Positions 1-55,387 of a stretch of DNA of 55,387 bases are shown here, piece after piece (position 1 is the stretch's first letter; each line of letters opens with the position of its first letter). The stretch is from an uncultured Opitutia bacterium (GTDB lineage: Bacteria > Verrucomicrobiota > Verrucomicrobiia > Opitutales > CAJWYM01). Made by a program: the position numbers and the translations under genes. Location of the stretch: positions 1-55,387 of the forward strand of contig CAJWYM010000013.1 in assembly GCA_913049555.1 (NCBI GenBank). Direction: 5' to 3'. The notes below the pieces were generated by a model. That model did no database searches, was not told where the DNA came from, and was given only the letters and a program-made list of their open reading frames with translations.

Positions 1-15
1 GGAAATATCGGGGTT

Positions 16-1191
16 ATGAATAAAAATAATCGCCAATTTCTTCCTAAAAAGCAAATCCACTCGGGAATTGAATTGATGGGTGATTTTACATTTTTGACAA
101 GTCAATACTCATCAGCGGTGTTGATTTTGAAAAACAATGCTTTGATTCAACTTTCAGAAGAAACTCAGGTTCAAGTGGATTATGATGGCGATGAAGTCCA
201 CGTGCACATTGATTATGGAAATCTTTTCTTCGATTCTTCTAGGGTATCCTCTGGAACCCCCCTCATTTTAAGATCGAACACAGGGTTTGTTCAACTTGTG
301 GATTCTATTGGTGAATTCAGTCTAGTTCTACATCACAATACCTCAAATTCATCTGGGGTTCTCAAGATGCTTTCTGGCGAGGGGCTTTACAAGGGAAATA
401 ATGGTCGATTCGTTCCCGTTAAAAAAAGAGAAAATGTGCATTTAGTAATCGACGATAAAGGCAACCAACTGGTATCGGCGGATGTGTTTCCAATGTCAAC
501 TATGGAACAGCGATCGATTGACGACTTTACTAATAGAACCAAAAACATAGTTCAAAGAGTCCAATACTCAAAGTCAGAAGGAATTAAAAATTTTAGAAAT
601 AATAGGGGTAGAGTTCTAGAGCAGGAGGTAAGCAGCAAGATAATTCGTGAAGAGGAATTAAAAGAAAATAAAATCAAGTCTTTGTTAGTTCCAGTGGGAG
701 GCCAAATTATGAATTCCATGATTGAGTCTAATTTTTTACTCAATCAATCTCCTGAATTTGTTAAAAGCTCACTCAAAATAATTGTTGGGTCTTCTTTTCG
801 AAATTTATTAAGTGTTCCTGTTGAAGATTCTTTTAAATTAGAATTGTTAGCGGATGCGACTGAGCAATTTGTGATAAACGTAGTAGAGCATGCATTTGTA
901 ACTAAAAGGAATCGACAATCAGAAATATTGGTCTCATTAGCGACTTCTGTATTAGAAGAAATTACTGTCATATCCAAAGAACAGGGCTTGTCTAATTTTG
1001 TGATCTTATCTTTAATAAAAAATCGGCTCGTTAAGTCTATTTTAGTAGAAGCTGGGATTTATCGTAGGCAATTAGAACCTATAAAGCTTTCTCTAAATCA
1101 ATCTTTTCAACAGACATTAGATTCTTTGCCGTCTCGTGGGATTGAATTGCCAAATACAGACAAAAAGCTTCTGTTAGAGCCAGTTGATTGA
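16..1191 (+). CDS. FecR-like domain protein, possibly 5'-truncated
   Basis: I do not recognise this 391-residue protein by name. Residues about 20-110 form a series of short beta strands ending in GTPLILRSNTGFVQL, which resembles the FecR fold (a beta-rich domain often found in surface signalling or envelope proteins). Residues about 165-220 are charged and probably helical, and the rest is a helical domain without clear transmembrane segments. The reading frame stays open to base 1 of the window, and the ATG at 16 gives no signal peptide, so the true start may lie outside. It precedes fabG by 27 bases on the same strand. Coding status is well supported by length and composition; the FecR relation is tentative. 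Confidence 0.6.
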   Translation: MNKNNRQFLPKKQIHSGIELMGDFTFLTSQYSSAVLILKNNALIQLSEETQVQVDYDGDEVHVHIDYGNLFFDSSRVSSGTPLILRSNTGFVQLVDSIGEFSLVLHHNTSNSSGVLKMLSGEGLYKGNNGRFVPVKKRENVHLVIDDKGNQLVSADVFPMSTMEQRSIDDFTNRTKNIVQRVQYSKSEGIKNFRNNRGRVLEQEVSSKIIREEELKENKIKSLLVPVGGQIMNSMIESNFLLNQSPEFVKSSLKIIVGSSFRNLLSVPVEDSFKLELLADATEQFVINVVEHAFVTKRNRQSEILVSLATSVLEEITVISKEQGLSNFVILSLIKNRLVKSILVEAGIYRRQLEPIKLSLNQSFQQTLDSLPSRGIELPNTDKKLLLEPVD

Positions 1192-1218
1192 ATTATAAGT
1201 AAAAATAGATTATTAATT

Positions 1219-1956
1219 ATGGAAAACATGAAAGTAGCACTTGTAACAGGAGCCGGTCGAGGCATTGGCAAAGCGATTGCATCCTCTTTGGCTAGTTCTG
1301 GGCATTTTGTAATTTGCGTCAGCAAATCTGAGACATCTTGCCAAGGAGCTGCAGATGAAATCAATCAATCCGGAGGCAAGGCGGTTGCAATGGCTGTAGA
1401 TGTTTCAAATTCAGCGGAGGTCAAAGCAGCTTCTGAACAAATCCTGTCAGATTATGAGCGAGTCGATATTTTGGTGAACAACGCTGGGATTACTAAAGAC
1501 GGGTTGCTCTTTCGAATGACGGATGAGGATTGGGAAAGTGTCTTGCAAACAAACTTGAACAGTTGTTTCTACTGGACTCGAAATCTTGCTCGTCCTATGA
1601 CTCGAAAAAGATGGGGGCGTATTATAAATATTTCTTCTGTAATCGGTTTAGTTGGAAACGCAGGGCAAGCAAATTATGCGGCTGCAAAAGCAGGAATGAT
1701 TGGATTTACCAAAAGTCTAGCTAAAGAGTTTGCAGGCCGTTCTGTTACCGTGAATGCCATCGCTCCTGGCTTTATAGAAACAGACATGACAACCTCAATG
1801 GATGACTCTGCTCAAAAGCACATTCTAGGGGCTATCCCTCTTAAAAAAATGGGAACGAGTCAAGACATTGCTGAAATGACAAAATATTTATCATCTGATT
1901 CTGCTAATTATATCACTGGGCAGGTTTTTACTGTTGACGGTGGCATGGTGATGTGA
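1219..1956 (+). CDS. fabG: 3-oxoacyl-[ACP] reductase FabG
   Basis: A short-chain dehydrogenase of 245 residues that reduces 3-oxoacyl-ACP to 3-hydroxyacyl-ACP with NADPH in the fatty-acid elongation cycle. The Rossmann motif TGAGRGIG is at 10-17, NNAG at 87-90, and the catalytic Ser140, Tyr153 and Lys157 (YAAAK) are all present. The C-terminal ITGQVFTVDGG at 232-242 is typical of FabG. Length equals that of characterised FabG enzymes. It starts the fabG-acpP-fabF cluster. No Shine-Dalgarno motif precedes the ATG at 1219; the ATG at 1228 is an alternative start that leaves the fold intact. Confidence 0.95.
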   Translation: MENMKVALVTGAGRGIGKAIASSLASSGHFVICVSKSETSCQGAADEINQSGGKAVAMAVDVSNSAEVKAASEQILSDYERVDILVNNAGITKDGLLFRMTDEDWESVLQTNLNSCFYWTRNLARPMTRKRWGRIINISSVIGLVGNAGQANYAAAKAGMIGFTKSLAKEFAGRSVTVNAIAPGFIETDMTTSMDDSAQKHILGAIPLKKMGTSQDIAEMTKYLSSDSANYITGQVFTVDGGMVM

Positions 1957-1998
1957 TCTAAACATATGATACACAAAACAAACTCTACAATAACTATT

Positions 1999-2250
1999 AT
2001 GGCTGATACAATCGAAGAACGCGTTAAAAAAATAATCGTTGAACAAATCAACGTAAATGAAGAGCAAGTTACTCCTGAAGCATCTTTTATGGATGACTTA
2101 AGTGCTGACTCGCTAGATGTGGTTGAGTTAATTATGGCTCTTGAAGAAGAGTTCAAGGAAGAAACTGGCGGTGAAATCCCTGAGTCAGATGCTGAAAAAC
2201 TCACTACTGTGGGAGATGTTATTTCTTACATCAAAGAAAAATCTAATTAA
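1999..2250 (+). CDS. acpP: acyl carrier protein
   Basis: Small acidic carrier of 83 residues that holds growing acyl chains on a phosphopantetheine arm. Ser38 in ADSLDVVEL is the attachment site. I use the ATG at 1999 (protein begins [13 protein letters not shown]) rather than an upstream in-frame ATG at 1966, because the shorter form matches known ACPs. Compared with E. coli AcpP there are a few extra residues (EETGG) after helix II, just before [10 protein letters not shown]. It lies between fabG and fabF, as in many bacteria, which fixes its role in fatty-acid synthesis. Confidence 0.95.
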
Positions 2251-2256
2251 CATTTT

Positions 2257-2270
2257 TGGGTTTAGACCCA
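2257..2270 (+). promoter_or_regulatory. small hairpin between acpP and fabF
   Basis: A perfect 5-bp stem (TGGGT / ACCCA) with a TTAG loop starts six bases after the acpP stop. An AT-rich stretch with six T lies about 14 bases after it, but no T-run directly follows, so it is not a classical terminator. It could protect the 3' end of acpP mRNA or partly attenuate fabF. Confidence 0.35.
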
Positions 2271-2291
2271 TAACCTTAAATATTTTTTAAA

Positions 2292-3548
2292 ATGGGTAAA
2301 GACTCTAAAACTAGGGTTGTCATAACTGGAATTGGTGTTGTTACATCTTTGGGTCATACCATAGATGATTATTGGAACAATTTGATTTCTGGCGTTTCTG
2401 GCATCGATAATGTTACCAGATTTGATCCAACCGATTATCCTTCAAAGGTTGCATCAGAAGTAAAAGATTTTGATCCTACGCAGGTCTTGGATCCGAAAGA
2501 AGTTCGTAGAAACGATCGCTACACTCAGTTCGCAATTGCAGCCAGTAGATTTGCTTTTGAGGATGCAAAATTACAATCAGATCAGTTAGACAAAGATCGT
2601 TTTGGAGTTGTTATAGGTTCTGGCATCGGTGGAATGGAAACGATCGAAAACCAATCTTTTACACTTTTTAAAAAAGGGCCTAGAAAAATTTCTCCCTTTA
2701 TGATTCCTTCCCTTATTGCAAATATAGCGGGAGGGGTTGTAGCTATTGATATGGGAGCACGTGGCCCAAATTTTTCAGTGGTCAGTGCTTGTGCAACTGG
2801 ATCCCATGCTCTTGGAGAATCTCTTCGCATTCTACAAAATGGCGAGGCCGATATTATGCTTGCTGGCGGAAGCGAGGCAGCAGTAACTCGACTAGGTTTT
2901 GCTGGCTTTTGCTCCATGAAAGCTATGAGCACCAAAAAAAATGAGGATCCCAAAAGAGCCAGTCGACCCTTCGACTCCGATAGAGATGGTTTTGTTATGG
3001 GTGAAGGCGCTGGTGTTCTTGTTCTTGAAACTCTTGAACATGCCCGATCTAGGGGAGCTAAAATATACGCAGAGCTTTCAGGGTATGCTACCACTTGTGA
3101 CGCTTACCACATTACATCTCCGGATCCATCTAGCACGGGTCTAGTCCAGTGTTTAGAAAAATGTATATCGAATGCGGGTATCAAAAAAACAGATCTTGGG
3201 TATATCAATGCACATGGCACTTCCACTCCATACAACGATAAATCTGAAACCCATGCTATCAAACAAGTTTTTGGGGATCATGCTCATGATTTAAGTATCA
3301 GTTCTACAAAGTCGATGACAGGGCATCTACTCGGCGCTGCAGGAGCTATCGAAGCAGCTGCTTGTTGTAAAGTTCTTGAAACGGGTGAAATTCCTCCAAC
3401 AATCAACTATGAAAACCCCGATCCAGAGTGTGATTTAAATTACGTTCCGAACCAAAAGATCTCTCGAAATGTAGACTATGCTATGAGCAACAACTCAGGT
3501 TTTGGTGGTCACAACGCAAGCTTGATATTTAAAAAGTTTAATTCTTAG
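2292..3548 (+). CDS. fabF: 3-oxoacyl-[ACP] synthase II FabF
   Basis: Beta-ketoacyl-ACP synthase (KAS II) of 418 residues, which condenses malonyl-ACP with acyl-ACP. The Cys-His-His triad is visible: Cys167 in VSACATGSH, His308 in NAHGTSTPYND and His345 in KSMTGHLLGAAG, with the conserved Lys340. The C-terminal SNNSGFGGHNAS is the usual KAS glycine-rich loop. Length is normal. It follows acpP by 41 bases, so the two probably form one transcript with fabG. The ATG at 2292 follows an AT-rich leader with no Shine-Dalgarno motif. Confidence 0.96.
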   Translation: MGKDSKTRVVITGIGVVTSLGHTIDDYWNNLISGVSGIDNVTRFDPTDYPSKVASEVKDFDPTQVLDPKEVRRNDRYTQFAIAASRFAFEDAKLQSDQLDKDRFGVVIGSGIGGMETIENQSFTLFKKGPRKISPFMIPSLIANIAGGVVAIDMGARGPNFSVVSACATGSHALGESLRILQNGEADIMLAGGSEAAVTRLGFAGFCSMKAMSTKKNEDPKRASRPFDSDRDGFVMGEGAGVLVLETLEHARSRGAKIYAELSGYATTCDAYHITSPDPSSTGLVQCLEKCISNAGIKKTDLGYINAHGTSTPYNDKSETHAIKQVFGDHAHDLSISSTKSMTGHLLGAAGAIEAAACCKVLETGEIPPTINYENPDPECDLNYVPNQKISRNVDYAMSNNSGFGGHNASLIFKKFNS

Positions 3549-3573
3549 AATCTGTTATCAGCCTAATAAGATT
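3542..3573. terminator. possible weak bidirectional terminator
   Basis: Between the convergent ends of fabF and the histidine kinase, GAATC near 3544 can pair with GATTC near 3568, extended by TTAT with ATAA. There is no clear T-run on either strand, so the call rests mainly on position. Confidence 0.25.
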
Positions 3574-3623
3574 CTAGGTTATTTAATCCATTCAGGGTTT
3601 ATCTCCGATGTATTTATCTTTTA

Positions 3624-4829
3624 TTAACTTATATCAAGTTGATTTTCATCTTCTAACATCCGAACTCTTTGCTCATTCAATGGAAATTGTAAAGTAACGA
3701 CGGTTCCAGAACCTTCTTTACTATCAATGCCAATATTTCCACCGTGTTCTCGCATAATCCTCTGGGCGATCATCATCCCAATACCAGTCCCTTCTTTTTT
3801 AGTAGAAAAGTAGGGTTGAAATAAATTTTTTAGATTTTCTTTACTGATTCCCTCGCCGCTATCAAGTATTTGGATAATTACAAATTGGTCGTGACACTTA
3901 GCAAATATTTTTAACTTAGGTTTCGAAACCATTGCTTCCATCGCATTTTTAAGTACGTTGAAAAAAACTTGTTTCAGCTGATTGGGATCCCCTTTAATCA
4001 TAGGAATGGTATCGCTGTAATCCACACTTACAACAACTGATTTAGCCGCCATTTCCTCTTGTTGAATTTCTAAAACTTCTTCCAAGACTGTGATAACATC
4101 CATGTTGATTAAATTTGGTTTATTGGGTCGAACCGCATTTAAGAAATTTGTAATAATCCCATTCAGTCGCTCGACTTCTTTACTGCATATGGAAATGGAT
4201 TTTTCTATTTGTGTTTTAAATATGCTTTTAGCCTGTTTTTTTAATTTTCTTTCCAAAAGTTGTAAATGAATGGTTATTGAATTGAGTGGATTTCCCAATT
4301 CATGGGCTACTCCTGCAGCCAACATCATTATAGAAGAAGTTTTTTCAGATTCAATCAGCTCTTCTGTTGAAACTTTTTGTTCTGTTGTGTCTGACAAGAT
4401 GACAGTAAAGCCAGACTTTGCATCTACTCCAATGCATTCATGAACGGGTACCATATTCAAACGAACATATCTTTTTTCAGGGTAGGACAGTTCCAGTTCC
4501 CTAGAGATGACAAAGGCTCCGCTTTCGTCATTTCGGATTCCTTCAATGTCTACACAATGATACAGATCCGGAACCATTTTCCATAAGATTGCAGAACCAA
4601 TTTGATTCATTGATAAACCAATCAGTTCGCAACCTTGGGAGTTGGCATATTGAATCACACCAAAACTATCGATCACCAGAATTCCATCTTGAATTGTATT
4701 AAATACAGTGTCCATCAGATCTCTTTCCTTGGCTAATCGTTGAACCAAATTGGAAAGGTTAACATTATCCAGATCCTCGGCTCTTCCAAGGATTCGATCT
4801 AAAGGTCTGTTTTTTTTGTTGGGGGTCAT
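3624..4829 (-). CDS. cytoplasmic PAS-domain sensor histidine kinase (NtrB-like)
   Basis: A 401-residue histidine kinase with no transmembrane segment. A PAS domain occupies about 37-150, followed by a HisKA dimerisation helix with His176 in [14 protein letters not shown]. The ATPase domain shows an N-box at 291-299 (NVLKNAMEA), DSGEGIS at 323-329 and TGIGMMIAQ at 348-356. The HELGNPLNS phosphoacceptor box is of the NtrB/AtoS type, whose partners are usually sigma-54 activators. No response regulator is encoded next to it, so its partner is elsewhere. A TTGACA hexamer lies on the minus strand upstream (4870-4875) but lacks a good -10. It is divergent from fbpA. Confidence 0.85.
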
Positions 4830-5038
4830 CGTTTAATAATTGTTAGATCGTTGTTCTGATTTTTAGGGATGTCAATGGATGAATTCACTTTAAAGTTTGT
4901 CATACCAGTTTTATGTATAATGGGATTGATTGTTTTTTTATACTTGTAAATTTTATAATGAAAAGTAGGAGATTTAAATCACGAGGGTTCATAATTTAGA
5001 TAAAATCGTTGGATGTGAAGCTCATTATTTATTTAATA

Positions 5039-5082
5039 TTGACTCGTTTACTGGGCAAATGATAATGAGACTCTTAATCATT
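5039..5082 (+). promoter_or_regulatory. fbpA promoter with overlapping Fur-like palindrome
   Basis: TTGACT at 5039-5044 and GATAAT at 5061-5066 are 16 bases apart and form a plausible sigma-70 promoter. Overlapping the -10 box is an imperfect palindrome at 5058-5082: arms AATGATAATGAG and CTCTTAATCATT around a central A, matching at 10 of 12 positions. The GATAAT...AATCATT pattern resembles a Fur box. Binding here would block RNA polymerase, as expected for an iron-repressed transporter. Confidence 0.5.
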
Positions 5083-5089
5083 AATAAAA

Positions 5090-6106
5090 ATGAAATTATT
5101 CCTAGCTATCTCTCTATCAATCTTATTAACAGGATGTTTTTTTGAAAAAGACAGTCCTGAAGTTCTAAATTTATATTCGGCTCGTCATTATGAGTCAGAC
5201 CAGTTGGTTTATGAAGAATTTACTAAGAAAACGGGTATTAAAATCAATCTCGTTGAGGGAAAAGGCGCAGATTTAGAAAAAAGAATTAAGTCTGAGGGGG
5301 AACTGTGCGATGCGGATTTATTCATCACTGTGGATATTGGTAGAATTTGGAAAGCGGAAACCGAAGGACTGTTTCAATCTGTAGACTCAGAGGTTTTAAA
5401 CAAACGTATCCCCTCTCATTTAAGACACTCTCAAGGTTTTTGGTATGCATTGACCAAGAGAGCTCGTGTTCTATTTTACTCAAAGGAAAGGGTGGATCCG
5501 AAGAAGTTATCTACTTATGAGGCCTTAGTGGATTCAGAATGGAAAGGTAAAGTTTTAATTAGAAGTTCAGCGAATATATACAACCAGTCTTTACTTGCCT
5601 CCTTGATTGCTCATCATGGAGAAAACAAAGCAAAAGAATGGGCTGCAGGCATGGTAGATAATTTTGCTAGAAAACCGCAGAGCAATGATACTGGTCAATT
5701 GCGAGACCTTGCTGCGGGAGCTGGAGATATTGCAGTCGCTAATACCTATTACTATTTCCGTTTGGCCAAATCTGAAAAACCAGAAGACCGAGAAGTGATT
5801 GAAAAAATTGGAATTTATTTTCCGAATCAATCAGATCGGGGTTCTCACATAAATATCAGTGGCGTAGGCGTTTTAAAACATGCAAAAAACAAAGAGGCCG
5901 CTGTTCAATTTATTGAGTTTATGGTAAGCGATTTTGCTCAAGAAATTTTAGCTAAAGGCAACAATGAATATCCAGTAGTTCCAGGAGTGAAACTGGATGA
6001 AAAACTGGCGGAATTTGATTTTATAGAAGATTCTATTTCAGCAGAAGAAATTGGAGTCAATAGTCCTGTTGCTACTAAAATATTTGATGAGGTAAAGTGG
6101 AGGTGA
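5090..6106 (+). CDS. fbpA: ferric iron ABC transporter, substrate-binding lipoprotein
   Basis: Periplasmic Fe(III)-binding protein of the FbpA/FutA family, 338 residues. The N-terminus is a lipoprotein signal with lipobox LLTGC (Cys16), so the protein is membrane-anchored. Mature residues begin with the family strand VLNLYSARHY (25-34); Tyr164 and the cluster Tyr220-Tyr222 (NTYYYFR) fit the tyrosine-rich iron site of FutA-like proteins. It is followed by the permease and ATPase genes. The promoter overlaps a Fur-like palindrome, which supports iron-dependent control. Metal identity is inferred from the family and the tyrosines. Confidence 0.9.
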   Translation: MKLFLAISLSILLTGCFFEKDSPEVLNLYSARHYESDQLVYEEFTKKTGIKINLVEGKGADLEKRIKSEGELCDADLFITVDIGRIWKAETEGLFQSVDSEVLNKRIPSHLRHSQGFWYALTKRARVLFYSKERVDPKKLSTYEALVDSEWKGKVLIRSSANIYNQSLLASLIAHHGENKAKEWAAGMVDNFARKPQSNDTGQLRDLAAGAGDIAVANTYYYFRLAKSEKPEDREVIEKIGIYFPNQSDRGSHINISGVGVLKHAKNKEAAVQFIEFMVSDFAQEILAKGNNEYPVVPGVKLDEKLAEFDFIEDSISAEEIGVNSPVATKIFDEVKWR

Positions 6107-6230
6107 TTTAGAATTTTAAATTTATTTTTGCAACTTATTTGTAGAGATTGATATTTTATTGGTCTCCAATAGATTTTAACCTTAATCTATTTATTTAACT
6201 TCTATGTTGTGTGATTTCATTTAAATTTCG

Positions 6231-6253
6231 GAGTTTCCTATCCAGTGAAACTC
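6231..6253 (+). promoter_or_regulatory. hairpin between fbpA and permease gene
   Basis: A perfect 7-bp inverted repeat (GAGTTTC at 6231-6237, GAAACTC at 6247-6253) with a 9-base loop lies in the 192-base gap between fbpA and the permease gene. No T-run follows. It may stabilise the fbpA message or reduce permease expression relative to the binding protein. Confidence 0.4.
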
Positions 6254-6298
6254 TATTAGGATTAATCTTCACCTTTTAAAATTGTTTGATTATTTAAT

Positions 6299-7945
6299 TT
6301 GTTCAGATTTATAAAGATTTTCTCTTTTAGTCAGGGACTGTGGCTTTTATTTGTTTTATTGATAGCTTCTTTTGTCTTGTTGCCGCTAGCTATTATAGTA
6401 AGCAATCTTTTTTTGGACTCAGAGGGTGTTTTTCAGCACTTGTTAAATAATTTGTTTTTTGAGTATGTGTGCAATACACTCCTTTTATTTCTTGGCGTAG
6501 GAACATTGTCAGGAATCATGGGAATCAGCACTGCATGGTTTGTTACCATGTACTCATTTCCGTTGAAAAAAATTCTCGAATGGGCTTTGGTTCTGCCGTT
6601 GGCTATTCCTACTTATCTAGCTGCTTACGTCTACACCGACCTTCTTAGCTATTCAGGTCCAGTTCAATCTTTAGTCCGATCGTTCATGGGTAATAATTAT
6701 TCAGAAAATTTAATTGATATTAAGAATATCGGAGGCGCTGTTTTGCTCTTTTCTTTAGTGTTATATCCCTATGTGTATATTTCATGTAGAGCTGCTTTCA
6801 TAGAACAATCTATATGTTTTATTGAAGTTGCTAAAACATTAGGAAAAACTCGAATACAAGTTTTTATTCAAATTGCCTTACCTCTAGCCAGACCTGCAAT
6901 GATTGCAGGTCTTTCTTTAGTTTTAATGGAAACAATCGCAGATTTTGGAGGGGTTGATTATTTTGCCATTGATACTTTTACTACGGGTATTTATCGAGCA
7001 TGGTTTGCAATGGATTCCCAAGTTGGGGCTTCGCAACTAGCTGCCTGTTTACTTCTATTCGTTTTTATTTTGATATATATTGAGAGATGGAGCCGTCGAA
7101 GAAAATCCTATCAAAATACGAATCGCTACTGCTGTATCGATCCAAAAGTTATTACTGGAATGAAAGGTTGGTTTTATTTATTTATATTTTCCATTCCTTT
7201 TGTGGGTGGTTTTTTGATTCCAGTAGTTAGATTGTTGTATTTAAATTTTATTATCAGTGAGGGTTCAAGGGTTGTTTTGAGTCCCTTAGCTTGGAATAGT
7301 TTTTTGTTAGCGATAACCACAGCTCTATTTGCTGGGTTGATTAGTCTACTGGTATGCTATGGCTGCCGAATGTTTCCTTCGGTCATCAAAAGGCAGGCGA
7401 TTCGGTTCATTCTAATGGGCTATGCGCTTCCAGGAACTGTGATTGCCATTGGTGTATTGATTCCCTTTAATTGGCTGGATCATAGGGTGGGTATGTCCCT
7501 GCAGAAATGGTTCCAAACGGATTCGGCTTTAATATTTTCTGGATCACTATTTATATTAATATTTGCTTATTTAGTTCGTTTTTTATCTGTATCAATGGGA
7601 TCTGTTGAGGCAGGTCTAGGCAAAGTGGGTAACTCTATTGATTCGGCTGCGAAAAGTCTAGGTTCCAGCTCTATGAAATTAATACGGAAAATTCATTTAC
7701 CTATGATAAAAGCTAGTTTTTTATCTGCTATGTTGATGGTTTTTGTAGATGTAATGAAAGAGTTGCCTGCAACTTTAATACTTCGACCTTTCAATTATGA
7801 TACTTTAGCAGTTCGTGTGTATCATCTTGCAAGTGATGAAAGATTGGCGGATGCTGCAGCTCCGTCCTTGTTGATTGTAGTCGTGGGAATTTTTCCTGTT
7901 ATAATCATAAGTCGAATTATTTCAAGAGCGAGACTAGGAAGTTGA
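6299..7945 (+). CDS. fbpB: ferric iron ABC transporter permease, fused two-domain
   Basis: Inner-membrane permease of 548 residues made of two BPD_transp_1 halves fused in tandem, as in FbpB/SfuB. About twelve hydrophobic segments can be counted. Each half has an EAA-type loop for contact with the ATPase: AKTLGKTRIQVFIQIALPLA in the first and AKSLGSSSMKLIRKIHLPM in the second. The start is the TTG at 6299; a stop codon lies 12 bases upstream in frame and no ATG occurs before the first membrane segments. It ends nine bases before the ATG of the ATPase gene, which indicates co-transcription. Confidence 0.9.
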   Translation: MFRFIKIFSFSQGLWLLFVLLIASFVLLPLAIIVSNLFLDSEGVFQHLLNNLFFEYVCNTLLLFLGVGTLSGIMGISTAWFVTMYSFPLKKILEWALVLPLAIPTYLAAYVYTDLLSYSGPVQSLVRSFMGNNYSENLIDIKNIGGAVLLFSLVLYPYVYISCRAAFIEQSICFIEVAKTLGKTRIQVFIQIALPLARPAMIAGLSLVLMETIADFGGVDYFAIDTFTTGIYRAWFAMDSQVGASQLAACLLLFVFILIYIERWSRRRKSYQNTNRYCCIDPKVITGMKGWFYLFIFSIPFVGGFLIPVVRLLYLNFIISEGSRVVLSPLAWNSFLLAITTALFAGLISLLVCYGCRMFPSVIKRQAIRFILMGYALPGTVIAIGVLIPFNWLDHRVGMSLQKWFQTDSALIFSGSLFILIFAYLVRFLSVSMGSVEAGLGKVGNSIDSAAKSLGSSSMKLIRKIHLPMIKASFLSAMLMVFVDVMKELPATLILRPFNYDTLAVRVYHLASDERLADAAAPSLLIVVVGIFPVIIISRIISRARLGS

Positions 7946-7953
7946 ATCGAAAT

Positions 7954-9048
7954 ATGAGCCAATCTATCTTAGAATTAAAACAAGTCTCTCATTCATACAA
8001 TCGTGTTTCATCGATTCAGGGAATCGATTTAGAGGTTCAAAAAGGTGAAATTATTTGTCTACTAGGACCCTCTGGTTCTGGCAAGTCGACTCTTCTACGA
8101 ATTATTGCTGGATTAGAGCAAGTAAGTCACGGTTGCGTTGTGTGTTCCGGTTCCAAGGTTGCGGATGAGAAAAATTTTGTTCCTGCCAATAAGCGAGATA
8201 TTGGAATGTTATTTCAAGACTTTGGTTTATTTCCTCACATGACTGTTTTTGACAATGTTGCTTATGGGATCAGTTTTATGAGTAATAAGGATCAAAAAAA
8301 AAGAGTGACGGAAGTTCTTTCTCAGGTGGGAATGGAGGGATTTTGTAGTAGATTTCCTCATACATTGAGTGGAGGTCAACAACAAAGAATTGCGCTGGCT
8401 CGTGCAGCTGCGCCCGAACCTGAAATTTTATTATTAGATGAACCTTTTTCAGGATTGGATAGTCGGTTAAGATATCAATTACGTCGCGATACATTGGACT
8501 TTTTAAGATCCAACAACGTTGCTTCAATAATTGTCACCCACGATCCTGAGGAAGCGATGTACATGGCAGATCGAATCGTTTTATTAAAAGAGGGCCAAGT
8601 CATTCAAGTTGGGTCCCCAGAAGATCTTTATTTTTCTCCAAAGACAAGTTTTGTTGCCAGTTTCTTTGGAGAAGTAAATATTATGCAAGGAATCTACCAT
8701 CATGGTAAGTTTGCTTGCGATCTCGGCAGTTTGCCTTGTAATAAAATTACCTACAAAGAGGGGGATAGATTGATGGCTTTTGTGCGCTATGAAGCTTTTG
8801 AATTTTTGGGCAGTCGAGGGATTGCAGCACCAGAGGGAGTGATCTTTGAGGCAACGATTAAAGACAGTCATTTAATTGGAGCACAGAGAATTTCCAGATT
8901 GGTTGTAAATCCCAAAATAAACCCATCCTGTCCGCCTATGGATATTGTTGTTAAACATTACGCTACAAAATCCAATCAAGTGGGAGAAAGGATTTTGTGC
9001 CGATTGGACCTTAGGCATGTTCATTATTTTGGAATCCAAGAAAATTAA
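7954..9048 (+). CDS. fbpC: ferric iron ABC transporter ATP-binding protein
   Basis: ABC ATPase of 364 residues that powers the FbpAB importer. The Walker A motif GPSGSGKST is at 38-46, the signature LSGGQQQR at 138-145, Walker B EILLLDEP at 157-164 and the switch histidine at 196. Beyond residue 240 is a C-terminal regulatory (TOBE-like) region, as in FbpC/PotA-type proteins. The ATG at 7954 is preferred to the in-frame TTG at 7942 because MSQSILELKQVSHSY begins as expected for the family. It ends the iron operon and faces the next gene convergently. Confidence 0.92.
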   Translation: MSQSILELKQVSHSYNRVSSIQGIDLEVQKGEIICLLGPSGSGKSTLLRIIAGLEQVSHGCVVCSGSKVADEKNFVPANKRDIGMLFQDFGLFPHMTVFDNVAYGISFMSNKDQKKRVTEVLSQVGMEGFCSRFPHTLSGGQQQRIALARAAAPEPEILLLDEPFSGLDSRLRYQLRRDTLDFLRSNNVASIIVTHDPEEAMYMADRIVLLKEGQVIQVGSPEDLYFSPKTSFVASFFGEVNIMQGIYHHGKFACDLGSLPCNKITYKEGDRLMAFVRYEAFEFLGSRGIAAPEGVIFEATIKDSHLIGAQRISRLVVNPKINPSCPPMDIVVKHYATKSNQVGERILCRLDLRHVHYFGIQEN

Positions 9049-9265
9049 AACTGATTGAGACAATTAAAATTGAAACGATTTCTATGATAAGGATGCATTT
9101 TTACTTTGTATCGTATGCTGAAATCCATCTCACTTACTTAAAACCAATGCTAGTTGTTCCTGTTAACAGAAAGAAATGGGTGTAATTCCTTGAATCAAGC
9201 AAAATGACTTTTCCACCAATCGAATGGTTCTCGAATCATTGAAAGCTGGGGATAAAGGGCTTGGG

Positions 9266-9691
9266 TTATGAAAATGGATCAAAGATAATTTTATCTTTAA
9301 GTCCTAAATCATTCGCTACTTCTTGAATAAAAAGTTTTTCGGTATCTGTATAAACCCCATCTGATTTGGCAATATCAATCAGATCATTCAACACATGTTC
9401 TTTGTTTGCCAATACATTTTCTTCGCTTATGGACTTAAAAAGACCCATGCAAAGTTGAGCTCTTTCCCTGAGAGGGGTTTGTTTCCACCACTCTAAAGAT
9501 TCATTCGCAATTTGCTTTGGAGACTTTTTTAATTCTGAAAAATCCCAATTATCAATACATTGGGTGATGGAATCGATTTCTGTTTCCATAATCTCACCAT
9601 CTCCAACAACACTGAGTGTGAAGTATAAAAAGCACAGTCTATGGGGTGTAAGAGCATTTTCAGGCGTAATTGGTACATTTCTCAAAGACAT
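9266..9691 (-). CDS. TerB/DjlA-like domain protein
   Basis: A 141-residue soluble helical protein. Two related segments carry acidic motifs: VVGDGEIMETEID at 28-40 and AKSDGVYTDTEKLFI at 108-122. This DG...E pattern followed by an amphipathic helix is typical of the TerB (tellurite-resistance-like) domain, whose biochemical function is generally unknown. The ATG at 9691 is chosen; the frame also opens with a GTG at 9712, giving seven more hydrophobic residues. It is a single-domain form with no ter operon nearby, so a role in tellurite resistance should not be assumed. Confidence 0.6.
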   Translation of the reverse strand: MSLRNVPITPENALTPHRLCFLYFTLSVVGDGEIMETEIDSITQCIDNWDFSELKKSPKQIANESLEWWKQTPLRERAQLCMGLFKSISEENVLANKEHVLNDLIDIAKSDGVYTDTEKLFIQEVANDLGLKDKIIFDPFS

Positions 9692-9776
9692 GATTATAAG
9701 AAACTGTAACACCCTTAAAAGGTCAACAGGGAATATTCTTAATTTTAAAATTAATGAATGGAATTCATGAACGCCT

Positions 9777-9998
9777 TTAATTGCAATTGCAAGATCCGCT
9801 GCAACAGGATTTTGTAATGTTAGCTCTTATAGAATTTGATTTTCCTGAAAGGCAGGATTTTGTTGAAGCAGAAAAAGAGGAGTATAATTTTTTAATTTCT
9901 GAGCTTTCGCAATCCGGGCATTTTGGGGCTTCAGTGCCCCTTAAAAGAAGTTCAAAATGAGTTTTACATTGACTACAGCTGTATTCAAAAATTGGCAT
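9777..9998 (-). CDS. FmdB-family zinc ribbon protein
   Basis: A 73-residue protein starting MPIFEYSCSQC, the standard beginning of FmdB-family putative regulators. Two CxxC pairs (Cys8/Cys11 and CPDC near 27-30) form a zinc ribbon. The C-terminus ends with an additional cysteine cluster (SCCSGSCNCN), similar to the Gly/Ser/Cys tails seen in some FmdB proteins. I take the ATG at 9998 rather than an upstream in-frame start, because the family always begins at this MP. The gene lies 29 bases after the DUF547 gene on the same strand and is probably co-transcribed. Function is unknown. Confidence 0.8.
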   Translation of the reverse strand: MPIFEYSCSQCKTHFELLLRGTEAPKCPDCESSEIKKLYSSFSASTKSCLSGKSNSIRANITKSCCSGSCNCN

Positions 9999-10027
9999 AT
10001 ATTGAGTTTGGTTCCAAGAATTCTTCG

Positions 10028-10777
10028 TTACCAGTATCCATTTAAATTCCAATTGTAGTCAAAATATTTCTTCTTTTTAATCGTATTAATTTTTTGACCA
10101 GAGGCTTTTTTCAAAAATGGAATCAATCCTGTTTTCTTAAAGTCATCCTGAAACCATTCAAAGATTTTGGAAATTGTAATTGTTTGAAGCTTATCATCCC
10201 AGTTCATTCCTTTTTGGGTATTTTTAAGAAAAATGGCAGTCTGTTCTTTCAATTGAAATTCTAACATTTTAGGGGTGTAGGGCTCAACCCTTATGTCCGG
10301 ACAGGAGATAGCTGCACACACAATGGCAATATGGATTCTGGGTTCCCCAAGCTTTCTTAGAATGTTATGTTCTATTTGATCCAATGAATACGATTGATTG
10401 TTTATTTCCCAATGATAGCTCTGCCAAGGTGATTTTAATGAATTTCCTAAATTTTTGATCGATTGTTTTTCTTTGTTTTTAATAATCAAATCGATTGTCA
10501 GAAAATTATAAATATTTGACCAATGGGCAATTTTTTCTATTACACTTAGATTTTTTAGATTTGCTTTAGATAAAATTGCTAATGCTTTAGGGTGTTTCGA
10601 ATCTTTTTCCCAAGCGCCGTAGTGAATCAACTGTAGTTGTATCCCATCTTTTTTACCTTGTTTTACATAATCATGCAGCATTTCGTCATAGAGTTTTGTG
10701 AAATGAATCAGCGCGTCCTGAGAAATTAGATCCTTTCCAATAAGTAAAGCCAGTATTAATAGAAAACATGGATTCAT
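10028..10777 (-). CDS. DUF547 family secreted protein
   Basis: A 249-residue protein with a probable N-terminal signal sequence (hydrophobic residues 4-14). The family hallmarks of DUF547 are all present: AHWSNIYNFLTI at 84-95, SLDQIEHNILR at 131-141 and RIHIAIVCAAISCPDIR at 147-163. DUF547 proteins are common in marine bacteria; their activity is not established, although the conserved Cys, His and Asn residues suggest a hydrolase-like fold. It is upstream of the FmdB gene on the same strand. Length is normal for the family. Confidence 0.8.
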   Translation of the reverse strand: MNPCFLLILALLIGKDLISQDALIHFTKLYDEMLHDYVKQGKKDGIQLQLIHYGAWEKDSKHPKALAILSKANLKNLSVIEKIAHWSNIYNFLTIDLIIKNKEKQSIKNLGNSLKSPWQSYHWEINNQSYSLDQIEHNILRKLGEPRIHIAIVCAAISCPDIRVEPYTPKMLEFQLKEQTAIFLKNTQKGMNWDDKLQTITISKIFEWFQDDFKKTGLIPFLKKASGQKINTIKKKKYFDYNWNLNGYW

Positions 10778-10956
10778 AAATAAAGAGAAGGCTACGGGTC
10801 AGTTGAGGTGTCAAATTTTTTGCTAAATAATCTCAAAATTATTAAATTTTTGTTTGAAATAGCTTCTTGGATTTTGGAAGTAAAGAGTTTTGGGAGTCTT
10901 TTAAATTGTTCTTTGATTCTCCTGATTCTTAATACACAGTCTAGTTCAATGGTAAT

Positions 10957-11781
10957 TTAGAGAAGGCATAAAAACAAAATAATGAATGAGTAATCCCCAT
11001 AATTTCGATATTTCTCTCGAATTTCAAAGTGTTTATGTTTCAGAGTCAAATAGAATGGAAATAGGGTTAGTAACATGAGACAAAGTAGGGGTATAAATTG
11101 TAAGTGATTCTGAAACATTAAAAAAATCAAACTGAAAAAATTACAGGCCGTCAGGATAGAGATTCTTTTTTTTACAAACGAACTTCCTTTTTTGGCACAT
11201 AAACTTGTGTGAGATCTTACAATGTCATTTTTGAGGTCAAAGATTGAATAACTGAGCATATTTAAATACACAATAATGAAGAAGAAAAAGAAGTAGGGTA
11301 ATTTATGAACCGTAAAGTTGCCTGAAGAGAGAACCCCAAACCAAACTGCAAGTGTATAAAGTGAGGATGCAATTATTTCTTTGGGGTAGGAAATGAATTT
11401 TTGAACAAAGAAGAGATGGGCGACCCCACCAGCCATCAGAAGTATGCCGAAAAAAGCGATCTCTAATGAAATTACAAATATAGAGATCACGAGTTGAGTT
11501 GCGAGGGTAATTGCTAATCCTATTTTTAGTGGAGTGGCATTTGTTTTATGGAACAAATGCCTTCTTGCACTGGGTCCAATTGACAATTTTGATGCATCCC
11601 ATAAATGATCTAGTGTATATAGACTCCAGAGACAGATCGGTAAAAGGATCCACAAAGCGATCGAAACAGATTTGGAGTCGGTTGTGCAATAAATACTAAA
11701 TGTCATTCCTGCAATCCCAGCTAAAATCGAGTCAAAGCTGAGATTTAATAGAGTATTGTGAACAGTCCTTAGGATTGACAT
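10957..11781 (-). CDS. UbiA-like integral membrane protein
   Basis: A 274-residue polytopic membrane protein with about eight hydrophobic segments. Two acidic motifs fit the UbiA prenyltransferase superfamily: DHLWD at 58-62 between the first helices, and DLKND at 182-186. In UbiA enzymes such DxxxD motifs bind Mg-diphosphate of the prenyl donor. The overall match is weak and the substrate cannot be told. The ATG at 11781 is used; the frame also opens at a TTG at 11799. No quinone, heme or carotenoid gene is adjacent. Confidence 0.55.
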   Translation of the reverse strand: MSILRTVHNTLLNLSFDSILAGIAGMTFSIYCTTDSKSVSIALWILLPICLWSLYTLDHLWDASKLSIGPSARRHLFHKTNATPLKIGLAITLATQLVISIFVISLEIAFFGILLMAGGVAHLFFVQKFISYPKEIIASSLYTLAVWFGVLSSGNFTVHKLPYFFFFFIIVYLNMLSYSIFDLKNDIVRSHTSLCAKKGSSFVKKRISILTACNFFSLIFLMFQNHLQFIPLLCLMLLTLFPFYLTLKHKHFEIREKYRNYGDYSFIILFLCLL

Positions 11782-12027
11782 GACTCTACTTTGGCACAAT
11801 CAGATAGTTTTATCAAAGGTCTGAACAACTACCAATTCCTAGATGTTTCACAAATGAACGCTAAAGTTTAAATTGGGAAACGACCCTATCAAGAATTGTA
11901 CTAGCGAAATGGATTCGGTCATTCAATAAAATTTAGTAGGAAACTTTAAAGAACTTATAAGCTCATAGGAACAAAGGTTCTAAATCTAAGATTTATCTCT
12001 GAATGAAGAATTATCTCTGGCTTTGGA

Positions 12028-14535
12028 TTATTCTTGGGGATCGATCTCTGCTGAAGGATCCGAAGTTGAATCCAATGTTTCTTTTTCTGAATGAAACTCG
12101 TCATTATTAGCCATATCATCTTCTTCTGTTTCAATTACTTTAGAAATACCAATCAATTTATCCCTGCTTGCTAAGTCAATTAGCTTGACCCCTATAGAGG
12201 CTCTAGAGGTGATCCGAACATCTTTAATAGGAGTTCTTACTGCAATACCCTTTTTAGTTAAAAGCATGATTTGATCTTCATTAGCTACAGGTAGAGCTCC
12301 AGAGATTTCATTGGTTTTCATTGCGATTACTCCCTGTCCTCCTCTGTTTTGTTCTTTCCAATTATCGAAATTAGCACGCATTCCGATTCCATTAGATCCA
12401 GCAATTAGAAGCGTTTTTTCATTGTCAACGATTTCCATTGTAACGACTGTATCCTCTTTTTTCAAACGGATCCCTCGAACTCCTCTAGTGACTCTACCTT
12501 GACTTCGAATGTTGGAATTTCTAAAGCGGATGGAACTTCCTTGTTTGGAGAGGATTAATATTTCATCTTCATCCACTACCAATTTTGCTGAAATTACATA
12601 ATCCCCTTCATCCAAAACGATTCCTTTAAGACCCTCACGACGTTTGTTTTTATATTGAATCAGTTCTGTTTTTTTGATGATCCCAAATTTTGTGCAAAGA
12701 AATAGTGATTTCCCATCTTCCATCTGCTGGAAAGTAATCATAGAGGCAATTTCATCTTCTTTTTCAGCAGAAAGCAGATTTGCAATTGATCGACCTTTAG
12801 AGATTCTTGAGCCCTCGGGGATGTCATATACTTTTTCTATGAAAACCTTTCCGCTTTTCATGATAAACATAATGTTGTCATGAGTGCTTGCACTAAACAG
12901 ATGCTCTATTTTATCTTCGGTGTGTTGAGCCGCTCCCATGACCCCTTTTCCTCCCCGTTTTTGGGCTCGAAAAGACTCTAAAGAAGTTCTTTTAATAAAG
13001 CCGTTTTTGGTGACTGTAATCATGCAACCTGTGTTTGGAATAATATCTTCCATCCGAAATTCTCCTTCATCAGGATGCAGTTCCGTCACACGCTCAGAGG
13101 CATACTTTTCTCGTAAATCAGTCAATTCGTTTTTGATAACTTCCAATAATTTCGGTTCAGATCCTAAGATTTCCTTCAAGGATGCGATTATTTTCATAAG
13201 CTCATCGTATTCAGTTTGAATCTTTCCTTTTTCCATACCAGTCAATTGGTACAATCGAAGGTCTAAAATAGCATTCGTCTGGCGTTCCGAAATTGGATAT
13301 TTTGCCATTAAGCTTTTCTTTGCATCCTCACGATTCGAGGAGGCTCGAATGACTTTTACAAAATCATCCATATTATCCAGTGCAAGCAAATACCCTTCTA
13401 AAATATGAGCTCTATTTTGAGCTTTTCGAAGTCGAAAACTGGTTCTGCGATAAATGACATCTCTTCTATGATCGATGAAGCACTCGATCATCTCTTTGAT
13501 ATTCATTTGTTTGGGCCTTCTTTGATCCAGTGCAAGAAGGATCACGCCAAATGAACTTTCAAGGGGGGTAAGTTTGTAGAGTTTGTTGATTACAACTCTA
13601 GGTATTTCTCCTCTTTTTAATTCAATGACAACTCTGGTGTTCTCGTCCGATTCGTCTCTTAGGTCGGAAATTTCAGTGAACTGCTGGTCTTTTATCAAAT
13701 CAGCAATCTTTGTAACCAGACTGGCTCGATTGAGGTAATATGGAATTTGTGAAATAATGATTTGTTCTTTGTCCCCATTTTCCATTTCCTCAACGGAAAG
13801 GGTTCCTCGCATTCGAACAATTCCACGTCCTGTTTTCATGTAGGATTCAATCCCTTTTGAACCATAAATAGAACCACCCGTTGGGAAATCAGGACCTTTA
13901 ATAATTCCCATGATCTCTTCTACGGTAATATTCGGTTGGTCAATAATAGAGCAGGTTGCATCGATCAATTCCCCAACATTGTGAGGTGGAATATTTGTAG
14001 TCATTCCAACTGCAATCCCAGTCGATCCATTCATTAGTAATAATGGAAGCGCAGCAGGTAACACCGAAGGTTCTGTAGTACTTTCTTTATAATTGGGTAT
14101 AAAATCAACGGTGTCTTCGTCGATATTTTTGAGCATTTCCTCTGCGATTTGCATGAGACGACACTCTGTGTAACGATAGGCAGCAGGGGCATCTCCATCA
14201 ACGGAACCAAAGTTTCCTTGCCCATCAATCAATGGGTAACGCATCACCCAAGGTTGAGCCATGCGGACCAGTGCATCATAAACGGAGCCATCTCCGTGAG
14301 GATGATAGTTTTTTAAGACTTCTCCCACTACACCAGCGCATTTGTCATAAGCTCGATTGTATAGCAGGCCTTCTCGAAGCATTGCATATAGGACTCGTCG
14401 TTGAACGGGTTTTAATCCATCTCTGGCATCAGGGAGCGCGCGGCTAATAATTACAGACATTGAATAATCAATGTATGCCGATTGCATGATTTCAGTTATA
14501 TTCGTTGGGATTAGGTTGGCTGGATGCTCTTCCAT
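12028..14535 (-). CDS. gyrA: DNA gyrase subunit A
   Basis: Type II topoisomerase subunit of 835 residues that cuts and rejoins DNA. The catalytic tyrosine is Tyr122 in AAYRYTECRL. The beta-pinwheel domain contains the GyrA box QKRGGKG at roughly residue 525, which separates gyrase from topoisomerase IV ParC. In the quinolone region HPHGDGSVYDALVRM (78-92), position 83 is Gly where E. coli has Ser, and Asp87 is kept. The C-terminus is a short acidic tail. It follows gyrB by 46 bases, so both are probably made from the gyrB promoter. Confidence 0.97.
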   Translation of the reverse strand: MEEHPANLIPTNITEIMQSAYIDYSMSVIISRALPDARDGLKPVQRRVLYAMLREGLLYNRAYDKCAGVVGEVLKNYHPHGDGSVYDALVRMAQPWVMRYPLIDGQGNFGSVDGDAPAAYRYTECRLMQIAEEMLKNIDEDTVDFIPNYKESTTEPSVLPAALPLLLMNGSTGIAVGMTTNIPPHNVGELIDATCSIIDQPNITVEEIMGIIKGPDFPTGGSIYGSKGIESYMKTGRGIVRMRGTLSVEEMENGDKEQIIISQIPYYLNRASLVTKIADLIKDQQFTEISDLRDESDENTRVVIELKRGEIPRVVINKLYKLTPLESSFGVILLALDQRRPKQMNIKEMIECFIDHRRDVIYRRTSFRLRKAQNRAHILEGYLLALDNMDDFVKVIRASSNREDAKKSLMAKYPISERQTNAILDLRLYQLTGMEKGKIQTEYDELMKIIASLKEILGSEPKLLEVIKNELTDLREKYASERVTELHPDEGEFRMEDIIPNTGCMITVTKNGFIKRTSLESFRAQKRGGKGVMGAAQHTEDKIEHLFSASTHDNIMFIMKSGKVFIEKVYDIPEGSRISKGRSIANLLSAEKEDEIASMITFQQMEDGKSLFLCTKFGIIKKTELIQYKNKRREGLKGIVLDEGDYVISAKLVVDEDEILILSKQGSSIRFRNSNIRSQGRVTRGVRGIRLKKEDTVVTMEIVDNEKTLLIAGSNGIGMRANFDNWKEQNRGGQGVIAMKTNEISGALPVANEDQIMLLTKKGIAVRTPIKDVRITSRASIGVKLIDLASRDKLIGISKVIETEEDDMANNDEFHSEKETLDSTSDPSAEIDPQE

Positions 14536-14581
14536 TTTAATTAAATTATTTTTACCTTAAAGGATTGGTTGGAATATTAGA

Positions 14582-17098
<2,517 letters not shown>

Positions 17099-17146
17099 TT
17101 ATATATGATTATTAGATGGATTTATTAAAACGAAAATTAGATATTT

Positions 17147-17175
17147 ATTATCATTTTTTAAGGGTCTAAAGTCAA
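17147..17175 (-). promoter_or_regulatory. gyrB: gyrB promoter
   Basis: On the minus strand TTGACT (17170-17175) and GATAAT (17147-17152) are separated by exactly 17 bases. Transcription would start near 17140 and give a leader of about 42 bases, AT-rich and without a Shine-Dalgarno motif. Supported by pattern only. Confidence 0.6.
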
Positions 17176-17393
17176 GAGTTCAGAACCTTAAAGTAGGGTT
17201 AATTTAAGATCCGAAACGGAGCGGCTGAAATTGATAAAATAGAGGAGTCCATCGATGGGCAAAATGGGGTATTTTTCAATAAAAATAGAGTCCCAAGTAA
17301 AATCCATAACATACTCATCACGGTTTGCCCCGTTTTTGAGCGTTATCGGTAAAGGAAAGATCTTGGAGCAACGAAAAGTTGTCAGCGATGGAT

Positions 17394-18440
17394 TCAGTTC
17401 AAACCGGTTTCCTCTGGAAGTCCTAAAGAGATATTAAGCAATTGAATTGCTTGACCGCTAGCTCCTTTAAGGAGATTGTCTTCACTGGAGGTGATAATTG
17501 CATTTTTAGTTCTTGGATCAACTCTTGCTGAAATATCGATTCGGTTTGTATTTACAACGTATTTTGAATCTGGAAATTCTGAGGGTTTGAGAATTTTTAC
17601 AAAAGGACGGTCTTTAAAGTATTTTTCCAAAGTTTCATTCAATTGGTTCGTGCTGCAATTCGAAGGGACTGTGATCGTTGATACGATGCCCCGCTTCATA
17701 GGAGCTAAATGTGGATTGAATTGAACAATCAATGCTTTTCCAGCAGCTTTACTCAGTTGCTCTTCAATCTCTGAAAGATGGCGATGGAAAGGAATTCCGT
17801 AGGCAACTGCACTTTCATTTCGTTCGCAATAAATAAAACTTTCTGACACTTTTTTTCCAGCACCACTGACACCACTCATAGCGTTTATGACAATGTTTTC
17901 GCTCTGAATCAGTCCTTCTTCCAGTAATGGATAGAGCGGTGTTATAACTGAGGTTGGATAACATCCTGGACAAGCAATTAATTTGCTATTTAGGATGGTT
18001 TTATTCTCTGAAAGCTCTGGGATCAAGTAATTAGCTTTTTTTAAAAGTTCTGGGCATGGATGTTCGACTCCATAAAATAACTTGTAATTTTCTGGGGAAG
18101 ACAGCCGGAAGTCAGCACTCAGATCGATGACCTTTTTACCTGCATCATAAAGAGGTTTTGCAAACTCCGAAGCAGCTCCATGGGGTAGGGCCAAAATAAA
18201 AACATCCAAATCCTTTCTTTTTGCTAGATCTTTAGGGGTGGATGGAGTGAATTCAAGGTTGTTGAGTTGATTTCTTAAATAGGGGATTGAATCCTCTACT
18301 GGTTTGTTGGCAAGGCTACGCGAAGTAACTGCGCTTAAGTTTAGGTTTGGATGACGATGTACTAATTTTACAAGTTCAATGCCAGAATAACCCGAGGCTC
18401 CAACGATACAGATATTTACATTCAAGTTCGTTCCTTTCAT
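17394..18440 (-). CDS. argC: N-acetyl-gamma-glutamyl-phosphate reductase
   Basis: Third enzyme of arginine synthesis: NADPH-dependent reduction of N-acetylglutamyl phosphate to the semialdehyde. The 348-residue protein has the nucleotide-binding GASGYSG at 14-20 and the catalytic Cys160 in ACPGCYPTS. The GIPFHRHLSEIEEQL segment supplies the conserved histidine. Length is typical. It lies downstream of rplM-rpsI, but a strong terminator after rpsI separates them, so argC probably has its own promoter in the roughly 90 bases between. No other arg gene is in the window. Confidence 0.95.
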   Translation of the reverse strand: MKGTNLNVNICIVGASGYSGIELVKLVHRHPNLNLSAVTSRSLANKPVEDSIPYLRNQLNNLEFTPSTPKDLAKRKDLDVFILALPHGAASEFAKPLYDAGKKVIDLSADFRLSSPENYKLFYGVEHPCPELLKKANYLIPELSENKTILNSKLIACPGCYPTSVITPLYPLLEEGLIQSENIVINAMSGVSGAGKKVSESFIYCERNESAVAYGIPFHRHLSEIEEQLSKAAGKALIVQFNPHLAPMKRGIVSTITVPSNCSTNQLNETLEKYFKDRPFVKILKPSEFPDSKYVVNTNRIDISARVDPRTKNAIITSSEDNLLKGASGQAIQLLNISLGLPEETGLN

Positions 18441-18531
18441 GTTTTGGTTGTTCCATGTAACAAAAAGATATTATCAAAAAAGAAAATTAGCCGGATCTTT
18501 AGAAGTTCTACATTAACAAGAAACACATAGA

Positions 18532-18557
18532 ATAAAAAAGCCCTCTTGAGAGAGGGC
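18532..18557 (-). terminator. rho-independent terminator after rpsI
   Basis: Read on the minus strand: a 7-bp GC-rich stem GCCCTCT / AGAGGGC (18551-18557 with 18540-18546) with a four-base loop, followed directly by six T and then ATT. This is a classical intrinsic terminator 17 bases after the rpsI stop. Confidence 0.9.
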
Positions 18558-18573
18558 TTGGAAATAAAGTGAA

Positions 18574-18978
18574 TCAACGTTTGGAGAACTGGAACTTCTT
18601 GCGGGCTCCTGGTTGTCCTGGTTTCTTTCTTTCTTTCTTTCTCGGATCTCTTCTTATGTGGCCGGCTTTCTTTAATGGCTTACGAAGCTCTGCGTTCATT
18701 TTTTCGAGTGAACGAGCAATCCCATGTGCGATAGCAATACCTTGGCCGGCAGTGCCGCCGCCGATAACTTTTATGTCCAAATCGATTTGACCCTCTAATT
18801 CAGCTACAGCTAAAGGAGCGTTGATCGCCCTTGCAAAAGATTCATGTGCACAAAAATCTTTTAACTCTCTGCCATTGATAGCGATTTTTCCTTCGCCACG
18901 TGCTAATCGAACGCGAGCAATGGCTCTTTTACGACGACCGGTTGCTCTATAAATGTCTGCTTTTTTGTCAAGGATCAT
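18574..18978 (-). CDS. rpsI: 30S ribosomal protein S9
   Basis: Ribosomal protein uS9, 134 residues. It starts its core with ATGRRKRAIARVRL and ends in the conserved SKR tail that reaches the P-site tRNA. GGGTAGQGIAIAHGIAR is the central uS9 motif. It lies 13 bases after rplM, the near-universal gene pair. The basic region RKKERKK near the C-terminus is encoded by five tandem GAAA units, an unusual simple repeat in an essential gene. Confidence 0.97.
   Translation of the reverse strand: MILDKKADIYRATGRRKRAIARVRLARGEGKIAINGRELKDFCAHESFARAINAPLAVAELEGQIDLDIKVIGGGTAGQGIAIAHGIARSLEKMNAELRKPLKKAGHIRRDPRKKERKKPGQPGARKKFQFSKR
18622..18641 (-). repeat. (GAAA)5 tetranucleotide repeat inside rpsI
   Basis: Five perfect TTTC units on the plus strand, i.e. 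GAAA on the coding strand, encode part of a lysine/arginine-rich stretch. Gain or loss of one unit would shift the frame of an essential gene, so variation should be strongly selected against. Confidence 0.9.
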
Positions 18979-18991
18979 GAGATATAAATTG

Positions 18992-19417
18992 TTAGTTTAA
19001 AGAGATGGGGTCTTGTGCTGAATGAGGGTGATCAGAACCCGCATAGATTTTGAGTTTTTTAATCATCGAATAAGCAAGTTTGTTTTTAGGAAGCATCCCT
19101 TTGACAGAATGTTCAATAATAAAAGCGGGTTTGTTTTCACGAAAGTCAGAAACACTTTTGTAGTGCTCATTGCCCATGTAACCCGTGTAGAACATATATT
19201 TCTTTTGTTCTTCTTTCTTACCGGTCAACAAAATTTTATCGGCGTTGATTACAACTACATAATCACCGGTATCGACGTGTGGAGTGTAAGTGGGCTTGTT
19301 TTTGCCTCTTAAAATATCTGCTATTTCAACTGATAAGCGTCCTAAGATTTTGTCTGTAGCATCTACGATGTACCACTTGCGCTTCACTTCCTCTGGTTTT
19401 ACTAAAGTCGTTTTCAT
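18992..19417 (-). CDS. rplM: 50S ribosomal protein L13
   Basis: Ribosomal protein uL13, 141 residues, an early-assembling 23S rRNA-binding protein. Family blocks KWYIVDATDKILGRLS (14-29), GKNKPTYTPHVDTGDYVVVIN and GMLPKNKLA are intact and the length is normal. It is the first gene of the rplM-rpsI operon. A sigma-70 promoter can be read upstream, and the leader between promoter and ATG is AT-rich and short, without a Shine-Dalgarno motif. Confidence 0.97.
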   Translation of the reverse strand: MKTTLVKPEEVKRKWYIVDATDKILGRLSVEIADILRGKNKPTYTPHVDTGDYVVVINADKILLTGKKEEQKKYMFYTGYMGNEHYKSVSDFRENKPAFIIEHSVKGMLPKNKLAYSMIKKLKIYAGSDHPHSAQDPISLN

Positions 19418-19434
19418 AATGTATAAAAGTTAGG

Positions 19435-19462
19435 AATTTAAAGAATCTCTTTGTAGAGTCAA
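19435..19462 (-). promoter_or_regulatory. rplM-rpsI promoter
   Basis: Minus-strand TTGACT (19457-19462) and TAAATT (19435-19440) are 16 bases apart, placing the start point about 10-15 bases before the rplM ATG at 19417. The -35 hexamer is the same as that of the gyrB and fbpA promoters. Confidence 0.5.
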
Positions 19463-19478
19463 TGATGTTTTCTTCTTT

Positions 19479-20180
19479 CTAAAAATTAAATTCAATTTGT
19501 TGATGTGATGGATCTACTTGAATTTTATCCACCGTATCTTCTTCTTGGTACTGGACAGAATTTACATTCTTGGACACACGGTGGAAATCTAGATATGGAT
19601 TCTGTTGACTTTTTAGCCATGGGAATTTTTTAAAAGGAATTTGAATCGTTGGGTCTATCCAATCTATTATTTGATTTTTGTTGAGTAAAATAGGCATTCG
19701 AGGATGAATCTCACTCAATGGATTAGAACTAACTGTGGTCAGAATACTACATGATTGAATAATTTCATCCTCTCGGTCATATTCGTCCCAAATCCCTGCT
19801 AATAAGAGAGGGCGATTGGTTCGATCTTTGATATAATAAGGTATTTTCTCTTTCCCTTTAGTTGCCCATTCAAAGTAACCACTCACCGGAATGATGCAGC
19901 GGTGGTGTTTGAATGCAGTTCGGAATGTGGGCTTTTCGGTAACCGATTCAATTCTAGCATTGAATGTGTTCTTGTGAGAGAGAGGATCTTTACTCCAATG
20001 AGGAATCAGACCCCACCTTTTCGGGATCAATCGAAGTTCTCCTTGGTAAAGATGAATGGTCAATATTAAAGAAGAGGGTGCTAAGTTGTATTCTTTTGGT
20101 AAATCAAAAGGGAGATCCAAATTACAAATTGAGGAACTCAACTCATTTTTATTATGATAAAAAGTTAAGCGACCGCACAT
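19479..20180 (-). CDS. SOS response-associated peptidase (SRAP, HMCES/YedK family)
   Basis: A 233-residue protein that forms a stable thiazolidine cross-link with abasic sites in single-stranded DNA and shields them. The self-processing N-terminus MCGR puts Cys2 at the reactive end; Asn74, Arg76, Glu104 (GYFEWATKG) and His159 (SEIHPRMP) match the YedK active-site set almost residue for residue. It is the last gene of a minus-strand run rfaE2-purN-prmA-SRAP, 11 bases after prmA. No LexA box was recognised in front of it. Confidence 0.93.
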   Translation of the reverse strand: MCGRLTFYHNKNELSSSICNLDLPFDLPKEYNLAPSSLILTIHLYQGELRLIPKRWGLIPHWSKDPLSHKNTFNARIESVTEKPTFRTAFKHHRCIIPVSGYFEWATKGKEKIPYYIKDRTNRPLLLAGIWDEYDREDEIIQSCSILTTVSSNPLSEIHPRMPILLNKNQIIDWIDPTIQIPFKKFPWLKSQQNPYLDFHRVSKNVNSVQYQEEDTVDKIQVDPSHQQIEFNF

Positions 20181-20191
20181 TGGGAAAATTT

Positions 20192-21067
20192 TTAGTTTTT
20201 AAAAGTAATCGAGACCCATTCTTCCATCTCTCGAACAATGGTTTTATGGGATAAGTTTCTTTTAATTAATTCAGCCCTGTAGTGAGCGAGCACCTTTTCT
20301 TTCTCTGAAGCTAAGATTCCGCTCAAACAAAGAATAGAACTTGATTTTAGACTGTTTAAAATTTCCTTTGAAAATGCAATTAGAACATTGGACTGAATAT
20401 TTGCTATTAAAAGATCTACTTTTTCTAGCTCCCAAAGACAATCTAAGCTTTTTGTTCTAAATTGGATGGCTCCACTTAAATGATTGAAATTTGCATTTTC
20501 TTCGCTGATACGGATAGCATCTGGGTCATTGTCAAATGCTTCTAATTTCTTGAAACCCAGCAAAGCCGCAGAAAGTGCTAAGATCCCGGAACCGCATCCG
20601 GCATCGATCATTGTTTTGTTATTCAAATCGTTTTTCCACTCTTCAGCTGCTTCCAAGATTGTTTGCACACACAGTCGGGTGGTTGGATGGTTTCCAGTTC
20701 CAAAGGCCATACCTGGATCAATGAGAAGCATTTTATGCCCCTCTGGTAAAGGATAAGAATCTTTTTCCCAATTGGGAACCCAATGCAAATTGGATTGGCT
20801 CCATGCTTTGAAATGTTTTTTATAGGATTCTTTCCAGTCTTGATCTTTTAGCTTTTTTAATAGTGTTTCTTTAGGAAGTTCAAAATCTTCTCTAATCGCT
20901 TGGATGCAAGAGATTTGTTCTTCTTCCGTTTGGAAATATCCTATCAATCGATGATCCTTTTTAATCTTATCCGAATAAATAACCCAAGGGCTTTGCTCGA
21001 TTTCACAAAAATAAGCTTCCATTTTTTGGGTGAGTTCTTCAGAGATGTAAATGGTTTGTTGGATCAT
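20192..21067 (-). CDS. prmA: ribosomal protein L11 methyltransferase
   Basis: SAM-dependent methyltransferase of 291 residues that methylates ribosomal protein L11 in other bacteria. The family motif DPGMAFGTGNH is at 117-127, SAM motif I DAGCGSGILAL at 155-165, and the NIQSNVL segment at 223-229 replaces the NPPY-like motif as in other PrmA proteins. The start ATG overlaps the purN stop as ATGA, indicating translational coupling. The N-terminal L11-binding domain is present in normal length. Confidence 0.9.
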   Translation of the reverse strand: MIQQTIYISEELTQKMEAYFCEIEQSPWVIYSDKIKKDHRLIGYFQTEEEQISCIQAIREDFELPKETLLKKLKDQDWKESYKKHFKAWSQSNLHWVPNWEKDSYPLPEGHKMLLIDPGMAFGTGNHPTTRLCVQTILEAAEEWKNDLNNKTMIDAGCGSGILALSAALLGFKKLEAFDNDPDAIRISEENANFNHLSGAIQFRTKSLDCLWELEKVDLLIANIQSNVLIAFSKEILNSLKSSSILCLSGILASEKEKVLAHYRAELIKRNLSHKTIVREMEEWVSITFKN

Positions 21068-21636
21068 AATAAAGCGCTTAAGTTTTTAATTACTTTTGGT
21101 AAGAGTTTGTGTTCCGCCCTGTGAATTGCGGATTCTAATTCATTTAAAGAGAGTCCTTCCGTATCCACTGCAGATTGCGCAATAATTTTACCAGCATCTA
21201 CCTCTATCTCCACCCAATGAACCGTGCAGCCTGTTATTTTGACACCGTATTTATAAGCCTTTTGAATTCCATTCAAACCAGAGAATGAGGGTAAAAGACT
21301 GGGATGGAGATTGATAATCTTCCCTCTGAAAGCTTCAATAAATTTTGGCTTTAAGACCCGCATAAATCCAGCGAGGACGATCAAATCAGGTTGATAGCTT
21401 TTGATTTTGTCGATCCAAATATCTTCAGCTATTCCGTCTAATTTTGTTTTAAATGGGGAACAACTTATGAATTCATGTTGCTTTCCCATGGTTCTTGCAT
21501 GCTTGAGTATGATTGCATCTTCGTGGTCACTGATGATTCCAACCACCTTTGCTGATCCGAGTTGCCCGGACTTTTCAGACTCCAAAATCGCCTTGCAATT
21601 AGTTCCGCTTCCAGAACCTAAGATAACTGTATTCAT
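21064..21636 (-). CDS. purN: phosphoribosylglycinamide formyltransferase
   Basis: Folate-dependent GAR transformylase of purine synthesis, 190 residues. The N-terminus ILGSGSGTNCKAI is the phosphate-binding loop. The catalytic residues Asn109 and His111 (NLHPSLLP) and Asp147 (VDAGKIIAQ) are present. It overlaps prmA by four bases and lies three bases after the heptose-phosphate adenylyltransferase gene, so the genes are coupled although their functions differ. Confidence 0.95.
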   Translation of the reverse strand: MNTVILGSGSGTNCKAILESEKSGQLGSAKVVGIISDHEDAIILKHARTMGKQHEFISCSPFKTKLDGIAEDIWIDKIKSYQPDLIVLAGFMRVLKPKFIEAFRGKIINLHPSLLPSFSGLNGIQKAYKYGVKITGCTVHWVEIEVDAGKIIAQSAVDTEGLSLNELESAIHRAEHKLLPKVIKNLSALL

Positions 21637-21639
21637 TTT

Positions 21640-22140
21640 CTAAAATGTGTTAGCGGCTGCTTGTATTTTTTGAATCAGTTTAGTTGTGCTGTAGCCTTTT
21701 AAAAAAGGGAGAAACTTTATGGAACTGCCAGATCGAATCAGAGCCTCTTTTTCTTCTTGGTTGATGGACTTCATATCATAATCTCCAGCTTTAGAATAAA
21801 TATCTGGTTGGAGAGTTTCTATTTCAGCAGTCAGTCGTTTTGTTTGAAAAATAAAGATAGTATCTACGAAATCGAGTGCACTCATCAAATAGGCTCTTTC
21901 CATTTCGCTTTGAACCGGTCGAGTGGGCCCTTTAAGAGCATGAACACTCTTATCCCCGTTCAATCCAATAAAAAGGGCATCGCCTAGATCAGCTGCTTTT
22001 TTAAGGAAAAACAAGTGCCCTGTGTGAAGAAGGTCAAAGCAACCATTGGTAAGAACCACTTTTTTTCCTTTTTGAGAAAAGGTTTCTTTACGGGCTTTTG
22101 CCTCTTCTAAAGTCCTTAATTTACAAATTTCTGAAATCAT
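21640..22140 (-). CDS. rfaE2: D-glycero-beta-D-manno-heptose-1-phosphate adenylyltransferase
   Basis: A 166-residue nucleotidyltransferase equivalent to the C-terminal half of HldE. It makes ADP-heptose, the precursor of lipopolysaccharide inner core. The motif TNGCFDLLHTGH (31-42) carries the HxGH site and FLPFLKGYSTT is the family C-terminal signature. The kinase half is absent here, so it would have to be a separate gene elsewhere. This points to heptose-containing LPS. It heads the rfaE2-purN-prmA-SRAP run. Confidence 0.9.
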   Translation of the reverse strand: MISEICKLRTLEEAKARKETFSQKGKKVVLTNGCFDLLHTGHLFFLKKAADLGDALFIGLNGDKSVHALKGPTRPVQSEMERAYLMSALDFVDTIFIFQTKRLTAEIETLQPDIYSKAGDYDMKSINQEEKEALIRSGSSIKFLPFLKGYSTTKLIQKIQAAANTF

Positions 22141-22194
22141 CTGTAGATTCTCCTCTTTTCTCTCTCAGATTCAACATAATTTAGTCGAGCTCTT

Positions 22195-23901
22195 TTAGGA
22201 TTCTTTGAAATACTGATCTTGGAAAAGTTGTTCCGCCTCAACAGTTCCAATCAAAATAATATGGTCCGTTTCTTCTAAAGGTCTAAAAGGATCTGGATTT
22301 AAAATTTGTTCCCCGCGTTTCTCTATTGAAACCACACTGCATTGGGTTTCTTCTCGGATCCTTGATTCAGACAAAGACTTATTTATAAGTGGTTTTGGTG
22401 TTTTTATTTTGAATGCTGAAAGTCCTTCTACATCCATCGCCTGCTCTTTTGGGTATAATAAACTTAAGACTTTGTTTGCTCCCATAGAGGCAAAAGACAT
22501 CACGATGTCTGCTCCTGCTTTGTGAAGTTTTTTTACATTTCTATTGTGTGTGGATCGGCAAATAATTTGTAAAGAAGGCACCAATTTGCGACAATAGAGA
22601 GTGAGATACAAATTCAACGAGTCTTCGTGAGAGGTGATAATAACAGATCTGGCATGAACGATTCCCGCCTTAGCTAAAACATCCCGATCCGAGGCATCTC
22701 CAAGGATATAGGAATCAGGATCTCGGATTCGATCGGCTCGGCTTTCAATGATTTTATAAGGAATATTATTGGCTTTTAACTCCCTGGCAGTAGCTCTTCC
22801 AACTTTTCCACCTCCAAGTATCAATACCTCAGCCTCTGTTATTTTCTTATCTTCTTTGATCGAATAGAGGGACTCATATCTTCTGAGGCTGATTTTGTTA
22901 CCGGCAATCATAAGGATACTATTGGACTTGATTCTATAATCTCTATGAGGGCTTTTAAATTCTCCTTCTTCCCAAATACCAACAACGATTACCCCTATAG
23001 AAGCCCTCAGTTTTACTTCTCCTAAAGTTTTGCCTTCTAGAGCCGTATGCATAACGTTGACTTCTGCAATTTGTAACTCGTCGAGTTGGCAAATAATATT
23101 GGTTCCTAGGCTGACTCCTAAGGTTTTTCTCGCTAAAGATTGACCAAAATTTTTGACCATTGGAAATGCATGCGTACATCCTGCTAATTTAACGACGTCC
23201 ATAGAGTGATCTTTCATCACTTTACAGACAATTGGAATTTCCGAAATCTCACGAATGGTAAAAGTTATCTTAGTATTTAAAATATCATCTTCGGCTGCAA
23301 TTACCATAGCTGCGTCATGGATTTTGACTTTTTCGTAGGTTTCAGCGATTCCTATATCTCCATAAACAACTGGATAATCTTTCTCGTGATAGGTTTTAGC
23401 AATTTCCTCATCTGAGCACAAAAAAACATAATCCTGCCCATGCCTTTTAATTTTTTTGGCAAGATTTTCAGTAATGGGGGTGATACTGATCAATATTACA
23501 TGATTTTTAAACTCATCAGGAACTTCTCGAGGAGTCTTGTAGCGTGACATCGCATGAAGCCAAGGTGCATAAAAAAATTCAACAAAAGTGAAAGGAAGCA
23601 TGATTAATAAAAAGATGACTCCTGATAGCATTACAACAATCGAGAATATTTTTCCTAGATCGCTCTGAAAAGTTATATCCCCTAAGCCTAAAGTAGTCAT
23701 GACCGTAAGAGTCCAGTAAAAGCCTGTAATCCAACTATGATCTTGACCCTCAGAAACCATAATCGCATGGAAAATCAAGCTGAATGCAGTGATCATCCCA
23801 AGTAGTAGAAGAATAAATCGAAGAACTAAATATAAGTTTCCACGATTTTCTTTATTATTAATGAAGTAGATCAGCGGAGAAGTTGTGTATTTCATCCTCA
23901 A
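22195..23901 (-). CDS. potassium channel-type protein with two RCK (TrkA) modules
   Basis: A 568-residue protein with two membrane helices (about 24-46 and 84-110) around a pore loop (about 62-80), then two complete TrkA-N/TrkA-C modules. The filter reads TTLGLGD (69-75) instead of the usual TVGYG. The first RCK domain has lost its GxGxxG loop (HVILISITPITENL), while the second keeps it (LILGGGKVG). Both RCK halves in one chain resemble the GsuK or Slo arrangement. It probably conducts a monovalent cation under nucleotide or ion gating. It ends 54 bases before the rfaE2 gene. Confidence 0.85.
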   Translation of the reverse strand: MRMKYTTSPLIYFINNKENRGNLYLVLRFILLLLGMITAFSLIFHAIMVSEGQDHSWITGFYWTLTVMTTLGLGDITFQSDLGKIFSIVVMLSGVIFLLIMLPFTFVEFFYAPWLHAMSRYKTPREVPDEFKNHVILISITPITENLAKKIKRHGQDYVFLCSDEEIAKTYHEKDYPVVYGDIGIAETYEKVKIHDAAMVIAAEDDILNTKITFTIREISEIPIVCKVMKDHSMDVVKLAGCTHAFPMVKNFGQSLARKTLGVSLGTNIICQLDELQIAEVNVMHTALEGKTLGEVKLRASIGVIVVGIWEEGEFKSPHRDYRIKSNSILMIAGNKISLRRYESLYSIKEDKKITEAEVLILGGGKVGRATARELKANNIPYKIIESRADRIRDPDSYILGDASDRDVLAKAGIVHARSVIITSHEDSLNLYLTLYCRKLVPSLQIICRSTHNRNVKKLHKAGADIVMSFASMGANKVLSLLYPKEQAMDVEGLSAFKIKTPKPLINKSLSESRIREETQCSVVSIEKRGEQILNPDPFRPLEETDHIILIGTVEAEQLFQDQYFKES

Positions 23902-24258
23902 TGAGCATAATCAAACTCTCCACGCGCGCAACTCATTTAAACCCTAACCCCAGATTAAGAAATGACTTTTCATTTTAAATTCTTGCCTGCTATCTCTTAT
24001 ATTCTCATCAAAATACTATTTCGTATTCCAACTAGTTATCTAAACTATTTTGATCAATATAATTGTGTGAGATTGTCAATTTCCTATGTATCCTTTTGTT
24101 ATAAAGTTGTGCACACAATTTAAAGTTTTTTTGTTTTAAAAAGTTATGACGAATATTGGACTCTGCTTGGTTTCATCATAAAAGAATTCAATAAGTAATC
24201 TTGAAAATGAACTTCTTTTTCGCCTTTACCAAATGAGTCATCGAGATAAAGTTGGATT
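23902..24258. other. 357-base intergenic region between divergent genes
   Basis: No convincing gene or tRNA is visible in this AT-rich stretch. A 9-bp inverted repeat AATTGTGTG (24061-24069) and CACACAATT (24112-24120) is present, the second half overlapping TGTGCACA. A weak promoter (TTGGAC-N16-ATAAAA) may precede the phosphatase gene. The region probably holds the two divergent promoters. Confidence 0.5.
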
Positions 24259-25050
24259 ATGAAAGAAAATAGTTTACTCAGAATTGCAAAATATGCAGCT
24301 CTAGAAGCAGCCAAGATTCATAAAAAATATTTTAAATCAATCGAACTACAGGTGGTCTCCAAAGAAAAGTCATACGATCGTTTGACTACTTCAGATATCG
24401 AGGCAGAAAAGGAGATCGTGAGATGTATTAAAAAAGAATATCCACTCCACAATATTATGGGCGAGGAGGAAGATTATGAAAGCAATGATTCTGAGTACCT
24501 TTGGGTGATTGACCCTTTAGATGGAACCAATAACTTTTCTGCGGGCTTTCCTGTTTTTTCAGTTTCTATAGCCGTTTACAAACAAAACAAAGCAGTGATT
24601 GGAGTTGTTTATGATGTTTTGAGAGAAGAGATGTTCTCTGCTCAATTAAATGGGGGAGCTTTTTTGAATGACATCCCAATTTCGGTTTCTCAGGTAGAAC
24701 TAATGGCAGATGCATTGTTAATCACGGGATTTTATTATGAAAGAGGAGAAATGATGAAGAAAACCTTGGATCAAATGCGACAATTTTTTGAAAAGGAGGT
24801 TATTGGTATTAGAAGGACTGGATCGGCCGCTTTAGATCTTTGTTACATTGCTGCTGGCCGAGCGACAGGGTATTGGGAACTACAACTTAGCCCATGGGAT
24901 TTTGCTGCAGGCCGATTGATTGTTGAAGAGGCTGGAGGTTCCATCACGAATACAAAAAATTGTGATTTAGGTCTAAAGAAGGAGGGTGTGTTGGCAACAA
25001 ATGGAAGAATTCACAATCTAATGCTGTCCGTTATCAATCAAAATACCTAG
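24259..25050 (+). CDS. inositol monophosphatase family protein
   Basis: Mg-dependent phosphatase of 263 residues in the SuhB/IMPase/CysQ superfamily. Metal ligands are visible: Glu69 in GEEED, Asp85 and Asp88 in WVIDPLDGTNNF, and Asp214 in SPWDFAAG. RRTGSAALDL at 185-194 is also typical and favours an inositol- or sugar-phosphatase over a PAP phosphatase. The substrate (inositol-1-phosphate or another small phosphate ester) cannot be fixed from sequence. It stands alone, convergent with the next gene. Confidence 0.9.
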   Translation: MKENSLLRIAKYAALEAAKIHKKYFKSIELQVVSKEKSYDRLTTSDIEAEKEIVRCIKKEYPLHNIMGEEEDYESNDSEYLWVIDPLDGTNNFSAGFPVFSVSIAVYKQNKAVIGVVYDVLREEMFSAQLNGGAFLNDIPISVSQVELMADALLITGFYYERGEMMKKTLDQMRQFFEKEVIGIRRTGSAALDLCYIAAGRATGYWELQLSPWDFAAGRLIVEEAGGSITNTKNCDLGLKKEGVLATNGRIHNLMLSVINQNT

Positions 25051-25175
25051 TTGGAAATTTCATATTTGGGAACAGCATCCTCACTCGTTTTCTCAAATTC
25101 AAGAGCCAAAACAACCTCTAATGTACTTATTTGTTTATTTTTTGTTAGAATTACTAACAGTAGAACTCAAAAGAA

Positions 25176-25964
25176 TTAGAACCCTGCTAAACTTTCGCTC
25201 ACTCCTGTTTTCTGTAAGAGTAGATCTTCTTTTCTCTTTTCAAGTTCAAGTTTTCTAAACATGGGCCGAATGTTTTCTTCCACTTTTTCATTGAAAAACA
25301 AAATGGCATTCCCTGTAAGATTCGCTTTTATCGGAGTTCCTTCCAATTCATGGGTGGAGGGGAAAAGTTTCATATTTTTTATTTCTTGAATTATCTTTTT
25401 TTCAAGTTCTTCTAAAAATGACTTTTTCTCTTGGATTGTTTCTGGTTTGGGAGACTCCGTAGAACTTTCTTTTGCAGGAACTGGCTTGGATTTTACCCAC
25501 TTCTTGCCTTTACCATTTAATTCAAGGAGTTTTTCTTTTTCAAACGGATTGATATTTCCTTTTAATTTTTTGTAGTATTCAGCAATTACGATTTGGTTGC
25601 TGGTAATTGTATGATATTCCCAACCAAATTGAGGTCTTTTAGGGGCAACTTTCTTCGAAGTTTTATTTTTATTATTATTTTTGGATTCTTTTGTAAGTCT
25701 TGAATTTTCTTTTGCATCCTCTTTTGAAGCAGGTTTCCAATAAACAGAAATCTCAAACGGAGAATTTTTAGTATCCTCCATGAAAATTAAGATTTTTTTG
25801 TAGGGCGAATTTTTAATGGTTTGAGCAGCCAAGGCATCTGGATATTTTTCACCATTCCCTTTAATCACAAGTCTTTGTCTGATTGTGTTAGAATTGTCTC
25901 CAATTCTTCCTGACAAAATGTTTGCGGTAAATATTATTAGACTCAATGCAATGGATAATTTCAT
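25176..25964 (-). CDS. secreted hypothetical protein
   Basis: A 262-residue protein with an N-terminal signal peptide (MKLSIALSLIIFTANILSG) and no domain I can name. After the signal, about 20-80 reads like a compact domain (RIGDNSNTIRQRL ... KILIFMEDTKNSPFEISVYWK). A Lys/Asn/Ser linker at about 81-107 leads to a second block with FGWEYHTITSNQIVIAEYYKK. The C-terminal third is charged and helical and may form a coiled coil. The gene stands alone between two differently oriented neighbours. Confidence 0.6.
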   Translation of the reverse strand: MKLSIALSLIIFTANILSGRIGDNSNTIRQRLVIKGNGEKYPDALAAQTIKNSPYKKILIFMEDTKNSPFEISVYWKPASKEDAKENSRLTKESKNNNKNKTSKKVAPKRPQFGWEYHTITSNQIVIAEYYKKLKGNINPFEKEKLLELNGKGKKWVKSKPVPAKESSTESPKPETIQEKKSFLEELEKKIIQEIKNMKLFPSTHELEGTPIKANLTGNAILFFNEKVEENIRPMFRKLELEKRKEDLLLQKTGVSESLAGF

Positions 25965-26043
25965 TCTGGGTATGTAAACGATTGTTTAATTTAATTAGGG
26001 TTGGTGAAAATAAAAATTGGAGAATGCATAAAATGGATCTCCA

Positions 26044-26697
26044 TTAAAAGGGAAACGTTTGTTGCCAAGATTCCATTTGCATTTTTGGAGGTTGTGAGTC
26101 AATCAGCATTTGTTTTACAGAGTAATTTTTGTAGACAGTCAATATTAAATTATTGAGCAGGCAGTAACTGGCAAGACAATCATAGAGGGCACAATGGTAT
26201 TTGCATCTTGTTTTGGGACAAAAAGTAATGCCAAGATCCATTAACTTTTCTTGTAAATTAAAAATTTGAATCAGATCCCTCAACTTGTAAGTCTCCAATT
26301 TTGGGTAATATTTTTTATAGAGGTTGAGGGTATCAATCCAAGGGCCCCAAGATTGAGATTGATTTTCCTTATTTAGAGGATTGATTGAAAGTCTAGGGTG
26401 AGGCCAAGTCCACTTCAGAAAATTATTTTCTACAGAGGCATTGTGAGCAACGAATATGGAAGATTCACGGCTTTTAGCAAACAACTCCCAATGGGAAGTA
26501 AATAAACTTTTTTTATGGATATCTTCGTTTGCAATTCCATGCAATTGCGTGTCCCTATATTGCAATATCTGTTCACTGGAACACAGGTCGGAGTTTGTTT
26601 CTACAATATTAGTTCCATGGCAATGAACAAGACCGTATTCTAGAACCCCCAATGTTTTGGAACCTTCAAAGTCTATGAAAATTATCGAATCCTGCAT
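26044..26697 (-). CDS. DEDDh 3'-5' exonuclease, DnaQ-like, with altered Exo II
   Basis: A 217-residue exonuclease-fold protein. Exo I is FIDFEGS with Asp9 and Glu11; Exo III has His168 and Asp173 (YHCALYD). Exo II reads AHNASVENNFL, so the expected Asp is Glu90. The enzyme may still bind two metals, but activity could differ from DNA polymerase III epsilon. The ATG at 26697 is used because translation then begins MQDSIIFIDFE; the frame is open further upstream from a TTG. It is divergent from ygfZ with 42 bases between, so promoters must be compact. Confidence 0.75.
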   Translation of the reverse strand: MQDSIIFIDFEGSKTLGVLEYGLVHCHGTNIVETNSDLCSSEQILQYRDTQLHGIANEDIHKKSLFTSHWELFAKSRESSIFVAHNASVENNFLKWTWPHPRLSINPLNKENQSQSWGPWIDTLNLYKKYYPKLETYKLRDLIQIFNLQEKLMDLGITFCPKTRCKYHCALYDCLASYCLLNNLILTVYKNYSVKQMLIDSQPPKMQMESWQQTFPF

Positions 26698-26739
26698 TGT
26701 AATGGAGGGTAATTTTATAATATAAATAAACAATTAAAC

Positions 26740-27642
26740 ATGGAACAAAAAAAAGAGTTTTTATGGAGAGGTTCTCCTGCTGCAGTTCTTCACCTTGAGG
26801 GTGAGGATTGTTTTTCATATTTACAAAGTCAAGTCACAAACAAAATTTCAGAAGTTTCGGGTTCTTGCGCTTATGCACTGTGTCTGAACCGTAAAGGTAA
26901 GGTTCTTGCAGATTGTTATATTTTTACAATCAATGAGAGCGATTTTTATCTATTAAGCTATTTCATTGAAGCTTCAGAATTATTGGAAATTATCGAAAAC
27001 AATATTATTGCCGATGATGTAGACATTGAAGAGGTAACCAAAAACTACGAATTACTTACATTTTTTAATCATGAAAGCAACCACTGTATAGAGGATAAAA
27101 ATGTATATCATGGAGACTTTCGCGAAAAGGTTTATTTTCAGGGAAACCGAGGCATAGAATGCAGTTATGAAGTTTTGGTTTGGAGTGAAGAGAAGTCTAG
27201 TGAATCAAATAAAGAAGTTTCTAATTTTCAAGGCTCAATCGATTTAGGAGGAGAATTGTTGGATCGTTGCAGAATTGAAGCTAAAATACCTAAGGTCGGT
27301 GTGGATATAAAAGAACGGCATTTACCTCAGGAGGGCGGATTGGAAGCCATGGCCTTGCATTTTAACAAAGGCTGTTATCTTGGACAAGAGGTTATGGCCA
27401 GAATCCATGCACAGGGGAAAGTAAACCGAAGACTTGTTTTATTGCAAATAAAGCATATCTATGATTTCTCGTTTCCAATGAACGTAGTGGTTTCAGAAAG
27501 TAAGAAAGTAGTCGGAGAAATTACCAGTGGATTTCCAATTGACGGTGGGGTTGTATGTTTAGGAGTTTTGAGAAAGTCATTGCTGCAAGAAAAATTAGTG
27601 ATTCTGGATCATCCAGATATTGAAATTCTAATTTTGGACTGA
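26740..27642 (+). CDS. ygfZ: folate-binding protein YgfZ
   Basis: A GcvT-like, tetrahydrofolate-binding protein of 300 residues that in E. coli supports iron-sulfur enzymes such as MiaB. The signature KGCYLGQE lies at 210-217 with the conserved Cys212, followed by the basic stretch MARIHAQGKVNRRL. The N-terminal half has the usual YLQSQVTNKI motif (27-36). It is followed two bases later by a 66-residue gene and then mnmA, so a tRNA modification or Fe-S context is likely. Confidence 0.9.
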   Translation: MEQKKEFLWRGSPAAVLHLEGEDCFSYLQSQVTNKISEVSGSCAYALCLNRKGKVLADCYIFTINESDFYLLSYFIEASELLEIIENNIIADDVDIEEVTKNYELLTFFNHESNHCIEDKNVYHGDFREKVYFQGNRGIECSYEVLVWSEEKSSESNKEVSNFQGSIDLGGELLDRCRIEAKIPKVGVDIKERHLPQEGGLEAMALHFNKGCYLGQEVMARIHAQGKVNRRLVLLQIKHIYDFSFPMNVVVSESKKVVGEITSGFPIDGGVVCLGVLRKSLLQEKLVILDHPDIEILILD

Positions 27643-27644
27643 TT

Positions 27645-27845
27645 ATGGACTCCACAGATCAGTTAGCCCAATTGTTTCAGAAATACAATGCAAATGAGGA
27701 GCAATCTAAAATAATGGCTAAACAATTAATAAAGCGAGCCAAGCAAATTTCGAATCGGGATGGAATCCCCGAGGTGGATGCCTTAAATACTTTGCTTACA
27801 GTCACTATTCGGGGACTTAACGGCTTAGGACCTGAAGGGAAATGA
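27645..27845 (+). CDS. small hypothetical protein between ygfZ and mnmA
   Basis: A 66-residue helical, charged protein (starts MDSTDQLAQLFQKYNANEEQ, ends GLNGLGPEGK) that I do not recognise. It has no signal peptide, membrane helix or cysteine. It begins two bases after the ygfZ stop and ends four bases before the mnmA start, so it is very probably translated as part of that operon. Its place suggests a partner in tRNA thiolation or Fe-S maintenance, but that is only inference from position. Confidence 0.7.
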   Translation: MDSTDQLAQLFQKYNANEEQSKIMAKQLIKRAKQISNRDGIPEVDALNTLLTVTIRGLNGLGPEGK

Positions 27846-27849
27846 TTTT

Positions 27850-28953
27850 ATGAAACAAGCTCAGATGAATCGAATCTTGGTCGCAATGTCTGGAGGAGTG
27901 GATAGCTCTGTAGCTGCCTTAATCTTAAAAAAAGGGAACCCAGAACTAACAGCTGCCTATATAAAAGTTTGGATGGAAGAAGATGATCCTTTAGGAGTTT
28001 GCCCTGCGGAAGAAGATATAGAAGATGGAAGATCTGTTTGCAGTGAATTGGGAATTCCGCATCAAGTTGTGAATTTGATTGAGGAATATAAAAATAAAGT
28101 CGTTGATTATTTAGTAGAGGGTTACCGGTTGGGGGTGACTCCTAATCCAGATATAATGTGCAATCGGGAGATGAAGTTTGGAGTTTTTCTTGATTATGCC
28201 TTAAAAAATGGCTTTGACGCAGTTGCTACTGGTCATTACTGCCGAAGAAGAGAAAACGAGGATGGAACCTTTGATATACTTGTTGGAGTTGATGAAACTA
28301 AAGATCAGTCTTATTTTCTGGCCTTAGTTCAGCAAACCCAACTTAAAAATATTTTATTTCCTATTGGGGATTTGAAAAAGAAGGCAGTTCGTAAGATTGC
28401 GGAAGACAATCAGCTTGTCAATGCCGACAAAAAAGACAGCCAAGGGATTTGTTTCTTAGGAAAAGTGAAAATCAATGAGTTTTTAAAAACTTTCATCCCT
28501 GATAAAGCAGGGCGAATCATAAATGCTGAAGGTTTGGATGTTGGAGAGCATAAAGGCTTGCACCGATACACTATTGGTCAAAGAAGAGGGATTGGCGTCC
28601 CCTCTAATTCTGAAAATAATTGCTATGTTGTCGTTGGGAAAGACCTTGTTGAGAATCGGCTTTTGGTTGATTTTGATTTTGAGACAGCTCCTGGTTTGTA
28701 TGCTAAAAAGGTATGGATCAGCGGGTTGAGTTTTGTAAACAAAGCAATTGTAGAGCCTTGCCAGATCCATGCGAAGGCCCGATACAGAGATCCCATGCAA
28801 GCGATTGCTTATCGTCCAATAAATAAGAATACAGCAGAGGTTGTTTTTAAAATACCTCAGAGAGCTTTAGCAAAGGGTCAAGTCATTGCTTTTTATGAAG
28901 GGGAAACGCTTTTGGGCGGTGGTTTCTATCAAGAAATTGAAGCGTTGTATTGA
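27850..28953 (+). CDS. mnmA: tRNA-specific 2-thiouridylase
   Basis: Adds sulfur to U34 of Lys, Glu and Gln tRNAs. The 367-residue protein has the PP-loop SGGVDSS at 14-20, catalytic Cys104 in PDIMCNREMKFG and the second catalytic Cys201 in SQGICFLGK. GHYCRR and the C-terminal RNA-binding barrel (YRPINKNTAEVVF) are present. It starts at the ATG at 27850, although the ATG at 27865 directly before NRILVAMSGG is also possible. Length is normal. Confidence 0.96.
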   Translation: MKQAQMNRILVAMSGGVDSSVAALILKKGNPELTAAYIKVWMEEDDPLGVCPAEEDIEDGRSVCSELGIPHQVVNLIEEYKNKVVDYLVEGYRLGVTPNPDIMCNREMKFGVFLDYALKNGFDAVATGHYCRRRENEDGTFDILVGVDETKDQSYFLALVQQTQLKNILFPIGDLKKKAVRKIAEDNQLVNADKKDSQGICFLGKVKINEFLKTFIPDKAGRIINAEGLDVGEHKGLHRYTIGQRRGIGVPSNSENNCYVVVGKDLVENRLLVDFDFETAPGLYAKKVWISGLSFVNKAIVEPCQIHAKARYRDPMQAIAYRPINKNTAEVVFKIPQRALAKGQVIAFYEGETLLGGGFYQEIEALY

Positions 28954-28986
28954 ATTTAAAATTCATTCGAATCGTCTCTTTTAAAA

Positions 28987-29670
28987 CTATTTGGATCGAA
29001 TGGCTTCCAAGCCAAAACTATTGTCCCTTCCAAAACCTAGAGTATCCGCTGTACTATTCGGATCCGGGATCACTTCTTTAATTTGATGACCCGCCTCATA
29101 AACGGCTTGGTAAATAGGCACTTGATTCTCATTCCATAAAGTTTCTAGCCCGTGAGGAAGGTTGTTTTTAAAATGGATTTCCCAACGAATCTTTCCTATT
29201 TTGTATCTGGCCTCTCGCTTTTTTGTCCCATCCGTGTTCCATTGAATTAAAGAACCTTCTAAATTTCCATTTTTGTAGGTCGCCTCATAAATCTTCTTTC
29301 CATCTTCAGTAAAACCATAGGAAATTCCTGATTCCTTACCTGCTGAGAAATTGCTGATTGCTTGAACTTGACCGCTTGGATAAAAGGATTTTGCAGTCCC
29401 GTCTAAGAGACCTTCTTTGAATTGGGCTTCTGATATTTTATTTCCCGAGGGGGATTTCTCGATGGACAGACCAGTAAAGGGCTTTTGACTTTTGCTAAGA
29501 TAGCAAATCTCGCTTTTCATTTCTAAGTCAGTCACATGGACCCTTTTAGTGCCCCAAAAAGCTGTATTTAAAATGAGTATGAGTAAAATATATAGGGTTG
29601 AGGATGATTTTTTTTTCAAGTTCTGAATTATAATTTCGTGTTGTAAGTGCATGAAAGAAAATTTGGGCAT
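28987..29670 (-). CDS. membrane-anchored MORN-repeat (YwqK-like) protein
   Basis: A 227-residue protein with one N-terminal hydrophobic anchor (STLYILLILILNTAFW) and then several MORN_2-type repeats (YPSGQVQAISNFSAGKESG, NTDGTKKREARYKIGKIR, and others, each near 22 residues). Such proteins are often annotated as YwqK-family antitoxins, but no toxin gene is present. The ATG at 29670 lies six bases after the permease stop, so it is the final gene of the DUF3299/ABC operon. A scaffold role outside the inner membrane is possible. Confidence 0.7.
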   Translation of the reverse strand: MPKFSFMHLQHEIIIQNLKKKSSSTLYILLILILNTAFWGTKRVHVTDLEMKSEICYLSKSQKPFTGLSIEKSPSGNKISEAQFKEGLLDGTAKSFYPSGQVQAISNFSAGKESGISYGFTEDGKKIYEATYKNGNLEGSLIQWNTDGTKKREARYKIGKIRWEIHFKNNLPHGLETLWNENQVPIYQAVYEAGHQIKEVIPDPNSTADTLGFGRDNSFGLEAIRSK

Positions 29671-29675
29671 TCTTT

Positions 29676-30866
29676 TTAAGACTCGATATTGTGGAGTGGA
29701 GAGTTGCGATAAGCAATCCATCCCGGAATGATAGAAGAAAGAATTCCAGCTATTAAAACAATTCCGCTGATATAAAAAATCAATGGATCGAGGAAAATCA
29801 GTTCTATCAGGATTCCCATCTTTATCCAGAGGAACTGTTGAATAATGAATGCGGCAAGGGCATATAGAGAAAAGGACAATAGAAGGGCGATCGCACTAAT
29901 TATAAAGCCTTCTACAAGGACTGAGAAGAGTAGGGTCTTTTTATTGGCTCCTATTATGCGAAAGATTGCCAATTCTTTTCTCCGCTCTCGAATGGAATTG
30001 AATAAAATGGCAAAATTGGAAAGAGTCGCAATGAATGCTACCAAAACACCAACAATTTTTAATGCTAGAGTTGCCCATTCTGTTTTAGCGAAAAAGTTTC
30101 TAATCACTAAAGCTGTAGGCCAAACGAAAGTAAGTTTGTTGCCTTGTTTGTTGTACATCATTTGAAGCATGAAACCAGCCTTACCCTTGAGCTTTAATAA
30201 TACAGCGCTTAGACTTTGAGCGAATTCCTCTGAATGACCCTCCATATTCTGAACCCCATGCAAAGGAATCCATAAGACTCGATCTACAGGAGTTCCGGTT
30301 TTCTTTAAAATCCCTACAACTCTGTACTGTTCCTGGTGCTTCGCAGATTCTTGGTATTGTAAACCATGATAAGGATGAAAAACATCCCCAATTTTAAGAT
30401 TTAGAGTTTGCGCAACAAATAAACCAATGACGGCCTCTTTCTCTTTTTTACCAAAAACTCTCCCTTCAATTTCAAATTTTCGACCCTTTTTATACTCGTG
30501 CAAGGTCATGTAATCTTGGTTTGTTCCAACAATTCTAAATCCCTTAAAATTATCTCCTACGGCAATGGGAATTGCAGATTTAACTGCTGGGTGACTTTTG
30601 ATCTGTTGATAATCTAACATAGTGATAGTGCCAGGCGAACTATCCATATGAAAGAGAGAATTAAGAACGAGTTGGAGTTGAGATCCTCTTGCCCCTAAAA
30701 CTGCATCAAATCCACCATTGTTTTGGCGAATCGACTTTTCTGTTTGTTGTATGAGTAACCAAACGGTGAAGAGTAAAGTAGTGGATAAAGCAATTGAATG
30801 AATAGAGATTATTGATGAGATCCAGTGAATCTTAAGATTTCTTAGTGCTATTGTGACAGGGATCAT
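29676..30866 (-). CDS. ABC transporter permease, FtsX/MacB type
   Basis: Permease of 396 residues with one N-terminal transmembrane helix (about 17-37), a large extracytoplasmic domain and three C-terminal helices in an FtsX domain, as in LolC, LolE and MacB. The sequence SNFAILFNSIRERRKELAIFRIIGA is the cytoplasmic coupling segment of the family. The ATG at 30866 overlaps the ATPase stop as ATGA, which decides the start against an upstream alternative. Substrate is not evident; MacB-type pumps normally export or remodel rather than import. Confidence 0.88.
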   Translation of the reverse strand: MIPVTIALRNLKIHWISSIISIHSIALSTTLLFTVWLLIQQTEKSIRQNNGGFDAVLGARGSQLQLVLNSLFHMDSSPGTITMLDYQQIKSHPAVKSAIPIAVGDNFKGFRIVGTNQDYMTLHEYKKGRKFEIEGRVFGKKEKEAVIGLFVAQTLNLKIGDVFHPYHGLQYQESAKHQEQYRVVGILKKTGTPVDRVLWIPLHGVQNMEGHSEEFAQSLSAVLLKLKGKAGFMLQMMYNKQGNKLTFVWPTALVIRNFFAKTEWATLALKIVGVLVAFIATLSNFAILFNSIRERRKELAIFRIIGANKKTLLFSVLVEGFIISAIALLLSFSLYALAAFIIQQFLWIKMGILIELIFLDPLIFYISGIVLIAGILSSIIPGWIAYRNSPLHNIES

Positions 30867-31516
30867 TTTACTTGATTGATTTCTTTCCAATGAATTTTGG
30901 TTGTAAAACGATTCCATACATTCGTGTCATGGGTAACTACAAGCAGAGCTGTTTTATGATCGGAGCTTAATTTCTGCAGGAGTTCAATCGAAACGGCTGA
31001 ATTTTCATCATCTAAACTTGCAGTTGGTTCGTCTGCTAGTAAAAGACTGGGTTTGTTAACGAGAGCTCTAGCAATGGCAAGTCTTTGCTTTTCACCAACA
31101 GACATTTGCTTCGGCAGACGGTTTCTCTGATGAGAAATTCCAAGCTCTTCTAGTAATTTATAAGCAAAGTATTCATCTACATGGCCAGCAATTTTCATAG
31201 CAATCATTAAGTTTTCTAAGGCTGAAAATCCCTGAAGAAGCAAAAATTGTTGATGGAGATATCCAATGTTTTTGGCTCTAAAATGGTCACGCTCTGATTC
31301 CGAGCAATTGGATAAAGCAATTTCATTCACTTTAATACATCCTCGAGAGGCTTTTAAAATACCAGCACATAGATTTAAGAAAGTGCTTTTTCCGGACCCA
31401 CTTTCCCCTTTTATTGCAATGGATTCACTTTGCGAAAGAAAGAATTCGGGAACATTGACAATTGTGTTCTTTCCAAATTGTTTTTGCAGGTTTTGTATTT
31501 CGAGAATCAAACTCAT
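30863..31516 (-). CDS. ABC transporter ATP-binding protein, LolD/MacB-like
   Basis: A 217-residue stand-alone ATPase that pairs with the next gene. Walker A GESGSGKST is at 37-45, Walker B SLLLADEP at 157-164 and the switch His at 196. The signature motif reads MSVGEKQR (138-145), a variant of LSGGQ seen in some LolD-like proteins. Four-base overlaps with the DUF3299 gene upstream and the permease gene downstream show translational coupling. Confidence 0.9.
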   Translation of the reverse strand: MSLILEIQNLQKQFGKNTIVNVPEFFLSQSESIAIKGESGSGKSTFLNLCAGILKASRGCIKVNEIALSNCSESERDHFRAKNIGYLHQQFLLLQGFSALENLMIAMKIAGHVDEYFAYKLLEELGISHQRNRLPKQMSVGEKQRLAIARALVNKPSLLLADEPTASLDDENSAVSIELLQKLSSDHKTALLVVTHDTNVWNRFTTKIHWKEINQVK

Positions 31517-32070
31517 TGAATGAAAACATGATTCGTTGTACAGTGATATAGACCATTGAAGACTCCCCCTTCAAAATCAGCCCTCACCTCTAAGGCTCCT
31601 CGGATTGTAATCAATCTTTCAAGATCAAATACATCTGTTCCATCAGGAACTGTAACTACAATCCATTCATTGTAATCAATATTATCTCCAAAACAGCAGG
31701 TTTGAAGATTTGCAAGAAGCAAAAAAAGAGTAATTTTGCCATCATCATCTAATTCAATGGGAAGCATGAATCCTGAAATTTCTATTGGTTGTCCTTGTTT
31801 ATTTAGGATTGAATCTGGAATTTCTGAATTTGTAAAAAATTCAAACTCACCTTCAGAGATTTCTTTTTGCTCAATTTCAAATTCGAAATTTGTTAAGAAG
31901 GAAAAAGGAAGGATTTCTTCTCCATAATCATTTTTCTTCGGTTCCGTTGCTGCACCAATCGTCCTATCAAGTTGAAACCTTCTGGATTCAGCAAGTAAGG
32001 GATGCATGCTTGAAAACAGAAAGGGGATCGCCAGCAAGAATGAATGGCACTGAATAAGGATTGAATTCAC
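31513..32070 (-). CDS. DUF3299 secreted protein
   Basis: A 185-residue protein with an N-terminal hydrophobic signal (about 9-26), starting at a GTG. The DUF3299 features are ISGFMLPIELDDDGKITLFLLL (98-119), TCCFGDN with adjacent cysteines 125-126, and NEWIVVTVPDG. These fit a small periplasmic beta domain. It is coupled by overlap to the ABC ATPase, so it is probably the periplasmic partner of that transporter. The gene follows the preceding one by two bases. Confidence 0.8.
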   Translation of the reverse strand: MNSILIQCHSFLLAIPFLFSSMHPLLAESRRFQLDRTIGAATEPKKNDYGEEILPFSFLTNFEFEIEQKEISEGEFEFFTNSEIPDSILNKQGQPIEISGFMLPIELDDDGKITLFLLLANLQTCCFGDNIDYNEWIVVTVPDGTDVFDLERLITIRGALEVRADFEGGVFNGLYHCTTNHVFIQ

Positions 32071-32072
32071 TA

Positions 32073-32639
32073 CTATTTATTGAAAAGGATTTTGTCTGAT
32101 TCTGCCCAAGTTACATAGGGGTTTTCTTTAATTTTTATTAGCGCCAAAGATACGGAGTCAATATGCGGATGATTGATTCCAACTACATATAGCTTTGGTT
32201 TTTTATGATATTCACGATAATGAAACATCGAAGGGTCTAGTGATTCTCTGAAAGCCCTAGAGTCACTTCCTTCTTTGACTTTTACTTGAATTTGATCCGC
32301 AGCTATATATCTATATCGGATTCCCTCATCCGTATCGAATTGATCCATTTGAACCCAAGTATAGTTATGATTGAACTTAAGCAACCAACTGCGTCTTTCA
32401 AAACCATTTTCTAATACTTCTTTTTTAAATTCTTGTATTCTCCCTGCTAGAATTGGTTTGGGAGAATTTATCGGAATAGGTTCTGAATATTCCCCTGATT
32501 CGGTCTGGTTTTGAGGGGTTTGCAACGCTTTTTCAACCGCATCTTTTTCAGCCTTTTTGCCTCCAATAATCAAGCTTACAACTAGGCATCCAAGGACGAA
32601 GCCAATTCCAAATACTTGCAATCGTTTAGTTTGTTTCAT
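32073..32639 (-). CDS. membrane-anchored hypothetical protein with I9-like C-terminus
   Basis: A 188-residue protein with a single N-terminal membrane helix (VFGIGFVLGCLVVSLIIG), a flexible polar linker (30-60) and a compact domain. Its last segment (about 145-185), VVGINHPHIDSVSLALIKI then ENPYVTWAESDKIL, resembles the inhibitor_I9 propeptide of subtilases, where the tail sits in the protease active site. No protease gene is adjacent. The start overlaps the ispD end by 14 bases. The domain relation is a visual impression and needs a profile search. Confidence 0.6.
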   Translation of the reverse strand: MKQTKRLQVFGIGFVLGCLVVSLIIGGKKAEKDAVEKALQTPQNQTESGEYSEPIPINSPKPILAGRIQEFKKEVLENGFERRSWLLKFNHNYTWVQMDQFDTDEGIRYRYIAADQIQVKVKEGSDSRAFRESLDPSMFHYREYHKKPKLYVVGINHPHIDSVSLALIKIKENPYVTWAESDKILFNK

Positions 32640-33357
32640 TTTGTGTTTTAATAATATATTCTAAAAAAGAGAGATCTTGAGGATAGGTAATTTTTGGGTT
32701 TAAACATGTATTTTCTACAATTTGGATTTTTTCACCTAAAAGTTCAAAGGCTGCATTGTCGTCAGTGATGAATGCTTTTTCTTCCATTACTTTTTGGTAG
32801 GCTCTTTTAATTGTATCATAATGAAAAGCTTGGGGAGTCTCCATGGCCCAAAGAGCCAAACGATTGACATCCACCAAAGAGGACGGGGATTGAGTAGGTT
32901 CTGGATTCACTGCTCGTTTGATTGAATCGGTTAAACGATGGGCTAGGGTAGTTCCAGAAACCCTATGCAAGAGTTGATACATTGTTTTGATGGTACAAGG
33001 TCGCAAAAGAGGCCTCGCTGAATCGTGAATAAATATTTGATCTGGTTTGCTTTTAGATGCACAAATACCATTGTACACAGAATTTTGCCTTTCTTCTCCG
33101 CCGATACAAAAAGTAAAGTCCAGTTCATGCGTTGAGTTTGGAAGTATTTTTCGAATACAATTTTCTTGATCTTTGTCTCGAACGACAATCACAATCTCGA
33201 CTATAAACGGTAAGGATGCAAAAGATTCCAGACTGTATTGAATGACTGGTTTTTGATTCAATTTCCATAATATTTTATCCTCTACAACACCGCTCATACG
33301 CGAGCTTCTACCTCCTGCCAGTAAAACAGCAGCCGCTGTATGAGAAAATTTAGACAT
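32626..33357 (-). CDS. ispD: 2-C-methyl-D-erythritol 4-phosphate cytidylyltransferase
   Basis: Third enzyme of the MEP isoprenoid pathway; forms CDP-methylerythritol from MEP and CTP. The 243-residue protein has the CTP loop LLAGGRSSRM (12-21) with Lys28, HDSARPLLRP, and ETPQAF with TDDNAAFELLG. The ATG at 33357 gives MSKFSHTAAAVLLAGG and is preferred to a TTG at 33372. It overlaps the end of pyrF by eight bases. The presence of IspD indicates isoprenoids from the MEP rather than the mevalonate pathway. Confidence 0.94.
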   Translation of the reverse strand: MSKFSHTAAAVLLAGGRSSRMSGVVEDKILWKLNQKPVIQYSLESFASLPFIVEIVIVVRDKDQENCIRKILPNSTHELDFTFCIGGEERQNSVYNGICASKSKPDQIFIHDSARPLLRPCTIKTMYQLLHRVSGTTLAHRLTDSIKRAVNPEPTQSPSSLVDVNRLALWAMETPQAFHYDTIKRAYQKVMEEKAFITDDNAAFELLGEKIQIVENTCLNPKITYPQDLSFLEYIIKTQNETN

Positions 33358-34051
33358 TGATTTCTGATGCAATGGATCTAAAGGCTACAAGCGGATTAGA
33401 AGCCATTAAAATAGGTCGCCCTACAACAATGAAGGAAGAGCCCGTTTCAATCGCTTGAGCAGGAGTCATAATTCTTTTTTGATCTTGAAAATCAGCACCA
33501 CTCGGACGAATACCCGGCGTTACTAAAAAAGGTTCCGTTCCAAGCATTTTTCTCAATTTTGAAACTTCTAGAGGGGAACAGACCAATCCTTTGAGGTTTG
33601 AATCAATCGCTATTTTGGCTAGGTCTGAAACTTGGGTCTCGGGTGTTTTATCAACGCCAACCTCGTTCAAGGCGACTTGATCCATTGAGGTTAGAACGGT
33701 GACTCCCAAAATAAGTAAATTAGGATTGGTTTTCTCCGCACTTTCTACAGCGGCTTGAATCATTTCACTGCCACCGCATGTATGAATTGTAAGCATTCCG
33801 ATTGGCAAATCTTTTAAACTTCGCACTGCCGAAGACACGGTGTTCGGGATGTCATGCAATTTAAGATCTAAAAATACAGAAAAACCTAAATTTGCAAAAC
33901 GAGTTACAACGGAGGGCCCATATTTAGTAAACAATTGAAGACCAATTTTCACCCATTTTAGCTCCCCTTGAAGTGGGCAAACAATTTTTTCTAATTGCTC
34001 AAGATCATCAAGATCTAAAGCGAGGATAATTTTCTCATTTGGATTGCTCAT
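33350..34051 (-). CDS. pyrF: orotidine 5'-phosphate decarboxylase
   Basis: Final step of UMP synthesis. The 233-residue TIM barrel carries ALDLD (11-15), the phosphate-side Lys36, and the catalytic array DLKLHDIPNT (62-71) with Asp62, Lys64 and Asp67. TPGIRPSG is the phosphate-binding loop. It is the first gene of a seven-gene minus-strand run down to the MORN protein, with every junction overlapping or within six bases. No pyr regulatory element is recognisable in the 157 bases upstream. Confidence 0.96.
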   Translation of the reverse strand: MSNPNEKIILALDLDDLEQLEKIVCPLQGELKWVKIGLQLFTKYGPSVVTRFANLGFSVFLDLKLHDIPNTVSSAVRSLKDLPIGMLTIHTCGGSEMIQAAVESAEKTNPNLLILGVTVLTSMDQVALNEVGVDKTPETQVSDLAKIAIDSNLKGLVCSPLEVSKLRKMLGTEPFLVTPGIRPSGADFQDQKRIMTPAQAIETGSSFIVVGRPILMASNPLVAFRSIASEINV

Positions 34052-34208
34052 TAGTAATTACAATAATTTTTCTTAAATTTTGAGCAATTTAAAAGGGGTT
34101 TCTTTGATTGGGTGAGATCGTTTCTGTAAAACTCAATTTCAACCGTGCAAAATGGCACCAGAAAGCCATTCAATTTCTTAGCAAAAATTTCTTTTCCTAT
34201 GAAAATAT

Positions 34209-35045
34209 TCATTTTCTGAGGGATCGATCCATCGCTGATTCCAGTGAATATTTGTCAATAAGCTTTAAAAATTCTGGATTTTTAATTAGTTTTAAAGTTT
34301 CGGGGTGAGTGGCAATCTGACTGTAATTTTTGTTTTGAATTAAAGGAAAAATGTCTGGATTTTTGGAAAAATTCTTTAAAAGTGGATCTTGAATTAGTTG
34401 TTTGAACTCATGGCTCTGTATCAGTTGATCTCGGGATTCACTGTCTCTTAAAATATTCGCAGATTTCGCGGAAAGTCGGTAGACTGAATCTGGGACAAGA
34501 TCTATTTTTTTATAGATTTGTTTTACGGAACTATCTTCCACTAAATTGTTTAAATGGTGGAATGTCTTGCCGATTAATCCCGGTGGATTTTCTTGATTCT
34601 CAAGCGGGTTTTGATTCATCAGAGAATTAAGAAATTTAATCCCAGAAAGAAAAATTAAAATCCAGATACAACCTACTCCTATTCCAAGGGAGGCTCCTCC
34701 TAATCCTGAGATTGTTTTGCTCAATCCTTCATGATCCCGAGTTCGCTTCGTTAGAAAAAGGCTTAGAACTTTAATGAAAAAATAGCTTAGAATTCCACAA
34801 CTGAGAGAGGAAATGGATCTTAATAAACTGAGATTCCAGTCGAGTTGATCTTGAAGGATCGGTACTAGAGTAGGCCCAATATAATATGCCCCTAAGTATC
34901 CAGCTATAATTGCTATCAAACTGAAAATTTTTCTACCGAATCCATCTGACCAGCCTTTAGACATGTGATAGATCATAAAAACAATACAGATTCCGTAGAA
35001 TACGTTGGCACCAATAGATGCTACATAAAAGCTTTCAATGATCAT
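34209..35045 (-). CDS. CvpA-family membrane protein with C-terminal helical repeats
   Basis: A 278-residue protein with four N-terminal membrane helices in CvpA arrangement (GWSDGFGRKIFSLIAIIAGYL, then GGASLGIGVGCIWILIF). The C-terminal 110 residues are soluble and carry short repeats of the form x-P-E/D-x-L-x-L-I (NPDIFPLIQN, HPETLKLIKN, NPEFLKLIDK). Such tails may bind other proteins. CvpA proteins are linked to envelope integrity and colicin V production in E. coli. It overlaps the preceding M50 peptidase gene. Confidence 0.75.
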   Translation of the reverse strand: MIIESFYVASIGANVFYGICIVFMIYHMSKGWSDGFGRKIFSLIAIIAGYLGAYYIGPTLVPILQDQLDWNLSLLRSISSLSCGILSYFFIKVLSLFLTKRTRDHEGLSKTISGLGGASLGIGVGCIWILIFLSGIKFLNSLMNQNPLENQENPPGLIGKTFHHLNNLVEDSSVKQIYKKIDLVPDSVYRLSAKSANILRDSESRDQLIQSHEFKQLIQDPLLKNFSKNPDIFPLIQNKNYSQIATHPETLKLIKNPEFLKLIDKYSLESAMDRSLRK

Positions 35046-35574
35046 TTTTCTTTTTAAGGAGTTCGTGAATTATTTGTCCATCTGTTTTCCATCCACATGG
35101 AAAATTTTTATTTGCAGGATACACTTTTGGTATGGCACTTAAAATAAAAAATTTGGCGTTGGTAATAAAAACAATGATTAACCCTATTTGAAAGCCAAAG
35201 CCTAGATTTTCATAAAATGAATGAAGTAGATAAATAGTTAGCATACTGAAGCATAAACTAAAGAGGGGGCCCCCTAAAGTTACCAGAATGAGAGCCTTTT
35301 TTTTTGTATCTTCTAACTTGTAGGAAGTGGTTCCATGACAATCTTTTGCATTGAATAATTTAAATTTTAAGAGATTCAGAGAAAGTTTTAAGAGCAATTT
35401 GCCTCCATAGCCTACTTGAACCTCAATGTTTTCTGCACCAACGATCTTGGCTAGAAAGGCATGACCCATTTCATGAATTAGACTTGCTAGAAGGTAAAAA
35501 ATACGAGGGATCCATAGGAAAGCAATGAGCAGAAAAAATCCTGATAGATATTCTGGCTGAAAAAAAGGATCCAT
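35035..35574 (-). CDS. M50-family membrane metallopeptidase
   Basis: A 179-residue membrane protein with the zinc motif HEMGH (34-38) inside the first part of a membrane segment, which marks site-2-protease-like M50 peptidases. A second putative ligand, Asp165 in TDGQ, is near the C-terminus. Several hydrophobic segments lie between. It lacks PDZ or CBS domains, so it is a minimal form. It lies downstream of ftsH, another membrane protease, but a terminator lies between. It overlaps the CvpA gene by 11 bases. The substrate is unknown. Confidence 0.75.
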   Translation of the reverse strand: MDPFFQPEYLSGFFLLIAFLWIPRIFYLLASLIHEMGHAFLAKIVGAENIEVQVGYGGKLLLKLSLNLLKFKLFNAKDCHGTTSYKLEDTKKKALILVTLGGPLFSLCFSMLTIYLLHSFYENLGFGFQIGLIIVFITNAKFFILSAIPKVYPANKNFPCGWKTDGQIIHELLKKKNDH

Positions 35575-35662
35575 GGTCTTTTAGATTCAGTTTCTAATTC
35601 AGCTGCATGAGGGATTCGGCTTCGTTTTTGAACTTCATTTTCTATTTATAGTTTTATCTACT

Positions 35663-35702
35663 CATAAATAAAGCCTAGATCACGATTTGTAATTCTAGGC
35701 TT
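35663..35702 (-). terminator. terminator after ftsH
   Basis: A 9-bp perfect stem (AAGCCTAGA at 35671-35679, TCTAGGCTT at 35694-35702) with a 14-base loop, then TATTTAT on the minus strand. On the plus strand A-rich sequence follows. The position just after ftsH (stop at 35726) supports termination, although the T-run is interrupted. Confidence 0.6.
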
Positions 35703-35725
35703 AAAAAATTAAAGATTTAATGGAA

Positions 35726-37771
35726 TCAGGATGCTGGAAGACCGGCTGCGTCTGGACCTAAATCGATGTCTTTTTTCTCAACACTTTTAACGGTATCATT
35801 GCTAGGGGGTTCTTCTGCGATCGGTTTCTCCATTTTATCTTCTCTTTTAGTTGGATGAACTTCTGATTGGATTTGACCATGATCTAAAATCTCATGGACA
35901 TGCTTTCCCTCGAGAGTTTCGTATTCCAGGAGACCATCAGCTAAAGTATGCATAGAATCCATTTTCAGAGTTAAGATCTCAATCGCTCTTTTATACTGAG
36001 TGTCTATGAGCAAATAAATCTCTCTATCAATACTCTTGGCAGTTTCTTCACTGTAGTTTTGATTCCTAGCGATTTCTTTGCCTAAAAATACATGATCTTG
36101 ATTTTCGCCGTAGGCAATCAGGCCTAGGTCACTCATTCCCCAATCACAGACCATGTTTCTTGCTATTTTAGTGGCCATTTTGATATCACCAGCAGCGCCA
36201 TTAGAAATGTCTCCCAAAACAAGTTCCTCAGCGGCTCTTCCACCCATGGCACAACAAATCTGATTGGTAAGCCTCTTCTTAGTATAACTAAGCATATCCT
36301 TCTTTGGAACAAACATTGTACTTCCAAGGCTTTGTCCTCTTGGAATTATCGTTACTTTATGAACTGGCAAAACACCATCATCTACAACTGCTTGGATAAT
36401 TGCGTGGCCTGCCTCATGATAGGCTGTGAGTTTGCGATCTTCGTCATCCATGAGTCGCCGGCGTTCACGACCGAATGAAATCTTTTCTCTAGCTTCATCG
36501 ATTTCATTCATGGAAACTTCTTTTTTGCCATATCGAGCAGCAATCAAAGCGCCTTCATTCAGTAAGTTGGCTAAATCTGCGCCGGAAAAACCAGGAGCAT
36601 TTCGAGCTACTAAGGTCAAATCAACAGATTCTGATAAGCTGATTTTTTTAGCATGCACTTTTAAAATATCTGCACGTCCTTCAAGGTCTGGTAAATCAAT
36701 AACCACTTGCCTATCAAAACGACCCGGTCTGAGGAGTGCGTTGTCTAAAACATCCGGGCGATTCGTTGCTGCAATAATGATGACCCCTTCATGACCATCA
36801 AATCCGTCCATTTCGACAAGAAGTGAATTTAAAGTTTGCTCACGTTCATCGTTGCCACCGCCAAGACCAGCACCCCGTTGTCTTCCAACAGCGTCAATTT
36901 CGTCTATGAAAATAAGGCATGGGGCGCTTTTACGACCCTGTTCAAACATATCTCTTACTCTAGCGGCACCTACACCTACAAACATTTCTACAAAATCTGA
37001 GCCTGAAATTGTGAAAAAAGGAACGTCGGCCTCTCCTGCTACTGCCTTCGCAAGGAGAGTTTTACCAGTACCTGGGGGACCCACCATCAAAACTCCCTTG
37101 GGGATTCTACCCCCAATGTCTTGGAATTTTTTGGGATCTCTGAGGAAATCAACAATTTCAGAAACTTCTTCTTTTGCTTCGTTGCACCCAGCGACATCTT
37201 GAAAGGTTACTTTGTCTTTGTCTCGAGTAAGCATTTTTGCTCTACTCTTCCCAAAACTCATGGCTCCTTTGCCAGCCATTTTGATTTGCCTAGTAAAGAG
37301 GAAGTAAAGAAGTCCAATGATCAACAGGAAGGGAAGAAAACCTACCAAAATGTCTTTCATCATGGTGCTGCTTCTTTTCTCTGAAAGTCCTGCATTCCGA
37401 AGAGCATCATAGTTGCTTTCAGTAAGCTTGCCTTCTGCTTGAAAGCTTTGAGTTCCACTGTTATTCACAAGAGAATTCGTTGGGTCAATTATTTGCTGAG
37501 AAGGATCTACTTTCATAGTTCCGCGGATAACATGCCAATCTGCACCTCCACTAGGGTCACTTTCGATAATCCCTTTAACAATCACCCCTTGCTCTGCTTT
37601 AAGAATGATCTCGGGAATGCTCATAATATTTTTAGCAACATTGCTAGTGGGGTTGGTCATCCACAATGCGATGATGGCAAAAATTATAATACCCCAAATC
37701 ATTAATACTTTGGGTTGAAATCGGTCTGGCTTTGGGGCCTTTCCTTTTGAATTGTTTTCTTGGTTGTTCAC
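35726..37771 (-). CDS. ftsH: ATP-dependent zinc metalloprotease FtsH
   Basis: Membrane AAA+ protease of 681 residues that degrades membrane and regulatory proteins. Two N-terminal helices (about 23-40 and 143-163) flank a periplasmic domain. The AAA module has Walker A GPPGTGKT near 229-236, Walker [10 protein letters not shown] and the second region of homology. The zinc motif HEAGH is near 450-454. The start is GTG at 37771. A long acidic C-terminal tail follows the protease domain. The gene begins 18 bases after tilS, an adjacency also known from Firmicutes. Confidence 0.96.
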
Positions 37772-37789
37772 TGTGTAAATGATGAGCTT

Positions 37790-39232
37790 CTAGATAGATA
37801 AAATATTCCAGTATTCCGAATTAAGTTTTATTGTCAAACGCAATGCAACCCGAGTGGTTTCATTGATTTTGTAGGAGTTTGAAGGCAACAAGCCTGGCAC
37901 CCACAATATTTTATTTTCGTTATTTAAGATGACAGGCAAAAAATTTCGGAGGAGCTTTGGGATTTTGCGATTGATGAAGCAATCTTTTAATTTTTTTTCT
38001 TGCTGCATTCCCAAAGGTGGATAGCGATCCCCAGTCTCTAAAGGCCTTAAGATCAAAATTTCTTTTCCCCCTTTAAATACTTTATCTGCATCTAACCAAC
38101 ACTCTTCCTTGGTATCGATTTTATCGAAAGAATGAACGGAACCCCTTTTCCAATCTACCCTAGTCGTTTCAAATTTGAAACCACCTTCCAATTCAAAACA
38201 AGAATTCACCATAATAGAATTCAATTTCCAATTGGGTGTAGAAACTTTTGTTTTTTGAGCAAAATTTAAGGTATCATTCAAAATTTCTAATGAACAATCT
38301 GGGCTTAAAGAGATGATTGCTCTTTGGGAATCAAAGAATGCATCGATAATTAGAGATAGGTTCTTACTATTCAGGTAAGATTGAAAATTCATATCTTTGG
38401 CCCAAGAATATAGAATTCTTTTAAAAGTGCTTTTGTGGAGTTCTTTTTTTTGTTTGAAAACCAATTGATTTGAAGAGGAAGCATTTTGTTTTGCTTCCCT
38501 ATATAGGTTGCAAGCAATCTGATTGAGGCAATCTGCATCGAGTTCTAATTGTGAACGACTCAGCGAGATTCCTTTCAATAAATCTCGATTTGGGTCCATG
38601 TTTTGTTGTAGTGCTGGAATAACAGATTTTCGAATTCGATTTCTCAAATGCTTCTCATTTTTATTGGTTAGGTCTTCGATCCATTCTAAACCAGAATATT
38701 GAGCGTACTTTAGAAGTGCTGATTTTGAAATTTCAATAAAAGGGCGAAGAATGATCAAATCTCCCAATTGAGAGCAGGGCTTTGGAGAGGATAACGCATC
38801 AATGCCCCCTCCTTTTGAAAGGGACATCAAAATAGTTTCAGCAACATCATTGGCATGGTGTGCTTGAAGTAAATAACATTTTGGGTTGTCGGGGGTGATT
38901 TGTCTTTGAAAAAATTGGAGCCTTGCATTCCTAGCGTCTTGTTCATTCAAAAGAGTCTGTCCTTTATCGACTTTTTCTTTAATAAACGGAATTGGATATG
39001 ATTTTAATATCTTTAGGATTGGTTTTTGATCCAAATAGCTGTCCTTCCTCATTTGATGATCGAAATGAAGAACTTTAATATTTGAAAATTGAATTATATT
39101 TTGATGCAAAAACCAGTGGAGTAGACAAATGGAATCTACGCCTCCGGAGCAGGCAATAAAAACAGGAATGTTCTTTTTCTTTAAATGCTGAAGTATTCCC
39201 TCAACTTCTACGTTCATTTCAAGATTCTGCAT
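37790..39232 (-). CDS. tilS: tRNA(Ile)-lysidine synthase
   Basis: Converts C34 of the AUA-reading isoleucine tRNA to lysidine. The 480-residue protein has the PP-loop SGGVDS at 29-34, HHANDVAETILMSLSKGGG and the N-terminal catalytic domain up to about 200, then a substrate-binding region and the C-terminal TilS domain with LRPLETGDRYPPLGM. The ATG at 39232 is preferred; a frame start at 39289 would overlap the regulator gene by 38 bases. It follows the DtxR-type regulator by 19 bases. Confidence 0.9.
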   Translation of the reverse strand: MQNLEMNVEVEGILQHLKKKNIPVFIACSGGVDSICLLHWFLHQNIIQFSNIKVLHFDHQMRKDSYLDQKPILKILKSYPIPFIKEKVDKGQTLLNEQDARNARLQFFQRQITPDNPKCYLLQAHHANDVAETILMSLSKGGGIDALSSPKPCSQLGDLIILRPFIEISKSALLKYAQYSGLEWIEDLTNKNEKHLRNRIRKSVIPALQQNMDPNRDLLKGISLSRSQLELDADCLNQIACNLYREAKQNASSSNQLVFKQKKELHKSTFKRILYSWAKDMNFQSYLNSKNLSLIIDAFFDSQRAIISLSPDCSLEILNDTLNFAQKTKVSTPNWKLNSIMVNSCFELEGGFKFETTRVDWKRGSVHSFDKIDTKEECWLDADKVFKGGKEILILRPLETGDRYPPLGMQQEKKLKDCFINRKIPKLLRNFLPVILNNENKILWVPGLLPSNSYKINETTRVALRLTIKLNSEYWNILSI

Positions 39233-39251
39233 CGGAAGAATCAAAGAGATT

Positions 39252-39917
39252 TTAAAAGGGAGCCTGAACCAAGATTTTATTGGCAGCACTGATGCCTAAA
39301 GTAATCGGTTCGTTTTCGTTTATAATTAAAGAGATCGTATCCCCAGCTCGATCGATTGATTGAACTTCTATCAGAGTATTGGGAGTGAGTTTGCTTTGAG
39401 ATATAAAATTAAGGAATTTACTGGACTGATCCGTAATACGAACAATTTGATAGAATACCGCTTCTTGAGTTTCATCAAGGGTAATAATATTGTCGATTGA
39501 AATAGACCCATCTTTTCTAGGTATCGGATCGCCATGAGGATCCCTTTTGGGGAAATTTAAGTGTTCATCTATGCGATCTAAAACTCTGTCTGAGATCGAG
39601 TGCTCTAAAACTTCTGCCTCTGTGTGAACTTCGCTCCAGTCCATCCCCAAAGTCTCTACTAAAAAATATTCAATAAGTCGGTGTCTGCGAACGACTCGAG
39701 TGGCTTGGAGAACTCCAGATTCAGTCAAGCGGACTCCTACCCTAGGAGTGTAGCTAACAAAACAAGCGTCCTCTAAAGATTTTATCATAGTTGTGGCGGT
39801 TCCAGGGGTTACCTGAAGAGCAATTGCAACTTCGCCCATAGGCATCTTATCGGTAGATTGACTATGAGTGTAAAGAAAGATTTCTTTTAAATAATTTTCT
39901 ACAGTACTTGTAACCAT
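39252..39917 (-). CDS. DtxR/MntR-family metal-dependent transcriptional repressor
   Basis: A 221-residue regulator with a winged helix at about 26-65, a dimerisation and metal domain at 70-140 and a C-terminal FeoA/SH3-like domain. Metal ligands are visible at His79, Glu83, His98, Glu102, Glu105 and His106. Glu at position 102 is like MntR rather than the Cys102 of DtxR, and position 8 (MntR Asp8) is Asn, so manganese sensing is more likely than iron but not certain. It could control metal uptake genes such as fbpABC, although the two loci are 34 kb apart. Confidence 0.85.
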   Translation of the reverse strand: MVTSTVENYLKEIFLYTHSQSTDKMPMGEVAIALQVTPGTATTMIKSLEDACFVSYTPRVGVRLTESGVLQATRVVRRHRLIEYFLVETLGMDWSEVHTEAEVLEHSISDRVLDRIDEHLNFPKRDPHGDPIPRKDGSISIDNIITLDETQEAVFYQIVRITDQSSKFLNFISQSKLTPNTLIEVQSIDRAGDTISLIINENEPITLGISAANKILVQAPF

Positions 39918-39974
39918 TAGAAATTAGAATAGTCTGATCTCTTTGAATTGGAAACTTTATATTATACATTCCAC

Positions 39975-39990
39975 ACCCAATTTTTTGGGT
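39975..39990. promoter_or_regulatory. inverted repeat between regulator gene and dprA
   Basis: ACCCAA-TTTT-TTGGGT forms a 6-bp stem in the 117-base divergent region. It lies next to a TATAAT hexamer on the minus strand upstream of the DtxR/MntR gene, so it may be an autoregulatory operator. It does not match the DtxR or MntR consensus I know. Confidence 0.35.
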
Positions 39991-40034
39991 TTGGGATTCT
40001 TTCTAAATAAGAGTGAGCTTTATTTTCCTGAAGT

Positions 40035-41165
40035 ATGAATAGAAAAAATGCTTTTATGGCTTTGAATGCATTGCCAGGTATTGGTCCCATTAAGCTTCGC
40101 CGTATCATGCAGAGCTTTGATCAAGATCCAATTGCAATCCTTAATGCTTCTGCTTCAGAACTTAAAAAACTAGAAGGAGTGGGGGATAAACTTTCAAGTG
40201 TTATCACATCGCATGAAAATTATTTTAATATTGAACGAGAGCAGTTCGTCTTAAAGTCGACTGATACACGCTTTGTTAGTTGTGAGTGTTTAGAATATCC
40301 AAAGAATCTTTTGAATATTCCTGACGCACCCATTGGACTCTATATCAAAGGAAAGTATATGCACCGCAAATTAACATTGGCGATTGTAGGAACTAGGCAA
40401 GCCTCCATCTATGGGTTGACAGTTGCTCGCAAACTTTCCAGGGAATTGGCCAATGCAGGTGTGTGTATTGTCTCTGGTATGGCTCGCGGCATAGATGGAT
40501 CTGCCCATGAGGGTGCTCTAGAAGTTGAGGGGGATACTTGGGGTGTGTTAGGTTGTGGAATTAATATTATCTATCCACCTGAGCATGTAGATTTATTTAA
40601 AAAAATGGAAACTGAGGGGACTCTCATTTCAGAGTTTCCGTTCAATCGACGAGCGGACAAGCAAACTTTTCCTCGTCGAAATAGAATTATAGCTGGAATG
40701 TGCGACGGCATGCTTGTTGTTGAGAGTGCTGCCTATGGTGGGAGTATGATCAGTGCGCGCCTAGGCATGGAATATGGCAAAACAGTTATGGCAATTCCTG
40801 GAAGAATAGAGAGTCAGGTTGCACAAGGATGTCACGATTTAATAAGAGATGGGGCTGTGTTAGTTACAAACGCGCAACAAATTGTCGATGAGTTGAGTTT
40901 TGAAAAACAAATGGAATTTAATTTTCAGAAAGATTCTAAGCCAAAGGGGATTCTTTTGAATAAATCGATCTACGAGGACTTACCCCCAGAGCAATTGCAG
41001 ATTATTAATTTGCTCAAGGGTGGTGAGAATTTAGGTCTAGAAACTTTGTCAGATCGTACGTGCCTCGATATATCTGAGTTATCTATTGCTTTGATTACTT
41101 TGGAAATTTCTAAACTTATTAAAAAGCGGGCCGATGCTACTTATGAAATTGTTCCTGTTATTTAA
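40035..41165 (+). CDS. dprA: DNA-processing protein DprA
   Basis: Loads RecA onto incoming single-stranded DNA during natural transformation. The 376-residue protein has a helix-hairpin-helix region (about 9-55), the extended Rossmann core with IVGTRQAS at 117-124 and SGMARGIDGSAH at 147-158, and a C-terminal winged-helix domain (about 310-376). It is a full-length version with all three parts. Neighbours are unrelated, and no other competence gene is in the window. Confidence 0.95.
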   Translation: MNRKNAFMALNALPGIGPIKLRRIMQSFDQDPIAILNASASELKKLEGVGDKLSSVITSHENYFNIEREQFVLKSTDTRFVSCECLEYPKNLLNIPDAPIGLYIKGKYMHRKLTLAIVGTRQASIYGLTVARKLSRELANAGVCIVSGMARGIDGSAHEGALEVEGDTWGVLGCGINIIYPPEHVDLFKKMETEGTLISEFPFNRRADKQTFPRRNRIIAGMCDGMLVVESAAYGGSMISARLGMEYGKTVMAIPGRIESQVAQGCHDLIRDGAVLVTNAQQIVDELSFEKQMEFNFQKDSKPKGILLNKSIYEDLPPEQLQIINLLKGGENLGLETLSDRTCLDISELSIALITLEISKLIKKRADATYEIVPVI

Positions 41166-41215
41166 TTTTTTTGTTAAAATTCATTTATGAGTTTCATTTC
41201 TTCTGACTCAGTCCT

Positions 41216-42325
41216 GTGAAAATCAATAAAACTAGAATTGCTTACTTTATTACCCCTCATGGTTTCGGTCATGCCACTAGAGCATGTGCTGGGATCGCTG
41301 AGCTTGCTAGTCGGAATGCTAATCTGGAATTTGAGATTTTTACCACAGTCCCCAAATGGCTGTTTGAAGAAAGTTTAATAGGCATTTCTTACCGATATAA
41401 TTATTTAGATTGTGATCTTGGACTTGTTCAAAAAAGTCCATTTCAGGAAGATATAGAAGCTACTTTAATGGAATTAAGGGAACGGATTCCTTTTGGTAAA
41501 CAAAACAATACCGAGGTACTTAAAAAACTAGAATCTTTGCAAATTCATGGGATTGTTTGTGACATTGCTCCCATGGGTATTTATTTTGCCGAAAAGTTGG
41601 GAGTCCCTTCCGTTTTAGTGGAAAATTTTACCTGGGATTGGATTTACAGTGGATATAATAAATTAGCAGAGAATGCAGATAAAGTTATAAAATATTTGGA
41701 GGATTGGTTCACTCGAGCGGATTTAAGAATACAAACGGAGCCGGTTTGCTTGCCTTCTAAAAAAGGAAGACAGGAAATTATTCAGGTAAAACCCGTAGCG
41801 AGAAGGGTTTATCAATCTAAAGAGGAGCTCTTTAAGAAGTTAGAGATTCCGGAGGATAAAAAAATTGTTAGTATTTCCATGGGAGGAATTGAAGGATCTA
41901 AAATCCCTGTTTCTTTATTGGAAAAGAGATCAGGATGTATCTTTATTTTACCAAACACCGGAAATTTTGAAGTTGAAAAATTCGGCAATAGGATCGAACT
42001 GGGTCGAAAGAGCCGTGTCTATCATCCGGATCTAATTGCTGCTAGTGACCTTGTTGTAGGGAAAATGGGGTATAGCACTTACTCTGAAACCTATTGTTTG
42101 GGGATTCCATTTTTGCATATCAAGAGAGATCAATTTAGAGAGTCTTTTATAATGGAAACTTATGCGTCTCGCAACTCATATGGGTCAGGTATCACGGAAA
42201 AAGAATTTTTGGAAATGAAATGGTTGAATGGTATTCAAAAGTGGATAAATATGAAAGTTTTGCCTCGAGAAAATGGGGTGGTCAAATTAGCTAAAGCCAT
42301 TGAGAAACTGTTTCAACTTTCATAA
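41216..42325 (+). CDS. glycosyltransferase of GT-B fold, MurG-like
   Basis: A 369-residue protein starting at a GTG, with the GT-B motif FITPHGFGHATRACAG (12-27) and the C-terminal donor-site block AASDLVVGKMGYSTYSETYCLGIPFLHI typical of GT28-like enzymes. It resembles MurG in fold but lacks its full signature; a nucleotide-sugar-dependent transferase of unknown acceptor fits best. No membrane helix or signal is seen. It lies 50 bases after dprA on the same strand, with no carbohydrate genes adjacent. Confidence 0.75.
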   Translation: MKINKTRIAYFITPHGFGHATRACAGIAELASRNANLEFEIFTTVPKWLFEESLIGISYRYNYLDCDLGLVQKSPFQEDIEATLMELRERIPFGKQNNTEVLKKLESLQIHGIVCDIAPMGIYFAEKLGVPSVLVENFTWDWIYSGYNKLAENADKVIKYLEDWFTRADLRIQTEPVCLPSKKGRQEIIQVKPVARRVYQSKEELFKKLEIPEDKKIVSISMGGIEGSKIPVSLLEKRSGCIFILPNTGNFEVEKFGNRIELGRKSRVYHPDLIAASDLVVGKMGYSTYSETYCLGIPFLHIKRDQFRESFIMETYASRNSYGSGITEKEFLEMKWLNGIQKWINMKVLPRENGVVKLAKAIEKLFQLS

Positions 42326-42407
42326 ACTGCAATCCCAAATTATTTAAGATTTCATCATCAAAAATTTAATTCCAAGCTTCATAGATTCGGCTGAAAGGGA
42401 TTGTGAC

Positions 42408-42430
42408 AACCTTTGCGGAACATAAAGGTT
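42408..42430. terminator. possible bidirectional terminator hairpin
   Basis: AACCTTT (42408-42414) and AAAGGTT (42424-42430) form a 7-bp stem with a 9-base loop in the 227-base convergent region between the glycosyltransferase and tatC. There is no strong T-run on either strand. Confidence 0.3.
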
Positions 42431-42552
42431 CACTATCAAAATTTAACAATATTTTTCGCTCTAATATCTGTCGCTTGAATCTAAATTTCTATTGCATTAT
42501 TCAAGTTAAATTCTACAAGAAAATGTTTTTTCACAGGTTTGAAAAAGGATTT

Positions 42553-43335
42553 TTAGGTATTTTTCCTACCAACAAGAAACTTACTGATCGTTAAAGCAAT
42601 TTCATAGAGCGCATACAATACTCCAGTCAGTAACACTAGAGTAATTGGGTCTCCTCCAGGAGTGATGAGTGCTGCAAAGACCATCATAATTACGAATACA
42701 ATTTTCCTAGAGGATTTCAGTTTGCTGATGGGAATTAACTCTAGGTAAGCGAAGAGGATTATCAGGAGTGGAAATTGAAAACTTATTCCTACTGCAAGAG
42801 ACAGCCAAACTACCAATCCGTAATATGCAGATGCGCTCCACAGGGGGATTAATCCCTGCCTTTCGTTCAATTTTACAGAAAATTCTAAGGAGATCGGAAG
42901 AATAAAGTAATAGGAGAGTGCAATTCCACCCAAAAAGAGGAGGGTTGCTAAAATACAGCTTGGGAGGATTGTTTTTTTTTCTTTTTGACTGAGCGCAGGG
43001 GAAATAAATCCAGCGACAAAATACATCATAAATGGAAGAGAGAGACCTAGTGCTCCAAAGAAAACCACTTGTAGGATTACAGAAAATATTCCCATCGGAC
43101 GAGAAGTTCTTAGAACTTCGCGAGCTTTTTCGGTAGAATCCATTGCTTCAGCAAGGGGTTGTAAAAGTATAGAAGTAAGATCCTGAAGATTAAATGCAAT
43201 GAGGATGCAAGCGACTATAAAAATAACGCTGCATTTAACGAGAGTGATTCTTAACTCCTCCAAGTGCTCAAGAAATCCCATATTCGAGATTCCTTGAAAA
43301 GAATCTGGATCCTCTGATTTTTCTTGTATGCGCAT
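42553..43335 (-). CDS. tatC: Sec-independent translocase subunit TatC
   Basis: Inner-membrane receptor of the twin-arginine translocase, 260 residues with six helices. The family motif FLEHLEELRITLVK sits at the N-terminus. The segment LSLPFMMYFVAGFISPALSQKEKK contains the conserved central part. A long hydrophilic N-terminus before FLEHLEEL is slightly extended. No tatA is next to it. It lies downstream of a secreted protein gene with 33 bases between. Confidence 0.93.
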   Translation of the reverse strand: MRIQEKSEDPDSFQGISNMGFLEHLEELRITLVKCSVIFIVACILIAFNLQDLTSILLQPLAEAMDSTEKAREVLRTSRPMGIFSVILQVVFFGALGLSLPFMMYFVAGFISPALSQKEKKTILPSCILATLLFLGGIALSYYFILPISLEFSVKLNERQGLIPLWSASAYYGLVVWLSLAVGISFQFPLLIILFAYLELIPISKLKSSRKIVFVIMMVFAALITPGGDPITLVLLTGVLYALYEIALTISKFLVGRKNT

Positions 43336-43368
43336 TGATTTTAAAAATTTTTATTAAATGGAATTCAA

Positions 43369-43842
43369 TTATTCCCAAAGGAAACTTTTTTCATGAGCAA
43401 ATGATTGCCCTTTTTGATCATGGATCGAAATTTTCCAAGCAATAGGAACAGAGGAAGTTTTTTGAGGCGCATCTTTTCCAGTCAGTCCGATATAAATTTC
43501 TTTCGAATGCTTAGGGGAATTATGAAATGAAAATTGGCTTTGTTGGGCTTTAGTTTTTCCATAAGGAATCCACTCTAGAACTAAACTGGAATCTTTAGGG
43601 AGTAGGTTTAAATCCCTGTCTAGTTTTACAATAAAATAAAAACCATTTTTGCGGTCTTCCTGTGTTCGAAAAACACAGCGAGATTGGGTGTCCTTATTGC
43701 CAGTAATAAATTCCGAAATTCGAGCAAAATCATTGTCCACCATATTTTTAAAACGGACCATCTTAATTTCTACAGCATGAGCAGTGATGATTCCTGAGAG
43801 CATTATGAACAAGCAATTTTTCCATAGTTTCAAAATTATCAT
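43369..43842 (-). CDS. secreted hypothetical protein
   Basis: A 157-residue protein whose signal peptide (MIILKLWKNCLFIMLSGIITAHA) is obtained from the ATG at 43842. The frame is open upstream, but that would bury the signal inside the protein. The mature part is a soluble beta-rich domain of about 134 residues with two cysteine-free halves after Cys in SRCVFRTQ. No family is recognised. The promoter ends only nine bases before the start codon, so the transcript is nearly leaderless. Confidence 0.65.
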   Translation of the reverse strand: MIILKLWKNCLFIMLSGIITAHAVEIKMVRFKNMVDNDFARISEFITGNKDTQSRCVFRTQEDRKNGFYFIVKLDRDLNLLPKDSSLVLEWIPYGKTKAQQSQFSFHNSPKHSKEIYIGLTGKDAPQKTSSVPIAWKISIHDQKGQSFAHEKSFLWE

Positions 43843-43851
43843 AAGATTCAA

Positions 43852-43878
43852 ATTATAGGGGACTGACCAAAACATCAA
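43852..43878 (-). promoter_or_regulatory. promoter of secreted protein-tatC pair
   Basis: Minus-strand TATAAT (43852-43857) with TTGATG (43873-43878) 15 bases upstream. The gap from -10 to the ATG at 43842 is nine bases, so transcription would start at or just before the start codon. Confidence 0.45.
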
Positions 43879-44050
43879 GCCTGCAAACTTCAACGAGAAT
43901 TGGATAAAAATTGGATGAGAATCTGTTCTTTTTGAAATCTTTTTGAATCTTTTGGAGCAAGATACAACCCTCAATTGTTCATTTTCTTCTCAGAGTATTC
44001 TAAAATTCATAAATAAAGTGATATAAATGGCTTAAAAATAGGGCTTTGTG

Positions 44051-44081
44051 TTGACATGTGGGGAAAAATGGCAAAAGGTGG
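44051..44081 (+). promoter_or_regulatory. mraZ: mraZ promoter region with TGG repeats (MraZ box)
   Basis: A TTGACA hexamer at 44051-44056 is followed by three TGG triplets at 44059, 44069 and 44079, exactly 10 bases apart (TGGGG-N5-TGGCA-N5-TGGTG). This matches the known MraZ target of TGGGN direct repeats with five-base spacers. I cannot place the -10 box with confidence. Confidence 0.65.
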
Positions 44082-44117
44082 TGAAGTATCCTTAATAATC
44101 TATTTGCAGTAGAATAT

Positions 44118-44588
44118 ATGTCCACCTCTCCAAGAATTCGATTTGTCGGATCATCCAGTCATAATTTGGATGGCAAATTTCGTTTGACAATTCCATCAAA
44201 GTGGAGAGGAAAAACCTCTGAGGACATGGAATTTATAGGGATGCCAGACCCTGAAGGGTGTTTAGCAATTCATCCACCAAGAATGATTGAAAAAATGGAG
44301 GATCGAGCTGCTCAAATAAGCATGGGTGACACCAAGGGTCAGGATGTGTTAGCTCAGGTTTTTGGAAACGCAGAGACCTTTTCTTTTGATAAGCAGGGTA
44401 GAATTATTCTTCCTGATGGTTTACGTGAACATGCAAATATCAAAAAAGGAATTGTTTTAGTAGGACATCTCAGTCATTTCCGAATTTGGAGTCTCGAGGA
44501 ATTTGAGAAGAAACAAAAAAAAGAGGAACGTGAGCTTAGTTCTGAAATGCAAGAATTAAAAAGGGCGCTGCAGGAGTTAGGACTGTGA
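44118..44588 (+). CDS. mraZ: transcriptional regulator MraZ
   Basis: A 156-residue DNA-binding protein built of two SpoVT/AbrB-like halves. The two DxxxR motifs are present: DGKFR at 18-22 and DKQGR at 91-95. In other bacteria MraZ binds TGG repeats upstream of its own gene and tunes the division cluster; such repeats are present here. An acidic, lysine-rich C-terminal tail (about 128-156) is longer than in E. coli. It is the first gene of the dcw cluster, and its stop overlaps the next start. Confidence 0.93.
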   Translation: MSTSPRIRFVGSSSHNLDGKFRLTIPSKWRGKTSEDMEFIGMPDPEGCLAIHPPRMIEKMEDRAAQISMGDTKGQDVLAQVFGNAETFSFDKQGRIILPDGLREHANIKKGIVLVGHLSHFRIWSLEEFEKKQKKEERELSSEMQELKRALQELGL

Positions 44589-44815
44589 AAAAAGGTTTTT
44601 CCTCTCAAAGCCTAACTTTTCAATTGAATGCAACCGGTGCAATTTGTAAGGCTCATTACCGCCTCCAAGATGAAGAAGATTTTATTGGATTGTCGAAACC
44701 GAGATTTCGAATGAACGCTTTTGAATTGAAGGAATTGGATGAGATAGAGTTACAAGAAAAGGGACTGTTGTTTAAATTCTTCAAGATTCTCCGACAATAT
44801 AAACATCTATTTTAG
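44585..44815 (+). CDS. small protein in dcw cluster
   Basis: A 76-residue protein that begins at a GTG overlapping the mraZ stop by four bases and ends one base before the rsmH GTG, so it sits fully inside the operon. It has no signal peptide or membrane helix; the C-terminus (LLFKFFKILRQYKHLF) is basic and amphipathic. I recognise no family. Tight coupling on both sides argues that it is a real gene. It may be a lineage-specific cell-division or ribosome partner, but there is no direct evidence. Confidence 0.6.
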   Translation: MKKGFSSQSLTFQLNATGAICKAHYRLQDEEDFIGLSKPRFRMNAFELKELDEIELQEKGLLFKFFKILRQYKHLF

Positions 44816-44816
44816 A

Positions 44817-45752
44817 GTGCATTCAGGTCATATATCAGTGTTGGGTAAAGAGGTCGTTTCTCTAATGGGAGACTCCGATCAGTCTTTGTATTTGGATTGT
44901 ACTTTTGGTGCAGGGGGGCACAGTCGAATGTTATTGAACAAGTACGCCTCCTCTAGGGTGATTGGATTGGATCAAGATTCCGATCGCCAGACTCAGGTGG
45001 ATGCCTTGAAGAATGAATTTCCCAATAGAATGGATTTTTACAACTACAATTTTAAAGATTTGGATCAAATTTTGGAGGATCAATTTGATGGGGTCTTATT
45101 TGATTTTGGTGTTTCCTCTTTTCAATTAGATCAAGCGGATCGAGGATTTTCTTTTTCAAAACCAGCCCCATTAGATATGAGAATGAATCGCAAACTCGGA
45201 ATTCCTGCGAGTGAGTTTTTGAATACGGCTTCTCCTGAGGTGATTCGCAAATCATTGAGGGATTATGGTCAAGAGAAAAGATGGAAGCCAGTTCTAGAGG
45301 CGATCTTGAATGCAAGAGGCTCCGAAGTCTTAGAAACTACAGATGGTTTGGCTCAATTAGTCTATGAGGCGGTGGGTCCAAAAGCCGTTCGTTTGAGTAA
45401 GATTCATCCCGCTACATTGACTTTTCAAGGAATTAGGATTGCTGTGAATGAGGAACTCTCAGTGATTGAAGAAGCTTTGCCAAAAGCTTTTGATAAACTT
45501 GCAGAAGGGGGGATCCTGATTTGTATCAGTTTTCATTCATTGGAGGACAGAATTGTAAAAAGATATTTCCGAACTTTGTGCGGACTTCCTTTGGACCGAT
45601 TTGATTCAAGACCTAAGCAAGAAAGGACGGTATCTGCAACCGCCCTTACTCGAAAACCAATGAAAGCCAGTGCTGAGGAATTGGAATTCAACCCTAGAAG
45701 TCGCTCTGCAAAACTACGTGCCATAAAGAAGGGAGTCTTTTCTAAACAATGA
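44817..45752 (+). CDS. rsmH: 16S rRNA (cytosine(1402)-N4)-methyltransferase
   Basis: SAM-dependent methyltransferase (MraW) of 311 residues that modifies C1402 in the ribosomal P site. Motifs: DCTFGAGGHS at 27-36, FDFGVSSFQLD, DMRMN, RIAVNEEL and SFHSLEDRIVKRYF. All conserved elements and the length are typical. The start is a GTG. It overlaps the next gene by four bases (ATGA). Confidence 0.96.
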   Translation: MHSGHISVLGKEVVSLMGDSDQSLYLDCTFGAGGHSRMLLNKYASSRVIGLDQDSDRQTQVDALKNEFPNRMDFYNYNFKDLDQILEDQFDGVLFDFGVSSFQLDQADRGFSFSKPAPLDMRMNRKLGIPASEFLNTASPEVIRKSLRDYGQEKRWKPVLEAILNARGSEVLETTDGLAQLVYEAVGPKAVRLSKIHPATLTFQGIRIAVNEELSVIEEALPKAFDKLAEGGILICISFHSLEDRIVKRYFRTLCGLPLDRFDSRPKQERTVSATALTRKPMKASAEELEFNPRSRSAKLRAIKKGVFSKQ

Positions 45753-46123
45753 GGCATATCAAACATGTTCTTTGGAGTCCAATAGTCATTTTTATGGGTA
45801 TCTTGATTCTTATTTTCGGAGGAACGAGTGCTCTGGGAATTGTCTGGTTACGAGCTCAAATAAATCAGACTGCTGGGATTATCAAACAACAAGAACATGA
45901 GTTGATAGTAATCGAAAGAAAAACTCGCGAGTCGAAATCTAAAATTGCGATTCTTCATCAGCCTTACAATCTTAAAAAAGCATTGCATAGTGACTTTGCT
46001 CCTACCAAAGCGGAGCAAGTGTTTGTAGTTGAAGAAAGAGCGGATGGCTCCAAAGTTGCTAAGAGAATGATTCGATCTAAAAATGGAGAGAAAGTTGTTT
46101 TTCTCGTTGGAGGTCGGAGATGA
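45749..46123 (+). CDS. ftsL: FtsL-like division protein
   Basis: A 124-residue bitopic membrane protein. One helix spans about 9-33, followed by a coiled-coil region (about 36-70, QINQTAGIIKQQEHELIVIE). This is the FtsL/DivIC pattern: a scaffold that, with FtsB and FtsQ, activates the FtsWI synthase. Primary sequence similarity is low, so the call rests on topology and on the position between rsmH and ftsI. Confidence 0.75.
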   Translation: MRHIKHVLWSPIVIFMGILILIFGGTSALGIVWLRAQINQTAGIIKQQEHELIVIERKTRESKSKIAILHQPYNLKKALHSDFAPTKAEQVFVVEERADGSKVAKRMIRSKNGEKVVFLVGGRR

Positions 46124-46133
46124 AATTAGGCTT

Positions 46134-47897
46134 ATGATTCAAAATCATATTTCTACCGGTCGATTCCATTTGGTTTTTTTAACAGTTTTGATGGCATTTT
46201 GTGTCTTGTTTGGTAGGTTGTATGTCCTTCATGTCTTACAGGCGGATCAATATGCGGGAAAAATTGAAAAGCTTCGCAAGAGTAATTCTATTATCGAAGC
46301 GAGAAGGGGAAATATTTTGGATCGACAAGGGCATTTAATTGCAACAACTCGTCCTCGCTTCACTTTGGCAGCAGATCCTTTTTTTGTAGATTTAGAAAAA
46401 ACAAATAATATAAAAAATTTGGCGAAGATTCTTTATACGGATCCAAGTTCTATCACTACTGCAATCAATAATTGTTCAAGCAGTTACGTAGTGATTGATA
46501 AAAATTTGGACGAGGAGCAGTATGAAGCCGCAAAAAAACTTTCAATCAAAGGCATTCTATTAGAGCCTCATTATGAAAGAGCCTACTCTGGGAATCAAAT
46601 GGCAGCTCATGTAGTTGGCTATTTGAACAAAGAAAACGTGCCTTGTATTGGGATTGAAAAGTCCATGAATTATTATTTGGAAGGTCAAGATGGCTCTAGG
46701 CAGACCGAGAGAGATGGTAGGCGTAGAGAATTGGCTCAATTTAGGAATCGAGAGGTTGCGCCCAAAAATGGCATGGATGTTCAGCTCACTTTGGATGTTT
46801 CCATTCAATCCGCAGTGGAAGAGGAACTGGATCGAATTGTTCGAGAGTTTCAACCACAAGGTGCTACTGTTATTGTAAGTGAGCCTTCAACAGGCTATAT
46901 CTTAGGAATCGGAAATCGCCCGACATTTGATCCAAATAAGTTTTGGGAATACGATATCAAAAATCAACGCAATCTAGCGATCACTGACATTTATGAACCT
47001 GGATCTGTTTTTAAAGTAGTTACAGTCAGTGCTGCTCTGAATGAGGGGGTTGTCACTCCTGAGCGGGAATTTGACTGCGACATTGCTAAAGTTCGTTATC
47101 GGGGTAAAATTTTGAAACTGCCTTCGGATCATGATCCTTTGGGAATTATTAATGTTCATAAGATTGTATCTCAATCAAGCAATCGTGGAGCTGCTCACTT
47201 AGGAATGATGCTAGGTGAGCGGAGGCTTTATGAATATTCTCGAGCATTTGGATTTGGTAAAAAAACAGGATTTCTAATGGGGGGAGAAGTGAACGGTATT
47301 TTACACCCTGTAAAGCGTTGGGATGGTTTAACTATTACACGATTGCCGATGGGACATGCAATCAGTGCTACTCCCATGCAAGTTCACAATTCTATATCTT
47401 GCATTGCTAATGATGGAGTATTGATGAGCCCTCAAATTGTTCGTCGCGTTTTAGAAAATGGAGAACAAGTAGTCAGTTTTGAACCCCAACAACTGAGGCG
47501 CGTCATCTCTGTGAAAACAGCGGTAACCATGTCTAAAATGTTAGCGAAAGTAGTAGCTCCCGGAGGAACTGCTACTCGCGCTCGAATTGAAGGCTATCAA
47601 GTCGCTGGAAAAACGGGCACGACTCAAAAAATTGTGAACGGACGCTACGTTAAGAATGCCCATGTAGCCTCTTTTGTAGGTTATTTTCCTGCTGAAAATC
47701 CAAGGGTTGTAATGACGGTAGTGGTTGATGAGCCGATCAGAAAAGGAGTGGGATACGGAGGAGTGGTTGCGGCTCCTGCCTTTCAAAGAATTGGAAAAGA
47801 AGTGATCCGATATTTAGGGATGGAACCGATCGAATCTCAAGACAAAGGAATTGCCTCATTGACTCCTGATTCAAATTTTTACAGTTCTTTAAATTAA
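46134..47897 (+). CDS. ftsI: septal peptidoglycan transpeptidase FtsI (PBP3)
   Basis: Class B penicillin-binding protein of 587 residues with one N-terminal helix (about 13-32), a PBP dimerisation domain and a transpeptidase domain. Active-site motifs: Ser291-x-x-Lys294 (GSVFK), Ser348-Ser-Asn350 and Lys493-Thr-Gly495. No PASTA domain is found. The ATG at 46134 lies ten bases after the ftsL stop; an in-frame ATG at 46083 inside ftsL is the alternative. It cross-links septal wall together with FtsW. Confidence 0.92.
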   Translation: MIQNHISTGRFHLVFLTVLMAFCVLFGRLYVLHVLQADQYAGKIEKLRKSNSIIEARRGNILDRQGHLIATTRPRFTLAADPFFVDLEKTNNIKNLAKILYTDPSSITTAINNCSSSYVVIDKNLDEEQYEAAKKLSIKGILLEPHYERAYSGNQMAAHVVGYLNKENVPCIGIEKSMNYYLEGQDGSRQTERDGRRRELAQFRNREVAPKNGMDVQLTLDVSIQSAVEEELDRIVREFQPQGATVIVSEPSTGYILGIGNRPTFDPNKFWEYDIKNQRNLAITDIYEPGSVFKVVTVSAALNEGVVTPEREFDCDIAKVRYRGKILKLPSDHDPLGIINVHKIVSQSSNRGAAHLGMMLGERRLYEYSRAFGFGKKTGFLMGGEVNGILHPVKRWDGLTITRLPMGHAISATPMQVHNSISCIANDGVLMSPQIVRRVLENGEQVVSFEPQQLRRVISVKTAVTMSKMLAKVVAPGGTATRARIEGYQVAGKTGTTQKIVNGRYVKNAHVASFVGYFPAENPRVVMTVVVDEPIRKGVGYGGVVAAPAFQRIGKEVIRYLGMEPIESQDKGIASLTPDSNFYSSLN

Positions 47898-47901
47898 TAG
47901 C

Positions 47902-49431
47902 ATGAAGGAGACGATCTTATTTGGTAAAAACAATCTTTCAAATATGGGATCTCTTAAATTGAAGGACTTGTTTCAGAGTGTTTCTGGTGCGAAAATTCAT
48001 GGCGAAGAAAAATTGATTCCATCGAGAATTGTCACTGATAGCAGGCGGGTAGAACCTGGTTCTTTGTTTTTTGCGATTCCAGGATTTAAAAATGATGGAT
48101 TGGATTACATTGAGCAGGCAATAGATCGAGGAGCTCTTGCGGTTGTTTCTGAAGTAGAATTAAGCTTGGGATGCAGAGTGCCTTATATTCATGTTCGCAA
48201 CTCAAGAGAAGCTTTGGCTTCGGTTGCCAAGGTTTTTTATAAATCTCCAGATCTTAGATTGAAAACAATTGGGATTACTGGAACGAATGGTAAAACCTCC
48301 GTAAGTTTGCTTTGTCAATCCATTATCAATGGATCTTACAAAGCTGGTTTAATTGGAACCATTCATTATGATTTAGGGGCAAGGACGATTCCTTCATACA
48401 GGACAACTCCTGAATCTGTAGATATTTTTCGAATGCTGAGTGATATGATCGACTCAAATTGTTCGCATGCGATTATGGAAGTGAGTAGTCATGGTTTGGA
48501 TCAATCAAGGGTCAAGGGTATTGATTTTGATGTGGTTGTTTTTATGAATTTAACTCATGAGCATCTTGATTATCATAAAGATATGGATGAATATTATGAC
48601 GTAAAAAGAAAATTATTTATCAATCCTAAAGGTATTCCGTCTGCAAAATTGTCCATAGTTAATATCGATGACCTATATGGGGAAAAACTTCATCAGGAAT
48701 TGATTCAAAAAAGAGCGAATGTGGTGTCTTTTGGAGAATCTGAGAATGCGGATTTACAAGTGAGAGAAATCGATCTTTATTCAGATCGGAGTGCGTTTAC
48801 TTTAACCTGGAAGCAGGAACAAATTCGAGTGCATTCCAGTTTGGTAGGGCGCTACAATGTTGATAATTGGATGGCCGCTGCAATGGTTGGAGTTTCTCAG
48901 GAAATGACTCTTCAAGAAGTCGAGTCATTGTTGGCAAATTTCCATGGAGTTCCTGGGCGATTGCAACCAGTTGAAAATGATTTAAATCTATCCATTCTCG
49001 TTGATTATGCTCATACCCCTGAAGCTTTAAAGTACGCCTTAGAAACCGTTCGTCAAATTTGTCAGGGTAGGTTGCTAGTAGTATTTGGTTGCGGGGGCAA
49101 TCGAGATAAAAGTAAAAGAGAACTGATGACTCAGAGGGTCGCGGAAATTTCTGATTTAGCATGGGCAACTTCTGACAATCCTCGCAGAGAAAAGATTGAT
49201 GCAATTTTTTCGGATATGCAGAAAGCCCCCTCATGGAAAGGGAATATAGAATTTGTTGAGGACCGTCGCCATGCCATAAGATTGGCTATTGAAAATTGCA
49301 AAGATGAGGACTTTCTTGTAATTGCTGGCAAAGGCCATGAAACCTTTCAAGAAGTGGGAACGACTGTCATTCCCTTTGATGATGTTCAAGTGGCTAGAGA
49401 AATTCTACGAGCAAGAAAATTATTATTGTAA
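47902..49431 (+). CDS. murE: UDP-MurNAc-tripeptide ligase MurE
   Basis: Adds the third amino acid to UDP-MurNAc-L-Ala-D-Glu. The 509-residue protein has the ATP loop GITGTNGKTS at 124-133 and DNPR at 425-428, the motif of meso-diaminopimelate-adding enzymes. The peptidoglycan therefore probably contains meso-DAP. Start at 47902 is four bases after the ftsI stop; an internal ATG at 47944 (MGSLKLKDL) is also possible. Confidence 0.95.
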   Translation: MKETILFGKNNLSNMGSLKLKDLFQSVSGAKIHGEEKLIPSRIVTDSRRVEPGSLFFAIPGFKNDGLDYIEQAIDRGALAVVSEVELSLGCRVPYIHVRNSREALASVAKVFYKSPDLRLKTIGITGTNGKTSVSLLCQSIINGSYKAGLIGTIHYDLGARTIPSYRTTPESVDIFRMLSDMIDSNCSHAIMEVSSHGLDQSRVKGIDFDVVVFMNLTHEHLDYHKDMDEYYDVKRKLFINPKGIPSAKLSIVNIDDLYGEKLHQELIQKRANVVSFGESENADLQVREIDLYSDRSAFTLTWKQEQIRVHSSLVGRYNVDNWMAAAMVGVSQEMTLQEVESLLANFHGVPGRLQPVENDLNLSILVDYAHTPEALKYALETVRQICQGRLLVVFGCGGNRDKSKRELMTQRVAEISDLAWATSDNPRREKIDAIFSDMQKAPSWKGNIEFVEDRRHAIRLAIENCKDEDFLVIAGKGHETFQEVGTTVIPFDDVQVAREILRARKLLL

Positions 49432-50801
49432 TGCTTTGTTTTAATGAAAGTGAGCTCGCTGATTGGACCGATGGAACTTGGACAACGCCATTAGCTACTC
49501 CAGTAAAAGGATTTTGCAATGATACAAGGACTCTAAACAAGGGTGATTTGTTTGTCGCTTTTAGAACTGAAAATCGAGATGGTCATGACTTCTTGTTTGA
49601 GGCTAAGCAGTCTGGTGCCGCTGCTGCTTTGGTTGAAGTGGTTCAAGAGGGTATAGATTTACCCCAATTACAAGTAAAAAATGTTTTAAAAGCTTTACAA
49701 AGTATTGCGAAAAATCATCGATCGCAGTTTGATGGAATTGTGATTGGAATTACGGGTTCTTGTGGTAAAACCTCCTCTAAAGACCTATTAGCTAGTTTGT
49801 TAGGGGAAGAAATTTCCTTGAAAACAGAAAAGAATCTAAACAATGAAATCGGAGTAGCGCTGACGCTATTAAAATTAGATTCTAAAGTTCATCAATATGG
49901 AATTGTTGAAGCTGGGATCAGTAAAGCCGGAGAGATGGATTCTTTGTCAAAAATGATTCAAGCAGACCTTGTATTAATCACGAATATTGGTTCTTCTCAT
50001 TTAGAAAATTTAGAGAATATCGAAGGGGTTGCCCGAGAAAAATCTTTATTAATCACAAACTCCAAATTGAAATCTAGAGCTTATCTGAATGAAAATACTC
50101 ACGGTTTCTCTTCGATCCAAAAAGGCATTTCATCTGCTCAGGCTAAGGTATCTATTTTATCTGACTCAAAGTTGGATGCTATAAAGACAACAAACTACAA
50201 GCGATCCTATATCGCTAAAACTGAAACAGCAGAGCAAAGAGTGCGACTTATAATGGAGTCGCACTCTTTTTCAGTGAATTTTGTAATTCCCGAAATGACA
50301 AGCGGGATGATTCAAAATTTTATTCAAGTTATAAAAATCTCTTTGGATTTAGGTATAGAAAAGAATAGTATACAGAAACGGTTGAATTCTTGGAAGCCCT
50401 CGCATCATAGAGGGGAGTGGGTGTCTCTTAAAAATCAAGAAGTGTACATCGATTGCTACAATGCGAATCCATTATCGATGCTAGATGCAGTTCATTATTT
50501 CGATCAAAAAACACAAGGAAAAGATCGATTGTTTCTACTGGGTAAAATGGAAGAGTTGGGGGAGGACTCAGACCCTTTTCACTTAAAATTATTGGGTTCT
50601 CTAAATTTGAGATCTAAGGATTCTGTTAAGATGGTGGGCCATTTTGACCAAGAATTTCAAGAGAAAGCCAATGCCATTATGGGCCCGTCTTTTTGTATTT
50701 ATCCAGAAGTCCAAGGGGCCTCTGAAACTTTTGATAATTGGAGGGGGTTTGTCTTTCTTAAAGGAAGCAGAAATGCTCAGTTAGAAAAGTTGTTGTCTTA
50801 A
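49431..50801 (+). CDS. murF: UDP-MurNAc-tripeptide-D-Ala-D-Ala ligase MurF
   Basis: Adds D-Ala-D-Ala to the UDP-MurNAc tripeptide. The 456-residue protein has the ATP loop GITGSCGKTSS at 106-116 and the Mur ligase segments EAGISKAGEMDSL and DCYNANPLSM. The latter is the MurF signature. The ATG shares one base with the murE stop (TAATG), so translation is coupled. Confidence 0.94.
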   Translation: MLCFNESELADWTDGTWTTPLATPVKGFCNDTRTLNKGDLFVAFRTENRDGHDFLFEAKQSGAAAALVEVVQEGIDLPQLQVKNVLKALQSIAKNHRSQFDGIVIGITGSCGKTSSKDLLASLLGEEISLKTEKNLNNEIGVALTLLKLDSKVHQYGIVEAGISKAGEMDSLSKMIQADLVLITNIGSSHLENLENIEGVAREKSLLITNSKLKSRAYLNENTHGFSSIQKGISSAQAKVSILSDSKLDAIKTTNYKRSYIAKTETAEQRVRLIMESHSFSVNFVIPEMTSGMIQNFIQVIKISLDLGIEKNSIQKRLNSWKPSHHRGEWVSLKNQEVYIDCYNANPLSMLDAVHYFDQKTQGKDRLFLLGKMEELGEDSDPFHLKLLGSLNLRSKDSVKMVGHFDQEFQEKANAIMGPSFCIYPEVQGASETFDNWRGFVFLKGSRNAQLEKLLS

Positions 50802-50820
50802 GAGAAGGAAAATTTAGAAG

Positions 50821-51921
50821 ATGTTAAGCTATTTAGCAGGTTTAGAAGATTTATGGGGTCCATTTCGGCTGTTTGGCTCCATTTCATTAAGAATGGTTCT
50901 TGCAGGGGCAACCGCTATGATTGTTGGTTTTTTAATAGCGCCTCGATTGATGGATCGATTGAAAAGTCTTAGTATGTCTCAATCATTTCGAGATATATCT
51001 GAAGTGGGTCGACTGGCAGAATTGCATAGCAATAAAAAATTTACGCCCACAATGGGGGGGTTGATGATCTATGCATCCATAACAATTAGCACTTTATTAT
51101 GGGCAAGCTGGAATGTATTTACGATGACTGCAATTATGGTTTACACAGGGCTTACTGGGATCGGTTTTGTGGATGATTATTTAAAAGTGGTAAAGAAGAA
51201 TAGTAAAGGCCTTCCAGGACGCTTTAAGCTTTTAGGTCAAGCCCTGATCACAATTTTTGCATTGGTTTTGCTAAAAATTTCAAAAGTAACTCGAATTGAG
51301 ATCCATGAGATTTGGGTGCCTTTTTATAAATTTCCTTTGATTGATTATTTACCGCTCATTCTTTTATTTGGATTTTTCTTCTTGGTATTAGCTGGGTCTA
51401 GCAATGCAATTAATTTAACAGATGGAATTGATGGCTTAGCAATTGGTTGCTCTATTACAGCAGCTTTTGCCTATGGTCTGATGTCTTATGCTTCAGGCAA
51501 TAGTGTGATTGCAGACTATTTACTATTAAGTTATCTTCCTGGGTCTGGGGAACTCAGTATTTTGTGCGCTACGATTGTTGGGGCGAGCCTGACCTTTCTG
51601 TGGTACAATGCTCATCCAGCTGAGGTCTTTATGGGGGACACGGGATCTTTAGGATTAGGAGGACTGATTGGGGTGATTGCCTTAATGATCCATCAACCTT
51701 TTACTTTAATGATTGTCGGGGGGATATTTGTGATTGAGGCAATTTCAGTGATATTACAAGTCTTGTCTTTTAAAAGTAGGGGCAAACGAATTTTTAAAAT
51801 GGCACCAATACATCATCATTTCGAGTTGCTTGGATGGCATGAAAATAAAGTGGTCATTCGATTTTGGATCTTATCTTTACTATTTGCTTTAATTGGATTA
51901 GCTACTTTGAAATTAAGATGA
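50821..51921 (+). CDS. mraY: phospho-MurNAc-pentapeptide transferase MraY
   Basis: Integral membrane enzyme of 366 residues with about ten helices that makes lipid I on undecaprenyl phosphate. Conserved blocks: FTPTMGGLMI, DDYLKVVKKNSKGLPGRFKL, NLTDGIDGLAIG (catalytic Asp), and MAPIHHHFELLGWHE near the C-terminus. Length is normal. A purine-rich AAGGAAAA lies about 13 bases before the ATG; it is one of the few starts with any such signal. Confidence 0.96.
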   Translation: MLSYLAGLEDLWGPFRLFGSISLRMVLAGATAMIVGFLIAPRLMDRLKSLSMSQSFRDISEVGRLAELHSNKKFTPTMGGLMIYASITISTLLWASWNVFTMTAIMVYTGLTGIGFVDDYLKVVKKNSKGLPGRFKLLGQALITIFALVLLKISKVTRIEIHEIWVPFYKFPLIDYLPLILLFGFFFLVLAGSSNAINLTDGIDGLAIGCSITAAFAYGLMSYASGNSVIADYLLLSYLPGSGELSILCATIVGASLTFLWYNAHPAEVFMGDTGSLGLGGLIGVIALMIHQPFTLMIVGGIFVIEAISVILQVLSFKSRGKRIFKMAPIHHHFELLGWHENKVVIRFWILSLLFALIGLATLKLR

Positions 51922-53219
51922 TCCTAATACCCCAAGAAATCCAAGATTTATTAAAGAAGCCAGTAGCTATTTTGGGCTTTGGTTTGAGTGGATTGGCTGT
52001 TAAAAGACTGTTGGAAAAAATAGAATGCGAATGCACGGTTTACGATGAAAAATATATTTCGGATGGGGTGTCGAATCTTTTTGATGTAAACCAAGCAAAA
52101 AGCCACAATCTAGTAGTTTGTAGTCCCGGGTTTTCAACCAAACATAAATGGGTGCAAATCGCCAGAAAACATTGTAAATGTATCTATGGCGAAATGGATT
52201 TTGCATCCTTTTTCTGGAGAGGAAAGTTGATTGGAATTACAGGAACCAATGGTAAGACAACTTTAAGTTCGTTTTTAGCGATGGCGTTTGAACGGAAGGG
52301 AATTCGAACAGTTTTAGCTGGCAATATTGGAATTCCTTTGAGTCAAATTGTCGCCGATGACAACGGTGAGAATTCGTGGTTAATTTGCGAAGTCAGTTCC
52401 TTTCAAGCGCAAACTTTAACTTCAATGAAATTTACGCATGTTTTGTGGACTAATTTTGCAGAGGACCACTTGGATTACCACACAAACATGGAAGAGTATT
52501 TTAAATCCAAATTAAATTTATTAAAAAGCTCCCAACAAACTTCTTATATTGGCGAATCCGTTGCAAAATACGCCGAAATGAACAATTTCTGCTTACCTAA
52601 GAACACAAAAGTAGTGAATCTTGAATTAGAAATTGCTGAAAAGATTTCAAAAGAATCCCCTTTTAGCAGACTTCCTCAACGAAAAAATTATCGAATGGCA
52701 CTTGAGTTTTGGAGAGAGCTTGGACACTTAGACGAGGACCTAAACCATGCAGCAGATCTTTTCAAGTTACCCAATCACAGACTTCAGCTCTTAGGAACTT
52801 ATCAAAACTTAAGATTCTGGAATGATTCTAAAGCTACTAATTTTGATGCAGTTATTCAAGGTTTGAAAGGATTCAACAAACCGGTCGCTTGGTTGGGTGG
52901 AGGCAAAGATAAAAAAGGGAACTTAGACCGCTTTGTTGAGGAAATCAAAGATCAAGTTGCTTATGCTTGTTTGATTGGAGAAACCAAGGATGCATTGAAT
53001 GATGCTTTAAGCTCAAAATCAGTACCTTGTGAAGTTTTTGAAAATTTAAATTGTGCGATTTCTCATCTGATATCTTTAGAGTTAGATTTTGAGGATATTG
53101 TGTTTTCTCCAGGTTTTTCCAGTTTCGATATGTTTGAGAATTATGAGCATCGCGGAAATTCCTTTATCAAAGTTTTTTTTGGTTTGAAGAACCCCTCGAA
53201 TCTTTCTATTTTTAAGTGA
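51918..53219 (+). CDS. murD: UDP-MurNAc-L-alanine:D-glutamate ligase MurD
   Basis: Adds D-glutamate to UDP-MurNAc-L-Ala. The 433-residue protein begins at the ATG that overlaps the mraY stop as ATGA. N-terminal FGLSGLAVKR (21-30) binds the uridine nucleotide, the ATP loop GITGTNGKTT is at 106-115, and NDSKATNFDA in the C-terminal part is typical of MurD. It follows the order mraY-murD of classical dcw clusters. Confidence 0.93.
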   Translation: MILIPQEIQDLLKKPVAILGFGLSGLAVKRLLEKIECECTVYDEKYISDGVSNLFDVNQAKSHNLVVCSPGFSTKHKWVQIARKHCKCIYGEMDFASFFWRGKLIGITGTNGKTTLSSFLAMAFERKGIRTVLAGNIGIPLSQIVADDNGENSWLICEVSSFQAQTLTSMKFTHVLWTNFAEDHLDYHTNMEEYFKSKLNLLKSSQQTSYIGESVAKYAEMNNFCLPKNTKVVNLELEIAEKISKESPFSRLPQRKNYRMALEFWRELGHLDEDLNHAADLFKLPNHRLQLLGTYQNLRFWNDSKATNFDAVIQGLKGFNKPVAWLGGGKDKKGNLDRFVEEIKDQVAYACLIGETKDALNDALSSKSVPCEVFENLNCAISHLISLELDFEDIVFSPGFSSFDMFENYEHRGNSFIKVFFGLKNPSNLSIFK

Positions 53220-53247
53220 CAATTTTACGACTAGCCCACAACTGCTT

Positions 53248-54459
53248 ATGAAACTTACAAAACTAATTGGTATCGTTCTCTCATTACACCTTGGAGTTGC
53301 AGGAATGCTTCTGTTTCAGCCAGGTTGTCAAACTTTGCAAATGGATGAGAAACCGGAGATCAATCCTGTCCAAACTCTGGTTCCTGAAAAAGGGGAAGAA
53401 AGAGCCAGAATACTGATTGGTGAGAAAAAGGATGATTTGCCCGTTATTCAAGGAAATGATGAAGATAATTTTAACTCTGATACCATTCGTAACCGCAGAT
53501 ATCTCCCCTCCCGCCCTGTGGAACCCATTATTCCAGAGACACCTTCAGAAGTGGATTATGTATCGGTAGTAGAGGAAGTTTCTCCCGATGAAAAAAGTGA
53601 TTTTTTCAATGTGGACTCCGTAGAACTCGTTCTACCGGATTCCTCTAATTTAGAATTTGATCTCAGCGAAAACGAAGATGCTGAAACAGTATCAGAGAGC
53701 TCTCGAGAAGTTTACTATGTTCAAAAAGGAGACAGTCTATGGAAGATTTCTCGAACTTTTGGCACGAGTTTGTCTGCAATCATGGATGAAAATGGTTTGC
53801 ACAATAATTCGGTTTTAAAAATTGGCCAAAAATTATATTTACCTTCTAGTGCTTCTCCATCAACTTCCAAAAGCTTTGTTTCGAAAGTCCCAGTCTCCAT
53901 TCCTTCTATAGAGGATGAGTATATTGTCAATCGTGGGGATTCTCTAAGCAAGATTGCTCGTATGCATGGAGTTTCAGTGTCAGAATTGAAAAGTTCCAAC
54001 AGTTTGTTTACCGATCGAATCAATATAGGCCAGAAACTAAAGATACCAGGGGCTGGATCTAGAAGCTCTTCCAATGAATCTACCAAAAGCATTTCCGAAC
54101 CCCTAGCAACAGGGTCGGTTTATTTAGTTCAACGAGGGGATACTCTTGGTAAGATAGCTGCCATGTATGGAATGAAATCATCGGAACTTGCAAGAATCAA
54201 TAACTTGGCAAATCCCAATCGTTTAAAAGTTGGGCAGCGATTGACGGTTTCTTCTCCAAGTGATAATTTTTCTGCTACTTTAGTTCCATCGAAAGTCTCT
54301 TTACCGGTGAAATCCAAGCCGAAACCAGAACCTATCAAAATAGAAGAGCCGATGTTTGATATGGATTTGGACCTTGATTTGGATAGCAAAGATATCAACG
54401 ACAATTTCTTCGAACAAGACCTTGATATCCCGGTTGTTAACGTAATTGAAGCTGAATAA
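53248..54459 (+). CDS. exported LysM-repeat protein (three LysM)
   Basis: A 403-residue exported protein with a signal peptide and a possible lipid anchor at Cys27 (FQPGC, an imperfect lipobox). A Pro/Glu-rich region (30-150) leads to three LysM peptidoglycan-binding domains at about 156-199, 225-267 and 292-334, each with the YxVxxGDxLxKI pattern. The C-terminus is very acidic (DLDLDLD). No catalytic domain is present. It sits between murD and ftsW where classical clusters have none, so it may be a septal wall-binding factor. Confidence 0.85.
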   Translation: MKLTKLIGIVLSLHLGVAGMLLFQPGCQTLQMDEKPEINPVQTLVPEKGEERARILIGEKKDDLPVIQGNDEDNFNSDTIRNRRYLPSRPVEPIIPETPSEVDYVSVVEEVSPDEKSDFFNVDSVELVLPDSSNLEFDLSENEDAETVSESSREVYYVQKGDSLWKISRTFGTSLSAIMDENGLHNNSVLKIGQKLYLPSSASPSTSKSFVSKVPVSIPSIEDEYIVNRGDSLSKIARMHGVSVSELKSSNSLFTDRINIGQKLKIPGAGSRSSSNESTKSISEPLATGSVYLVQRGDTLGKIAAMYGMKSSELARINNLANPNRLKVGQRLTVSSPSDNFSATLVPSKVSLPVKSKPKPEPIKIEEPMFDMDLDLDLDSKDINDNFFEQDLDIPVVNVIEAE

Positions 54460-54494
54460 ATACTGAAAATATTTCACTCGCTTGAGAAGATTCA

Positions 54495-55387
54495 ATGGTT
54501 GGAGAGCAATCCCAAAGCAAATCATGGGTAGTTCACAGCCCTTGGATACCTTTGGTATTTGCAGTGATAATTTTGATGAGTCTGGGTCTTTCTGCAATCT
54601 ACAGTGCGAGTCAGTCTTTTCAAGACAGTGCTTATTTAATACTAAGAAAACAAATCATTTGGCTAATCCTCTCACTGTTTGCTTGTGTTTTTGTGAGCCA
54701 AATCAATTTGGATTGGCTTAGGAAGCATGCACTGCTTATCTATTTATTGTCTGTTTTAGGACTTGTTTTGGTTTTGATTCCTGGTATTGGAATCAAGGTT
54801 AATGGGGCTCAACGTTGGTTGGGTCTAGGCCCTATAAGGATACAAGTATCCGAGTTTGCAAAACTGGGTTTGGTTTTTTCTTTGTCGCACTATTTAGCTG
54901 TAAATCAAAGAGAAATTAAGTCCTTTTGGAAGGGATTCTTATTCCCTTGTATTCTAATTGGTATCGTATTTGCCTTGATTATGAAGGAGCCCGATTATGG
55001 AACCGCTTTTCTGTCGGCACTGGTTGGCATGACTCTATTGTTTTTGGCTGGTTGCCGTTTGAGGTTTTTGATGCCTTGCGTTTTAGCAGGGATAGCTGCT
55101 TTTTCTGCTTTAGTTTATCATGATCCTGTTCGGATTCGAAGAGTGATTTCCTTTCTAAATGTGGAAGAAAATCGAACGGATTCCTCCTATCAGCTTTATC
55201 AAGGGATCATGGCTTTTCAAGCTGGGGGTATCAACGGTGTAGGATTGGGTCAAGGCAGACAGCAAATGTCTTTTTTGCCTGAAGCACACACCGATTTTAT
55301 TTTTGCAGTTATTGGTGAGGAGCGTGGAATCCTTTACACATCCGGAATTGTTTTTATCTTTTTAGCTATTTTTTTATTGCTGATTTT
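54495..55387 (+). CDS. ftsW: cell-division SEDS glycosyltransferase FtsW (partial)
   Basis: The gene starts at the ATG at 54495 and runs off the right edge after 297 complete codons, so the C-terminus is missing. It encodes a polytopic SEDS protein: NGAQRWLGLGPIRIQVSEFAKL and, near the end, GVGLGQGRQQMSFLPEAHTD followed by FIFAVIGEERG are FtsW/RodA family motifs. SEDS proteins polymerise lipid II at the septum with FtsI. Position after murD and next to ftsI's cluster favours FtsW over RodA. Confidence 0.92.
   Translation, partial: MVGEQSQSKSWVVHSPWIPLVFAVIILMSLGLSAIYSASQSFQDSAYLILRKQIIWLILSLFACVFVSQINLDWLRKHALLIYLLSVLGLVLVLIPGIGIKVNGAQRWLGLGPIRIQVSEFAKLGLVFSLSHYLAVNQREIKSFWKGFLFPCILIGIVFALIMKEPDYGTAFLSALVGMTLLFLAGCRLRFLMPCVLAGIAAFSALVYHDPVRIRRVISFLNVEENRTDSSYQLYQGIMAFQAGGINGVGLGQGRQQMSFLPEAHTDFIFAVIGEERGILYTSGIVFIFLAIFLLLI

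Follow-up and report, generated by a model that had tools for sequence, protein, structure and literature searches.

Predicted MraZ Operator of Ten-Base TGG Boxes over the mraZ Promoter Region of an Opitutia Bacterium

The TGG Array Upstream of mraZ

Three direct TGG repeats at an exact step of ten bases, located ahead of mraZ in the window (the whole 55,387-nucleotide stretch of DNA that was analysed), very probably constitute an operator for the MraZ protein, as judged from the sequence and its relatives. The conserved sequence of the boxes, their step of ten bases, their orientation and their place before mraZ together make this much the best reading. With a probability of roughly 0.9, the array serves as operator for the division and cell wall cluster, where binding of MraZ would result in negative autoregulation. 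The elements concerned are as follows.

44051–44056, + strand: probable −35 element, TTGACA (from the sequence; 125 of 138 usable relatives carry TTGAC and two or more of the four boxes)
44059–44068, + strand: MraZ box 1 (predicted), TGGGGAAAAA (sequence and relatives)
44069–44078, + strand: MraZ box 2 (predicted), TGGCAAAAGG (sequence and relatives)
44074–44079, + strand: weak −10 candidate, AAAGGT, spaced 17 bases from TTGACA, matching at 2 of 6 positions and ending in the T of box 3
44079–44088, + strand: MraZ box 3 (predicted), TGGTGAAGTA (sequence and relatives)
44089–44098, + strand: place of a fourth box, decayed here, TCCTTAATAA (TGG in 94 of 125 anchored relatives)
44118–44588, + strand: mraZ, 156 aa, two MraZ stretches with DXXXR in each half (DGKFR, DKQGR) (profile scans)
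44817–45752, + strand: rsmH (mraW), the long gene that comes next in the division and cell wall cluster (Pfam and NCBIfam scans)

The array in the window reads, in order, TTGACA, TG, the three boxes TGGGGAAAAA TGGCAAAAGG TGGTGAAGTA (44059–44088) and then TCCTTAATAA. The first TGG follows the end of TTGACA after two bases, the triplets start at 44059, 44069 and 44079, and 29 bases lie between the end of box 3 and the ATG of mraZ at 44118. An earlier note on this DNA had placed the triplets at these positions, after TTGACA and before mraZ, and both triplets and spacing are confirmed in the sequence. It had also equated the period with the known MraZ pattern, and the step of ten bases is indeed found in the sites of E. 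coli K-12 and B. cenocepacia. The E. coli MraZ box has the form TGGGN with 5-base gaps. This form is not strictly kept in the window, where boxes 2 and 3 begin with TGGC and TGGT; the repeats are direct, of TGG(G) type and at step 10 upstream of mraZ, and TGGG is not present in every box. A triple pattern restricted to TGGG had no match anywhere in the genome.

Rarity of the Array

In the window the bare pattern TGGN7TGGN7TGG is found a single time against 0.35 expected, and 30 of 100 shuffled sequences contain it at least once. Over the whole genome it was found at 40 places, compared with 5 for the reversed pattern. Given these figures, the TGG triplets alone prove little. When TTGACN3 was placed in front of three TGG at step 10, the pattern was found once in the window and in none of 100 shuffles. 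A scoring matrix was derived from 125 relatives, with the window excluded from its construction. The top place in the window for this matrix is 44059, at 20.7 bits, with two shifted registers of the same site at 20.0 and 19.7 bits; the best non-overlapping match in the window reaches 5.7 bits, and the maximum over 600 kb of Markov sequence is 14.4 bits. In the genome to which the window belongs, TTGACN2-5 followed by three boxes is present at two sites, one at mraZ and one on contig 82 (reversed control, 1). The latter sits within an open frame of 426 aa that runs on the opposite strand and appears PurF-like by eye.

mraZ and the Genes Behind It

The gene downstream of the array encodes an intact two-domain MraZ. 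PF02381 matches it in two stretches at 82.8 bits, against a cut-off of 23, and the genome search located MraZ at a single place, the two stretches belonging to one gene. The motif DXXXR, one in each half, is the signature of MraZ. Of 59 proteins inspected, among them those of E. coli and the window, 56 have it in both halves and 3 in neither. Solved structures matched by sequence are all MraZ chains, comprising four distinct sequences (e.g., 1n0e and 9qlr). The score for TIGR00242, the MraZ equivalog, is 87 bits against a cut-off of 98.35, which is counted against the operator reading; such a score may fit a divergent member of the family.

Behind rsmH lie a 124-aa open reading frame without a family, a gene for a penicillin-binding protein (PBP) transpeptidase, and further genes on the same strand, which were read as mur, mraY and ftsW-like from their open reading frames. 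The 124-aa frame (45749–46123, + strand), between rsmH and the PBP gene, is at the place expected for ftsL and has no Pfam or NCBIfam match. A 76-aa frame (44585–44812, + strand) begins where mraZ ends and occupies the interval up to rsmH, also with no Pfam or NCBIfam match. Small frames occupy the same gap in relatives from families f8 and f20, five of which were aligned; profile comparison of the 76-aa frame with these five found no homology (hhalign probability 0.24%). Farther downstream, a frame at 53248–54459 (+ strand), between the murD-like and ftsW-like frames, carries V.RGDSL.KIA-like repeats that appear LysM-like by eye. For Verrucomicrobium spinosum, a passage in PMC1845146 describes a division and cell wall (dcw) cluster without MraZ.

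Conservation of the Boxes across the Order

Matches to mraZ were obtained in 242 of 273 genomes of the order. From the matches listed, 139 loci were taken (29 as returned, 80 by region and 30 individually, the latter two groups being spread over families), and one of them (L015) was dropped for runs of N, leaving 138 usable upstream regions. One distant locus from a scan of genome contigs was left out of the counts. A run of at least three TGG at exactly step 10 was found in 100 of the 138 regions, and in none on the opposite strand. Runs at other steps were few: 6 at step 5, 1 at step 6, 0–2 at each of steps 7–9 and 11–19, 20 at the harmonic step of 20, and 1 at step 21. At least one triple run at step 10 was present in 18 of the 23 families examined, so that both strand and step are kept together with mraZ among relatives. 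With the probable −35 element as anchor, TTGAC together with at least two of the four boxes was found in 125 of 138 regions, compared with 1 on the opposite strand.

The consensus box is approximately TGGGGCAAAG, with column counts of T-G-G-G-(G)-N-A-A-A-(A/G). TGG is strongly conserved and the A-rich tail less so, the tail being clearest in box 1. Among the 125 anchored regions, TGG is present in box 1 in 110, box 2 in 111, box 3 in 101, box 4 in 94 and box 5 in 11. Since boxes 1–4 are mostly TGG and box 5 is rarely so, four copies are the normal number and the fourth was lost in the window, a loss that is counted against the operator reading. TGT is the chief alternative, found in box 2 in 10 and in box 3 in 18 of the 125. 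In several genomes of families f2 and f21 (L052, L056, L059, L068 and L076), box 2 is TGTCA rather than TGGGN, with boxes 3 and 4 mostly TGG; this recurring TGT variant resembles the AAAGTGT form of Mollicutes.

Two further results are counted against the operator reading. In five families (f5, f7, f8, f14 and f25), none of 15 regions contains a triple TGG run, several of these families still possessing two boxes or TGT forms. Outside the order, where the set consisted of 17 loci with the stronger matches, at least three boxes were found in 6 of these best 17; in 4 of the 6, by eye, TTGAC starts 10–11 bases ahead of the array.

Promoter Geometry and Proposed Mechanism

In the window, the distance from the start of TTGACA to that of the array is 8 bases. 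Over the 126 anchored sequences, of which the window is one, the start of TTGAC precedes the array by 6–10 bases (54 at 8, 34 at 10, 20 at 9, 17 at 7 and 1 at 6), and hence both the spacer and the −10 position fall within the array. An overlap of binding with the polymerase site, as suggested in the earlier note, would fit this position of the array. Its remark that the −10 box is not clear also holds: the promoter scan found no plus-strand promoter in 43950–44200, and the absence of a recognisable −10 in the window is counted against the operator reading. When relatives were grouped by distance and searched at spacings of 15–20, the most TATAAT-like hexamer ended in the T of box 3, with a spacing of 16, 17, 18 and 19 for distances of 7, 8, 9 and 10, respectively, and mean matches of 2.9–3.5 of 6. 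The distance from TTGAC to the boxes shifts by single bases among families (7, 8, 9, 10), and the −10-like hexamer remains locked to the array. Because this hexamer is inseparable from box 3, no −10 is claimed; either a −10 is built into the array, or a box simply resembles one.

In the proposed mechanism, MraZ from the gene just downstream would bind the three direct ten-base boxes, four being usual in relatives. Recurring once per helical turn, the boxes would present themselves on one face of the DNA with one subunit contact per turn, and probably several subunits of a single MraZ ring would be engaged together. Since the array begins two bases past the −35 element, over the spacer and the place of the −10, bound MraZ would exclude RNA polymerase, and this exclusion would produce negative autoregulation of mraZ and of the genes behind it. 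A more specific proposal, that MraZ competes with the polymerase for the −35 and −10 themselves, the T of box 3 also serving as the final base of the −10, is tentative, and we give it somewhat less than even odds. If true, the dcw switch would work by occlusion of a core promoter with a weak −10 and not by a block at the start site. The earlier note had considered autoregulation well supported in this lineage. That judgement stands for the site, owing to its conservation across the order, and not for binding and repression, which we infer from E. coli, B. cenocepacia and Mollicutes; cooperativity, an exact −10 and the transcription start would be of the same kind.

Alternative Explanations

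The simplest alternative, that the triplets fell together by chance in a G-rich patch, can appeal to the frequency of the bare pattern (0.35 expected per window, 40 places in the genome). It is met by the conservation of place and step in the order and by a matrix score exceeding everything in 600 kb of Markov sequence; in our view the conservation refutes it, and its probability is negligible. The G-rich repeats might instead form a promoter G-quadruplex, as proposed for S. aureus mraZ, and not a protein operator. For S. aureus, PMC11796246 describes a G4 motif close to the mraZ promoter, and it reports that motifs able to form a G4 are conserved ahead of mraZ in other bacteria; the window likewise has boxes rich in G, to which a two-tier GG pattern can be fitted. 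The pattern of four G3 runs with loops of 1–7 bases, however, fits 23 of 125 anchored relatives and not the window, and a quadruplex needs neither the exact step of ten bases nor the leading T nor the A-rich tail, yet all of these are conserved. A quadruplex is accordingly held to be very improbable. The conserved G4 reported may possibly be the MraZ box array itself, a plainer reading of the motifs described before mraZ elsewhere.

That MraZ binds but activates, or that another regulator uses the array, is unlikely. In its favor, FtsZ was raised when MraZ was overexpressed in M. gallisepticum (work of Fisunov et al. 2016 that PMC8475190 cites). Against it, the same text reports that deletion of mraZ in M. 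genitalium raises expression of the cluster, the array sits on the presumed core promoter, and in most cases the array is found where mraZ is (67 of 87 placeable sites). These sites come from a search with TTGACN2-5 and three boxes, which returned 107 sites in 97 of 177 genomes of the order (13 for the reversed control). Of the 107, 67 stand immediately before a listed mraZ, 20 lie at other places and 20 could not be placed. One of the 20 elsewhere (G089) is an mraZ site if its contig of 3,986,899 bases is circular, as mraZ ends 26 bases before the contig end and the site starts at base 21.

A wider MraZ regulon was considered on account of the 20 of 87 placeable sites lying away from mraZ, but was rejected; by eye, the 19 that remain without G089 mostly lack the A-rich tail in both boxes. 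The exception, with a loose tail, is a related pair (G107 and G085) inside a long open frame that appears TatD-like by eye.

Significance and Comparison with Known MraZ Sites

The operator predicted here is a control switch of a kind already known; what sets it somewhat apart is solely its location over the core promoter, a placement seen repeatedly in the order. The result adds a lineage remote from E. coli to those with an MraZ operator, here built of a conserved ten-base box that usually occurs four times, and provides a matrix ready for finding such operators elsewhere. Among the titles and abstract openings of the MraZ literature in the matches listed, none tells of such an operator in Verrucomicrobiota.

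Passages in PMC8475190 cite an mraZ operator with MraZ boxes in E. coli (Eraso et al. 2014) and a Mollicutes MraZ site of AAAGTG[T/G] repeats (Fisunov et al. 2016), and report repression by MraZ in E. coli and M. genitalium. The order-wide boxes resemble these Mollicutes repeats in their junction A(A/G)-TGG/TGT, the Mollicutes being a very distant lineage. In B. cenocepacia, according to PMC7761207, the fragment bound by MraZ carries four repeats of 7 nt separated by 3-nt spacers; these repeats of PmraBc are direct, which gives the same step of ten bases, but they are situated past the −10 and extend over the transcription start, unlike those of the window. The array of E. coli K-12 likewise consists of three TGG boxes at step 10, before mraZ and in the same orientation (TGGGAAATTG TGGGGCAAAG TGGGAATAAG), whereas boxes 2 and 3 of the window are without the third G. 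In E. coli, 38 bases separate the start of TTGACA from that of the array, which lies behind the hexamer read as the −10 (TAAACT) at a gap of 8 bases. In the window the corresponding distance from TTGACA is 8 bases, and the array extends over the spacer and the −10 position. The on-promoter placement offers a simple contrast to the downstream placement in E. coli.
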